A stretch of 42,568 bases of DNA from positions 1 to 42,568 of the IMG/VR virus record IMGVR_UViG_3300022751_000006; one strand, 5' to 3'. Shown in pieces: positions 1 to 42,568 of this stretch. The notes under the pieces are model-generated. The model was not told where the DNA came from, ran no database searches, and saw nothing but the letters and a program-made list of their open reading frames with translations. The position numbers and the translations under genes were made by a program. Position 1 is the first letter of the stretch. Every line of letters begins with the position of its first letter. This DNA comes from a virus.

Positions 1-127
1 GCGTTGCTCGCAGAGCAGAACCAACAACTGACAGATCACCAGAGGCGGCATATGATGGCGAATCTGCCCAGCCACCGACGCCCACATCAAAGCCGCCATC
101 GGGAATTAGCTCGGGTCCGACGATAGT
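1..127. repeat. 127-bp direct repeat of the window ends (circular assembly overlap)
   Basis: These 127 bases are identical to 42442-42568. An exact 127-base end overlap is what an assembler using 127-mers leaves on a circular or circularly permuted molecule. The tailspike reading frame continues in register through the join, which supports true circular continuity rather than a functional terminal repeat. Confidence 0.95.
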
Positions 128-514
128 AGGACCGACTGACACGGCGTTGCCAGCGATGGAGCCGCCGATTGCAGCAAGCCATCCAGCCTGACTGTAAGCC
201 GCGCCATTGTAGAAATAGCGGCTGTTCGCGAAGTCCGCGTCGATCAGCGAGGATTGATCAACCCAAGCGGGTACACCCCCGCCCGCTGTTAGGGTGGCAA
301 CCGCCTCGCTCATAGTTTTTTCCATCGCAATGCGAGGATCAAACGTACCAGCAGCGAGGGATTCCGCCACATATTTAGCAAGCTCTGGAACCATGCTGTT
401 CCACATCAAGCGCTTCCAGTTATAAACGCCCGTGTTTAGCTGATTGGCAAACTCCACAGCCAGAGGCGATGGCATGCCCAGATTAATGAACTTCTGCGCC
501 AGTGACAGAGCCAT
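1..514 (-). CDS. Tailspike / receptor-binding SGNH-hydrolase protein, N-terminal part (continues at 42568)
   Basis: This is the 5' part of a 596-residue gene that crosses the window cut and ends at 41165. The ATG at 514-512 overlaps the stop of the upstream gene as TAATG, so the two are translationally coupled. Residues 1-40 begin MALSLAQKFINLGMPSPLA and resemble the start of the upstream 83-residue protein (MAYSNAQKLQSLGVATPLA). This suggests a shared virion-attachment peptide, and N-terminal adaptor segments are usual in podovirus tailspikes. The frame is open through position 1 and continues in the same frame at the right end, where the catalytic domain lies. Confidence 0.85.
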   Translation of the reverse strand, partial: MALSLAQKFINLGMPSPLAVEFANQLNTGVYNWKRLMWNSMVPELAKYVAESLAAGTFDPRIAMEKTMSEAVATLTAGGGVPAWVDQSSLIDADFANSRYFYNGAAYSQAGWLAAIGGSIAGNAVSVGPTIVGPELIPDGGFDVGVGGWADSPSYAASGDLSVVGSALRAT

Positions 515-765
515 TACGCATTAACCATCGCTGTCAGAGCGGGCGCTAGAACCGCATCCATCCCCAGCCGCGTAGCCTGTACGGCATTCATCGGGCCTGT
601 GGTAATGGAGGTTGCTACGTAATCACACAGTTTGACGCCGCCTAGCCCCAATTCCTTGAGACGGCGACTATTGCCAACATTGGCTGTGATTTGAGCCTGA
701 ATCTCTAATGCGAGGGGAGTGGCAACGCCAAGGCTCTGGAGCTTCTGGGCATTCGAGTAGGCCAT
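514..765 (-). CDS. Small tail-associated protein, paralogue of the tailspike N-terminus
   Basis: 83 residues, function unknown. I chose the ATG at 765 rather than a GTG at 771 because AGGA lies 8 bases upstream and because the product then starts MAYSNAQKLQSLGVATPLAL, aligning from residue 1 with the downstream tailspike (MALSLAQKFINLGMPSPLAV). Helical and Ala/Leu rich, with no signal peptide. It is the first gene after a promoter-like sequence (795-823) and is coupled to the tailspike by TAATG, so it heads the late operon. A virion adaptor or tail assembly role is inferred from similarity and position only. Confidence 0.75.
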   Translation of the reverse strand: MAYSNAQKLQSLGVATPLALEIQAQITANVGNSRRLKELGLGGVKLCDYVATSITTGPMNAVQATRLGMDAVLAPALTAMVNA

Positions 766-794
766 TGGCACAATCCTAATGAACGTTGCGCGTT

Positions 795-823
795 ACATTA
801 TCATGCGTTTGGTGAACGATCAA
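795..823 (-). promoter_or_regulatory. Candidate late-operon promoter
   Basis: On the minus strand, TTGATC (823-818) is followed by a 17-base spacer and TAATGT (800-795). The same TAATGT at the same spacing follows the other terminator module at 6819-6847. It lies just after a terminator and about 30 bases before the first late gene. The -10 match to the sigma70 consensus is weak; the shared form and placement are the main support. Confidence 0.45.
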
Positions 824-835
824 GGATGGCTTGGG

Positions 836-871
836 ATAAGAAAACCCCGCAGCTTGGGGAAAGCTACGGGG
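836..871 (-). terminator. Rho-independent terminator after the terminase operon
   Basis: Minus-strand hairpin with an 11-base arm CCCCGTAGCTT, five-base loop, and AAGCTGCGGGG (871-845, one mismatch), followed directly by TTTTCTTAT. It lies after the gene ending at 903 and separates the terminase genes from the late operon. A 14-base motif, TGCTCATCTCCTCC on the minus strand (887-874), sits 2 bases upstream and also occurs beside the terminator at 6867. Confidence 0.85.
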
Positions 872-902
872 CTGGAGGAGATGAGCAACTAAGAGGTAAC
901 GC

Positions 903-1283
903 CTACTTGTTTATATCGGCCTGCCGACGCTGTCCAGAGGTTTTGTCGTCGGTCTTGGCATCAACCTTGGGCTGATCGGGAATAGCCGTCTTGCCCTCGG
1001 TCTTGGTCGCGGCGTTCTTATCCGCATCCTCAAGATAAGACTGCATTTCCTTATCTCCGTTGTCAGCGGCCCAGGCGCGTACCATTTGGTTGCCGCTCTC
1101 CGTGGCAGAAGGCATGTCGAGAGGGCTAACAAGGCCCTGTTCCTTCTTGTAGTGCTCTACGATCTTGGATTTCAGGACCGGCGAAACATTCTCAGGCACA
1201 TTGAACGGATTAGCCTCGCTCCAGCCAATGGATTCGAGGTCTTTCTTCTCGGATGCGGTGAGGGTAGTGGAGTTACGAGCCAT
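903..1283 (-). CDS. Hypothetical acidic/lysine-rich protein after terL
   Basis: 126 residues from ATG 1283; AGGAGG lies 5 bases upstream, a better spacing than for the ATG at 1286. The first 60 residues look folded (TASEKKDLESIGWSEANPF), while the last 60 are Lys/Asp/Thr rich and probably disordered. It overlaps the preceding small gene slightly and is the last gene before the 836-871 terminator, so it belongs to the terminase operon. No family recognised; a packaging or virion accessory role is only inferred from position. Confidence 0.7.
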   Translation of the reverse strand: MARNSTTLTASEKKDLESIGWSEANPFNVPENVSPVLKSKIVEHYKKEQGLVSPLDMPSATESGNQMVRAWAADNGDKEMQSYLEDADKNAATKTEGKTAIPDQPKVDAKTDDKTSGQRRQADINK

Positions 1284-1464
1284 CATGGCCTCCTTCGGTT
1301 GTTGAGGTAGAAACGCGTTTATCCCATGCCCGTTGCATCTCGATCAGGTGTTTCATGGAATGCGTCTCCATTAGCTCCTGTCGCATTTTGTAGACCTTGG
1401 CGAGCATTCTATCCGCCTCATAGTCTTTCCAGTCATCTGGGGTCAATGGCTGCTTTCCTGTCAT
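1273..1464 (-). CDS. Small hypothetical protein downstream of terL
   Basis: 63 residues, starting MTGKQPLTPDDWKDYEADRM, mostly helical and charged. Its ATG overlaps the terL stop as ATGA, and its 3' end overlaps the next gene by 11 bases, so it is translated from the terminase transcript. Function not recognised. Confidence 0.75.
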   Translation of the reverse strand: MTGKQPLTPDDWKDYEADRMLAKVYKMRQELMETHSMKHLIEMQRAWDKRVSTSTTEGGHDGS

Positions 1465-2843
1465 CTCCGCCTCTTCTCTATCAATGCAGGTGCTTGGATA
1501 TAGAAGCCCTTGTCGTTGTCTGGCATCAACAATTCCTCTGGGGGAGGCGCTGTAATACCGCAGTTTATGGCAAACTCACCAAAGCTGTCCGATGCGTGGG
1601 AATGCTCATCGTGCTTTGGACCCAGGTAGATGCCAAGCTGCTCGTTGATCTTCCGACTATAGCGCCTGAGGTGTGTCAAACCAAGCATAACCCGCTCTGT
1701 CTGGTTAAACTCGCACATAGGCAATAGCTGGCGAACGGCGTTAATGCGCTCCTCTGGATTCTGCGCCACACCACGATTGATCTTGCTCAGAGGAATGCCA
1801 AGGGCATTGACAGTTTGAACGCGGGTCTTGGCACCAGCGCCCCATTCTCTCATGCCAATGTCGTGGGGGAAGAAGTGCCTGCCGTATGCAAACTTCTCAT
1901 CTCTCCCAAGCTCTGTCAGCGCCTCTACACGGGCGAACACATCATCTGTGTACTCAGGAAGGGCTTGGCCCACAATCTCATCTGCACCAAGCCCTGAAGC
2001 CTCGTAATAGTCCACGATACGAACGCGGGGCATGCGGTCGATATGATACTGCTGATAGAACCAGATCGATGTGTAGTCATCCACGCCCAAATCCCATGAG
2101 GTATAGACAGGTCCTAGTTCTGGATCGTACGGCAGATGACCAACGCGCCCCTCTTTCTCCAGCTTGGCAATGTGCTTGGCGAAATAGGCACCGGCTGAGA
2201 TGCGTTCATAGCCACCATTCCACACATGCTCTGCCATTTCAGGATCAGCGGCGAAATCCGCATCCTTCTCGGCCTTGAGTGTGTCGTTAAACCAAGGGTT
2301 ATCGTACCAATTGACGTTGATGATAATGGCGTTAGCGGGGGGCGATTTGCCACGAAAGAACTTATCAACCGGGTCCGTCTCATATCGGGGGTTCCATGAG
2401 AACCACAGTTCCGAACCAGACTTTCGGATTGTAGGACGAAGGAGCCTTAGGGACACTTCGGAGAGGGTTTGCGCCTCCTCAACCCACGCGCCGTCATAGT
2501 CTTCCAACGATTTTAGATTTGCTGCGTTGAACGATTGCATGCCCTTAAAGACAATCAAACCGCCATGCGGGCACCTAATCTCAGCCTCCAGAACCTCGAA
2601 TAAGTGCTCAAGGCCAAATTTGGCTATCTTGTCGGCTAATAGCTGGCGCACACTCTCGCGCAATGACCCCTGTACCTCGCGGATGCACGCCCATCGCGTC
2701 TTTTGCATCAAACAGCGCTCGATAAGCTTTTCCGCGAAGAAATGGGATTTTGCACCTCCTCTCCCGCCGTGGAGCCCAATGTATCGTGCTGGTTCAAGCG
2801 CTGGAACAAGCTTGCGCGGAACCTCGATCACGAGTTCTGTCAA
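1461..2843 (-). CDS. terL: Terminase large subunit (TTG start)
   Basis: 460-residue DNA-packaging motor. The ATPase half shows a Walker A loop GGRGGAKS (residues 26-33) and a Walker B region YDGAWVEEAQ (116-125). The nuclease half has the expected acidic residues at D251 (SWDLG), D328 (PHDIG) and D419 (ASDSF). It cuts and pumps concatemeric DNA into the prohead through the portal. The start is a TTG overlapping the endonuclease stop (TTGA), with an in-frame TAG two codons upstream and no nearby ATG. A divergent copy of the first 27 codons, with a normal ATG, lies on the far side of the HNH gene (3485-3577). The full-length protein appears intact. Confidence 0.95.
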   Translation of the reverse strand: MTELVIEVPRKLVPALEPARYIGLHGGRGGAKSHFFAEKLIERCLMQKTRWACIREVQGSLRESVRQLLADKIAKFGLEHLFEVLEAEIRCPHGGLIVFKGMQSFNAANLKSLEDYDGAWVEEAQTLSEVSLRLLRPTIRKSGSELWFSWNPRYETDPVDKFFRGKSPPANAIIINVNWYDNPWFNDTLKAEKDADFAADPEMAEHVWNGGYERISAGAYFAKHIAKLEKEGRVGHLPYDPELGPVYTSWDLGVDDYTSIWFYQQYHIDRMPRVRIVDYYEASGLGADEIVGQALPEYTDDVFARVEALTELGRDEKFAYGRHFFPHDIGMREWGAGAKTRVQTVNALGIPLSKINRGVAQNPEERINAVRQLLPMCEFNQTERVMLGLTHLRRYSRKINEQLGIYLGPKHDEHSHASDSFGEFAINCGITAPPPEELLMPDNDKGFYIQAPALIEKRRR

Positions 2844-3460
2844 AGCCTAAAATCCTCAGTAGAGAATGGGTCAAGCCCGTGCTTCCAGCGGTATAGAGCT
2901 TTGGAGTATTCCACTCCGTAATGACGGCTCCACATCGCAAGGCTCTTGGTTTCGCCGCCCATGGTCAGCCTAATAGTATTCCGCTTGTTATTCGCCTGCA
3001 CCTCGATGGATGCCCATTCGCAGTTATTTGGCTCATAGTCGCCATTAACGTCTTTGCGCTCTATCGTCATGCCAGCGGGGCGGTCGCCCATATCAGCAAA
3101 GAATGCCGCGAAACTTCCCCAATGGTCACACACGGCAATGCCGCGACCACCATAGTTTTGGTATTCAGAGTTTGTCTCGCTGTAGCACCTGGAGCGCATA
3201 TCCTTCCATGAGCGATAGGCCCTAGGGTGCAATTTGGACAGCCCGTGCGTCGTATTCCGCCTAACTAAGCTTTCGGTGAATAGACAGCCGCATGATTGAA
3301 TATTCCCATCACGGACGCCCTTGGGGTTTGCTTCCTTTGTGTTTCCACAATCGCATTGCCAAAGCCATCGGCTATTGTCCTCGGTAGAAACGCGATGAAG
3401 GGCCACAAGTCTCCCCGACCTGTAGCCCTTCCAATCCTTAAATGCTCTTTGTTTTCTCAT
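2840..3460 (-). CDS. HNH homing endonuclease inserted at the start of terL
   Basis: 206 residues of a common phage HNH type. An N-terminal zinc-ribbon-like part has WLWQCDCGN (residues about 33-41) and SCGCL (56-60). The HNH-like core has RSRCY, YGGRGIAVCDHW (about 104-115) and a later ERKDVNGDYEPNNCEW segment. A C-terminal helical tail (MWSRHYGVEYSKALYRWKHG) fits a DNA-recognition repeat. The stop overlaps the TTG start of terL. It is flanked by terL sequence on both sides: an N-terminal fragment upstream and the complete gene downstream. That is the signature of a mobile endonuclease whose target is probably the conserved P-loop codons. Activity is inferred. Confidence 0.9.
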   Translation of the reverse strand: MRKQRAFKDWKGYRSGRLVALHRVSTEDNSRWLWQCDCGNTKEANPKGVRDGNIQSCGCLFTESLVRRNTTHGLSKLHPRAYRSWKDMRSRCYSETNSEYQNYGGRGIAVCDHWGSFAAFFADMGDRPAGMTIERKDVNGDYEPNNCEWASIEVQANNKRNTIRLTMGGETKSLAMWSRHYGVEYSKALYRWKHGLDPFSTEDFRL

Positions 3461-3484
3461 GCCGCCATATATAGCACTGAGAGT

Positions 3485-3577
3485 TTATAATCGCAACCCA
3501 CCATGCAGAGCAATGTAGCGGGCATCCTCTAGGGCTGGAAGAAGCTTTCGCGCTGTCTCAATGACTAGCTCGGTCAT
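3485..3577 (-). pseudogene. Divergent terL 5' fragment stranded upstream of the HNH gene
   Basis: 30 codons from ATG 3577. The product starts MTELVIETARKLLPALEDAR and ends ...YIALHGGLRL before TAA. Residues 1-27 match terL residues 1-27 at about 22 positions, up to the GG of the Walker A loop, where homology stops. The ATG overlaps the stop of the upstream gene (ATGA), the usual coupled start for terL, whereas the complete terL has only a TTG. The codons differ at most third positions between copies, so this is not a recent tandem duplication; it looks like recombination with a related phage carrying the endonuclease. The short peptide may still be translated. Confidence 0.85.
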
Positions 3578-3768
3578 TTGCCCTTAGCGAGAATTTGCGC
3601 GGCCTCTTTTAGCATGGCATCCCACTGCGGGACTTCCAATCGCACAAATGCAGGCGTTCCGTCTGTGTGCGTCCCAACTCTAACGTGGGTGTAGCCATCA
3701 CTCCACAATGCCTCTGTTTGGTGACTATCCAAGGCCACTATTTGTTCTAGATTAACTGACATAGTCAT
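3574..3768 (-). CDS. Small hypothetical protein between terS and terL
   Basis: 64 residues, MTMSVNLEQIVALDSHQTEA..., no recognised family. The start overlaps the terS stop as ATGA and the end overlaps the stranded terL start, so it sits between the two terminase genes. In-frame ATGs occur at codons 1 and 3. A packaging accessory role is possible but unsupported. Confidence 0.7.
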   Translation of the reverse strand: MTMSVNLEQIVALDSHQTEALWSDGYTHVRVGTHTDGTPAFVRLEVPQWDAMLKEAAQILAKGK

Positions 3769-4046
3769 TCTGCCTTAGGGTCAACAACCTTGCGCAGGAT
3801 CATGCTGATTGGTGCGCCATCTTCGCCGCTATGCTCCACAGCCTGCATGGGCTTGCCATCGATACGGTCAGCAACTTCCTTGATAGCCCAGCTTTCACCG
3901 GCCTCAGCGGCGGTTACAAGCTTCTCAGCAATGGCTCTGAGCTTCGTTACGCGTTGACCATCACCATCAACTCCATTTGCCTGATTTAGAGCCACGCTTA
4001 GGGCGTTATAAAAGCTCTTCTCTTTGGGTGGCCTACCGCCTGCCAT
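3765..4046 (-). CDS. terS: Terminase small subunit (DUF5681-like)
   Basis: 93 residues. It begins with a basic stretch (MAGGRPPKEKSFYNALSVAL), then a helical segment RAIAEKLVTAAEAGESWAIK and the typical end ADRIDGKPMQAVEHSGEDG. This pattern is seen in small terminase-like proteins encoded directly before terL. It would recognise phage DNA and load the large subunit. The assignment rests on family pattern plus position two genes upstream of terL. Size is at the small end for a terminase small subunit. Confidence 0.75.
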   Translation of the reverse strand: MAGGRPPKEKSFYNALSVALNQANGVDGDGQRVTKLRAIAEKLVTAAEAGESWAIKEVADRIDGKPMQAVEHSGEDGAPISMILRKVVDPKAE

Positions 4047-4075
4047 TATAACTCACCTAAGCCTTTGTAATGTTA

Positions 4076-4324
4076 TTACGTTTCATCCGGCAGTACTCCC
4101 ATTCTGATCTGTGTTTCCACATCGGTCATGAGGCGCTGTGCTTCTTGGGCTACATCGATGTTAGGCTCTTCGGCCTCGCTGTAGAATGGATGCACGATAG
4201 ATGCTCTCTTGCGGTTAGACATGCCGATATATGTAGTTATGCCGTTATCGGTATTTTCTACCAATACGCCCTTGTTAGCAAGGTTTGATGTTAGTAGGCT
4301 TAGGATACCGTCAGCTTTGCTCAT
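4076..4324 (-). CDS. Hypothetical protein
   Basis: 82 residues, MSKADGILSLLTSNLANKGV..., no recognised family. ATGA overlap with the preceding gene. The 29-base gap to terS holds a short perfect inverted repeat GTAAT-GTT-ATTAC (about 4067-4079) overlapping the end of the gene; no T-tract follows. Confidence 0.7.
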   Translation of the reverse strand: MSKADGILSLLTSNLANKGVLVENTDNGITTYIGMSNRKRASIVHPFYSEAEEPNIDVAQEAQRLMTDVETQIRMGVLPDET

Positions 4325-4557
4325 GGCGCGTAAACTTTCAATCCTTCTGGGATATCGGCAAAATTAGGCTCTCCAGCAGGTCTGCCCATCTCTTCAGCCG
4401 TCCGCCATATCCGCTTCAACTTTCCATCCTTCACCCCAATGCCCACATTATACCACCAATTTGTAGGCATTGTCAGTACTTTGGCCCATGTCGCAGCAAC
4501 ATCGATCCTCTGCCCATCTATTTCTAGAATTCCCTCTCGTATCCCGTATGCGCTCAC
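4321..4557 (-). CDS. Hypothetical protein
   Basis: 78 residues, MSAYGIREGILEIDGQRIDV..., probably a small beta-rich fold with TWAKVLTMPTNWWYNVGIG in the middle. Coupled at both ends by ATGA overlaps within the leftward cluster of small genes. No family recognised. Confidence 0.7.
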   Translation of the reverse strand: MSAYGIREGILEIDGQRIDVAATWAKVLTMPTNWWYNVGIGVKDGKLKRIWRTAEEMGRPAGEPNFADIPEGLKVYAP

Positions 4558-4802
4558 TCTCTCATCCCTCCTTTGTCTGATTGATCTTGGGTTTGGAGGG
4601 GTTTGGGACGCGGGCGTGAAACCTGGAATCTTGCGTACCCGCTCCTGACAAACCCTCTTGAGCCATCGCTAAAATGATATGTGGTGCTGTTGGCGTTCGA
4701 TGTAGTCCTTACGATAGCGGCCTTGAACTCAGGAAAATGCACCCATGACCACCTTCCAAGCCCTGCCGTCTTGCTATCTAGACGGCTTGCGTAGTTTCTC
4801 AT
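4554..4802 (-). CDS. Hypothetical basic protein
   Basis: 82 residues, net basic, with a middle segment that reads as alternating strands (STTYHFSDGSRGFVRSGYAR) and a C-terminal Pro/Lys/Gln tail. Coupled by ATGA overlaps on both sides. Function unknown. Confidence 0.65.
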   Translation of the reverse strand: MRNYASRLDSKTAGLGRWSWVHFPEFKAAIVRTTSNANSTTYHFSDGSRGFVRSGYARFQVSRPRPKPLQTQDQSDKGGMRE

Positions 4803-5080
4803 GTCCGCGCCTGTGATTTCTCAAAATATCGGGCATGGGATTCGTTGTCTTTTACCATGCGCTCATGAAGTGCATGCCACGCGCCAGCTAGACGCTCGTT
4901 ATCCTTCTCTAACTCTTCTATCCGGACCTGTTGGGCCTCTAGTGCTGAGCGGGCTTCGTGGATGGTATTAAACACGGCAACAAAGATCGCATCATCTACC
5001 GTCATATCTGTTTTCAGATACGAATCCATAACTTCTTCAGTTAGCTTCTTTGCCCATTCGGGAATGTTATCAGGCTTCAT
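4799..5080 (-). CDS. Hypothetical coiled-coil protein
   Basis: 93 residues. Residues about 38-75 form a likely coiled coil (EARSALEAQQVRIEELEKDN). It overlaps the upstream gene by 11 bases and the downstream gene by 4. Family not recognised; similar small coiled-coil proteins recur in this cluster (5070-5549, 7189-7422). Confidence 0.7.
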   Translation of the reverse strand: MKPDNIPEWAKKLTEEVMDSYLKTDMTVDDAIFVAVFNTIHEARSALEAQQVRIEELEKDNERLAGAWHALHERMVKDNESHARYFEKSQART

Positions 5081-5549
5081 TCTTGTTTCCTCCTAGAGAG
5101 GCAATGGCACCCGAAAGTCTTTCTATCTGCTCCCGATGCTGAAGCCGGGTCCATTGATTTCCCGATGGGCCATGCGTTCTCGGCTGCTTCGATAGAGCCT
5201 TATCCTGCTCCTCGTGCCAGGAATTAGCCTCTTCCAGCACCTTCACTGCTTCGGATAGACGGGCTTGGGATGCGGAAGCGCGTTTGGCTTGCTCAGCGGC
5301 CTTGTCTGACCAGAAGCGCCAGTAACCGGAGCCATCTGGATCACTGTCTAGTGCAGCCTCAAGCTCAGCGATACGTGCGGATTGCTCCTCTATGAGGGTG
5401 TTGGAGGCGTATAGAGCCTCAGAGCGAGCGAGCATCACAGTCAACTGTCCTACGTTCAACCCAACAGGAACGGCATCATCTCCTACCAGGACTGCGATAC
5501 GATAGCTGTCTGGATGCTGCGCTAGAAAATCACTCAGTTGCTCCCTCAT
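5070..5549 (-). CDS. Hypothetical coiled-coil protein
   Basis: 159 residues from ATG 5549, which overlaps the preceding stop (ATGA); an upstream extension in the same frame would overlap the previous gene and is not needed. Residues about 45-65 and 78-120 are helical and heptad-like (IEEQSARIAELEAALDS; SASQARLSEAVKVLEEAN). No catalytic motif seen. Ends in a Lys/Asn-rich tail. Confidence 0.7.
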   Translation of the reverse strand: MREQLSDFLAQHPDSYRIAVLVGDDAVPVGLNVGQLTVMLARSEALYASNTLIEEQSARIAELEAALDSDPDGSGYWRFWSDKAAEQAKRASASQARLSEAVKVLEEANSWHEEQDKALSKQPRTHGPSGNQWTRLQHREQIERLSGAIASLGGNKNEA

Positions 5550-5845
5550 TTCTCTTTCCCCTCTCGAATCCTTTCTCCCCGGTAATGGAGCATCATGCAA
5601 AAGTTGGCCACATCAACGGGGTCGCCCTTCTCGACATGAGCCCGAAGCATGTTTGACAAGTCCTCAGCCGTGCATTCGCTCTTGTTCTGCCAGCCCCGCC
5701 GACCATCACTTCGCTTCTGTTTCAATTTCGCTTTCATCGCCTCAGAAAGCTTGTCAACGCCCTGATCGTCAATGTGTTGGCGCGTGGCTGGCTCAAATTC
5801 CGGCATTTCTCTGGTTTCATACCCGTGTCGGATGCTGCTACTCAT
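5546..5845 (-). CDS. Conserved phage hypothetical protein
   Basis: 99 residues. The C-terminal half carries a pattern that recurs in many phage hypothetical proteins: GWQNKSECTAEDLSNMLRAH followed by VEKGDPVDVANFCMMLHYRG. Function of that family is unknown. ATGA overlaps join it to both neighbours. Confidence 0.8.
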   Translation of the reverse strand: MSSSIRHGYETREMPEFEPATRQHIDDQGVDKLSEAMKAKLKQKRSDGRRGWQNKSECTAEDLSNMLRAHVEKGDPVDVANFCMMLHYRGERIREGKEK

Positions 5846-6015
5846 TCTTCATCATTCTCCGCGCCGTAAATGTATTCTTCGAAACTCTTGCCTTCGCTGT
5901 AGCGAAAGTCGTCTTCGCTGCAATCCATGATCTCTTGGAACAGGTAAACTCCAGATTCCCTGTCCTCTGGGTATGCCTTCAAGACTTCCTGCTTTGCGTC
6001 GTACTGGCGGCTCAT
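5842..6015 (-). CDS. Small acidic hypothetical protein
   Basis: 57 residues, MSRQYDAKQEVLKAYPEDRE... ending AENDEE; strongly acidic and tyrosine rich. The start has GAGGAACGAGGA just upstream and the stop overlaps the next ATG as ATGA, which fits the coupling seen throughout the cluster. It overlaps the 3' half of the gene at 5852-6208 in another frame; composition favours this frame in the overlap. Confidence 0.65.
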   Translation of the reverse strand: MSRQYDAKQEVLKAYPEDRESGVYLFQEIMDCSEDDFRYSEGKSFEEYIYGAENDEE

Positions 6016-6208
6016 TCCTCGTTCCTCTCTTCTGTGGTGGTTTGGATAGAGGGCTTGGGAGGGGGTGAGTATGTTTTAGGAGAACGTTAGCAATAGCCGC
6101 CACACCATGCTCGTGCCCCCAGATAGCTCCCATTGGGCCGCTAGCCGCATCAGCCGCCTCTAAGGCTATATTCCATACCCATTGTGGAATTTCACTCGGC
6201 TTTTCCAT
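5852..6208 (-). CDS. Hypothetical protein with a long out-of-frame 3' overlap
   Basis: 118 residues from ATG 6208. The first 64 residues look like a real protein (MEKPSEIPQWVWNIALEAAD, then GAIWGHEHGVAAIANVLLKH) and are the only candidate for 6016-6208. The remaining 54 residues overlap the 57-residue gene at 5842-6015, are very arginine rich, and look like translation of the wrong frame. The gene may have lost its own stop through a frameshift, or the overlap is genuine. Function unknown. Confidence 0.5.
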   Translation of the reverse strand: MEKPSEIPQWVWNIALEAADAASGPMGAIWGHEHGVAAIANVLLKHTHPLPSPLSKPPQKRGTRNEPPVRRKAGSLEGIPRGQGIWSLPVPRDHGLQRRRLSLQRRQEFRRIHLRRGE

Positions 6209-6560
6209 TTCCCCCCTCATCGAGATTAATGCTTTCATCAGGAAATGCAGCCGAATATTCGGCATCCGAAAACACATCAGAGTGACGCTTAACCACCGGC
6301 CAAAGCTCGTCAATCATAGCCATCGTCAGATTACGCCGCTGCTCATTAGTCAACGCCCCATCGCTCTCTAGAGGCTTGTCTAGGAGGCGTCGTGTAGCCT
6401 CTTCTAGGTAATCAATGACCTCATATACACGCCATGCGCCTGTTGCCTTGAGCTTGGCTATGCGGGCCTTAACTGCCCCCTCAGACCGTCCAAGATCAGC
6501 CGCACAAAAGTAGTCGAATTCAAAGATTTTCCTATCTTCCTCGTCCGTAAACCGCTTCAT
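6192..6560 (-). CDS. SANT/Myb-like DNA-binding protein
   Basis: 122 residues from ATG 6560, chosen because AGAGG lies 5-6 bases upstream and it clears the previous gene. Residues 1-40 (RFTDEEDRKIFEFDYFCA then DLGRSEGAVKARIAKLKATG) match the pattern of small SANT/Myb-like helix-turn-helix domains, with the acidic first helix and the RSEGAVKARI recognition helix. The C-terminal part is helical. DNA binding and a regulatory role are inferred. Confidence 0.7.
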   Translation of the reverse strand: MKRFTDEEDRKIFEFDYFCAADLGRSEGAVKARIAKLKATGAWRVYEVIDYLEEATRRLLDKPLESDGALTNEQRRNLTMAMIDELWPVVKRHSDVFSDAEYSAAFPDESINLDEGGNGKAE

Positions 6561-6571
6561 TTTGGCCTCTA

Positions 6572-6793
6572 CTACTTCAGTCGTTTCAGCGCGACGTAAA
6601 ACTGAACCCATTCGGGAGTATCTTTTAATCGACGCCCCTTTTCATCCCTCCACGTGCCGTGCTCGATGGAACCACGAACTCCCTCAACAATCTCATTGAG
6701 CCAATTTGAGGCGTTTATGACCTCCTTTTCGGCACGGCGTTTATTCTGCATACGCTCCCGATCCTGAGCCTTTTTCTTCTCTGTCCCTGGCAT
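6572..6793 (-). CDS. Small basic hypothetical protein
   Basis: 73 residues with a strongly basic N-terminus (KKKAQDRERMQNKRRAEKEV) followed by NASNWLNEIVEGVRGSIEHG and a C-terminal helix. First gene after the terminator/promoter module at 6819-6917, so it probably starts a transcription unit. Nucleic-acid binding is plausible from charge only. Confidence 0.65.
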   Translation of the reverse strand: MPGTEKKKAQDRERMQNKRRAEKEVINASNWLNEIVEGVRGSIEHGTWRDEKGRRLKDTPEWVQFYVALKRLK

Positions 6794-6818
6794 TTCATCC
6801 CTCTCAACTTACCGTCAT

Positions 6819-6847
6819 ACATTACTCGACGTCGCCGATCATTGCAA
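6819..6847 (-). promoter_or_regulatory. Candidate promoter after internal terminator
   Basis: Minus strand: TTGCAA (6847-6842), 17-base spacer, TAATGT followed by A (6824-6819). It copies the layout at 795-823: terminator, then TTGxxx-N17-TAATGTA, then a gene start. It would drive the genes from 6793 leftwards, including the terminases. Weak -10 by the sigma70 consensus. Confidence 0.4.
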
Positions 6848-6854
6848 GCGGATA

Positions 6855-6899
6855 TACGCACAAACAGAAACCCCCGACATGATCAGTGCCGAGGGTTTC
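6855..6899 (-). terminator. Internal rho-independent terminator
   Basis: Minus-strand hairpin GAAACCCTCGGCA / TGTCGGGGGTTTC (6899-6867; 13 pairs including G-U pairs) with a short loop, followed by TGTTTGTGC. It follows the gene ending at 6971. The 14-base motif TGCTCATCTCCTCC (6917-6904, minus strand) precedes the stem, as at the 836-871 terminator. The T-run is imperfect. Confidence 0.7.
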
Positions 6900-6970
6900 C
6901 GGGGGAGGAGATGAGCAGAACGCAAGAGGAGGGGCTTGCATCATCTTTATGCGTGGTTTGTAGGGTTAGG

Positions 6971-7192
6971 TCAAGTGGGCTTTGGAATGGTTATCCATGA
7001 AATCGGGACCGAAACTAGCTTATCGTCCACTTGGCAAACGGCCAACGTGCCCTCCCCAAGCTTCCCATAGCCGCCAATATCCTGATGCTTTCCATAAACG
7101 AACGAAATGACAATCACTTCGCCATCCCGATATGGTGTGTCTGAAAATCCTGTCGGGTACCTGATCTTAGCTGAAATCGGCTTCTCGCTCAT
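6971..7192 (-). CDS. Hypothetical beta-rich protein
   Basis: 73 residues from ATG 7192 (ATGA overlap with the previous stop). MSEKPISAKIRYPTGFSDTP... with alternating hydrophobic strands and SVPISWITIP at the end, suggesting a small beta-barrel. Last gene before the internal terminator. Function unknown. Confidence 0.7.
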   Translation of the reverse strand: MSEKPISAKIRYPTGFSDTPYRDGEVIVISFVYGKHQDIGGYGKLGEGTLAVCQVDDKLVSVPISWITIPKPT

Positions 7193-7422
7193 TCTGTCTC
7201 TCCTTCTTGTTGGGATCTGGCTTTGGAGAGGGCAGAGCAAGCCGCGTCAACCATAAGCTGCGGGTTCCTACCCGTTCCATCGCCGTTTCCAGCTATCTCT
7301 TCCAAAGCCGCTCGCATCTCCTGGATTAGCTTGGCATCCGCCTCTGTTCGCCGTGCAGCTTGGTTTGTCAGGGCGCTAGCTTCATCGCTGGCCCACAACC
7401 TAGTTACCAGATTATCGCTCAC
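7189..7422 (-). CDS. Hypothetical helical protein
   Basis: 77 residues; MSDNLVTRLWASDEASALTN then a helical central segment (DAKLIQEMRAALEEIAGNGD). Resembles the C-terminal ends of phage Ead/Ea22-like proteins in style but no domain can be named. ATGA overlaps at both ends. Confidence 0.7.
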   Translation of the reverse strand: MSDNLVTRLWASDEASALTNQAARRTEADAKLIQEMRAALEEIAGNGDGTGRNPQLMVDAACSALSKARSQQEGETE

Positions 7423-8003
7423 TTCGTCTCTCCTTGAAGGGCGGCGCGAAATTTCTCAATAACAGATCGCCCATGATGAAGCGTGTCTGCTGGGTCACCT
7501 TCGGCCTCGTTCCACGCTTCTGCTTCATTCAGAGCCCGATCCACAGCCTCCGTTATCTCAATGTGGGCGGGGCGGGCGTAGAGCGCAGCGCGCAAGCGCT
7601 TGGCAACGTCCACGCGGTTTAGCCAAGGCCCATCGTTGTCGGGCTGCATGCCGTCAAACAGCGGCGGGTTTGTGCCCATCGGCACGATCTTAGGCGCGTA
7701 CCGCTCTGCTTCTAGAACTTGGTCAATGACCCCTTCCACTGCCTCACTCACCCCCGCTTGGCTGCGAAGGGATTGCAGTTCGGTGAGGATCAAGCGCATG
7801 GTGTCAGGATCGAAGCGGGCGATGTGGGCCGCGTTTTTCTGATCTCGGTTCAAGCCCCACATCAGGTCGCTGCTGGCAACTTTGTGCTCCCCATCGTGAG
7901 CAGTTGATTTTACCGCCCCGTATGCTTGGGACCAAGGCCCCGGCGTCACGCCTTCCAGGCCAGCCAGCATCACGCCGATATGTTCGTCGCTGACCTTGCT
8001 CAT
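7419..8003 (-). CDS. Ead/Ea22-like phage protein
   Basis: 194 residues from ATG 8003 (ATGA overlap). The N-terminal part has GLEGVTPGPW (residues about 15-24) and later NAAHIARFDPDTMRLILTEL (about 57-76). This combination recurs in Ead/Ea22-like proteins of phages; their function is unknown. The C-terminal third is helical (HIEITEAVDRALNEAEAW). Accessory, non-structural gene of the leftward cluster. Confidence 0.7.
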   Translation of the reverse strand: MSKVSDEHIGVMLAGLEGVTPGPWSQAYGAVKSTAHDGEHKVASSDLMWGLNRDQKNAAHIARFDPDTMRLILTELQSLRSQAGVSEAVEGVIDQVLEAERYAPKIVPMGTNPPLFDGMQPDNDGPWLNRVDVAKRLRAALYARPAHIEITEAVDRALNEAEAWNEAEGDPADTLHHGRSVIEKFRAALQGETK

Positions 8004-8263
8004 AGGTAATACCAATCCACCGTGTTTCCGTTTTCATCGCAGCGGTTTATTCTGTAGGTTACTATGCATACGGGCTTTGTGGGATCGCTATACAAATCAG
8101 GCTCGACATGCATAGTTTTCGGCGTTTCCTTAACAGGTTGCATTAGAATTGACTGCCTATGCTCGTAGGCTTCTCGTGATGCCGCGCCGGGGTTGATGAG
8201 GTCTTGTAGGTCGCAGGACGCTAGGAATGGGGAGAGGCTTAGGATGAGGATTGTACGGATCAT
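8000..8263 (-). CDS. Small lipoprotein
   Basis: 87 residues. A short hydrophobic signal peptide ends in the lipobox LASC, with the lipidated cysteine at C17, so the mature protein should be a lipid-anchored envelope protein. The rest is polar, ending in CIVTYRINRCDENGNTVDWY with two further cysteines. It lies in the early/middle cluster, far from the lysis genes, so a superinfection-exclusion or envelope-conditioning role is more likely than an outer spanin. That role is inferred from location and topology only. Confidence 0.75.
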   Translation of the reverse strand: MIRTILILSLSPFLASCDLQDLINPGAASREAYEHRQSILMQPVKETPKTMHVEPDLYSDPTKPVCIVTYRINRCDENGNTVDWYYL

Positions 8264-8508
8264 TTGGAGCGATCCATCCGGGCCTTGTCCTTAGCGCCCA
8301 ACTTGCCGCGATAGTCTTTAGACGGCTTTGGATGAGAAGAACCGTCTTCCCACCACGATAGGATTCCATCTACGCCTTTCGGATTGCCGTATTCTTTGGC
8401 ATTGTACCGGCTCTGGCGCATTGAGTTGTACGCGGGCCAGCTTAGCTCATTTTGAGCAGCCCATTCAGCGCGTCGGGCTTGGCGATAAGTGCTTGCGTGT
8501 CGTGCCAT
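8260..8508 (-). CDS. Hypothetical basic protein
   Basis: 82 residues, rich in Arg, Ala, Trp and Ser (MARHASTYRQARRAEWAAQN), with a Lys-rich tail. ATGA overlap with the lipoprotein gene downstream. Function unknown. Confidence 0.65.
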   Translation of the reverse strand: MARHASTYRQARRAEWAAQNELSWPAYNSMRQSRYNAKEYGNPKGVDGILSWWEDGSSHPKPSKDYRGKLGAKDKARMDRSK

Positions 8509-8565
8509 GTTTCAGGACTCCTTGGTTGATCGTTTTGTTTTATGTTAGGTCTCGACGGTAAGCGG

Positions 8566-9003
8566 TTAGCAGGCGCTGGACGAACTCGATGTTGATGTGC
8601 CGACGCTGAAGCCTGCGCCGGGGTCAAAGCCGATTGTTTTGGTGGTCGTTGTCGTGGTGTTAGCGCACGAGATAGCGCCGGGGATGGAATAGCCGCCCGT
8701 GGTGGGGGAGAGCGACATGGGGACGTAGCACTGCGGACCGCGCTTGAAGGGGTGGCCGAACATGTCAGCGGTAAAGCAACTTTCGCTTCCACCGTTCGGG
8801 GCGTTGCTCTCTGAAACACTGACCTGAGTGTCGGGAGCCTTGGTGATTGTTTGCGTCGTTGAGGAGCTAGTGCAGCTACTGCCGGAGCAGGACATGTCGG
8901 CCAGTTCATTCTGGACCTGCTCGAAGGAGAGGCCTTGGGCGTGTACTGGTGTGGTTGCGGTGAGGATCGCGAGAGCGGCGGTGAGTTTAGTTAGGCGGTT
9001 CAT
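8566..9003 (-). CDS. Secreted Ser/Thr/Cys-rich protein
   Basis: 145 residues. A clear Sec signal peptide (MNRLTKLTAALAILTATTPV) has a cleavage site after A22 (VHA/QG). The mature part is unusually rich in Ser and Thr, with runs such as TTTTTTKT and TSTSSSSSAC, and holds six cysteines, consistent with periplasmic disulfides. Its composition differs from neighbouring genes. A secreted non-virion protein is uncommon in a phage of this kind; a role acting in the host envelope is inferred. No family recognised. Confidence 0.75.
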   Translation of the reverse strand: MNRLTKLTAALAILTATTPVHAQGLSFEQVQNELADMSCSGSSCTSSSTTQTITKAPDTQVSVSESNAPNGGSESCFTADMFGHPFKRGPQCYVPMSLSPTTGGYSIPGAISCANTTTTTTKTIGFDPGAGFSVGTSTSSSSSAC

Positions 9004-9027
9004 TTCGTGGTTCCTTTAGTTAACGAT

Positions 9028-9252
9028 TCACTCTCTCGTTGTGTTTAGTTGGGCTTGGGAATGGGTGGAAATGATGCGCTGGAGCGTTTTCCGATGCATC
9101 CCTAGCCGCCTCGCTGTCGCTGATCTATTGCCCTCCATCAGGGCCAAAACCGCATCGATATAGAGCCATCGGATTTCGTCTGGGCTCTTCTCTGCGCGCA
9201 CGATATATTCCGAAAGGTTATCGGCCTTTGGGTAAAATGAAGGATAATCCAC
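9028..9252 (-). CDS. Fis/ActR-type helix-turn-helix regulator
   Basis: 74 residues from a GTG at 9252. AAGGAG lies 6 bases before this GTG but directly abuts an in-frame ATG at 9258, so the GTG is preferred. The C-terminal part (IDAVLALMEGNRSATARRLG, then MHRKTLQRI) is an HTH_8 (Fis-type) domain and closely resembles the DNA-binding end of ActR/RegA/PrrA response regulators of alphaproteobacteria. There is no receiver domain. It has a candidate promoter of its own (9278-9306). It may act on phage promoters or on host ActR-type sites; this is inference. Confidence 0.8.
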   Translation of the reverse strand: MDYPSFYPKADNLSEYIVRAEKSPDEIRWLYIDAVLALMEGNRSATARRLGMHRKTLQRIISTHSQAQLNTTRE

Positions 9253-9277
9253 GCTCATCTCCTTGCGTCACAATCAC

Positions 9278-9306
9278 ACACTAGAGGCGATACGCCGCAC
9301 CGTCAA
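9278..9306 (-). promoter_or_regulatory. Candidate promoter for the HTH_8 regulator gene
   Basis: Minus strand: TTGACG (9306-9301), 17-base spacer, TAGTGT (9283-9278). The -35 is close to consensus; the -10 is poor but resembles the TAATGT of the two terminator-linked promoters. It lies about 25 bases before the start at 9252. Confidence 0.4.
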
Positions 9307-9836
9307 CACCTTTCTTGCTCTGTCGGCAGCTTCTCCCAAACACCCATAGCTCTACACGTAGCCCGAACCTTTGGAATTGTCGCGCCGGTCACAAGGCTGA
9401 TGTTCAATGCGCTATTCCCGGCCATGGCTAACTGGAATATCCACCTGTTACGCTTGCTTGCGCGAACCCCTGAGGGGCTTTCCGTTGTTTTTGAGGGTGA
9501 GGCGCACTGACTTGTTTCCCTGGTACTTGCCATAGCCCTCTCTGCCGTCTGTGAGGCTAACGCGGATTGGCATTGTGGTAGTGAGTTCTCTGCCCTTGCC
9601 TCCGCCCCATTTGTATGGCCTGCCGAAATCAACGCGCCCGGTTTCTCCTCCATCGCCAACGAATGTTCGTCGGGTTTCATTGATGGTGCCGTTAATTTCA
9701 ACCATTGCATATGTCTCGTTCTGTTGAGATGATTTGTGTTATCCGTTGTGCCAATGCCGTGGGTTTGGACTGCGGTAGCGCGATCATCGGGGTTAAGTCT
9801 TAGTTCCTCACGGCGCTCTAGGATGAAGTTTAGCAT
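9303..9836 (-). CDS. Hypothetical protein overlapping another frame
   Basis: 177 residues; ATG 9836 lies just after the stop of the previous gene. The N-terminus (MLNFILERREELRLNPDDRA) and the C-terminus (LAMAGNSALNISLVTGATIP...) look protein-like, the latter resembling a small helix-turn-helix. The middle is Ser/Thr rich and coincides with the gene at 9448-9705 in another frame, which looks more convincing there. The true arrangement may be a short gene at each end with 9448-9705 between them. Confidence 0.4.
   Translation of the reverse strand: MLNFILERREELRLNPDDRATAVQTHGIGTTDNTNHLNRTRHMQWLKLTAPSMKPDEHSLAMEEKPGALISAGHTNGAEARAENSLPQCQSALASQTAERAMASTRETSQCASPSKTTESPSGVRASKRNRWIFQLAMAGNSALNISLVTGATIPKVRATCRAMGVWEKLPTEQERC
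9448..9705 (-). CDS. Hypothetical glycine-rich beta protein
   Basis: 85 residues, MVEINGTINETRRTFVGDGG..., with alternating polar/hydrophobic strands (TTTMPIRVSLTDGREGYGKY) and a basic C-terminus. Protein-like composition supports coding in this frame. It lies entirely within the longer frame at 9303-9836. No family recognised and the ribosome binding site is weak. Confidence 0.55.
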   Translation of the reverse strand: MVEINGTINETRRTFVGDGGETGRVDFGRPYKWGGGKGRELTTTMPIRVSLTDGREGYGKYQGNKSVRLTLKNNGKPLRGSRKQA

Positions 9837-9839
9837 CGG

Positions 9840-10058
9840 TCACGCTGTAGCCTTTATTTGATCGGGACTTTCTGACGGAACAGGAATAGGCTTGTGCCAT
9901 TTCAATGCACTTGGAAAATCTATCGGCTTTCCGTGCTCATTCGTGTGGTCTTCATACCACCACCAATAGCCCTTTATGGCCCCATGTTCAGGTTGCCAGC
10001 CAGCTACAATAATGCGCTCTAGGCTTGGAGCAGTTTCAATCGGTTGCCATTCGCTCAT
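9840..10058 (-). CDS. DUF551-like protein (copy 1)
   Basis: 72 residues starting MSEWQPIETAPSLERIIVAG, the opening typical of DUF551-type phage proteins; the usual ending HWMPLPEPP is replaced by LKWHKPIPVPSES. A second, more canonical member is encoded on the other strand at 21388. Family function unknown. Confidence 0.8.
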   Translation of the reverse strand: MSEWQPIETAPSLERIIVAGWQPEHGAIKGYWWWYEDHTNEHGKPIDFPSALKWHKPIPVPSESPDQIKATA

Positions 10059-10104
10059 TTACATCTTCTCTTGTTTGGATGGAGTGGGTTGGGGTTGGGA
10101 GGGG

Positions 10105-10632
10105 TTATAGAGCAATCTTCCGATTCTTCCGCATAACCGCGATGACCAAGAATGCTAAAAGGCTCATCCACATTTTCCCGATAATCTGCCCCTCTATATA
10201 TGCGAGCGATCCGAAGGCCAGCCAAAGAAACACGGCGCTATCAACAACCGACCCGACAATGCCACTGGCCAAAACCGCTATCCCTAGACGCTTCTTACGG
10301 AGCGGAGCGTACACTGCGAGGTCCGCGAGCTCAGACAAGGTGAATGCCAGAACTGATGCAACGACTAGCGCTGATGGTGCTAGCCACCAAGATAGAATGC
10401 CGCCCAACGCAATCGCAGCAAGAGCCGCGCAAGCCCCAAGACGCTCATGCACTATATCGCGCAAGACAAGCGCCGATCCTACCATCAAAACCCCAGATGG
10501 GGCCATTAGTCCGAACCCCACAGGGATCAAATGCGGCTCCATAGGTCCAAACTGAACCCCTATGTTTCCAATAAGCCAATTTGCCATCGGGATCGTCGCC
10601 GCGAACGCAGCAAAGGCTAAATATCCAATCAT
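10105..10632 (-). CDS. yhhQ: YhhQ/VUT-family queuosine-precursor transporter
   Basis: 175-residue integral membrane protein with about six hydrophobic segments. Family signatures are APSGVLMVGSALVLRDIVHE (residues about 44-63), ALVVASVLAFTLSELADLAV (about 88-107) and SGIVGSVVDSAVFLWLAFGS (about 123-142). The family imports 7-deazaguanine precursors such as preQ0/preQ1 across the inner membrane. The start overlaps the stop of the DpdA-like gene (ATGA), so transporter and transglycosylase are made together. This suggests the phage supplements host 7-deazaguanine supply for DNA modification. Function is by family; no biosynthesis genes are present. Confidence 0.88.
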   Translation of the reverse strand: MIGYLAFAAFAATIPMANWLIGNIGVQFGPMEPHLIPVGFGLMAPSGVLMVGSALVLRDIVHERLGACAALAAIALGGILSWWLAPSALVVASVLAFTLSELADLAVYAPLRKKRLGIAVLASGIVGSVVDSAVFLWLAFGSLAYIEGQIIGKMWMSLLAFLVIAVMRKNRKIAL

Positions 10633-11309
10633 GCTGTCAACTCCATCTGCTCAGGTTGATCATGCCATTTTCCAGGCGTTTGCATAGCGTCCCATCGATC
10701 TGCCATAGATCGCGGGGTATTCTGTGGTCGGTTATGGTTTTGCGCTACGTCAGTGCTGTCTACAGAGGCGAATGGGTAGTGCTTGCCACTGAGCTGCATA
10801 CCGCGAAGCATGTGCAGCCACGGAAGCCGTGAATGCCTTTGTGATATCTCTCCCCATATTTGGTCCATCCTCCGCTTCCATGGGTCCGATAGCACCACAG
10901 CATATTCATCAGTGCTGCCTACACAAACCCTTTGCCATTTGTCCGTTAAGGCCAGAAGCCGATCTAGAGGTTCATCCATATGCCAGACTGGAGCCCCCTT
11001 TTGCCCATGAGGCCATTCCTTGACCAACGCGTCTTGCAGTTGAGAACCGCCGTCCACAACGTCAGGAATAACAGCCCATGTCGTCGGGAAATTCAGCCAC
11101 TCATCGCACCAATCGTAAAACTTATTCCAGTCTGGCTGATAACCGCGTTTCCACGCTGAGAACGCCCCATTATCCAACATGACGGACTGACCGATCAAAT
11201 GCACTCTTTTCACATCATGAGGCGCGGCATGGGATACACAGAAATGGCGACCGTGCATTTCGTATAGAGCAGCTACTGGTGTTATTGGTGTTCCGTGATA
11301 GTGGATCAA
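10629..11309 (-). CDS. dpdA: DpdA-like 7-deazaguanine DNA transglycosylase
   Basis: 226 residues related to tRNA-guanine transglycosylases in the phage DpdA style. Landmarks are MLDNGAFSAW (D46), the loop IPDVVDG (D83), PVWH (107-110), RVCVGSTDEY (127-136), LHMLRGM (165-171) and YPFASVDST (178-186). DpdA enzymes swap guanine in DNA for a 7-deazaguanine base, which protects phage DNA from restriction. It is shorter than cellular TGT, as phage DpdA proteins often are. It lies directly before the YhhQ transporter with a 4-base overlap and after a DUF5131 gene three positions upstream. The base actually inserted cannot be told from sequence. Confidence 0.82.
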   Translation of the reverse strand: MIHYHGTPITPVAALYEMHGRHFCVSHAAPHDVKRVHLIGQSVMLDNGAFSAWKRGYQPDWNKFYDWCDEWLNFPTTWAVIPDVVDGGSQLQDALVKEWPHGQKGAPVWHMDEPLDRLLALTDKWQRVCVGSTDEYAVVLSDPWKRRMDQIWGEISQRHSRLPWLHMLRGMQLSGKHYPFASVDSTDVAQNHNRPQNTPRSMADRWDAMQTPGKWHDQPEQMELTA

Positions 11310-11884
11310 CGACCTTCCCCCATATCGCCGTCATCATCGGCGCTGTTAAACGTCTCGTATCCTAGCTTACTGATCAGGTATGAACTTACCTTTATGCCGG
11401 GAATACGCTCCTCAAACTCATTGGCATAGAAGGCGTCGTGGCGCTTGGCGTCCTCTTTGGCCCTAGCGATTTCCGCTGGCGTTTTCTGCTTTGGATCGAC
11501 GGATTCGACAAACCCCTCCATCATGCTCGTTACCCTCGCCATTGCCTCTGGGGTGCGGGATTGCTCTACCTCTGCATCCTTGTCCTGAGCGATGAACTGC
11601 TGGCGTCCTGCCTCTAAGAGGCGCTGCACCTTCCCATCATTGGCCTGCACAACTCGAATGTGGGTTGATAGCTCATCGCAGCTTGGGACGAATGCCCGGT
11701 TCTTTGCCTCTCGTGGAACCTGCCCGGTAATGAACTGCTCAATGCCCATGCGGACGAAATTGAAGGGGTAATAGTCAACTGCCTCTAGGTACGTATCGAC
11801 CGTAGCGCGGCTTACCTTGTTCTCACCGCCCGGATAGGCGCGGAACAGACGCAAGATCAAGGCTTCCTTGGCTTCGCGTTCCAT
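11306..11884 (-). CDS. Helicase-loader-like replication protein (tentative)
   Basis: 192 residues. The N-terminal domain (LRLFRAYPGGENKVSRATVD, then YLEAVDYYPFNFVRMGIEQF and FVPSCDELSTHI) resembles the N-terminal domain of phage helicase loaders/G39P-like proteins, which scan Y-x-x-x-L-x-x-x-P and F-x-P motifs. The C-terminal half is charged and helical. ATG 11884 has AGAGAGGATTAG upstream and overlaps the previous gene by 62 bases in another frame. With no phage primase or helicase, a loader recruiting host DnaB would make sense; this is inference. Confidence 0.5.
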   Translation of the reverse strand: MEREAKEALILRLFRAYPGGENKVSRATVDTYLEAVDYYPFNFVRMGIEQFITGQVPREAKNRAFVPSCDELSTHIRVVQANDGKVQRLLEAGRQQFIAQDKDAEVEQSRTPEAMARVTSMMEGFVESVDPKQKTPAEIARAKEDAKRHDAFYANEFEERIPGIKVSSYLISKLGYETFNSADDDGDMGEGR

Positions 11885-12164
11885 TTCTAATCCTCTCTGC
11901 TAGGTCTTGCTCTAGGCGGTCTAGGTTGGTCATTCCCATGCTGCGCTGCTGTGTGTTTTGTACCCAGCTTGGTTCTATGGATTGCCAGCCTTTCTCGATC
12001 ATCATCTCAGCGGCGGCGTTCGGGTCGGGACATGCTGCCAGCTTCTTAGCCAAGAGCTTTGCTGCGAAGTCTGTCATGGGCTTTCGAAGGCGCTGGCGGT
12101 GTTTGATTAGCTCCTCTGCTAAATCCGCCTCTACGGTTGTCTCTAGCCATTGGCGGGGGGTCAT
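11823..12164 (-). CDS. Hypothetical protein, possible replication-protein C-terminal module
   Basis: 113 residues. The segment TDFAAKLLAKKLAACPDPNA followed by MIEKGWQSIEPSWV looks like the C-terminal module of phage replication/loader proteins, where a helical pair precedes a GW-rich end. ATGA overlap with the DUF5131 gene upstream; its last 20 codons overlap the next gene. Function unproven. Confidence 0.55.
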   Translation of the reverse strand: MTPRQWLETTVEADLAEELIKHRQRLRKPMTDFAAKLLAKKLAACPDPNAAAEMMIEKGWQSIEPSWVQNTQQRSMGMTNLDRLEQDLAERIRNGTRSQGSLDLASVPRLSGR

Positions 12165-12985
12165 TCTTTTGCTCCAGGATACCCGTCATGGTGCACGCCA
12201 TTGAGTGCGCGTCCAGCTTCTTTTTTATTCCGGACGTGCTGCATATTCTCGTCCCAATTGCCCCATTGCTTGAACAGGAAGGGCACGCCTGCTTCCGCGC
12301 ACTGGTCGCGTAGCTGACGAAACCAGTCTGGATCGGCTACGCGAGCGTGCGGCCCGCTCTCGCCACCTGCGATGACCCAATCAATCCCATTCATGCCGTC
12401 GAGATGGCCTGTTGAGCCGTTGCTGGATATTTCCTGCCATTCTGCCCAGCGAAACGAGACAGGCCCAACCATCGGCTCTATCGAAAGAAACCTCACCGCC
12501 GAATCGTGCTTGAGCAGATGCGGAATGTTCTGATCGGCGCGCAACTGATCTTCAACGGTGGTGCCCAGCCAGACAGAACCCTTGATGTCATCCCAATAGG
12601 CTGGCAGCATCTTCTCGATGTTCTGGGGGCGTTTGGTCAACAACAGCCAATTCAGATCGGGACACTCACGAATGAGCGCCCACAGATCATCGCGCCATGC
12701 GGTATCAATCTGGTTGTCGAACACATCGGCCATAGATGCGCAAAACACCCGGCGCTTGCGGCCATGCTCTTCCATGAACTCACCAGCCTTCTTTTGCCAA
12801 CGGCGCGGCTCATTCCAATTCTTCTCGCTGGTGCGCCGCCTTGGCACATTCCCCCAATGGTTGCCGCCCGTTCGCTTGTCGAGATCAGCCGCATAGCAAT
12901 GATCACACGCGGGGCTGATCTTGGTGCAACCCCACCACGGATTAAATGTGCTATCCGTCCACTCAATTCCCGTACTTTCTGCCAT
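12161..12985 (-). CDS. Phage Gp37/Gp68 (DUF5131) Cys-motif protein
   Basis: 274 residues of the phage Gp37/Gp68 family. Characteristic features are WTDSTFNPWWGC (9-20) and the cysteine motif C20...C27-x-x-C30-YA, then FCASMADVFD (about 81-90), WLLLTKRPQN, VWLGTTVEDQ, RFLSIEPMVG, DWVIAGGESG and PFLFKQWG. The three-cysteine pattern and barrel-like motifs resemble radical-SAM-type proteins; the reaction is not established. AAGGAGAGAGAG precedes the ATG. It opens the operon that leads into the loader-like, DpdA and YhhQ genes, so involvement in DNA base modification is a reasonable guess but not shown. Confidence 0.88.
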   Translation of the reverse strand: MAESTGIEWTDSTFNPWWGCTKISPACDHCYAADLDKRTGGNHWGNVPRRRTSEKNWNEPRRWQKKAGEFMEEHGRKRRVFCASMADVFDNQIDTAWRDDLWALIRECPDLNWLLLTKRPQNIEKMLPAYWDDIKGSVWLGTTVEDQLRADQNIPHLLKHDSAVRFLSIEPMVGPVSFRWAEWQEISSNGSTGHLDGMNGIDWVIAGGESGPHARVADPDWFRQLRDQCAEAGVPFLFKQWGNWDENMQHVRNKKEAGRALNGVHHDGYPGAKE

Positions 12986-13020
12986 CTCTCTCTCCTTGTT
13001 TCAGACAATACTGATCAATT

Positions 13021-13595
13021 AAGACGTAGGGTGAGGATGGTACAATCCCCGCGCCTTTGTCTCTGCACACTGTTCAGTCGCTATGCAGCCCACTGCATTT
13101 TATCGTCACGGTCGATGCAGGATGCTCCCTGCGGCTCTAAGGGCAACCGACTGCCCGGATATTAGACCCTAAGGCCTATTCTCACCACTCACTGTCGTTT
13201 ATCGCGTTCGTTGCCGACGCGCGGCTGTCTTGAGGCCGAATTCATGGGCTGTAGGCACGGCGTGAGGATTTAACCTCCCAAGCCGATTAAGTGTGGCTTT
13301 ACGCCAAAGGTACACCGCTTCGCAGCTTGGCGACCTAATGGCTTCAACAATATCTGGGTAAGGGCTTGAACCAAAGTGCTAGACTTGGTATTTAAACCTT
13401 ACCGAATGTGTTTTACCCACTTCGGTCATCGTTCAGGAGCCTTGTGAACTCGCTGAACGCCTTCATTTAGAGGGATATCCCCTCAATAGTCAAGAGGCTC
13501 GCTCCGTTCATTCGTGGCGGGCCTCATTGCTTCAGAGGATAGGATGGGGTAGTATCTGCATATGGACGCCACAAGCCAACGGGATGATCACTCGT
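13021..13595 (+). ncRNA. Structured noncoding RNA region
   Basis: No credible protein in 12986-13773. The plus strand holds a succession of helices. A 9-bp pairing GGTGAGGAT/ATTCTCACC (13030-13038 with 13178-13186) encloses hairpins at 13083-13098 (ATGCAG/CTGCAT), 13117-13132 (GCAGG/CCTGC) and 13141-13156 (GGGCA/TGCCC). A three-way junction is closed by GGCGT/ACGCC (13259-13305). Further stems lie at 13357-13403 (GGTAAGG/CCTTACC), 13401-13426 (ACCGAA/TTCGGT, an alternative to the previous one), 13430-13459 (CGTTCAG/CTGAACG) and 13470-13484 (GAGGG/CCCTC). A G-U pair in the first helix favours the plus strand. It runs into the tRNA-like element. RNA family unknown; limits approximate. Confidence 0.6.
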
Positions 13596-13686
13596 TGCGA
13601 TGTAGCTCAGGGGCAGAGCAGCGGGAGTGGACGACTGATCCTCGTCTAGCCCGTATGTCGGGGGTTCGATTCCCTCCATCGGTCCA
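13596..13686 (+). tRNA. tRNA-like element with an extended anticodon arm
   Basis: It has a standard D arm (GCTC AGGGGCA GAGC), a perfect T arm (GGGGG TTCGATT CCCTC, 13660-13676), a 5-base variable region, and an encoded CCA (13684-13686). The acceptor pairs GCGATG with CATCG but fails at the outer positions. Where a 5-bp anticodon stem with 7-base loop is expected, there is a 12-bp arm: GCGGG/CCCGT (13621-13625 with 13649-13653), a small AG/G bulge, then TGGACGA/TCGTCTA, capped by CTGATCC. If the cap is read as an anticodon loop it gives GAU. C at position 37 and the weak acceptor argue against a normal tRNA. G-U pairs fix it to the plus strand. Confidence 0.6.
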
Positions 13687-13720
13687 TCTCTAATCCCATC
13701 CTAAGCCCTCTTAATACCCC

Positions 13721-13770
13721 ACCCAACGGCCCGGATAGCTTATAACAGCCTCCGGGCCTATTTGTTGGGT
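13721..13770 (+). terminator. Terminator-like hairpin after the noncoding RNA
   Basis: Inner stem GGCCCGGA/TCCGGGCC (13728-13735 with 13751-13758) followed on the plus strand by TATTTGTT, and an outer 7-bp pairing ACCCAAC/GTTGGGT. The minus-strand side has no T-run, so it most likely ends the plus-strand RNA; it may also stop the minus-strand gene that ends at 13774. Confidence 0.6.
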
Positions 13771-13773
13771 AGG

Positions 13774-14118
13774 CTACTGGTTGATTTCTGGAAACAAGGC
13801 TAATGCCATTTCTTCGCCGTCGCTTGATTCGTAACCAATTGGCTTCCAAACGCTCCTGACATAATCAAAGACGCCATGAGGATCTGGATTATGTTTCTGC
13901 ATGATGGCTTCGCAGTTTACATAATTCGTCGGGCATGAGTGCTCATCGAAATAGTACGATTCGTCCAATGGGTCATTTCCGCGATTCCTCGAATCATCTA
14001 TCGCGCTGCCTGACACCACGAAATACACTGGATCGCCATCGGAATCGTATAGCTTGAGAAGAGATAGCGTCTCGTATTGGTTCGGGTGTGATGGACCTAC
14101 AGGGATTCTCTCGGCCAT
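13774..14118 (-). CDS. Hypothetical acidic protein
   Basis: 114 residues, MAERIPVGPSHPNQYETLSL..., acidic, Tyr/Asp rich, ending ALALFPEINQ. It starts 1 base after the preceding stop and is the last gene of its group before the noncoding region. No family recognised. Confidence 0.7.
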   Translation of the reverse strand: MAERIPVGPSHPNQYETLSLLKLYDSDGDPVYFVVSGSAIDDSRNRGNDPLDESYYFDEHSCPTNYVNCEAIMQKHNPDPHGVFDYVRSVWKPIGYESSDGEEMALALFPEINQ

Positions 14119-14119
14119 T

Positions 14120-14413
14120 CTATTCTTCCTTCTCTGGATTGTGTGGAAAGCCCATAGTAAGATTTCCGTTATGGCCGTGAACCCGCAGCTTTAGATGCTC
14201 AGGATCGCCTTCGACAAACGGGCGGCTGATGCCCAAGGCTTCCATCATGTCCATAGCTGGCTTCATAACCGTGGAGTACATATTCCAGTCGGTTTCTGTG
14301 AGGAGGCTTGCGCCACACTTTGGGCATTCCTTCCCAACCATCTCTGCTGTAATTTCCGGCACGTCCTCGTGATGATCGCAGTTAGGCGCGTCACATTTCA
14401 GGAATTGGCTCAT
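14120..14413 (-). CDS. Zinc-ribbon hypothetical protein
   Basis: 97 residues. Two cysteine pairs, CDAPNC (residues 7-12) and CPKC (about 30-33), form a probable zinc ribbon with a His-rich linker (DHHEDVPE). The C-terminal part includes HLKLRVHGHNGNLTMGFPHN. It may be a small regulator or nucleic-acid binder; function unknown. Confidence 0.75.
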   Translation of the reverse strand: MSQFLKCDAPNCDHHEDVPEITAEMVGKECPKCGASLLTETDWNMYSTVMKPAMDMMEALGISRPFVEGDPEHLKLRVHGHNGNLTMGFPHNPEKEE

Positions 14414-14436
14414 TATCGTCTCCTTTCAGCGGCTTG

Positions 14437-14793
14437 TCATAGAGGGGTGTAAGATCGGATTTCAGCGCACCAACCATCACAGTCTCCCCATTCCAGGGTG
14501 ATGTGTTCGGCTAGGCTGTCGTCATCAATGACCTTGTGGGCTACGAGGAGGTCTAGAATTGCCTTCGCGCCATGATTGTCGAGGTCTGAGTTCTTCCGCC
14601 GCTTCTTTCGGCTTAGGATGATGGAGATGGAGAAAGGGCCGGTGATTGATCCTTTGCCTACGCAATCCCAACCCGCCGCGCTAGCCCATTCTCGGTAACG
14701 CTTGGTCCTGACACGCCCCCTCCCTGCCACGTTGGCAAAGAGGGAGTTCGTGCTAGGAGGATAGTGCTCGCTGGTGATTGTGACGACGCTCAT
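14437..14793 (-). CDS. rusA: RusA-type Holliday junction resolvase
   Basis: 118 residues from ATG 14793 (TGATG overlap with the gapR stop). The RusA layout is clear: PPSTNSLF near the N-terminus, GPFSISIIL, the catalytic region SDLDN with D70 and D72, and DLLVAHKVIDDDS with D91. These three Asp positions coincide with the catalytic Asp70, Asp72 and Asp91 of E. coli RusA, whose length (120) is also matched. It would cleave branched recombination intermediates before packaging, alongside Erf and NinB from the other cluster. Confidence 0.93.
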   Translation of the reverse strand: MSVVTITSEHYPPSTNSLFANVAGRGRVRTKRYREWASAAGWDCVGKGSITGPFSISIILSRKKRRKNSDLDNHGAKAILDLLVAHKVIDDDSLAEHITLEWGDCDGWCAEIRSYTPL

Positions 14794-15038
14794 CACGCCA
14801 TCCCCAGAGCCGACATATAAAGCTCAAGAAGGGCTTCATTTTCCAGTCGCTCATTCGCATCCATCTTGCGGATTTTGACGATCTGGCGAAGGATGGCTGT
14901 ATCGAAGCCATTTCCTTTCGCGTCGGAATAAATCTCTTTCAAATCTTCCTTGTATTCCGCAATCTCTGTCTCAACGTGTTCAATGCGTTCGATGAAAGCG
15001 CGCAGCTGATCCTGTGCGACTGAGTCTTCAACGGCCAT
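14793..15038 (-). CDS. gapR: GapR/DUF2312 nucleoid-associated protein
   Basis: 81 residues from ATG 15038, which has AAGGA 7 bases upstream; an in-frame extension would overlap the previous gene. Full-length match to the DUF2312 pattern: an N-terminal coiled-coil helix (QDQLRAFIERIEHVETEIAE), then KEIYSDAKGNGFDTAILRQI, VKIRKMD and the end LLELYMSALGM. GapR of Caulobacter encircles overtwisted DNA ahead of replication and transcription and favours AT-rich DNA. A phage copy could support phage replication or compete with host GapR. Family is near certain, role inferred. Confidence 0.92.
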   Translation of the reverse strand: MAVEDSVAQDQLRAFIERIEHVETEIAEYKEDLKEIYSDAKGNGFDTAILRQIVKIRKMDANERLENEALLELYMSALGMA

Positions 15039-15240
15039 AATGTGTTCCTTCTGAGTTTGGTTTGTGGTATGGTTCAAGTCGTGCATTGCATCGACCGTCT
15101 GGCTTCTCTTCGATGTACCAGACCTGAAACTTAGAGCCGTAGGCCGTGATGATCTGGCCCATTCGAGGCTTGGTTTTCCGGTCCAAGATATACGCAGTTC
15201 GCTCGTTTCTTTCGCAGACGTACGTATGCACTCCGCTCAT
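15028..15240 (-). CDS. Hypothetical protein
   Basis: 70 residues from ATG 15240, whose ATGA overlaps the stop of the small membrane peptide upstream; this is better than any longer start in the frame. MSGVHTYVCERNERTAYILD..., beta-rich with KFQVWYIEEKPDGRCNARLE. Its end overlaps the gapR start by 11 bases. Function unknown. Confidence 0.65.
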   Translation of the reverse strand: MSGVHTYVCERNERTAYILDRKTKPRMGQIITAYGSKFQVWYIEEKPDGRCNARLEPYHKPNSEGTHYGR

Positions 15241-15332
15241 TCCAAAGCCCCTTCCTTCATATTCCAAATAAACGGTATAAGTACCAACACTAGGATAAAA
15301 CACAGACAGAGGCCGAATGTGGGGAGGGTCAT
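15237..15332 (-). CDS. 31-residue membrane peptide
   Basis: MTLPTFGLCLCFILVLVLIP followed by FIWNMKEGALE: one membrane helix. ATG overlaps the upstream stop (ATGA) and its stop overlaps the next ATG (ATGA). This double coupling is the main support for such a short gene. Function unknown. Confidence 0.6.
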   Translation of the reverse strand: MTLPTFGLCLCFILVLVLIPFIWNMKEGALE

Positions 15333-15703
15333 TTGCCACCCCCATCTGTGTCCGGCATCGAACGTGCATGTTCCATTATGTCTTCTACCGCATGCTGAAT
15401 TCCAAGAACCATGTCGGCTACAAGTTCGTTGTAATGGCCGCGCAGATAGCCCTCGAAGACGATAGCGGCGTCAATGACCTGTGCGGGCTGTGAGGCGCGC
15501 AAATTTGTGCCGTTAGCTTTCATCGTCTGGTACATGTTACCGTCTTTGACGATAGTTTCCTTGTGGTAAGAAACTGCCATCATTAACGCCGTTGCTCGCA
15601 GCTTCTCGTCTTTGTTGAGATCGAGAGACATATCAAGAATCTCACGAACCTGCGGCACACCCGAAATCTCTCCTGCCTGCTGAATCTCCTCGCCGTCTGT
15701 CAC
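15329..15703 (-). CDS. Hypothetical helical protein
   Basis: 124 residues, acidic N-terminus (MTDGEEIQQAGEISGVPQVR) and a helical body (VIDAAIVFEGYLRGHYNELV, MVLGIQHAVEDIMEHA). Second gene of the leftward operon, coupled by ATGA to the ribbon-helix-helix gene. No family recognised. Confidence 0.75.
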   Translation of the reverse strand: MTDGEEIQQAGEISGVPQVREILDMSLDLNKDEKLRATALMMAVSYHKETIVKDGNMYQTMKANGTNLRASQPAQVIDAAIVFEGYLRGHYNELVADMVLGIQHAVEDIMEHARSMPDTDGGGK

Positions 15704-15840
15704 TTTGCAGCCTCCTTCTTTACGTCTTGGCTAGATGCCAGGATGATGCGGACTTGAGCCGCTACGGTGTGTCCATTCCTCTTTGCAATGGCGCTGACCG
15801 CCTTCCATAGATCGTCTGGCATTGTGATATAAGTTCGCAT
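15700..15840 (-). CDS. Arc-like ribbon-helix-helix regulator
   Basis: 46 residues from ATG 15840, with AAAGGA 6 bases upstream; the longer in-frame extension (from 15918) would cover the promoter and is rejected. MRTYITMPDDLWKAVSAIAK (strand then helix A) and RNGHTVAAQVRIILASS (helix B) give the whole Arc/MetJ fold. It is the first leftward gene and sits beside a divergent control region with two 13-bp direct repeats, so it is the likely repressor of both early units by binding those repeats. That is inference from position. Confidence 0.75.
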   Translation of the reverse strand: MRTYITMPDDLWKAVSAIAKRNGHTVAAQVRIILASSQDVKKEAAK

Positions 15841-15862
15841 TTTCAATCCTTTCGACACACTC

Positions 15863-15891
15863 ACCATACAGCGTCGTTTTGTTGTCGTCAA
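15863..15891 (-). promoter_or_regulatory. Leftward early promoter
   Basis: Minus strand: TTGACG (15891-15886), 17-base spacer, TATGGT (15868-15863). Five of six -35 positions and four of six -10 positions match sigma70. The spacer is occupied by one of the 13-bp direct repeats, a good geometry for repression. Drives the ribbon-helix-helix gene and the leftward cluster. Confidence 0.65.
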
Positions 15892-15907
15892 GACGTCGTT
15901 TTGTTGT
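15873..15907. promoter_or_regulatory. Operator: two 13-bp direct repeats around an inverted repeat
   Basis: GTCGTTTTGTTGT occurs at 15873-15885 and 15895-15907, 22 bp apart start to start (about two helical turns), flanking the small inverted repeat CGTC-AA-GACG (15886-15895). Repeat 1 fills the leftward promoter spacer and repeat 2 touches the rightward -35. Ribbon-helix-helix proteins commonly bind paired sites of this spacing, and one is encoded next door. Confidence 0.7.
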
Positions 15908-15935
15908 TGACGGCGCATATTTGTTCTGTCACTCT
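15907..15935 (+). promoter_or_regulatory. Possible rightward early promoter
   Basis: TTGACG (15907-15912), 17-base spacer, CACTCT (15930-15935). The -35 is good but the -10 is poor, so the exact start is uncertain. About 50 bases remain to the first rightward gene at 15986. Confidence 0.35.
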
Positions 15936-15985
15936 GAATCTACGAACAGAGCAGCGGCTCTTGGTGGAGAGTTAAGGAGATAGAG

Positions 15986-16156
15986 ATGATCACGAAGAAC
16001 AAGCAGACCGGCAATATTTCAGAAATCCAAAAGGCTGCTGAATGGGTTCGTCATGCGAGAACTAACCATGCGCTGTACGGCGACGCTTCCTCCGAAGCGG
16101 AGCTTGTGGCGGCACTTAAGGATTTCGCGGAAGCTCAGAAGGTTTCCGACAAATGA
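15986..16156 (+). CDS. First rightward early protein, unknown
   Basis: 56 residues, MITKNKQTGNISEIQKAAEW..., helical. A strong AAGGAGATAGAG precedes the ATG. Stop overlaps the next start (ATGA). No family recognised; the position immediately after the switch suggests an early regulatory or host-takeover role, unproven. Confidence 0.7.
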   Translation: MITKNKQTGNISEIQKAAEWVRHARTNHALYGDASSEAELVAALKDFAEAQKVSDK

Positions 16157-16395
16157 ACGTCCGCATCAGTCACATCGTCGGCAGCGGAGACTTCGAACCG
16201 CGCCTGATTATCGATGTCCCGGAGGTTCGATTGGTTCATGACCTAACCCTCCAAAGCGTAAGGGATGCAGCCATGATCCTGAACGACGAATACAAGATGA
16301 ACTACCTCGAAAGCGTCTATTCCATTAAGGCCGCTATCCGAGACAGTAAGTACACTATCCCTGCTGATACTCTAGAATGGGCGAATGAGAAATGA
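16153..16395 (+). CDS. Hypothetical protein
   Basis: 80 residues, MNVRISHIVGSGDFEPRLII..., strands then helices (VRDAAMILNDEYKMNYLESV). ATGA overlaps on both sides in the rightward cluster. Function unknown. Confidence 0.7.
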   Translation: MNVRISHIVGSGDFEPRLIIDVPEVRLVHDLTLQSVRDAAMILNDEYKMNYLESVYSIKAAIRDSKYTIPADTLEWANEK

Positions 16396-16610
16396 GCGAT
16401 AGGCCGTATACGGTGAGAGAAATTGATGAGCTTAGGCAGGCTTGCGAAATGCTGTGGCTGTTTGGTCCTTCGGCATTTACTCCAAGAGGATCGGGGTCCA
16501 GCAGGAGTTACCGTGATGCAGACAAGGACAAGGGCGTCGAAGAACTTGTCAGGACTTACATGATGGCCGGAATAACTGGATCAGACATTCGTAAGGAATA
16601 TGAGAAATGA
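16392..16610 (+). CDS. Hypothetical protein
   Basis: 72 residues, MSDRPYTVREIDELRQACEM..., ending VRTYMMAGITGSDIRKEYEK. Mixed helical protein with a Gly/Ser/Arg linker (PRGSGSSRSY). Coupled on both sides by ATGA. Function unknown. Confidence 0.7.
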   Translation: MSDRPYTVREIDELRQACEMLWLFGPSAFTPRGSGSSRSYRDADKDKGVEELVRTYMMAGITGSDIRKEYEK

Positions 16611-16831
16611 AGCTAAGCCAGAGACGCGCATTGGATGATATCGAGAATGATGTAAGAATTCATCGGGCTATGATTGATGCCATCACACAAATGCCGCCCA
16701 TGCAGTCGTATTTAGTCATCAAAGACAAGTGCCTGAAGATTTCAGACGGGCAGGCGATGGATATCCTCGCAAAGTTTTTGGAGGGCATTGAGGCACGCGC
16801 GGCAGCTTATGGCGTGGAGATTGACGAATGA
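16607..16831 (+). CDS. Hypothetical protein
   Basis: 74 residues, MKLSQRRALDDIENDVRIHR..., almost fully helical with AMDILAKFLEGIEARAA at the end. Coupled by ATGA on both sides. Function unknown. Confidence 0.7.
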   Translation: MKLSQRRALDDIENDVRIHRAMIDAITQMPPMQSYLVIKDKCLKISDGQAMDILAKFLEGIEARAAAYGVEIDE

Positions 16832-17004
16832 CCTATCCACCCCGTCCATACAGATCAGATCGCGCCGCCCGCATCTCGTATGCACTCAATCACCGTACAC
16901 TAGAGATAGCCATAGGAGTGTTGGTTGTGACTGTAGCTCTAGGGCTGTGGTTGGGAGGGGATTACTCACCGATTGAAATGTTGAAGGCCAAGGGAGGGCT
17001 TTAG
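16828..17004 (+). CDS. Single-pass membrane protein
   Basis: 58 residues with a basic N-terminus (MTYPPRPYRSDRAARISYAL) and one membrane helix (IAIGVLVVTVALGLWLGG). ATGA start overlap with the upstream gene; the next gene starts one base after its stop. Early membrane protein of unknown role. Confidence 0.7.
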   Translation: MTYPPRPYRSDRAARISYALNHRTLEIAIGVLVVTVALGLWLGGDYSPIEMLKAKGGL

Positions 17005-17005
17005 A

Positions 17006-17377
17006 ATGGGTATGTTTGATTACGTTGAGGTCGATGAGAAGCACGGCCTGCCAAAGGTCGGATATCAGTCCAAAGATTTTGACTGCGAGATGACGACTAT
17101 CCGAATCTCCGAAAAGGGCAGGCTTGAGATTGAGCGCGGCGATTATGAGCCTGTTCCGAAGGCTGAGCGCCCATACCCAGATGATGATGGTTTTCTGGGG
17201 ATGATGGGAAGCATGCGCAAGGTGAACAGCCGATGGGAGGACTTGAACCACCATGGAATGTTCAACTTCTATGGCAATGACGGCCTCAACTTTGATGGGG
17301 AATGGTTCGATTTCGACGCAAAGTTCACGGATGGCGATCTGGTCGAAATTACCCGAAACAAGGAGGACTGGGGATGA
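17006..17377 (+). CDS. Conserved phage protein of the MFDYV type
   Basis: 123 residues. The opening MGMFDYVEVDEKHGLPKVGY with QSKDFDCEMTTIRISEKGRL recalls a widespread phage protein family that starts MFDYV and continues with Q-T/S-K-D. Function of the family is unknown. Acidic, beta-rich and Tyr/Trp/Asp rich. Confidence 0.75.
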   Translation: MGMFDYVEVDEKHGLPKVGYQSKDFDCEMTTIRISEKGRLEIERGDYEPVPKAERPYPDDDGFLGMMGSMRKVNSRWEDLNHHGMFNFYGNDGLNFDGEWFDFDAKFTDGDLVEITRNKEDWG

Positions 17378-17577
17378 CACGCATCGATACAAACAGACTA
17401 CGTGATATGGCGCTGCGTCAGAAGCTGGAGGGGATTGCTCAAGCAATTCTGCACCATAATACGCAATACCAAGCTATCCCCGGATATCCAAACTGCGAGG
17501 AATACAGGGAAATGTACCTCCAGTATCTTCTTGAGGATTGCCAGAAGATGCAGGAGGCCTTGAATGGCTCGGATTGA
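17374..17577 (+). CDS. Hypothetical protein upstream of the recombination genes
   Basis: 67 residues from ATG 17374 (ATGA overlap; a longer in-frame start would overlap the previous gene by 76 bases). MTRIDTNRLRDMALRQKLEG..., helical, ending YLLEDCQKMQEALNGSD. Overlaps the Gp157-like gene by 14 bases. Confidence 0.65.
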   Translation: MTRIDTNRLRDMALRQKLEGIAQAILHHNTQYQAIPGYPNCEEYREMYLQYLLEDCQKMQEALNGSD

Positions 17578-18067
17578 TCTGGACGTTCATTTTCTAGAGC
17601 AGGAAATCGTCAAGCTTGTTGCCGAATTCCCTGAGCTTGCGGAAGACGACGCGTTAAAAGCTGATGTGATCGAAGGGCAGCTAGACGTTGAAGCTGTCAT
17701 GACTCGCGTACTATCGCATCTTTTCGAGGCTGAGGAAATGCTTGACGGCATGAAACCGCGCTTTGAGGATTTGAGCGAGCGTAAGAAGCGCTGGGAGCGA
17801 CGGAAGGAGTTTTGCAGGACATTGGCCCAGCGGGTGCTAGAGGCGTCTGGTCGCCCGCGCATCGACCTTCCTGAGGCCTCTGTGTCGAAACAGGCGGGCA
17901 AGGAAAGCGTGGAGATCACGAACGTTGATGACCTCCCGCAGGGTACATATGCTACCGAACGCAAGCCAGACAAGAAGGCTATTGGCGAGCAATTGAAAAC
18001 CGGGAATGATGTTCCTGGAGCCCGCCTTGTGATGGGCGCGGATGGGGTGAGGATAAACACGAAGTGA
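17564..18067 (+). CDS. Gp157-like protein (siphovirus Gp157 family)
   Basis: 167 residues. An N-terminal helical part and a long coiled coil (EMLDGMKPRFEDLSERKKRW) precede the family's C-terminal beta part: PDKKAIGEQLKTGNDVPGAR then RINTK. Gp157 proteins usually neighbour single-strand annealing or recombination genes, and here the gene lies directly before erf with a GTGA overlap. It probably assists recombination or replication; the mechanism is not known. Confidence 0.85.
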   Translation: MARIDLDVHFLEQEIVKLVAEFPELAEDDALKADVIEGQLDVEAVMTRVLSHLFEAEEMLDGMKPRFEDLSERKKRWERRKEFCRTLAQRVLEASGRPRIDLPEASVSKQAGKESVEITNVDDLPQGTYATERKPDKKAIGEQLKTGNDVPGARLVMGADGVRINTK

Positions 18068-18717
18068 TAACACATAGCGAAAGCATCAAATCAATCGCAG
18101 CCGCCCTATTCACATTCCAAGGGGCTGTGGATGGCGTCGAGAAGAACAAGGTCAATCCGGGATTCAAATCCCGATACGCCAACCTAGAGGCCGTGCGCGA
18201 TACAGCCGTTCCAGAGTTGCAGAAGGTCGGCCTGCTCTACACCCAATCTCCCGGCGCGATTGTTGATGGAGTAATGGCTGTCACGACCATGCTCATTCAC
18301 GCCGAAAGTGGCGAGTGGATGAAGTTTGAGGGCGATATTGCCTTGGGCAAGCGCGATCCTCAGGGTGTCGGCTCTGCGATCACGTATATGCAACGATACT
18401 CGCTTATGGCGGCTCTTGGGCTTCCTCCGGTGGATGATGACGGGGAAGGAGCAATGGAGCGGACGCCGCCTAAGCTTACTCCCTCCAAAGCCCCTACAAG
18501 GCCCGTAGAGAGCCCCAAGACATTTGCCGCCTATGGAGCCACGATTACGGCGGCAAAGACGCCTGATGCCCTCAAGGATGCGTTCGCGGCTATATGGAAA
18601 TCATCTCTGTCTCAGGAAGACAAGGATACACTCAAAACGGCTTACGAGGCGAAGAAGGTCGAACTAGCCAGCGGTTATGTCGCTCCAGACTTCAGCAACA
18701 TGGGAGATGGGCAATGA
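18064..18717 (+). CDS. erf: Erf-family single-strand annealing protein
   Basis: 217 residues from a GTG overlapping the previous stop (GTGA). The Erf domain is visible at residues about 5-125: ALFTFQGAVDGVEKNKVNPG, KSRYANLEAVRDTAVPELQK, MKFEGDIALGKRDPQGVGSA and ITYMQRYSLMAALGLP followed by DDDGEGA. The C-terminal tail is Pro/Lys/Thr rich then helical. Erf proteins anneal single strands and in P22 circularise the incoming genome; here it fits a circularly permuted, headful-type genome. Neighbours are Gp157 upstream and NinB downstream. Confidence 0.92.
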   Translation: MITHSESIKSIAAALFTFQGAVDGVEKNKVNPGFKSRYANLEAVRDTAVPELQKVGLLYTQSPGAIVDGVMAVTTMLIHAESGEWMKFEGDIALGKRDPQGVGSAITYMQRYSLMAALGLPPVDDDGEGAMERTPPKLTPSKAPTRPVESPKTFAAYGATITAAKTPDALKDAFAAIWKSSLSQEDKDTLKTAYEAKKVELASGYVAPDFSNMGDGQ

Positions 18718-18914
18718 AAACCCTAGCTGATCAGGCGTTCCTAAACGAAGCCCTAGAGGCATTGGAGAAGTGCCATACTGAGCCTGCGCTGGTGGAGTTC
18801 GACAATCTCTACACCTGTACGGAGCAGTATCTGCATCTGCCTATCTCGATGGTTGATGAGTTGGAGGCGGCTTATCGCAAGCGGGTGGCTCATGTTTTGG
18901 GAGGATTGGCGTGA
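18714..18914 (+). CDS. Hypothetical protein
   Basis: 66 residues from ATG 18714 (ATGA overlap with erf; an upstream in-frame start lies deep inside erf). MKTLADQAFLNEALEALEKC..., helical, with CHTEPALVEFDNLYTCTEQY. Function unknown. Confidence 0.7.
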   Translation: MKTLADQAFLNEALEALEKCHTEPALVEFDNLYTCTEQYLHLPISMVDELEAAYRKRVAHVLGGLA

Positions 18915-19147
18915 TGGTTGAGAAACTAGCAGCACTCAATGTGGCAGGTTGGTCCGACTTCAGCATGAACGATAAGCCTCGCTGCCCGCACTGTGGGGAT
19001 GATTTTGACATTCGCGAGAATGAGGAATGGCGTCTATATGACGAGCAAAATTCTCACGATATCGAGTGTCTGGGTTGCCATATAAGTTTCCGCGTCAATA
19101 GCCATGCCAGATGGTCGTTCAGCACTGATGAGCAGGACGATGACTGA
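18914..19147 (+). CDS. Zinc-ribbon hypothetical protein
   Basis: 77 residues from ATG 18914 (TGATG overlap). Cysteine pairs CPHC and CLGC about 30 residues apart form a probable zinc ribbon (KPRCPHCGDDFDIRENEEWR; IECLGCHISF). Acidic C-terminus (DEQDDD) overlapping the NinB start. Small nucleic-acid or protein binding role possible. Confidence 0.75.
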   Translation: MVEKLAALNVAGWSDFSMNDKPRCPHCGDDFDIRENEEWRLYDEQNSHDIECLGCHISFRVNSHARWSFSTDEQDDD

Positions 19148-19577
19148 TCGTGTTGTCGAGACAGAACAAGACCGGGTGATGCTGGTAAAGTTCATAGGAA
19201 TGCAGGCACTCCCGTTCACCGCTTCCATTACCAAAGGCAAGCACCGGACGGACAAACAAAATCGCCTTCAGCGAACGTGGATTAATGAGCTTGCAGCCCA
19301 GCTAACGGACAGCCCTGCGGAGTACTGGCGCGGATATTGTAAGCTTCATTTCGGTGTGCCGATCCTACGCAATGAGAATGAGCATTTCTGCGCGGTTTAT
19401 GACCGGCTCATTCGCCCGTTGGATTACGAGGCCAAGATTGAAATGATGATGGTGCCGATTGATGTGGCAGTTACCAGGATCATGACCACGAAACAAAAGA
19501 CCGCGTACCTTGATGCGATCTACAAGCAGTTTACGGGGCTAGGGATTGTCCTTACAGACCCGAACGGATGGAATTGA
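19140..19577 (+). CDS. ninB: NinB recombination protein
   Basis: 145 residues from ATG 19140 (an alternative start lies at 19128). The NinB/Orf family pattern is clear: PFTASITKGKHRTDKQNRLQ, WINELAAQL, PAEYWRGYCKLHFGVPIL, DYEAKIEMMMVPI and MTTKQKTAYLDAIYKQF followed by GIVLTDP. Lambda Orf (NinB) is a recombination mediator that can replace RecFOR and binds single-stranded DNA. It complements Erf and RusA to make a full phage recombination set. Confidence 0.93.
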   Translation: MTDRVVETEQDRVMLVKFIGMQALPFTASITKGKHRTDKQNRLQRTWINELAAQLTDSPAEYWRGYCKLHFGVPILRNENEHFCAVYDRLIRPLDYEAKIEMMMVPIDVAVTRIMTTKQKTAYLDAIYKQFTGLGIVLTDPNGWN

Positions 19578-19589
19578 GAGGACGAGGGA

Positions 19590-19829
19590 ATGAAATGGAC
19601 GCCGTTTGATATCAAATTGATCCTGCATTTCTATAGCAACTACGACAAATTCCCCAGCGCCCATTCACCAATTTATGTGGAACGCGTGCGGGCTTTGCTC
19701 GATAATGGACTAATTCAGTACTCTGAGGGAGTGCCAAAAACTACCAAACTCGGAGACGCATTCATAGATTTACTTCTTTCCACGCCCATTCCAGAGATTC
19801 GATACGTCGATCCAAGACTGCCTAAATGA
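19590..19829 (+). CDS. Small winged-helix-like protein
   Basis: 79 residues. The order of elements (VERVRALLDNGLIQYSEGVP, then KTTKLGDAFIDLLLSTPIPE) resembles a winged-helix wing and last helix as in many phage small proteins; DNA binding is only suggested. GAGGACGAGGGA lies before the ATG. ATGA overlap with the DUF1364 gene. Confidence 0.65.
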   Translation: MKWTPFDIKLILHFYSNYDKFPSAHSPIYVERVRALLDNGLIQYSEGVPKTTKLGDAFIDLLLSTPIPEIRYVDPRLPK

Positions 19830-20242
19830 TCCGATCCAAGAAGATATTGCGGCATGCTCGTGGGCAACCTTGCCTCCTTGCCCTACCTGGATGCAACTGC
19901 GACCCCGAAACCACAGTGTTCGCTCATCTCAACGGCGGGGCTTTCGGAAAGGGCATGGGGCAGAAGGCTTCTGACATAGCGGGTATGTTTGCCGGATTTC
20001 AGTGCCATTCGCGTTATGACCTCTGCCAGACCGGGCTACCCGAGGCAGAGCTAAACGCCGCACTCCTCAAGGCCGTCATAGCCACATGGGAAATCCTCAT
20101 TCGCGATGGGATTATCATAGTCCCCATAGACGTTGAGCCCGCACTCAATGATCGCCCTATAAAGCCGCGCAAGGCCAAGGAGGATAGGGCCAAGATTGCA
20201 GGTAGAGGGTTTCCGAAGGTATCGCGTAAATTTGGAAGTTGA
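19826..20242 (+). CDS. DUF1364 / YbcO-like putative nuclease
   Basis: 138 residues. Family landmarks: HARGQPCLLALPGCNCDPET (residues 10-29), TVFAHLNGGAFGKGMGQKAS (about 30-49) and DIAGMFAGFQCHSRYDLCQ. This is the pattern of the YbcO family from lambdoid prophages, thought to be a metal-dependent HNH-type nuclease. The two C-x-C/C-H clusters are present. The tail is Lys/Arg rich. Typically found with ninB as here; probably processes recombination DNA. Confidence 0.85.
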   Translation: MIRSKKILRHARGQPCLLALPGCNCDPETTVFAHLNGGAFGKGMGQKASDIAGMFAGFQCHSRYDLCQTGLPEAELNAALLKAVIATWEILIRDGIIIVPIDVEPALNDRPIKPRKAKEDRAKIAGRGFPKVSRKFGS

Positions 20243-20294
20243 CTAGCCCGGCAATGTCTGGCACTCATTAGTCACCAACCGGAGGGACTAACCA

Positions 20295-20450
20295 ATGATT
20301 TCGAAGAGTGACGCTAGACTGGATATTCGCCTCCCCCTTGATCTAAGGCGAGAGGTCGAGCTTGAGGCTGAGAGAGTTAGCAGAACTAAGGCTAATATCG
20401 TCATCTTCGCCCTCAGGGCATACTTCAACAAGAAGGAGCAGGCAGAATGA
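20295..20450 (+). CDS. Second ribbon-helix-helix protein
   Basis: 51 residues: MISKSDARLDIRLPLDLRRE... then RTKANIVIFALRAYFNKKEQ. The strand RLDIRLPL followed by two helices is the Arc-type ribbon-helix-helix fold. GGAGGGA lies about 8 bases upstream of the ATG, and the stop overlaps the next gene (ATGA). Likely a phage transcription regulator distinct from the one at 15700-15840. Confidence 0.75.
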   Translation: MISKSDARLDIRLPLDLRREVELEAERVSRTKANIVIFALRAYFNKKEQAE

Positions 20451-20602
20451 CCGAGGGGATGAAAGAGAAAGAGACGTTTGGAGACTGGCTCTCAACCTTT
20501 ACCGCAAAGGCGATTGTCTGGGGGATTTTGTTCCTTGCTCTGCCTTGGATAGTGATGTGGTTTTCGACCTATATTGACTGGGTACGGGAGATTGTTAAAT
20601 GA
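20447..20602 (+). CDS. Small membrane protein
   Basis: 51 residues: a charged N-terminus (MTEGMKEKETFGDWLSTFTA) then one Trp-rich membrane helix (IVWGILFLALPWIVMWF). Coupled at both ends by ATGA. Function unknown. Confidence 0.7.
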   Translation: MTEGMKEKETFGDWLSTFTAKAIVWGILFLALPWIVMWFSTYIDWVREIVK

Positions 20603-20901
20603 CCGCTCGCAAGCCAATCACAGAGCCAGCTATCGCCGTTGACGTTGAGTTCGGCAACCTCATCACTAGCCGTCACGATCAGGCTGTATCAGAGCGTCAA
20701 CGGCTGGAAGGACAGCGCAAAACACGGCAGGAGTACTATGCTCGTGAACGCCAGCGCCTAGAAGCCACAGAGGCTCAGGAAATGGCGTCTCTCGGCGCAC
20801 AGATCGGCATGCATACGAACATCATAGACATGTCCCTAGCCGCCCTTAATGTGGGCAAGGATGAACTGTCTGAGGGTATTAGATTGGTGGTGGGGAAATG
20901 A
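20599..20901 (+). CDS. Coiled-coil hypothetical protein
   Basis: 100 residues. Residues about 25-65 form a highly charged helix (HDQAVSERQRLEGQRKTRQE, YYARERQRLEATEAQE), likely a coiled coil, followed by IGMHTNIIDMSLAALNVG. ATGA overlap upstream. Function unknown. Confidence 0.7.
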   Translation: MTARKPITEPAIAVDVEFGNLITSRHDQAVSERQRLEGQRKTRQEYYARERQRLEATEAQEMASLGAQIGMHTNIIDMSLAALNVGKDELSEGIRLVVGK

Positions 20902-20904
20902 CCG

Positions 20905-21057
20905 ATGGGAACAGGGCCGGGGCAGCACGCTCGTAACGGGCGGAGCCCACACGCGGGGCGTCGTAAATGGCTTCGGAAGTGGAGCAAGCGATCTAAGCTG
21001 GCTAGCATTCCGGGGCATCCAACTAAGCCACCACAGACACGAAGGCGAGAATGGTGA
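20905..21057 (+). CDS. Small very basic protein
   Basis: 50 residues, MGTGPGQHARNGRSPHAGRR... with RKWLRKWSKRSKLASIPGHP and an RRREW end; no acidic residue except the near-terminal Glu. Three frames are open here. This one is preferred because its TGA overlaps the next ATG as TGATG and the product is coherent and highly cationic, suggesting nucleic-acid binding. Confidence 0.5.
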   Translation: MGTGPGQHARNGRSPHAGRRKWLRKWSKRSKLASIPGHPTKPPQTRRREW

Positions 21058-21281
21058 TGAATAATGTTGTTAGGTTTGAGGGGATTACGACGCTACCAAT
21101 CTCCCCAGACGATATCTTGGACGGCTGCAAAGGCCTATATGGGCGCGTGATCGTTATCGGTGTGGATGAGGCGGGCAATCAGCACCTACACGCATCCGAA
21201 GCCGATATGATCGTTTGTAATTTCGATCTAGACAGGGCGAAAGCTTGGATCATGCGGGAATGTATGGAGGTCAAGGAATGA
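21057..21281 (+). CDS. Conserved phage hypothetical protein
   Basis: 74 residues from ATG 21057. MNNVVRFEGITTLPISPDDI, then LYGRVIVIGVDEAGNQHLHA and DMIVCNFDLDRAKAWIMREC. The layout (short V-R-F opening, TLPI-DD helix, central VIVIGVDE strand) recalls a small protein common in alphaproteobacterial phages. Function unknown. ATGA overlap with the next gene. Confidence 0.7.
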   Translation: MNNVVRFEGITTLPISPDDILDGCKGLYGRVIVIGVDEAGNQHLHASEADMIVCNFDLDRAKAWIMRECMEVKE

Positions 21282-21391
21282 GCTTTAACTATTGGACTAT
21301 GCGCAACACCACACCCTATCAAAAGCCAATCAAGCGCGTGATAGAGGTGAAGAACAGATCGTATGATAGGCAGATGGGATGGGCGAAATGA
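21278..21391 (+). CDS. 37-residue hypothetical protein
   Basis: MSFNYWTMRNTTPYQKPIKR then VIEVKNRSYDRQMGWAK. Supported by ATGA overlaps with both neighbours; basic. No family. Confidence 0.6.
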   Translation: MSFNYWTMRNTTPYQKPIKRVIEVKNRSYDRQMGWAK

Positions 21392-21591
21392 GTGAATGGC
21401 AACCTATAGAAACGGCTCCTAAGGACGGAACAGGCATTCTCGTCTGCGATGCTGCGATTGCGGGCGGCTCGATGAATGTCGTCAGCTACACGAATGAAGA
21501 TTGGCCGCAAGTATGGGAGACGCAGGAGTTTTCCGTTTACCACGTTGACGCATTCACTCACTGGATGCCACTGCCGGAGCCCCCAAGATGA
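21388..21591 (+). CDS. DUF551 protein (copy 2)
   Basis: 67 residues from ATG 21388 (ATGA overlap; an ATG 9 bases upstream is less likely). It opens MSEWQPIETAPKDGTGILVC and ends HWMPLPEPPR, the canonical start and end of DUF551. Function of the family unknown. A diverged relative lies on the minus strand at 9840-10058. Confidence 0.85.
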   Translation: MSEWQPIETAPKDGTGILVCDAAIAGGSMNVVSYTNEDWPQVWETQEFSVYHVDAFTHWMPLPEPPR

Positions 21592-21773
21592 CCCCATCCA
21601 CCACCCTCGCTCTCCTAGCCGCTTTATACCATTACAAGGATATCAATGAACCGGAACGATTGCGCGAAGATATGGGGCCTGTTGGTCATAATGGTAGTGG
21701 CGCTGGTGATGATTGCGGCGTTCTAGAAAATGCGGCTGAAGAGCTTGCTGACGAACATCAGGATAGGCTCTAG
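21588..21773 (+). CDS. Last rightward gene, hypothetical
   Basis: 61 residues, MTPSTTLALLAALYHYKDIN..., start coupled to the DUF551 stop (ATGA). The second half is Gly/Asp/Glu rich and shares its bases with the 26-residue membrane peptide at 21646-21726 in another frame. The 3' end runs 51 bases into the convergent minus-strand gene. Uncertain downstream of about residue 25. Confidence 0.45.
   Translation: MTPSTTLALLAALYHYKDINEPERLREDMGPVGHNGSGAGDDCGVLENAAEELADEHQDRL
21646..21726 (+). CDS. 26-residue membrane peptide in an alternate frame
   Basis: MNRNDCAKIWGLLVIMVVAL then VMIAAF: short polar head plus one membrane helix. AAGGA lies 5 bases upstream of the ATG, an ideal spacing, and the frame ends right at the convergent border. 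It is embedded in 21588-21773. Either it replaces that gene's second half or both are made. Confidence 0.5.
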   Translation: MNRNDCAKIWGLLVIMVVALVMIAAF

Positions 21774-22235
21774 AGCTTTGCTAGAGGCGATGAGAGCGCC
21801 AATGATGATACCCACAATCATCTGCCCCCAACGGCTTCTACGCCCCTCTACTGCGGGCGTGGTTGCTCCTCTGGAAAACAACCAAAGCCCAACGAACTGC
21901 AAAAACACCATCGCAGAGTAAACGTGCGTATCAGTCAGCCACTCTGCGGCGGTTACGTTCCTTGTCATTATCCCATATGTCCGCATGAGGATAACAGATA
22001 GGAATACGGCAAAGAGGCCCATGAGACCCAAAGACGCGCGGTCACGCTGCCCAGACCAGAAGGCCCCCCAAGTCTCCCCAGCGATCATCCAGAATGCCGA
22101 AATGGCGAAGACCAGCATAAGGAGGCTTACGAGGTCTAGCATCCGGTCATGGGAGATGAATATAGCAGGGACGATATAGGCAGCGCACAAGATCAAGAAG
22201 GCGGCGAGATTGCGGACTTTGGAGTTTTCAGTCAC
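21723..22235 (-). CDS. Multi-pass membrane protein of the lysis/late region
   Basis: 170 residues from a GTG at 22235 (8-base overlap with the upstream stop); an ATG at 22250 is an alternative. About five hydrophobic segments: LAAFLILCAAYIVPAIFI, LVSLLMLVFAISAFWMIAGE, LGLMGLFAVFLSVILM, VYSAMVFLQFVGLWLF and MIVGIIIGALIAS. Last gene of the late operon, after the lysis genes. Could be an auxiliary holin/antiholin or an exclusion protein; no family recognised. Confidence 0.65.
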   Translation of the reverse strand: MTENSKVRNLAAFLILCAAYIVPAIFISHDRMLDLVSLLMLVFAISAFWMIAGETWGAFWSGQRDRASLGLMGLFAVFLSVILMRTYGIMTRNVTAAEWLTDTHVYSAMVFLQFVGLWLFSRGATTPAVEGRRSRWGQMIVGIIIGALIASSKALEPILMFVSKLFSRIF

Positions 22236-22434
22236 TTCGCCTGCCCTCATCAATCTTCAAAAACATGTCGTTAAGCATGTCGCTGACTGGATGTTCCAAA
22301 GCGCGTTCTGATAGGCGCTCGGTAAGTCTAGTTCTCTTGCGGTCATTTTTTATCACAGCTTCAGCAAGTTCGCCACGGGCAAGACGCGCTTGCTCATCTA
22401 GCATCTTATCACGCTGCCATGGAAATCGGATCAT
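22228..22434 (-). CDS. Small charged helical protein of the lysis region
   Basis: 68 residues from ATG 22434 (TAATG overlap). MIRFPWQRDKMLDEQARLAR... then LTERLSERALEHPVSDML. Short charged helical proteins starting with an FPW/FSW motif are often seen next to phage holins; role unknown. Confidence 0.7.
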   Translation of the reverse strand: MIRFPWQRDKMLDEQARLARGELAEAVIKNDRKRTRLTERLSERALEHPVSDMLNDMFLKIDEGRRSD

Positions 22435-22715
22435 TATTGACCCCTGCTCTGCTGCGCTCGTGCTACGATGACCCATTCTTTAAGAAGTGCTGTTTGCTCC
22501 GACATACGCTGTTCTGTGTTCTCTAGGTTGTCCGTGGACTTCGACACAGCTTCTAGCGCTATCTTGGTATCGTTGATCTGCTCTTTACGAATGACGTCTT
22601 TGTCCGCGTAGAGCTTTATGATGTGGCGGACGCAGAACATGAGAGCCAGCGTCAGAAGCGCCGCCACGCCCCATGGGCCGGCCTCATAAGCGGTTTGGAT
22701 AGATACCGCGTCCAC
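22434..22715 (-). CDS. Membrane-anchored coiled-coil protein (possible inner spanin or holin partner)
   Basis: 93 residues from a GTG at 22715. One membrane helix at residues about 13-32 (GPWGVAALLTLALMFCVRHI) followed by a charged coiled coil (VSKSTDNLENTEQRMSEQTA). This topology suits an inner-membrane spanin subunit, but no overlapping outer-spanin lipoprotein is present here. Coupled to the next gene by TAATG. Confidence 0.65.
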   Translation of the reverse strand: MDAVSIQTAYEAGPWGVAALLTLALMFCVRHIIKLYADKDVIRKEQINDTKIALEAVSKSTDNLENTEQRMSEQTALLKEWVIVARAQQSRGQ

Positions 22716-22718
22716 AGC

Positions 22719-22868
22719 CTATAGGTGTCCGGTCAAAACCAAAATGAGCAAGACAAGAAGCAGTGCGCCGACAAGACCAGATGGCCCGTAGCCCCAAGAC
22801 GCGCCGTTGAACACGGAGAGGATGAGACCAACGAGCAGGATGATGATTAGGATGGTTACGATGCTCAT
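22719..22868 (-). CDS. DUF3309 membrane protein
   Basis: 49 residues: MSIVTILIIILLVGLILSVF, NGASWGYGPSGLVG, ALLLVLLILVLTGHL. Two membrane helices around a W-G-Y-x-P-S-G turn is exactly the DUF3309 layout known from proteobacteria. Its location between holin and spanin-like genes suggests recruitment as a holin accessory; function of the family unknown. Confidence 0.8.
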   Translation of the reverse strand: MSIVTILIIILLVGLILSVFNGASWGYGPSGLVGALLLVLLILVLTGHL

Positions 22869-22870
22869 GG

Positions 22871-23239
22871 CTATTTTCCTGTCAGGATTTCAATGAGGCT
22901 CTTGCGGCTGGAAACGTGCTGCACAGCGTCCTTAACCTCTTTCTCCTTTGCGGGAGCCAGCGTGTTGGTTACGAGCTTGCCATTCTCTTCCACCACTGCC
23001 TGAGGCTTCACGGTGGCGCGGAACGAGATAATTTGCGACCAGACAAGCACCAGGAACGGGATGAGCGAACCAAGAGTGATATCCTGCCAGTTGCCCTCTA
23101 CAAGCCCGCCTATGAGGCTCTGCTGCGAGGGCGTGAGGTTGCTGTAGAACCAGAGCAGCCCGCCCACAAACGTTCCGATCCAACCGCCGTAATCCAAGAC
23201 GCGACGGATGGCCCACTGCACGGCGACATTGTTAAGCAT
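22871..23239 (-). CDS. Holin-like membrane protein
   Basis: 122 residues from ATG 23239 (TGATG overlap with the endolysin stop). Two hydrophobic segments, IGTFVGGLLWFYSNL (residues about 21-35) and ITLGSLIPFLVLVWSQII (about 54-71), then a charged cytoplasmic tail. Size, topology and position directly after the endolysin support a holin role: forming the lesion that triggers lysis. Confidence 0.75.
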   Translation of the reverse strand: MLNNVAVQWAIRRVLDYGGWIGTFVGGLLWFYSNLTPSQQSLIGGLVEGNWQDITLGSLIPFLVLVWSQIISFRATVKPQAVVEENGKLVTNTLAPAKEKEVKDAVQHVSSRKSLIEILTGK

Positions 23240-23967
23240 CAAAAAATCCTCGCGTTAATTAGGATAACAGCGCCGACCACTACGGCAGCAACGATGACCA
23301 GAGCAATCCAGTTCACGCGCCATTTATTTTGCTCAGGCAACGGCTCAACATGGATGGGCATATCAGGAGGCGTGTAGGGTTTGGGCGGAGCGTCGTGATC
23401 ATCTGGCAGATCAATGGGGACAGGCTTTGGCGCGGTCTTCTCCATATCCCGCAATCGCATCAACAGAGCGGCCACACCAAGTTGCTGATCGACATGGTTG
23501 GGGTCGTACTTGCCATCAGCAACGTACTTGCCTTTGACGTATTGATCGGTTCCACTCCAGAGGTACGGAGATGGCAGGCCCTTATTTTTGTAGCCCATTC
23601 CATTATAGCGCTCCAGAATGTCGAGAGTGCCGCCAATGGACCAATCCTTGTTCTTCGCAGCATAGGGCGGGCAAACTACCAGAGCATCAATAGCGGCCTC
23701 TTCCCATGTAGAGAACGGACCGCGCCCCTTGGGGACTAGAGTTGTGAGTTTCCCGGAGCCGATTATCTTCTGGCCGTTGTGCAGGACGCCTTTGAAGTCG
23801 CCAGAGGATTCACGGTAGTGGATAACCCCGATAACGTCCCACGGAACGCCTGTGGCGTTGGAGACAGCCTCGTAGCGCTCGCGATGGGCTTCGATCTTGG
23901 CTGCTTGTGCGTTGATCGCGGTGCTGCGGGTGAAGCGGGCAACTTCCCAGCGCTCAGCGTTAGTCAT
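23239..23967 (-). CDS. Endolysin (lysozyme-like) with a C-terminal membrane anchor
   Basis: 242 residues. The catalytic domain (about 20-190) has the lysozyme-like pattern GVPWDVIGVIHYRESSGDF with the probable catalytic E53, then HNGQKIIG, GRGPFSTWEEAAIDAL, ERYNGMGY, PYLWSGTDQYVKGKYVADGK and DQQLGVAALL; similar proteins are found in rhizobia and their phages. A proline-rich linker (about 190-215) leads to a C-terminal membrane helix (WIALVIVAAVVVGAVILINA). A tail anchor on an endolysin is unusual; it could hold the enzyme at the membrane until the holin fires. Coupled to holin by TGATG. Confidence 0.85.
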   Translation of the reverse strand: MTNAERWEVARFTRSTAINAQAAKIEAHRERYEAVSNATGVPWDVIGVIHYRESSGDFKGVLHNGQKIIGSGKLTTLVPKGRGPFSTWEEAAIDALVVCPPYAAKNKDWSIGGTLDILERYNGMGYKNKGLPSPYLWSGTDQYVKGKYVADGKYDPNHVDQQLGVAALLMRLRDMEKTAPKPVPIDLPDDHDAPPKPYTPPDMPIHVEPLPEQNKWRVNWIALVIVAAVVVGAVILINARIF

Positions 23968-25238
23968 GCCATGATCTCCTGAACTTCCAAGAAGGAGTTG
24001 ATGACTCCGCCATAGTACCGAGCGATCGCCCCATTAAATCTGAGAGTCCCACCGATATTTGCGCCCCCACGAATGCGGAAGGTAGTAGAGGTTACTGCTC
24101 CGGCCTTGACTGCGACGTTCACCAGAGAATCGCCACCACCACCACCAAGAACGAGATAGATGCTGCTGGCCGTAATAGCGTTCGCTGTAGCATCCCTGAA
24201 CAGCGCATTCGTCACGAATGCCCCGTCAACCGTGTGGTTGTAGAACGCCTTTGAAGAGACGCTAAGAAGGTTTGGAGCTTGAGCGGGCGAGATCGCAACC
24301 GTCATGAACTCGGTCCCCTCAGTGATCTGGGGAATTGTATCATCAACAGGCGTTGTGACTGTACCGGAACCAAGGCTAGATGCCGTGGTGCGCCTGATCT
24401 GAATGGTCTCCCCGGGCTTGGCAATACCGGGCTCCATCAACTGGATGGTGGTTGGTGCAATGGCCCATGTTCCAGCCGTTACCAGACCCGCAGCCCAATC
24501 CATATATCCAAGGATCGTCATGGCCTTATCAGTGATAGCCGTTGCCGTGTAAATGACCTGAGCGCTATCAGCAGTACCGGCCCCACCTTCAGCGGTGGAC
24601 GAATAGATACCGTCCCTCAAAGGGTATACGTCTTGAGAGGACAGCACGTTCACCGCACCGAGACGGAATGTTCCGCCATCGTTAAAGCCAACAATCCATA
24701 ACCGCCCCGCCGACGCACTGGTGAAGCCCATAGTCGAGCCCGAGGATATCACGAGCGACGTTGCGGCGGTTATCGAGAGATTGGTCGATGTTCCCGCACC
24801 AGGTGTAACATTGCGGAAATTGATATTGACGGCATTGGATGCAGAAGGATCATTACCGTCAGCGCCCTTTAGGGCAATTGTCAGGGCATTGGCTGCGACA
24901 GATGCGGCAAGTCCGATATTCCCCCCTACATCTGTGGTCAATGCTAGCGTTCCGCTCGCTGCGGGGAGGGTGTAAGTCCGCGTAGTAGTGGTAGGGATGC
25001 CAGCCGCACTGAACACGCCAACTTTGGTTGGGTCTGTGCTATTCTTGATGCCAAAGCTGTTATCTAGGGGCTTTCCATCCGATACCCCAGTACCACCGTA
25101 CTCAATAGGCTGGATGGTGTTGAAGATGTTATAGATATCGTTTACCGTCGCATTCCAGACAGAGGACTGGATAACGTCGCCGGGGTTCTGAGGAACCGCG
25201 CCCGGAACTGGAGATGCAACTACGGGGCCTCTGGGCAT
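23964..25238 (-). CDS. Tail fibre-like protein
   Basis: 424 residues. N-terminus MPRGPVVASPVPGAVPQNPG..., then IQPIEYGGTGVSDGKPLDNS, a glycine-rich repeat style common to phage tail fibres, and a Thr/Ala/Ser-rich beta-structured shaft. The C-terminal domain (from about residue 290) is beta-rich with VVLGGGGGDSLVNV-like glycine runs. Likely a receptor-binding fibre in addition to the esterase tailspike. Coupled to the endolysin (ATGA). Confidence 0.75.
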   Translation of the reverse strand: MPRGPVVASPVPGAVPQNPGDVIQSSVWNATVNDIYNIFNTIQPIEYGGTGVSDGKPLDNSFGIKNSTDPTKVGVFSAAGIPTTTTRTYTLPAASGTLALTTDVGGNIGLAASVAANALTIALKGADGNDPSASNAVNINFRNVTPGAGTSTNLSITAATSLVISSGSTMGFTSASAGRLWIVGFNDGGTFRLGAVNVLSSQDVYPLRDGIYSSTAEGGAGTADSAQVIYTATAITDKAMTILGYMDWAAGLVTAGTWAIAPTTIQLMEPGIAKPGETIQIRRTTASSLGSGTVTTPVDDTIPQITEGTEFMTVAISPAQAPNLLSVSSKAFYNHTVDGAFVTNALFRDATANAITASSIYLVLGGGGGDSLVNVAVKAGAVTSTTFRIRGGANIGGTLRFNGAIARYYGGVINSFLEVQEIMA

Positions 25239-25290
25239 TCAACTTCTCCGAACGGTGTTCTATGATTGTATAAGAAATAGATCGTATAGG

Positions 25291-26655
25291 CTAGCGCAGA
25301 TGGCGCTCATAATATACGCCGCCCGTCTCGTTTGAGGTAAGTCTTCCGCTTCCGTCATTGGTGAACCCAGCAATCTGCATTGGGGCCGATTGCCCTCCCC
25401 TTACATTTGCACCATCGACAACTACGCGAAGCGGGGGAGCGGACGCAATTGGCAAACCGTATTGCGGAGCCTGTCGCACTTGCGGAAGCATCGGAGCCAT
25501 AGCCTGATTGACACCACGGGCCAGCGGTGCTGCTCTACGGGACTGAAGCATAGACGACGCCATTAGAGGCATTGGCGCTGATTGGCGAGGGGGAATAGAG
25601 CCAAGAGAATTAAGTGCCGCAAAGTGCTGCCGCGTCAGACCCGATGGACCATTAATCCCGATATCATAGTTTTGTGCAGCAACGCCGGGAGCAAGCCTCG
25701 CCTGCGACAGAGGTGGACTACGCTCAACATAGCTCTGATTAGCCAGAAGTGCAGCCCGGCGAGCGGCATCCTGAACAAGTGCAGGGCGGTTTTGCACGGG
25801 AGGGCTGCGCTCCACATAGCTAGGGTTTGCCATGAGTGCGGCGCGTCTTGTGGCCTCCACCATCGCGCTCTGATTGTTCCCGGTCATGGGTATCGACTGG
25901 ACAGATCGTGTGGCTGGAGGAGCGCCAATTCCAGATGTTGGGATCGTCTCGATGGTTTCGCCGGGAGTGCGACGAATGGCCAAGTCGAGTGATTGTGTTA
26001 CGGGGTATGGCGTCACCTGCGCATTCCGTGCCGAACTGCTCATGATGGGATTACGCATCTGGGCAAGATCGGGCGACTGCCTTGCAGGGGAAACATTCCG
26101 TACTGATTGACCGGCTAAACGCGCCATTGCCGATTTCAACGCATCCGATCCGCTTGATGGGATAAGAGAGCGCTGCGATGATAGGGCATTGGATTGCGTT
26201 GCGGGACGCGCATACGTTGGACGGACTGTATCGGTCAGGCTGGCGACCTGATTAGGTATTTCACCGGGAGGAATTGGGCGCGAAGAATAGTAATTGTGCC
26301 CACCAAACTCTCCCGTTGGCGTCATTCCCCTAGCCCATGAAGGCTGCGAGATAGTGCCGTGAGCGTAATAGTGATCAGCGCCGCCCGTAGGGTCGCCCGG
26401 TTGCTGAGCAAGTCGCCAAGCCGCCTCCGCTGCTGAACGCATAGACCCCATTTGCTGGGCTTGCCTAGCAGCAGGGCCGGGGTTTGAATATCCGGTGTAC
26501 TGATAGGGCTGCTGGACAACTTGCTCAGGGCTAAGGCCGCGAATGGCCGAGCGGTTGAGAATCGTCTCGGCAACCCGGCGCATGGATTCCTCACCCTGTC
26601 CGCCCGCTTCGGCAATCAAGGTGTCGATGATGGATTTTGCGATTTCATCGACCAT
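25291..26655 (-). CDS. Virion-associated cell wall hydrolase (SleB-like) with repeat-rich tail
   Basis: 454 residues. The first 130 residues are a SleB/hydrolase_2 domain: TLIAEAGGQGEESMRRVAET with probable catalytic E16, ILNRSA, YQYTGYSNPGPA, DPTGGADHYYAHG and ARGMTPTGEFGGHNYY. The rest is low complexity, rich in Pro, Ser, Gln, Arg and Ala, with a duplicated unit RRAALxANxSYVERSPP (DNA about 25706-25770 and 25798-25860). It follows the ejection-protein genes, so it probably travels in the virion and opens peptidoglycan during DNA entry. Separate from the lysis endolysin. Confidence 0.8.
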   Translation of the reverse strand: MVDEIAKSIIDTLIAEAGGQGEESMRRVAETILNRSAIRGLSPEQVVQQPYQYTGYSNPGPAARQAQQMGSMRSAAEAAWRLAQQPGDPTGGADHYYAHGTISQPSWARGMTPTGEFGGHNYYSSRPIPPGEIPNQVASLTDTVRPTYARPATQSNALSSQRSLIPSSGSDALKSAMARLAGQSVRNVSPARQSPDLAQMRNPIMSSSARNAQVTPYPVTQSLDLAIRRTPGETIETIPTSGIGAPPATRSVQSIPMTGNNQSAMVEATRRAALMANPSYVERSPPVQNRPALVQDAARRAALLANQSYVERSPPLSQARLAPGVAAQNYDIGINGPSGLTRQHFAALNSLGSIPPRQSAPMPLMASSMLQSRRAAPLARGVNQAMAPMLPQVRQAPQYGLPIASAPPLRVVVDGANVRGGQSAPMQIAGFTNDGSGRLTSNETGGVYYERHLR

Positions 26656-26683
26656 TGACGGAAACCTTCATGCCATCGATATT
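26655..26683 (+). promoter_or_regulatory. Plus-strand promoter inside the late operon
   Basis: TTGACG (26655-26660), exactly 17 bases, GATATT (26678-26683): five of six and four of six matches to sigma70. It lies on the strand opposite to the late genes, directly before a 42-residue gene. The predicted start near 26690 leaves a leader of about a dozen bases containing AAGGAGA. Confidence 0.6.
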
Positions 26684-26701
26684 GAGCGAAAGGAGATTGA
26701 G

Positions 26702-26830
26702 ATGACACAAACGACTAAAGAGCCTGTATTTCAGCCCGGAGGCCTTATGCGCCTCGCAGTGATCGTTACGACCTTCGCCGTCTGTTACGGATTTGGTTAC
26801 TGGCTCTACCATCTTAAGCCCCTCATTTAG
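26702..26830 (+). CDS. 42-residue membrane protein on the opposite strand (candidate moron)
   Basis: MTQTTKEPVFQPGGLMRLAV then IVTTFAVCYGFGYWLYHL: a short head and one membrane helix. AAGGAGATTGAG precedes the ATG and a promoter with 17-bp spacing lies upstream. It is the only plus-strand gene in the late region (from 21.8 kb to the end), filling the 167-base gap between two structural genes. An independently expressed small membrane gene fits a moron, for example superinfection exclusion; function is inferred. Confidence 0.7.
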   Translation: MTQTTKEPVFQPGGLMRLAVIVTTFAVCYGFGYWLYHLKPLI

Positions 26831-28976
26831 ACCCAGCGATATATCGTTGAGTTGAGAGAGAAGCGGGAAGAGCTGCTTGATTTACGCCGCCTGCCAGAGC
26901 GAGAGCAACTGCGTCATTCTGAAAGGTCTGATTTCCCAAAGCGCTGAGAATAGCCCAGTTCGAATGAGCGTCCGGGCCACGAGCTACCAGCATCCGTGCG
27001 ATCTGGTTGTTAATATCGTCGGCCCGCCCGGACACGGCATCGTCAGTCATACCAGTGAGGGCTTGGATAACCCTCTGCCCAGCGTTGACCGGGCTCCCGC
27101 GCCTCAAAGCGTCAATGGGCCCATTACCCCCAGCCATGTCCTGAATGACTTGCTTCTGGTTGGCGCGAGCAAATGTCTGGCTATTGTTGGCAACGGATGC
27201 TGCCAACTCAAAGGACATTCCTGCACGGTCTAGCTCTCGGAACAACTGATCCGAGAGGTTTTTCCCGATTGCAGCCTCAATCTTTGTGCGGGTTGATCGA
27301 TCAGATAGACTGACAAGCGCTTTGGCAGCTTCTCTCGTTTCTGTGTCTGGATTGCCTAGGGTTCGCTTAACGCGAGCCATCAGGTTATCAATCTGTGTGC
27401 GCAGGCCGGTAGCGATCCCTTGCCGCTCTCCATCACTTAGATTCTTGGACTGACGGATAACATCGTCCATTGTGAGGCTTGGGTTGAGAATGTCCGCACC
27501 GAGCTTAACGGCCTGAGAGCGCTTTATCGCGTCTCCAGCCGTGTCGAGAGCAACACGATACTCAGGGACATGATTGCCAAGAACAGTTCGGATATTGCCC
27601 GAAAGCTCTTGCAGGCTCCCACCGATATCGGTCTGCCCGCCAAGCGCACCCATGCCGATACCCGCCTCTGCCTCCTGATTAAGGGCGCGAGTGATATAAT
27701 CGATCTGCCGAACGTCAGGCTTAGTGAAATAGGTGACAGTTCCATCATCTGCTACATCAGCCAAGATTTGAGAGCTTTTCTCGCCCCTAATCTTCATGAG
27801 GGTGTTGGCGCGATCAATTGCCGACTTTGGAACCCGTGTTAGAAGGTCATCAAGAAGATACCCGGCCTCGCTGGAATAATCGATAGGAACAGCATCCGCC
27901 GCTCTATATGCAGCGCCGCGATCCCCTGCGGTTTCGGCTGCGATACGAGCGCGGGCCGATGTTATCCCTTCAGGCAATCCTAGCGTATTATCAAGGGCGT
28001 CCGAAATCGCTGCGCTGTCTACGCCCAAACGGTCTTGGATCGCATCTCTTGCCGTTCTTCCAGCCGCCCCGCTAGACTGAATAGCAGTATCTAGCATGGT
28101 GCGCGTTGATGGCGCGGCATCGACAAGCATGCCTTGCCCACCCGCCGCATTCATCCGGGCAAGCCCCTGAGGCGATAGCGCATCATCGGCAGCGAGTGCT
28201 TGCTGAAGATAACGGGCGACCCCTGGGTCAATCCCAGCCTTGGTTGCGGCGGCGTTTCTAGAAAAGAAGTTCGCTGCATTTCCATACGCAGAACCAGCGG
28301 CATTTGCGACAGTAGGACCAAAGCGCCCCAATACTGTACCGATCCCGGCCCCGATAGCTCCGCCCTCATTCCGCTCAGCCATTCCACCGTCTGTCGAACC
28401 AAACCCGCCTAGATAACCCAAGCCCGCACCGCCAATGACAGCATTAGCCATTGTCTGAGGCGATGTTAGGCTTGCTTGGGCGGGTATAACCGCGCCAGCC
28501 GCACCTCTTGCAGGCCCAAGAACAGAAAGACCGCCCACAACATCAGCAACATTAGCGAACCCGCCTAGCTGCTCTCTTCCAAGGTCGCGGCGCGCTTGCT
28601 CTAACTCTGAATATTGTCCATACGCATCACCGAATCCGGGGGCCGATTCGTCTCCCATCCAGTTGCGGACTTGCGAGCCGAGAGCGCCCATTCCTGCACC
28701 GATTTCGTCTGTAAACCCGAAGAGCTGACTATTCTGGGCAACACCTTGAAAGCCCTGAGGGGCAAGGAACTTTGAGGAGTAGTCCTGAAACTGTTCGCGG
28801 CTCATATCCCCAAACTGAGACTGACGTACTGTTTCTAGAGCGCCCTTATATCTATCCTCTGTGGATGGAGGAGGGCTACCCATCTGCGATTGAAACGCAG
28901 ACAGTGCCGTTGCTTCGTCAGGAGCCTCTACCTCGTAACGCGAGCCATCAGGCGCTGTGATTTCAAACTTCGCCAT
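26823..28976 (-). CDS. Large ejection / internal virion protein
   Basis: 717 residues. The N-terminus FEITAPDGSRYEVEAPDEAT followed by ALSAFQSQ is a short module seen at the start of many podovirus internal proteins. Next come glycine/alanine-rich helical segments (IGAGIGTVLGRFGPTVANAA) that may insert in membranes, then a long helical body and C-terminus. By size, order and composition it is the largest of three ejection proteins that form a channel for DNA entry. Starts one base from the preceding gene's end (ATG/TAA overlap). Confidence 0.75.
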   Translation of the reverse strand: MAKFEITAPDGSRYEVEAPDEATALSAFQSQMGSPPPSTEDRYKGALETVRQSQFGDMSREQFQDYSSKFLAPQGFQGVAQNSQLFGFTDEIGAGMGALGSQVRNWMGDESAPGFGDAYGQYSELEQARRDLGREQLGGFANVADVVGGLSVLGPARGAAGAVIPAQASLTSPQTMANAVIGGAGLGYLGGFGSTDGGMAERNEGGAIGAGIGTVLGRFGPTVANAAGSAYGNAANFFSRNAAATKAGIDPGVARYLQQALAADDALSPQGLARMNAAGGQGMLVDAAPSTRTMLDTAIQSSGAAGRTARDAIQDRLGVDSAAISDALDNTLGLPEGITSARARIAAETAGDRGAAYRAADAVPIDYSSEAGYLLDDLLTRVPKSAIDRANTLMKIRGEKSSQILADVADDGTVTYFTKPDVRQIDYITRALNQEAEAGIGMGALGGQTDIGGSLQELSGNIRTVLGNHVPEYRVALDTAGDAIKRSQAVKLGADILNPSLTMDDVIRQSKNLSDGERQGIATGLRTQIDNLMARVKRTLGNPDTETREAAKALVSLSDRSTRTKIEAAIGKNLSDQLFRELDRAGMSFELAASVANNSQTFARANQKQVIQDMAGGNGPIDALRRGSPVNAGQRVIQALTGMTDDAVSGRADDINNQIARMLVARGPDAHSNWAILSALGNQTFQNDAVALALAGGVNQAALPASLSTQRYIAGSK

Positions 28977-30106
28977 TAGTCGAGCCTGCGAATTGTAACG
29001 CCTGGAGGTAGTGCTTGCTGGCCGGTGGGTGTATCTCCGACCCTCTGGCGGAATGGCGTAACCGGGTTCTGAAGCGAATTGATCTGTGCACGCATGTTGG
29101 CCTTGATCCGCGCTCTCTCTTGTGGATCGGTCGATTGTTCGGCTTGTGCAAGGCCTTCCTGCGTAATGCGAGCAAGCTCCATGTCATAAGCATTGATGGC
29201 CTTGAGGGTGTCTATGATAAGCTCATTACCTCCCGGCTGATTGATGATGCGCGGCAGGCTGGCCTTGAAAATCTCAAGGTCGCGATCCGACATTGGGCCA
29301 GACCCCGGCTGACGCTGTTCCGGAACCATCTTGTTAATAAGTGCTTGCGCAGCCTGAACGCCCGATGCGCCCCCAAGATCAATGCCGAACTCGCCAGCCA
29401 ATTGAGTTGCTGCACCATCCATGCCGGTGGGGCTGTTAGCGAGAAGTCCTTCAAGGGTCTGAATTTGCCCAAGGTTACGAGCCGCGGTCTGCCCACCCGT
29501 GAGGAACCCTGAGAAGATTTCGCCTTCAGCCGCACCAAGACCGCTAAAGAAGTCGTTATTCGTTCCGGTATTCACCGTAACCAACGAGCTATCGTCGCCA
29601 AGCGTTTCGCCATAAGCTGGAATGGCCTGACCAAGCTGCCAATTCTGGAAATCAGTTGGCGCGTTCGGATCATATAGCTGCGGCTGCGGATTTCGCATAC
29701 CCTCCGTCTCCATCTGCAACTGCTCTAGTTGTAGCTGATACATCGGGTCAGAGCGCTCTAACCCCTGATTGAGCAGAGCAGAAGCGATGGAGGTTTGAGC
29801 AGGACTTGCCCACGCGCTATCCGGCGATGTTAGAGCAGCCATGATGGTGTTAGGATCGGAGTTGATGGCAAGATCGGCAAAGAGCGAGCCTGCACGTTCA
29901 CGGCCTGCCGTTTCAGCATCCGACACGCGCCCCTCAAGAACTGTACCGCTGAGAGCCGCCGCAACATCTGCAAGGCCCTGCCCCCAATTCTGAGCGGGAG
30001 TAGCAGATTGAGCCATAAGGGCTTCGGCAATAGCGCGTTTGCGGGCTGCTTGTTCGGGTGAGGTGATTGCCTGATTGCCGGACCATTGGAATGGTGCAAG
30101 TGCCAT
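28976..30106 (-). CDS. Ejection / internal virion protein
   Basis: 376 residues. The N-terminal signature AIAEALMAQSATPAQNWGQG followed by LADVAAALSG recurs in podovirus internal virion proteins. Body helical and Gln/Ala/Asn rich; C-terminus ends QQALPPGVTIRRLD. Between the S74-domain protein and the 717-residue ejection protein, so most likely delivered into the host with the DNA. Confidence 0.7.
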   Translation of the reverse strand: MALAPFQWSGNQAITSPEQAARKRAIAEALMAQSATPAQNWGQGLADVAAALSGTVLEGRVSDAETAGRERAGSLFADLAINSDPNTIMAALTSPDSAWASPAQTSIASALLNQGLERSDPMYQLQLEQLQMETEGMRNPQPQLYDPNAPTDFQNWQLGQAIPAYGETLGDDSSLVTVNTGTNNDFFSGLGAAEGEIFSGFLTGGQTAARNLGQIQTLEGLLANSPTGMDGAATQLAGEFGIDLGGASGVQAAQALINKMVPEQRQPGSGPMSDRDLEIFKASLPRIINQPGGNELIIDTLKAINAYDMELARITQEGLAQAEQSTDPQERARIKANMRAQINSLQNPVTPFRQRVGDTPTGQQALPPGVTIRRLD

Positions 30107-31054
30107 TTAGCCCACCTTATCGTACTGGACGCGATAGAACCCATCTGGGCCCATCGTAACCGCTTCTGGATGGCTTTCGAGCAAGTCCTGCGCGATATAG
30201 CCAATCTGTGTTGGGCCACCATGTTTGTAGGCGAATTTGTAAATTGGGACGCCCGAATCTGTCTGGCCGATCCGCACAATATCTTTCTTGGCTCTCCGAT
30301 CAGAGAGAAGCGGGATGAGCGATGCGCCAGCGGAGAATAAACCGCCTAAGGTCTGCTGGCCTGCATTGTACCCGGCCATTTCTTGCTGATAGCCTGCGTT
30401 GGTAATACCAGCAACATCAGTCCCAGCAACCCCTGTCTGCGCTGTATTGGCAAACTGAGGCTGGGAAATCTGGTTCTGACCGGACAGTGCGAGGATTTCG
30501 TTTAGTGGCTGAGAACGGATAGCCATCTGGCTCTGAAGCGCGGAACCAAAATTATTGAGATTTGCGTTATTGTAGGCACTAGATCGGCTCTGAGCGAACT
30601 GATCACGAGCGTCATTATAGGCCGTCGAGCCGGGACGCATGCCGCGATTAACAAGGTCGGTTTCGTTCTGCTGTGCCAGCCTGTCCCATTGAGGGTTGAG
30701 GTTCTGCGCTGTCAGATCGTTGAGGTAAGTTTGTTGTGCAGACCAGTCCAATGGCTTGTTAAGCAGACCCGATAGCCTACCGCTCTGCTCTTGAGCGAGA
30801 TTGGAAAGGTTCTGCTGTGTCGCTTGGGAACTAGCTAGAAGCTGTTGCCCTGGAGCGGACAAGCTCTGAGTGGCTGAATAACGCGGAGTTCCATCTGACC
30901 ATGAACCGATCTGCTCATAGTTAAGCTTATTGCCCTGAGCGTCGGTTTGGTTGACCATATTGAGGCCCGCCGTCGCAATGGCAGTCTCTCTATTGCTTGC
31001 CGTCTGCTGCTGAATTGTGTTTGCCGTATTCGGCGCACTAGGAGCTTTACCGAT
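30107..31054 (-). CDS. Virion protein with a C-terminal S74 chaperone domain; apparent ATC start
   Basis: 315 residues if started at ATC 31054; the first ATG is at 30958. The ATC choice rests on a perfect AGGAGG 5 bases upstream, 2 bases after the previous stop, and a coherent extension reading (M)GKAPSAPNTANTIQ, typical of the beginning of related phage proteins. An in-frame TAA follows upstream and no ATG, GTG or TTG lies between. Residues about 249-315 form a peptidase S74 (endosialidase chaperone) domain: LLSDRRAKKDIVRIG, YKFAYK, IGYIAQDLLESHPEAV. Such domains trimerise and then cut themselves off at the Ser. Body Gln/Asn rich. Confidence 0.8.
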   Translation of the reverse strand: MGKAPSAPNTANTIQQQTASNRETAIATAGLNMVNQTDAQGNKLNYEQIGSWSDGTPRYSATQSLSAPGQQLLASSQATQQNLSNLAQEQSGRLSGLLNKPLDWSAQQTYLNDLTAQNLNPQWDRLAQQNETDLVNRGMRPGSTAYNDARDQFAQSRSSAYNNANLNNFGSALQSQMAIRSQPLNEILALSGQNQISQPQFANTAQTGVAGTDVAGITNAGYQQEMAGYNAGQQTLGGLFSAGASLIPLLSDRRAKKDIVRIGQTDSGVPIYKFAYKHGGPTQIGYIAQDLLESHPEAVTMGPDGFYRVQYDKVG

Positions 31055-31056
31055 TT

Positions 31057-31485
31057 CTACCTCCTGTTAAACCGGCTGGAGCGCCATTGATCGTCTGTAA
31101 GGGTGCAGATAACTTCTGCTTCATGCCTACCACGCAAACGTGGGATTGTACATAAATCGAAGCCAAATCGCTCTGCAATGTTCAGCATTCTCGAATTGTG
31201 CTCGCTGACGCGCATCACCACCATTTGGCATTCGAGCAGTTCAAAGACATACCTGAATATGGCGCGGATCATTCGGCGGGTTAGCCAGCCAGGATGAGTG
31301 CAGGCGCTGGTCATCTCGATAACGCCCTCTTTGGGGTAGTAGTTATGAAATGCGGTGCCGCCGACAATCTGGCCTTTATCATAGACGCCGAACGCGGCCA
31401 TGAAATAACCAGCAAACCCGGACTGCCCTAGCTGAGATGCTACCCATTCCCCGACCTGCTTGTCACAGCCAAAGACTACATGCAT
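31057..31485 (-). CDS. GNAT-family acetyltransferase-like protein
   Basis: 142 residues from ATG 31485 (TAATG overlap with the upstream gene). MHVVFGCDKQVGEWVASQLG then GVYDKGQIVGGTAFHNY, THPGWLTRRMIRAIFRYVFE and VVMRVSEHNSRMLNIAERFG: the strand, acetyl-CoA helix and N-x-x-M-x-x-x-A-x-x-x-G-F end of the GNAT fold. A GNAT gene among connector and ejection genes recurs in several podoviruses; its substrate is unknown. Confidence 0.75.
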   Translation of the reverse strand: MHVVFGCDKQVGEWVASQLGQSGFAGYFMAAFGVYDKGQIVGGTAFHNYYPKEGVIEMTSACTHPGWLTRRMIRAIFRYVFELLECQMVVMRVSEHNSRMLNIAERFGFDLCTIPRLRGRHEAEVICTLTDDQWRSSRFNRR

Positions 31486-33095
31486 TAAACCACCAACCCG
31501 CCTTGCTCGACGGTTACGTTGAGGCTGATGATTTCCACGTTGGGAGTATTGGGAGAGCCGATAGGCATCTGGAGGCCTGTAGAATGTACGCGGCCAGCCA
31601 ATGCTCCCTGTGGTGTTACCCAATAGGTTGTCTTTGGCGTTTGGATGGATGCTCCGTCATAAATGGCGGTATCGAATTGTCCAATATCGTAGACCGATTC
31701 AGGAGCAGTCTCGCCCTCAACGTTCGGAGGGCTTGGGAAGTTAATGGTGTAGTCTACAAAATTAACCATGCGGACCGCAACGGGATATGTCGTCAGGAAC
31801 TCCCCACGCACCTGCTTGAGCGTCTTGACCGTGCCAAACGCGCCCATGTGGTTCCACGACATTGCCATCTGCATTGTGTAAGGAACGCCGTTGTCATAGC
31901 CACCCACCTCAGCAATCCGAATGGTCCCATCGTTGGAGCCGTAGAATAGCTGGTTGTTATGGATGGCAAGGCATCGCATATCGAGGCCGGTGTATCGACC
32001 CCATGCGCCTGTCTGGAGATTCTTGACGAAATTGATTGGAGGGGTGGCCGTCGAAACCAGCGGCACATTCACATAAGCAAGGCCCTTTGTTTCCCACTTC
32101 AGGCATTCCCATGGCACAGTGCGACGGCGACCAGCCTCTAACGTCCAGTCTGGCTCAATAGCTGACGATAGAGCATCAATGGACAATGCTGCCGGGTCTT
32201 TGACGCGAATGGCAGACACAGCCACCCAGCCGCGCTCCGTGAGGATAGCAATATCGCCACCAGCCTTCATCCATCCATTGATCCCAAGCGGCTCTGGGCC
32301 TTCTGCAACGCCTGCCAATGTCCAGTCAGTACCACCAGGGAACGAGCCCTGAAAGATTGCCAATTCCCCTTCTGTGGACACAACCACCAGATAGTCATTG
32401 AGGGAGTTCGAACCCGATTCGCTGGACCATGTGCAGGTGAAGAACACCGCACCGCCCTTACGGAATATGCCCGCAAGATTTAGCTGAGACGCTACACCGC
32501 CAATCGAATCCACCGGGAGATAGTGAACCACAAGGCTGTTCTTCTCCACAAAATAGAGCCGGTTGCGGTAGACATTCACATGGCTAAACGTTGATGTTGT
32601 CGCCCCTGTAATAGCCGGGACAGATACCCCGTTTATTGGGGTTGCCACCGTCCCATCATAGAGCAACGCCTCGTCCGTGCCATTCACCCAATAGGCGAAG
32701 TAGCCGCCCGATGTGGCAAACTGGGCTGATGCGTAATAATTCGAGGTTTGGCTTGTTACTAAGGCTACAGGCGGGATATCAGGATCAACGACCGTTGTGA
32801 TGGGAAAGATAGAGCCATCCGAGGAGGCGAATATCTGCGAACTCATTGCGCCTTGATAGGTCGGCAGGCTTTCGACTGGCTCGGCCCCGACCGTGGCATA
32901 TATCTGGTTTCCACCACGCGGCTTGACGCCCTTAGTCGTGGGATACCCATTGTCCAGAACAATGCACGTACCCTTCTGTGAAGCCGCAAGGTTCTGCGCT
33001 GTTACCCACCCACCCAAAGGCGCGGGATAGGCCTCAGGCGTAGCTACAGAGGCTCTGTTCTGCCTGCGGGATAGGGCTGCATCCATACGGCTCAT
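31485..33095 (-). CDS. Tail/DNA-stabilisation protein (P22 gp10-like role)
   Basis: 536 residues, beta-rich. The start region APLGGWVTAQNLAASQKGTC, LDNGYPTTKGVKPRGG and repeated blocks (SSQIFASSDGSIFPITTVVD; HVNVYRNRLYFVEKNSLVVH) suggest a propeller-like tail hub. Its place after the adaptor (33092-33769) is that of P22 gp10, which plugs the portal after packaging. Role inferred mainly from order and length (gp10 has about 470 residues). Confidence 0.7.
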   Translation of the reverse strand: MSRMDAALSRRQNRASVATPEAYPAPLGGWVTAQNLAASQKGTCIVLDNGYPTTKGVKPRGGNQIYATVGAEPVESLPTYQGAMSSQIFASSDGSIFPITTVVDPDIPPVALVTSQTSNYYASAQFATSGGYFAYWVNGTDEALLYDGTVATPINGVSVPAITGATTSTFSHVNVYRNRLYFVEKNSLVVHYLPVDSIGGVASQLNLAGIFRKGGAVFFTCTWSSESGSNSLNDYLVVVSTEGELAIFQGSFPGGTDWTLAGVAEGPEPLGINGWMKAGGDIAILTERGWVAVSAIRVKDPAALSIDALSSAIEPDWTLEAGRRRTVPWECLKWETKGLAYVNVPLVSTATPPINFVKNLQTGAWGRYTGLDMRCLAIHNNQLFYGSNDGTIRIAEVGGYDNGVPYTMQMAMSWNHMGAFGTVKTLKQVRGEFLTTYPVAVRMVNFVDYTINFPSPPNVEGETAPESVYDIGQFDTAIYDGASIQTPKTTYWVTPQGALAGRVHSTGLQMPIGSPNTPNVEIISLNVTVEQGGLVV

Positions 33096-33769
33096 GGGAA
33101 GGTCTGCCCATTGCGATTATAGAACCCGCTGCGAGAACCCGAAATAATAGACTGGCGAGCCCCGGTATCTTTCCACGTTGCCTTCCCCATCGCTTCCTCA
33201 TACTCGGCAAGTTCTGATGCGTAATCCTGCTGCTGCTGTTTTTTCCAATTCCAGATGATGCACAGAGTCAACAGCCGCTCATCGAGCGTGAAGGTGTCAC
33301 CATCTGAGGTGAAGCGCGGAGCCGTACCGTTCACGATCCAATTGGAGACGTAAAAGTATTGAAGGTTCTGGCCTACAGCGAGCGTGGGGCGAATGTTGAG
33401 ATTGCCACCGAACAGGGACCATCTCGGCTCCCACGGCTCTAGCGTGTAGGTTTCCATCTGAAGCCACTGGTTAACGTCCGCGACCTGCTGAGACGGATAC
33501 CAGGTAAACGATTGGCTCCAGAGATTAGCGTCTTTGACCATGCGGTCGTAATCATCTGGCAGTGAGAATGCAGTTAGCGCCCCATCACCGTTGATCGTGG
33601 CAACCTTCTTGAGGCGCTGCCAATCATAGGCTTCCATGATCTGAACGGCACACTCATTCACCGTGGACTGCATCATCTGCCACGTGCGTTCGGTGGATGA
33701 GAAGAGAACTGAAGGGTATGGAAGGCCAAGGCTAAGACTGGCGTCTTGGACAGATGAGAGAACGCTCAA
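33092..33769 (-). CDS. Head-tail adaptor (P22 gp4-like)
   Basis: 225 residues. SVLSSVQDASLSLGLPYPSV opens like podovirus adaptor proteins. A helix bundle (MMQSTVNECAVQIMEAYDWQ) leads into SLPDDYDRMVKDANLWSQSF and a long C-terminal helix (IWNWKKQQQQDYASELAEYE). This protein would dock on the portal after packaging and attach the tail. ATGA overlap with the next gene. Confidence 0.75.
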   Translation of the reverse strand: MSVLSSVQDASLSLGLPYPSVLFSSTERTWQMMQSTVNECAVQIMEAYDWQRLKKVATINGDGALTAFSLPDDYDRMVKDANLWSQSFTWYPSQQVADVNQWLQMETYTLEPWEPRWSLFGGNLNIRPTLAVGQNLQYFYVSNWIVNGTAPRFTSDGDTFTLDERLLTLCIIWNWKKQQQQDYASELAEYEEAMGKATWKDTGARQSIISGSRSGFYNRNGQTFP

Positions 33770-33788
33770 TGCATTGGCCTTCCGTTAT

Positions 33789-34418
33789 TTAGGCAGCTTC
33801 GGTTAGTTCCGAAGAGATGCGCTGAAGGGTTTCGAGGGAGGGATTGCCAACCGGGTACTTGCCGGTCTTGGCCTTGATATCCTCACGCAGACGGGTGTAT
33901 TCGCCCTCATTGGATACCGGCTGCACGATCTGAGCGGAGAGCATAGCGCGAAGCTCGGCAAGCTCACGCTGCATCTCGACAACCTTGTCATTAGCGCCGG
34001 TTTCCTGACGCTTCTGAAGGTACTGCTGGGCGAGCGATTTAAGCTCATAGCCCTTACCGCCAAGCTTTGGAATGTTGCGATCATCAAGGTTAGCCAGCGC
34101 CTCGACGCTGTAAATCTTGAGCATGCGCAGTTCGGAAATGCGCGATGGGTTGAGGAACGGAGCTTCTTCGAGGGCCGTGCCGTCTGCCGTCTGCGACTTT
34201 CCATCCTTGAACTGAGCATACTGATCAGGCCAGCGCATGGCGTAGGTGATTTCTTCTAGGCCGTCGCGTACCCAAAGGTCTTTGGCGCGGAATACGGGGC
34301 CGAAGCGCGTTTCGCCTGCAATCTGCACACGAACACACTCTTCTCCTTCGTGCATGAAGAAGAAGGGGACGATGACAGATTGTGCGCTTGGGTCGAACTT
34401 AGGAAGAAAGGGGTCCAT
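33789..34418 (-). CDS. Hypothetical virion protein with a C-terminal HeH/LEM-like helix pair
   Basis: 209 residues. N-terminal beta part (SVIVPFFFMHEGEECVRVQI), middle helical coiled coil (DKVVEMQRELAELRAMLSAQ) and an end (TRLREDIKAKTGKYPVGNPS then LETLQRISSEL) resembling the small helix-extended-loop-helix motif found on phage capsid-associated proteins. Conserved position between the capsid/decoration genes and the adaptor. It is the first gene after the UUCG-loop terminator. Confidence 0.65.
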   Translation of the reverse strand: MDPFLPKFDPSAQSVIVPFFFMHEGEECVRVQIAGETRFGPVFRAKDLWVRDGLEEITYAMRWPDQYAQFKDGKSQTADGTALEEAPFLNPSRISELRMLKIYSVEALANLDDRNIPKLGGKGYELKSLAQQYLQKRQETGANDKVVEMQRELAELRAMLSAQIVQPVSNEGEYTRLREDIKAKTGKYPVGNPSLETLQRISSELTEAA

Positions 34419-34440
34419 TGGGATTCCTTGATTAAAGGTG

Positions 34441-34469
34441 CAGAAGAAAGCGGGAGCCGAAGCCCCCGC
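34441..34469 (-). terminator. UUCG-tetraloop terminator after the capsid genes
   Basis: Minus strand: GCGGGGGC-TTCG-GCTCCCGC (34469-34450; 8 pairs including one G-U), followed by TTTCTTCTG. It lies after the decoration gene and before the 209-residue gene. It would partly stop transcription and so keep capsid and decoration expression above that of the connector and ejection genes. Confidence 0.85.
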
Positions 34470-34477
34470 CTAATGGT

Positions 34478-34768
34478 TTAGAGAGCGATCTGTCGGAACC
34501 AAGTCCATGCATTGATGGGAATGGCTGCAACAGTCGTCTCGTAAGTACCAGCGCCTACTGCTGCTACCCAAGTGGTTTCGTTGATGATTACGTCCGTACC
34601 AGCAGTTGCGATAGCCGCGCCCGCTTTTGCAAAGACATACTTGTGGCCGTCAGAGCCGAGAACAGCAGCACCAGGAAGTGGGCTGTCAACGCCAGTGAGA
34701 TCGAACCAAAAGTCAGTATCAAACTGCTCAAGGTCAGGGCCAAGGCTAGGAGTAATGCGGAAAACCAT
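34478..34768 (-). CDS. Head decoration-like protein
   Basis: 96 residues: FRITPSLGPDLEQFDTDFWF then AAVLGSDGHKYVFAKAGAAI and INAWTWFRQIAL. Small beta-rich protein with Ala/Thr/Gly content typical of capsid-surface proteins; it directly follows the capsid gene and precedes a strong terminator, so it is expected at high copy. Function inferred. Confidence 0.65.
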   Translation of the reverse strand: MVFRITPSLGPDLEQFDTDFWFDLTGVDSPLPGAAVLGSDGHKYVFAKAGAAIATAGTDVIINETTWVAAVGAGTYETTVAAIPINAWTWFRQIAL

Positions 34769-34783
34769 GATTCAAATCTCCTA

Positions 34784-35797
34784 TCAGGGCACGGAATCGT
34801 ACAAGCGCCAGGAGTACTGAGGATCACCCAATACAAGCTGGCCCATCCACACCAAGAAGTTTGCGATGGCATCTTGGTTGATTGGCATCTGACCGTCGCC
34901 ATCAAACAGCATGTCCATGTTACGATCCGGGTGCTGATAGAGGTACAGCGAGGACGAATCGAGGCCATAGGTGGTGTTTGCAGGCATTGCCGAACGGATA
35001 CCGGCAGCCGGGATAACTTCGGCCACAAAGCCCGCACCGGCAAATTCAAGGGCCGGGAAGCCAAGGCGACCAACGCGGCCCTGAGTGGTGATGCGCTGAT
35101 GGGCAACAAGCGACTGCGAGAACGCCGTAAAGTGTTCAGCAGATGCAATCAGAAGATCAGCACCCTTACGGCCCTTCGAACGCTGAAGCATGATGGCTTC
35201 ATACATTGGACGGATCGTGGTGGAATCAACCTGTGTGCCAATCGTCGGGAATGCCGAGTTTGCATCGTAGGACGAGGTGCGCCAGATGGCATTGGTCGAA
35301 CGGTCAATGCCGCCATACGTACCAGCATTCGTCACAACCGGGAGGGCTGCGGCAAGACCGATAAGCTGACGCCCATTGGAGCCAGTACCGTCACCGTGGA
35401 CAGCAGCCTCCATGGTATCGCGCATGGAGCCGATGGCGGCGTTCTGGTACTCTTCCATCAGATCGATGACCTGCGCACGGCCACGGTTTACCAGCAGTTC
35501 CGTGCCATTGAAGGAAATCGGAACGGCGAGGTTCGTGGGCGTAAAGTACGCGTCATTGAACAGTTCGATGGGGGAGTTGCGGAGGTAATCGTACCCCGTA
35601 AACCACTGTCCATCCTGCTTGTTGATCTGGAGGTGATGGCGGATTTCGGGGCCGTAGAAGCTCCGAACATTGCCACGTTCACGAATGACCGCCAAAACGG
35701 GGTCATTGTTGTACACCAGTTCCGTAATGCCTTCTTTGCGCATAGCCATAGAGGCAGATAGAAGCTGGCGATACTGACGGTCGGTAGTGACTGCCAT
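34784..35797 (-). CDS. Major capsid protein
   Basis: 337 residues. Placed after the scaffold and in the canonical portal-scaffold-capsid order. The N-terminal helical region (RQYRQLLSASMAMRKEGITE, LVYNNDPVLAVI) is followed by a basic/Gly-rich loop, an alpha/beta domain (IRPMYEAIMLQRSKGRKGAD, LLIASAEHFTAFSQ) and a late TYGLDSSSLYLYQHPDRNMD segment, consistent with the HK97 fold. No strong similarity to P22 gp5 is visible (it is shorter). The composition is Ala/Asn/Gly/Thr rich without long low complexity. Confidence 0.85.
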   Translation of the reverse strand: MAVTTDRQYRQLLSASMAMRKEGITELVYNNDPVLAVIRERGNVRSFYGPEIRHHLQINKQDGQWFTGYDYLRNSPIELFNDAYFTPTNLAVPISFNGTELLVNRGRAQVIDLMEEYQNAAIGSMRDTMEAAVHGDGTGSNGRQLIGLAAALPVVTNAGTYGGIDRSTNAIWRTSSYDANSAFPTIGTQVDSTTIRPMYEAIMLQRSKGRKGADLLIASAEHFTAFSQSLVAHQRITTQGRVGRLGFPALEFAGAGFVAEVIPAAGIRSAMPANTTYGLDSSSLYLYQHPDRNMDMLFDGDGQMPINQDAIANFLVWMGQLVLGDPQYSWRLYDSVP

Positions 35798-35811
35798 TCT
35801 GTATCAATCCT

Positions 35812-36963
35812 TCATGAGCGAATATCGAGTTGGTTCATTGCCGCTTCGATGGCTTCGCGTGAACTAAGTTTGACCCCTTTGCCAGCGTAAACGTCTGTTC
35901 CGTTGGTTAGGGAGCCTTTGATGGATTTTTCGCCAGCCGGGTTTACCGGCCTCTGGGCACTTCGAGTAGTATGGGACTGTGACGCGGGGTTTATCCGCTC
36001 TGCCATGTCCACTGCTGCAAACAAACGTGATCGTTCATCTACAATTGACGACAGTTTATCACTGTTAAAGAAAAACGCAACATCCGGCCTCAGTTCATCG
36101 AAGCGTGGATGCTGCTGTCGTACCTCTGCAAACAGGGTGTTTTCAACCTGCTGAATAGCCTGCTGCTGCGCCGCCTGCTGTTGAGCCTGCGTCTGCGCCT
36201 GAGTGAAACCCTGAAGCTGCTGCTGAAGCTGTTGAACCTGACGTTGAAGGTTCTGTGTCTCAGCTAGAGCCGGGTTCTGCTGAACCTGCTGTTCACGGCC
36301 AAGTATATGCTTGGCATAGTCAACAGGCGAAATACCAACCGACTTTAGAACGCGCTCAATACCCTCTTCCGGGCTCTGCTTCAGAAGTCGGTCAATGGCC
36401 GTGTAGTTCTCAAGGGCCTGCTTAACGGTAACGCCCGCCTGCTGGGCCATTTCCTCGAACGGCTTTAGCTCCTTACGGAACTCTCGGTCCTGATGGTATT
36501 CCTGCTTACCCTTCTCGAAATTGTCGAGAGCGCGATAGAACTCACCCCGAACCTCTTCAGGCGCATCGGCCCACTTTTCCTTGGCGCGGGGGAGGAAGTT
36601 GTCAGGAGCGCGGTTAATGTCCCTATCACCAGAGGGTGGCTTAGGAGGATCGACGGGCGCGGCCTCGTCATTAGTCTCAACCGCCTGCTTCAAATCAACC
36701 TTAGGCTCAACGACCTTTGGCTTCTCCTCTACTGCCTTATCCTCAATCTTGACTTCCTTGGCCTTCGGATCGGGCTTCTTCTCCCGGATATCCTCAACCT
36801 CTGGAATCTTGCCGTCCTTCTCCTCGATAGCCTCAAGGCTCTTCTCGATGACTTCTCGGGCGGTTGGCGGCTTGACGGGCTCCTTTGGCTCTGGAGTGAA
36901 GCTCACCGTTCCCGGATTAGGGGTGTCTTCAACGGCAAGCGAGGTAAGGGCTTCTTCGGTCAT
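35812..36963 (-). CDS. Scaffolding protein
   Basis: 383 residues, highly charged and helical. The first 130 residues are Pro/Glu/Lys/Val rich and disordered (EKKPDPKAKEVKIEDKAVEE). A helical middle (FLPRAKEKWADAPEEVRGEF) leads into a Gln-rich coiled coil at about 225-275 (NLQRQVQQLQQQLQGFTQAQ) and a short basic C-terminus. This composition and position directly before the capsid gene are typical of scaffolds, which shape the prohead and leave it. Confidence 0.85.
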   Translation of the reverse strand: MTEEALTSLAVEDTPNPGTVSFTPEPKEPVKPPTAREVIEKSLEAIEEKDGKIPEVEDIREKKPDPKAKEVKIEDKAVEEKPKVVEPKVDLKQAVETNDEAAPVDPPKPPSGDRDINRAPDNFLPRAKEKWADAPEEVRGEFYRALDNFEKGKQEYHQDREFRKELKPFEEMAQQAGVTVKQALENYTAIDRLLKQSPEEGIERVLKSVGISPVDYAKHILGREQQVQQNPALAETQNLQRQVQQLQQQLQGFTQAQTQAQQQAAQQQAIQQVENTLFAEVRQQHPRFDELRPDVAFFFNSDKLSSIVDERSRLFAAVDMAERINPASQSHTTRSAQRPVNPAGEKSIKGSLTNGTDVYAGKGVKLSSREAIEAAMNQLDIRS

Positions 36964-37328
36964 GGTACGTCCTGGAATTCGCCACGATTAATGGCTGCTT
37001 CGGCTTTCTCTACCGCTACCAAGAAATCTTCCTTCTTCGGAGCGAGAGGCTGGCGAGGTGTGGGTTTGATGAATTCAGGATCATTCCCAACCTCAATGTA
37101 ATCGACACCCTTGGGATTATTGGGCGCCTTATAGCTTTCCCGCATTGCGGCGCGGGAGGTGTAGTGTTTGCCGTCTGCCATCGAGACAAGCGGCTCTGTA
37201 TCGTCGCGCACGCCAATCATGGGGAAACCCAGATCGGAGCGCTTTGTTTCCGATATAACATAACACTCGGAGGGCCAGCTATCGAGGTAATGCCAGCCGC
37301 CGCATACACGGCAAGAACGCTGTCTCAT
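36960..37328 (-). CDS. Conserved head-region protein with a C-x-x-C N-terminus
   Basis: 122 residues from ATG 37328 (TGATG overlap with the collagen-like gene); a longer in-frame start would sit inside that gene. [20 protein letters not shown] opens like a small protein found next to portal/scaffold genes in many podoviruses, continuing SMADGKHYTSRAAMRESYKA and GVDYIEVGNDPEF. Possible zinc-binding by the Cys/His cluster. Exact role unknown. Confidence 0.75.
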   Translation of the reverse strand: MRQRSCRVCGGWHYLDSWPSECYVISETKRSDLGFPMIGVRDDTEPLVSMADGKHYTSRAAMRESYKAPNNPKGVDYIEVGNDPEFIKPTPRQPLAPKKEDFLVAVEKAEAAINRGEFQDVP

Positions 37329-37816
37329 CAATTCAACCTGAAGATTCGGACTTGAATGGAATAATTGGTGGCAACGCCTAAAGCGGGAACAATGATACCA
37401 ACTGTTATCTGTCCTGCTGTAGAGCAATATGCATCTTGGATCGAATATCCTGCTGGTGGCGCTGCTGTCGGAGCGGCAACATAGGAGCCAGTCGTAACCG
37501 TTCCTGCCAGTGATACAGTGACACGCCGAACACCTAGTGCGAGCGTAATAAGTGCGGATTCAGCGAGTGTGACCGTACCCACTAAAACAGAAGCGCTTGT
37601 ACCGTTAGTTCCCGCCGCTCCTGTTGCGCCAGTTGCACCAGTTGGGCCGATTGGCCCTTGCGAGCCTGTCGCACCCATATCGCCCTTAGAGCCCTGAGGC
37701 CCAGTTGCGCCAATATCCCCCTTAGGGCCAGTTGGCCCGACCGCGCCTGATGCTCCAGCAGAGCCGGTTTCGCCTTTAGGGCCGCTCAGGCCATATCCGG
37801 GACTACGAACAGTCAT
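37328..37816 (-). CDS. Collagen-like structural protein
   Basis: 162 residues. Residues about 10-70 are Gly-X-Y repeats ([40 protein letters not shown]), then a beta-rich C-terminal domain ([20 protein letters not shown]...). Collagen-like stalks ending in a globular domain are known on phage heads and tails. Its position between the portal and scaffold genes suggests a head fibre rather than a tail fibre; inference. Confidence 0.8.
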
Positions 37817-38163
37817 ATGCCGAATCCGTAGTTAATTTCTAGGGGCACGAGGCTCCCGCTATCGATAGGAAACCCTGCGCGAGAGACCGCCATTGCCGAC
37901 ATGCGTTCGGGCTTCTGAGTGGCATAGACGGATACATGGCCGGGAGGGAGGAGCCAGCCCTTCCCATCCTCAACCTCTCCAGTCTCGCCAAGCTTAAAGC
38001 CCTTGAGCCGCACATAGCAAGAATTGGAGTTCACGACCTGAAACGCATCTGCATTGGCAGGGATGAAGTTTGCAGGGACCATTGTTGAGGTTCCTGCCGA
38101 CGCTCCAACTACAACCATGATCGGGTCTGTTAGTCGCCTATAGGGCGTTGCGATAGCCATCAT
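37813..38163 (-). CDS. Hypothetical head-region protein
   Basis: 116 residues; two adjacent ATGs at the start overlap the previous stop. [46 protein letters not shown] and [20 protein letters not shown]. Beta-sandwich-like, resembles small capsid-accessory proteins; unproven. Same strand-turn layout as its upstream neighbour. Confidence 0.7.
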
Positions 38164-38552
38164 ACCAATTCCGTCACTACAGCCACGCCATCATTTGGAT
38201 CAGTCGCCCAGACGCCTGTAATGATGCCAGTGTAAGGCAAACCAATTTCCTGTGTAGCATTTTGAGGAAGGCGGTAGGTAAACATCGTTGCGGATGCCGT
38301 GCCTGATGCCAGCCGAACATAAAGAATAGCGCTGGAGGTATTGGTGATGATCGCACCCTTGCGAGCCGTATTGGCAGCAAGGAGAGTCGTGCTTGTGGCC
38401 GTGTCGTTAACGTTGGTGACTGCGCCTGTGGTCGCAGATGCCGCCGTGCTAGACACAGGCAATGGGTTAGACGCGCTTAGCTTCTGATCTCGCATGATCC
38501 CATCTGCACCCGCTGAGGTGGCAGGGACCATCAGTGTTACACCTTGGGCCAT
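38160..38552 (-). CDS. Hypothetical head-region protein
   Basis: 130 residues, Ala/Thr/Ser rich: MAQGVTLMVPATSAGADGIM, VSSTAASATTGAVTNVNDTA, LLAANTARKGAIITNTSSAI. Beta-rich; its STTLLAANTARKG-NTSSA pattern occurs in phage proteins that coat the capsid or tail. Starts one base from the previous stop. Confidence 0.7.
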   Translation of the reverse strand: MAQGVTLMVPATSAGADGIMRDQKLSASNPLPVSSTAASATTGAVTNVNDTATSTTLLAANTARKGAIITNTSSAILYVRLASGTASATMFTYRLPQNATQEIGLPYTGIITGVWATDPNDGVAVVTELV

Positions 38553-38758
38553 TAAATGTTTCCTTCTGGAGGCAATGGATCGGGCGCATCAGTACTGAGA
38601 GCGCCGGTTTCATAGCGGATATTCATGATTTCGATGGACTCAGTAGGAGCATCGAGAACCAGTGGATAATTGTTCTGCTGGCCCTTATCCGTGGTGATTC
38701 CAAGCTTGCCAGGGTAGGCATACGACACATTACGGAGACCAAGCCTATTTCTGCGCAT
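38552..38758 (-). CDS. Small hypothetical protein after portal
   Basis: 68 residues: MRRNRLGLRNVSYAYPGKLG then NNYPLVLDAPTESIEIMNIR. It overlaps the portal stop by 14 bases and shares its stop with the next start. Function unknown. Confidence 0.7.
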   Translation of the reverse strand: MRRNRLGLRNVSYAYPGKLGITTDKGQQNNYPLVLDAPTESIEIMNIRYETGALSTDAPDPLPPEGNI

Positions 38759-41120
38759 CAGGATGCTCCCTTGCTTCCTGAGCAGCGCGTTCGGCCTGCT
38801 GTTCCTGCTGCTGAAGCTTGGCCCACTCCAGTTCAGTCTTGGTCACAAGCTCATCGCGCCTGAAATTCTCATCGAGAAGCATTTGAGCGCTTTCGGTCTG
38901 TGCTCGCTGCGCCTCTAGCGCCGCCTCGGCATCCAAGCTCATCTGGGCTGTCTGCATATCCGCCTGAAGCTGTGCCGATTCACGAGTGACAGCCACTTCA
39001 GCATCGAGACGTTTGGCCTGTGCGTTGCCTTCAGCCTTGATCTGTTCCTTCCTGGCTTCAGCCTGTGGGCGCTGCTGAATTTCCTGCGCCTTGAGGGTTA
39101 GCTCGGCTTCCTTGAGCTTCAACTCCTGAGCGCGGAACTGGTTTTCTGCCTGCGCCTGAGCAAGCGAGGCCTGTAGCTTCTGCATTTCGATCTGCATCTT
39201 CTGCTGATCCAGCGCAGCCTGCGCCTTTAGCTTTTCAGCCTCAGGATTGGGCTGTTGCGGCTGGTTCTGAAGGCTTTCGACCCATTCATCAATGGATGCG
39301 TCAACCTCACGCCCCGCACGGTACGGACCAAGTTGAAACTTGAGCAAAGACCCTGCCAGATTAGCACCAGCAGCCCCACTCATAACCAACGGAGCCAATG
39401 CAGCCGATGCAGCGGCGAAGGTCTGCATATACTCGTTACGGCTTGCCTTCTCAGCCTGCTCATCAGGATAGATCGTGGAATCGGTCTGAATATCGAAGTC
39501 GGCAAACCCGGTCTTCTGTTCAGCCAATAGCTCCTTAACATCTTCCTGCGTAACAGCCTTACCCAACTTATCGATGATAGGCTGGAACTTGGCGAGAATG
39601 GCTTGCTGAGCCTGCTGGAACTGCTGCTGTGCCTCCTGTGGGTTCTGCTGGGCTTCTGGAGCCTGTAGCGCCTCCTCTGCCTTATCAGCAAGTGCCGTTA
39701 ACTCTTTCTTAGCGCCATCCTTAATGTCGGATAGCTGCTTCTTGATCTCAGATCGCTTTGGAAGCTCCATACGGCTCATTTCGAGCAGCGTGTCGAAGTT
39801 GAACTCCTCAGCCTGGATTTCGCTCATGATCTGGAGCGTATCGCGGCCAATACGAACCAACTCAGCAATCTTGTCGCGAATGCGGACAGAGCCGAACTGT
39901 GCCTTGAGTTTCTGAGCCCCTAGCGTTTCCTGTGCTTCGGATTCACCGCGCATAATGTCAGCAACGCCAAGAAGCTCCTGAACATTGCCGATAAGCTCTC
40001 TACGTGCCTCTACAGCCGAGATGAGAGCCTGAGCAATCATGTCGATAGGCAACCAGTCCACATACTTGCTGGCCGTATTGAACGCAGCAGCCGGGACAGG
40101 GATGATCATGTGATCGGCGTCGAGATTACGATACGCCGTTTCCAGCGCGTCACCCACATCAGAGCCAGCCGGGATAATGCCGCGCACCACGAGCTTTTCA
40201 CACAGCCCATGAATACGAGACGTTAGCTCATTGATGCTCTCTAGTTGATCCTCGATATAGACAATATCAGGGACAGGGACGAGCGAACGGCGCTCTAGTG
40301 TGGCATAGGCAGGGCGGGGGCATGGGAAGAAGTTCTTGAGCTTAAGGAATGGGTCTTCCTCATCCAAAACCTCATCGCAGCCCTCCGCAACCCAATAGAC
40401 CTTGCGATCTACCTTGGACCAGATTTCCCAGAACCCAGCCTTAGGCGTGTTATCGACCTCTTCGCCGCGCTCATCCTTATGCTGTCCATAGGATGCATTA
40501 TCGGCCTTATCGCCAAACCGCTTCGTGGCCTCTTTCTTGGTTAGCCAAGCGCGACGGGCAACCCAGCCAACATCAGCCCATTTCCGAGCCGGTTCGTGCA
40601 GGAAATCCTTGCGGTCCAGATGCTCAATGCAGACGCGTTCGCCATATGGTTTTGCATCATCGCCCGATTCATACGTGCACCAGATAACGCCACGCGCAAC
40701 AATTGCTAGATCGTCACGAACGCCCAACATCACCTGATCAATGTCAGAGATGGAAAAGCCTCTTACCGCACACCGCTCCAGCATTTCGGAGCCAGTGCGA
40801 ACGATAGGGCTTCTGTCCTTGAATACAGGCGTTACAACCGGAATAGGAGGCCGGGAATAGATGGATGGCTTAACCACTTCCATCGACGCCCAGAATAGAT
40901 TGAACTCGTGGTCAAATATCCCGCCATTGCCATAGAACGATGACCACGTATCGAGGTTGGCGTATAGCTTATCAATCCGGTCGGCTTTGGACTGATAGGC
41001 GTTAAACTTCTTCTCTGCGTTCTTGATGGCAATGAGCAGCCGCTTGGAGGACGTTGGCTCTAGCGCCTCATCCTCGCTCATTTGATCTTCGTATTGCGGC
41101 TCACCTTGGTAATTTGCCAT
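38745..41120 (-). CDS. Portal protein
   Basis: 791 residues. The portal body (1-460) includes NLFWASMEVVKPSIYSRPPI, QVMLGVRDDLAIVARGVIWC, KDFLHEPARKWADVGWVARR and IEDQLESINELTSRIHGLCE, then a helical LIGNVQELLGVADIMRGESE segment, as in large podovirus portals. Residues about 460-530 and 630-790 are charged coiled coils rich in Gln, Ala and Glu, like the long barrel of P22-type portals. The twelve-subunit ring is the packaging and ejection channel and the anchor for terminase and the adaptor. First head gene after the tailspike. Confidence 0.93.
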   Translation of the reverse strand: MANYQGEPQYEDQMSEDEALEPTSSKRLLIAIKNAEKKFNAYQSKADRIDKLYANLDTWSSFYGNGGIFDHEFNLFWASMEVVKPSIYSRPPIPVVTPVFKDRSPIVRTGSEMLERCAVRGFSISDIDQVMLGVRDDLAIVARGVIWCTYESGDDAKPYGERVCIEHLDRKDFLHEPARKWADVGWVARRAWLTKKEATKRFGDKADNASYGQHKDERGEEVDNTPKAGFWEIWSKVDRKVYWVAEGCDEVLDEEDPFLKLKNFFPCPRPAYATLERRSLVPVPDIVYIEDQLESINELTSRIHGLCEKLVVRGIIPAGSDVGDALETAYRNLDADHMIIPVPAAAFNTASKYVDWLPIDMIAQALISAVEARRELIGNVQELLGVADIMRGESEAQETLGAQKLKAQFGSVRIRDKIAELVRIGRDTLQIMSEIQAEEFNFDTLLEMSRMELPKRSEIKKQLSDIKDGAKKELTALADKAEEALQAPEAQQNPQEAQQQFQQAQQAILAKFQPIIDKLGKAVTQEDVKELLAEQKTGFADFDIQTDSTIYPDEQAEKASRNEYMQTFAAASAALAPLVMSGAAGANLAGSLLKFQLGPYRAGREVDASIDEWVESLQNQPQQPNPEAEKLKAQAALDQQKMQIEMQKLQASLAQAQAENQFRAQELKLKEAELTLKAQEIQQRPQAEARKEQIKAEGNAQAKRLDAEVAVTRESAQLQADMQTAQMSLDAEAALEAQRAQTESAQMLLDENFRRDELVTKTELEWAKLQQQEQQAERAAQEAREHPDAQK

Positions 41121-41164
41121 TCTACATTTCTATCTCAGGCACACATATGATGCGAGGGCGTGGG

Positions 41165-42568
41165 CTACCAGCCGCTGCTTGTGATCAAGCTTGCAACCTC
41201 AGCTGCAACGGCGTTCATTGCCGCAAGAGTGATGTGGGTGCCGTCCGTGAGGCAGCTATTTGGAATATACCCTGCCGCAACGTAGGCATCGTCGCCCGGA
41301 GAAACCGCTAGACCGGCCAATATGGCCTGGGCATCCACGATATGGCCGGGGTAAAGCGCCGCTAGTTGAGATTGGATCGTCGTTACGGCGGCATTCTGAC
41401 CAGCCGTTGCGTTGAAGCGCCTACACGGCGGGACTATCACGAACCGCTGATGCGGAAGCGCCGCAACCATCGCGGCGTAATTGGCCATGGTCGTGGCAAC
41501 GTCGGTAAAACTGTTGGCGTCGCCGTCCCAATGAACGAAGGTGCCTCGGCAGAGGCCGGGGTTGGCCTGAACACGTGCGACTTCTGTCGCCAATGTCGAG
41601 CCACCGGCCGCTGTCGTAAACATCGGCCGGCCTAGTGCAACTGGCAACGAGGCACTCATCCCCACGCCAGCCGTCAAAGCCATATAGCTGTCGCCCTCGC
41701 CGTAGAGAACATCAGCCGGGATGCGCTCGGCAGCGAAGACCTTGAGGTGACCGATAGTGCCGTCCCACGTCTCGCCAGTATAGGAGCGCCCGATCCAGAA
41801 CTTGCCTAGACCAGGGAATGCTGCCGCCGTATCGATCAGTGAGAGGGCACTACCCAGGCGCACCGCGATGCGGTTTGTCCCGATCGATCCTTCGGCCGTG
41901 AACGCTGTGGCGACCTCGACAACACCCATGTCCAGATTTGCAACTTCCGACCCACTAACGGTCACAATGAACCGCAAGTGTTTCGATGCATCCCACACAA
42001 GGCGGACTCGGTTTCGCTCCCCATCTTCGCCCCACTGTGCCAAGACTTTGTTGCCGCTTGCGGCTGCTGGGGTTGCGCCATCAATTGAAAAGGCGAGGCC
42101 CGTTACCGAGTATCCGAGATATGGCACCACCTCCTTAAGTGAGGCCGTGTCCCAGTCAACAGTTGGCGTCTGACCGGCGCCGCCTGTCATCCTAATCCCG
42201 ACATACATCGAGGCCGAAGGCGCCCCCGCAACAATGCTTTGCGACTGCGGCAATGCAGCAAGGTTGAAACCGGGCGACGAGGCCGGGACGAAAAGGTCTG
42301 CACTGGTCGAACTGTCGATGAACGCCGTACCGATGGTCGGAGACGCGCTTTTGGCCGCAAGGGTGAGGCCGTAAAGGTATGCCCGACCCGCAGTAACCGA
42401 GGCGAGCAGTGAGGCGCGGTATTGCGTCGTTGCCCCAGTCAGCGTTGCTCGCAGAGCAGAACCAACAACTGACAGATCACCAGAGGCGGCATATGATGGC
42501 GAATCTGCCCAGCCACCGACGCCCACATCAAAGCCGCCATCGGGAATTAGCTCGGGTCCGACGATAGT
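41165..42568 (-). CDS. Tailspike / receptor-binding SGNH-hydrolase protein, C-terminal part
   Basis: 3' part of the 596-residue gene that begins at 514. Residue numbers are for the whole protein. About 283-408 form a LamG/concanavalin-like beta domain (IAVRLGSALSLIDTAA, GLGKFWIGRSYTGETWDGTI). About 415-596 is an SGNH/GDSL hydrolase: GEGDS with catalytic S422, GG at 450-451, a G-x-N-like block WDGDAN (N480), and LTDGTHITLAAM with D570 and H573. SGNH enzymes on phage spikes remove acetyl groups from surface polysaccharide. Its neighbour is the portal 44 bases downstream; a tailspike at this place is unusual. Confidence 0.85.
   Translation of the reverse strand, partial: TIVGPELIPDGGFDVGVGGWADSPSYAASGDLSVVGSALRATLTGATTQYRASLLASVTAGRAYLYGLTLAAKSASPTIGTAFIDSSTSADLFVPASSPGFNLAALPQSQSIVAGAPSASMYVGIRMTGGAGQTPTVDWDTASLKEVVPYLGYSVTGLAFSIDGATPAAASGNKVLAQWGEDGERNRVRLVWDASKHLRFIVTVSGSEVANLDMGVVEVATAFTAEGSIGTNRIAVRLGSALSLIDTAAAFPGLGKFWIGRSYTGETWDGTIGHLKVFAAERIPADVLYGEGDSYMALTAGVGMSASLPVALGRPMFTTAAGGSTLATEVARVQANPGLCRGTFVHWDGDANSFTDVATTMANYAAMVAALPHQRFVIVPPCRRFNATAGQNAAVTTIQSQLAALYPGHIVDAQAILAGLAVSPGDDAYVAAGYIPNSCLTDGTHITLAAMNAVAAEVASLITSSGW
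42442..42568. repeat. 127-bp direct repeat of the window ends (circular assembly overlap)
   Basis: Second copy of positions 1-127; see the entry at the left end. It carries codons of the tailspike and should be counted once, giving 42441 unique bases. Confidence 0.95.

Follow-up and report, generated by a model that had tools for sequence, protein, structure and literature searches.

A conserved, folded RNA element in a mosaic island of RNA and tRNA-like units shared by four tailed-phage contigs

A gap without protein genes at 12986-13773 of the window, by which we mean the whole IMG/VR contig of 42,568 bases from a tailed phage, contains at 13277-13459 a core of about 180 bases that, as judged from its sequence in four phages, is a genuine folded RNA element. 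The core comprises a terminal hairpin (H1), a long irregular hairpin (LH) and a third hairpin (H4), and the pairing of H1 is kept by compensatory change in all four phages. The locus is noncoding, matches no known RNA family other than tRNA, and its core is apparently a phage RNA element not described before, set in a mosaic island of RNA and tRNA units. On balance, we lean towards reading the gap as a modular island whose main piece is a new structured RNA, about 460-480 nt long, which would lie on the minus strand with H1 and LH at its 5' end.

The gene-free gap and its relatives

The gap lies between a DUF5131 gene (12161-12985) and the next ORF (13774-14118), both on the reverse strand, and the absence of any credible protein gene between them agrees with the preliminary description of this stretch. 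Elsewhere, the window carries genes for a large terminase (1461-2843), a RusA-like protein (14437-14796), an Erf recombinase (18064-18717), a major head protein (34784-35797) and a portal (38745-41120). The portal is less than 50% identical to those of GenBank phages, the best matches being Microcystis and Rhizobium phages, and searches of the genome collection with the portal and the core pattern found no bacterial host. When the locus was compared by DNA-level BLAST with the phages and plasmids in GenBank, no credible relative was obtained; a match to Thermus P23-45 had an E value of 0.9 and was set down to chance. As a side observation, a queuosine-precursor transporter (Vut_1/YhhQ-like) adjoins a queuine tRNA-ribosyltransferase-like gene at 10105-11309 (minus strand), with DUF5131 slightly beyond, and the three could possibly form a set for 7-deazaguanine modification of DNA or tRNA.

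Three further IMG/VR contigs with the locus were found via portal neighbours and exact-pattern scans: G2 (3300023104_000012, the contig behind L003 and L100; portal 90% against the window), L109 (3300023106_000013; portal 53%) and L107 (3300023181_000047), for which no portal matched and the terminase reached only 35%. Another pattern match, L106, fell inside a protein gene and was discarded as chance. A covariance search with our model R1 gave scores of 110-150 bits for the window, L107 and G2, missed L109 and picked out nothing else in 50 records; among the DUF5131 neighbours, its sole finds in 50 records were G033 and G002. DNA search of 25 of the 80 contigs with DUF5131 neighbours revealed no copy of the locus, and the 113-aa neighbour protein, used as a query, led back solely to L107 and L109. 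The family is so far known from four contigs, two of them close, with L109 assigned by inspection from its layout and H1 alone.

The same hypervariable locus is present in all four phages. Since their structural genes differ, the island seems to move between phage lineages by mosaic exchange. Common to all four are a hairpin at 13494-13525 and the closing terminator, and the content between these differs, being swapped and inverted from phage to phage. The window and L107 share 13276-13558 at 88%, G2 has an inverted 85-base homologue of part of this segment, behind which lie an HNH ORF, a tRNA-Gly(UCC) and a tRNA-Trp-like element, and L109 has what is probably a diverged copy in the orientation of G2. 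A third unit, absent from the window, was noticed in the relatives (L107 13506-13650, L100 4100-4270, L109 1636-1740), where L107, G2 and L109 have in common a 36-base promoter-like block, TTGCAC-17-TATTGT; in L107 and G2 this block is followed by a short RNA with similar ends and a variable middle. Tiny ORFs (ATGTCTAAATAG; MSERITTED) were seen at L109 1380-1410 and L107 12831-12860, where the other phages begin the gene after the RNA unit.

The conserved core and its strand

The terminal hairpin H1 (13430-13459, minus strand) consists of a 7-bp lower stem, an invariant bulged C, an upper stem of 4-5 bp and a short loop, and its upper stem holds a U-G pair that is invariant in all four phages (L107 13263-13290 and L100 5589-5616, both minus; L109 949-976, plus). 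Across the four sequences, 9 of the 11 pairs have changed on both sides and 95.5% of the cells are paired, compared to 43-49% when the partner is slid by one base and 33-49% for the slid controls overall; none of 500 shuffles reached 95.5%. As H1 was chosen by eye after folding and the window and L107 are close kin, this count is not to be read as a probability. The compensatory changes in four phages suggest selection on the pairing, and they answer, for H1, the preliminary description, which had named variation that breaks the pairings in relatives as the result that would speak against a structured RNA. When 740 kb of loci were scanned for a TTGAC box followed by the H1 plan, the top scores (11-12) came from the four loci plus L014 only. 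A MAFFT alignment of promoter and H1 misaligned H1 in G2 and was therefore not used to build a model.

The second element of the core, LH (13332-13427, minus strand), is closed by GACC/GGUC and contains an inner GGUAAGG/CCUUACC helix and an invariant strand, UUUGGUUCAAGCCCUUACC. A consensus fold calculated from three sequences retains it, compensatory changes being few, and by inspection 13 consecutive bases pair in the LH of L107. H4 (13278-13330, minus strand) has a CCAAGC/GCUUGG outer stem, identical in the window and L107, and an inner GUGU/ACAC helix; G2 has a different hairpin at this place. A minus-strand cloverleaf around 13350-13400 was also considered and set aside, as it has no T arm.

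The preliminary description had placed the RNA on the plus strand, and here the comparison of the four phages points the other way: the core folds better in the minus sense in every one of them, with z scores of -4.4, -6.0, -4.4 and -1.2 for the window, L107, G2 and L109, compared to -2.8, -3.5, -4.1 and -0.7 in the plus sense. The consensus energies are close (-34.6 for minus and -32.2 for plus). Three G-U pairs on the minus strand of the long helix of L107 would read as A-C mismatches on the plus strand, and the invariant U-G pair of H1 likewise speaks for the minus strand; conversely, two pairs of H1 that are A-C in the minus sense would turn into G-U pairs in the plus sense, and the absolute energy of the G2 core is lower in the opposite sense. 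Weighing these observations, we hold it to be probable that the core RNA lies on the minus strand of the window, the strand being the least secure point of this account.

We infer the promoter and the start site of such an RNA from a TTGAC(T/G) box that is found 28-31 nt before H1 in all four phages and that also favours the minus strand. In the window, this is a promoter-like TTGACT at 13488-13493 (region 13465-13493, minus strand), followed after 16-17 bases by a weak -10 region, and H1 begins at the predicted start site. G2 and L109 read TTGACT-17-GATTAT, the -10 boxes of the window and L107 are poor, which counts for the plus strand, and in scans every promoter match on its own is near chance level. 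No terminator was seen on the minus strand before DUF5131, and a stand-alone RNA would thus need processing.

If the same RNA were instead read from the plus strand, its 3' end would consist of H1, a small hairpin, an AGUCAAG motif and a terminator hairpin, namely 13494-13525 in the window and, in G2 and L109, another hairpin that does have a U run. In G2 and L109 a true U-run terminator indeed follows the core on this strand, directly after AGUCAAG, and the hairpin of the window is steadier in the plus sense (-21.8 kcal/mol compared to -15.5 kcal/mol in the minus sense). Moreover, H1 read in the plus sense has a 7-base loop starting with CU and ending with A in L107, G2 and L109, but not in the window. 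The one promoter candidate for this arrangement, TTAAGA-16-TACAAT at 13019-13046, is no more than chance would give (0.8 expected) and is not matched by anything similar in the relatives, and together with the z scores and the mismatches in L107 this makes the plus-strand reading rather unlikely in our judgement, at perhaps one chance in several. Both strands may be transcribed. As an aside, the plus-sense loop of H1 resembles an anticodon loop with differing triplets, a likeness that may be due to chance.

The variable remainder and the plus-strand units

The gap as a whole folds beyond its shuffles on both strands, with z scores of -6.2 on the plus strand (20 shuffles only) and -3.6 on the minus strand, which bears out part of the earlier proposal of a structured stretch with eight plus-strand helices in series. 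Folding above chance is seen for 13276-13535, and not for the approximately 220 bases at 13053-13275, where z is -0.4 and +0.4 on the two strands, no structure beyond that of shuffled DNA was found and the sequence is unconserved. It is 13277-13535, together with the tRNA-like element and the terminator, that gives rise to the structure signal. A long-range helix of 9 bp, as noted earlier, is of a kind expected by chance, as the 788 bases hold 36 helices of at least 9 bp with G-U pairs allowed, compared to 29.5 +/- 6.0 in shuffles, and one compared to 0.7 with Watson-Crick pairs only. In the sole pure Watson-Crick helix of 9 bp (13540-13548 with 13695-13703), G2 and L109 largely keep the 3' arm and the 5' arm is gone. 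Rather than one ornate RNA of about 600 bases, as formerly suggested, the gap contains a row of separate units, with a covarying core of about 180 bases and an unconserved rest.

Behind the core, a variable remainder (12986-13277, minus strand) runs to the start codon of DUF5131 and shows, among the relatives, no similarity past its first 55 bases. Although the sequences past the core are unrelated across the four phages, the span between the opening base of H1 and whichever feature comes next is nearly equal, at about 474, 460, 480 and 460 bases in the window, L107, G2 and L109, where the end points are the start codons of DUF5131, of a 125-aa ORF and of HNH, and in L109 the conserved hairpin. 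This near-constant length speaks for a self-contained unit, or for a leader whose length is fixed; in L109 the unit is present without any gene behind it.

A leader is what would be expected if H1 and LH were a cis element of the put or nut kind, which makes the host RNA polymerase pass terminators from the 5' end of the transcript, with the variable stretch as a mere leader. In phage HK022, putL likewise forms two hairpins just downstream of PL (PMC9378689), and the present unit has two hairpins at the predicted transcription start and leads into a gene in three of the four phages (DUF5131, the 125-aa ORF and HNH). The likeness to HK022 put RNA, which lies in a bulged stem and in a pair of hairpins close to a 5' end that is predicted here, is one of outline only, drawn by description. 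Whereas put measures about 70 nt with two stem-loops, H1 takes 28-30 nt and LH about 96 nt; the orientation relative to the early operon varies, with the units of G2 and L109 facing away from it, and the constant length suggests more than a leader. We regard a put-like element as unlikely. A riboswitch leader was dismissed because the downstream genes are unrelated.

That the locus is decayed DNA, i.e. a recombination hot spot filled with the remains of genes and tRNAs, in which the hairpins serve as terminators and operators without an RNA function, would agree with the unstructured and unconserved 13053-13275, with the aberrant tRNA-like element described below and with content that is swapped and inverted between phages. 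For 13277-13459, however, such a reading is hard to hold in view of the compensatory changes of H1 in four phages, and we consider it improbable overall; for 13053-13275 it may apply.

On the plus strand, the conserved hairpin GAGGCUCGCUCCGUUCAUUCGUGGCGGGCCUC (13494-13525) is terminator-like without a full U run; the 47 bases around it are identical in G2 and L107, and L109 differs by one change (U-G to C-G). It is followed by a weak promoter-like pair, TTGCTT-17-TAGTAT (13527-13555), which precedes the tRNA-like unit; L107 and L109 have the same -35 box and 17-base spacer, then TAGTAT and TACAAT, respectively, with only 7-8 of 12 matches.

The tRNA-like element noted in the preliminary description was recovered at 13598-13681 (plus strand) with 38 bits against the Rfam tRNA model (RF00005; gathering threshold 29). 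With its CCA at 13684-13686 it spans 13598-13686, and its minimum free energy fold is a cloverleaf. ARAGORN missed it by default and called it solely when an intron was allowed. In common with phage tRNA genes, it has the cloverleaf, normal D and T arms and the CCA; it differs from them in an acceptor of 5 bp instead of 7 bp, an anticodon arm distended to 5+7 bp instead of 5 bp with a 7-nt loop, and an anticodon loop, CUGAUCC, with a C instead of a purine at position 37. It is probably not an ordinary elongator tRNA, and we doubt that the copy in the window functions as a normal tRNA. At the same slot, the element of L107 is another one, weaker and without a match in Rfam, and G2 (L100 4386-4533, minus strand) has the tRNA-Gly(UCC) and a tRNA-Trp(CCA)-like element with D loops of 3-5 bases and intact acceptors and CCA, both missed by ARAGORN. 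As these elements differ, the slot appears to hold tRNA-like RNAs that vary between phages. A canonical tRNA-Gln(UUG) was seen elsewhere in the L107 phage (5718-5791, minus strand). The plus-strand unit closes with a G+C-rich terminator hairpin (13727-13765, -20.0 kcal/mol), GGCCCGGAUAGCUUAUAACAGCCUCCGGGCC followed by UAUUUGUU, which corresponds to the terminator-like end reported earlier and is near-identical in all four phages, i.e. in the window and its three relatives.

Known RNA families and a possible role

The window and its relatives were searched on both strands with Rfam 15 at gathering and relaxed thresholds, and nothing except tRNA was matched; the models for GOLLD, ROOL, HEARO and group I and II introns gave no match, in line with the earlier inability to assign the locus to GOLLD or ROOL. 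GOLLD and ROOL RNAs occur near tRNA islands, and GOLLD combines a conserved 3' region with a less conserved 5' region (PMC12286853). The present unit resembles them in being phage-borne, in lying beside tRNA or tRNA-like genes (the tRNAs of G2 included), in having a conserved and a variable part and in lacking protein-coding content. In contrast to GOLLD, with its universally conserved 3' region and many members above 800 nt, the unit measures about 460-480 nt, roughly half, and its conserved end would probably be the 5' end if the minus strand is right. No elaborate fold is evident, the covarying core being about 180 nt, and while ROOL and GOLLD are characterised by a homo-oligomeric nanocage, the phage unit is known here from its sequence. 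A large ornate RNA of the GOLLD or ROOL type, for which no Rfam model matched even at relaxed E-values, is accordingly the least probable of the explanations considered. The unit of G2 directly precedes an HNH ORF, as HEARO and group I introns with HNH ORFs might suggest, but there is no Rfam match, the HNH of G2 is an ordinary phage HNH and it is missing at this place in the other three phages; an intron was also rejected because no exon halves were seen.

Under the reading that we favour, the gap would be an RNA island of modular build, situated in the early region of the genomes of a mosaic tailed-phage group. Its main unit would start with H1 and LH (13459 down to 13277, minus strand), continue as a fast-evolving stretch to the next gene and have its promoter beside the conserved hairpin 13494-13525; a plus-strand unit carrying a tRNA or tRNA-like RNA would diverge from it on the other side. 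The step from structure to mechanism is one that we infer throughout: the H1-LH domain would fold once RNA polymerase clears the promoter and might, as a weakly held suggestion, act by the shape that it gives to the 5' end of the transcript. Of the two forms that this could take, we find a domain within an independent phage RNA likelier than a leader acting on the polymerase like put or nut.

To our knowledge, covariation has been used to establish only a small number of phage RNA families, and most of the large ones are without a known function. More speculatively, the four loci may represent a new phage RNA family of about 470 nt with a fast-covarying 5' hairpin, a fixed bulged C and U-G pair, and an invertible island that swaps aberrant tRNAs; such an RNA may steer RNA polymerase or counter host defence, e.g. 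as a decoy for RNA-cutting enzymes. The hairpin sequences turn over almost wholly between related phages while the shape stays, next to a slot in which tRNAs and tRNA-like elements are exchanged, and this pattern is what is expected for an RNA under fast selection, e.g. in conflict with the host. With about 180 nt, the core is compact enough for testing at the bench.
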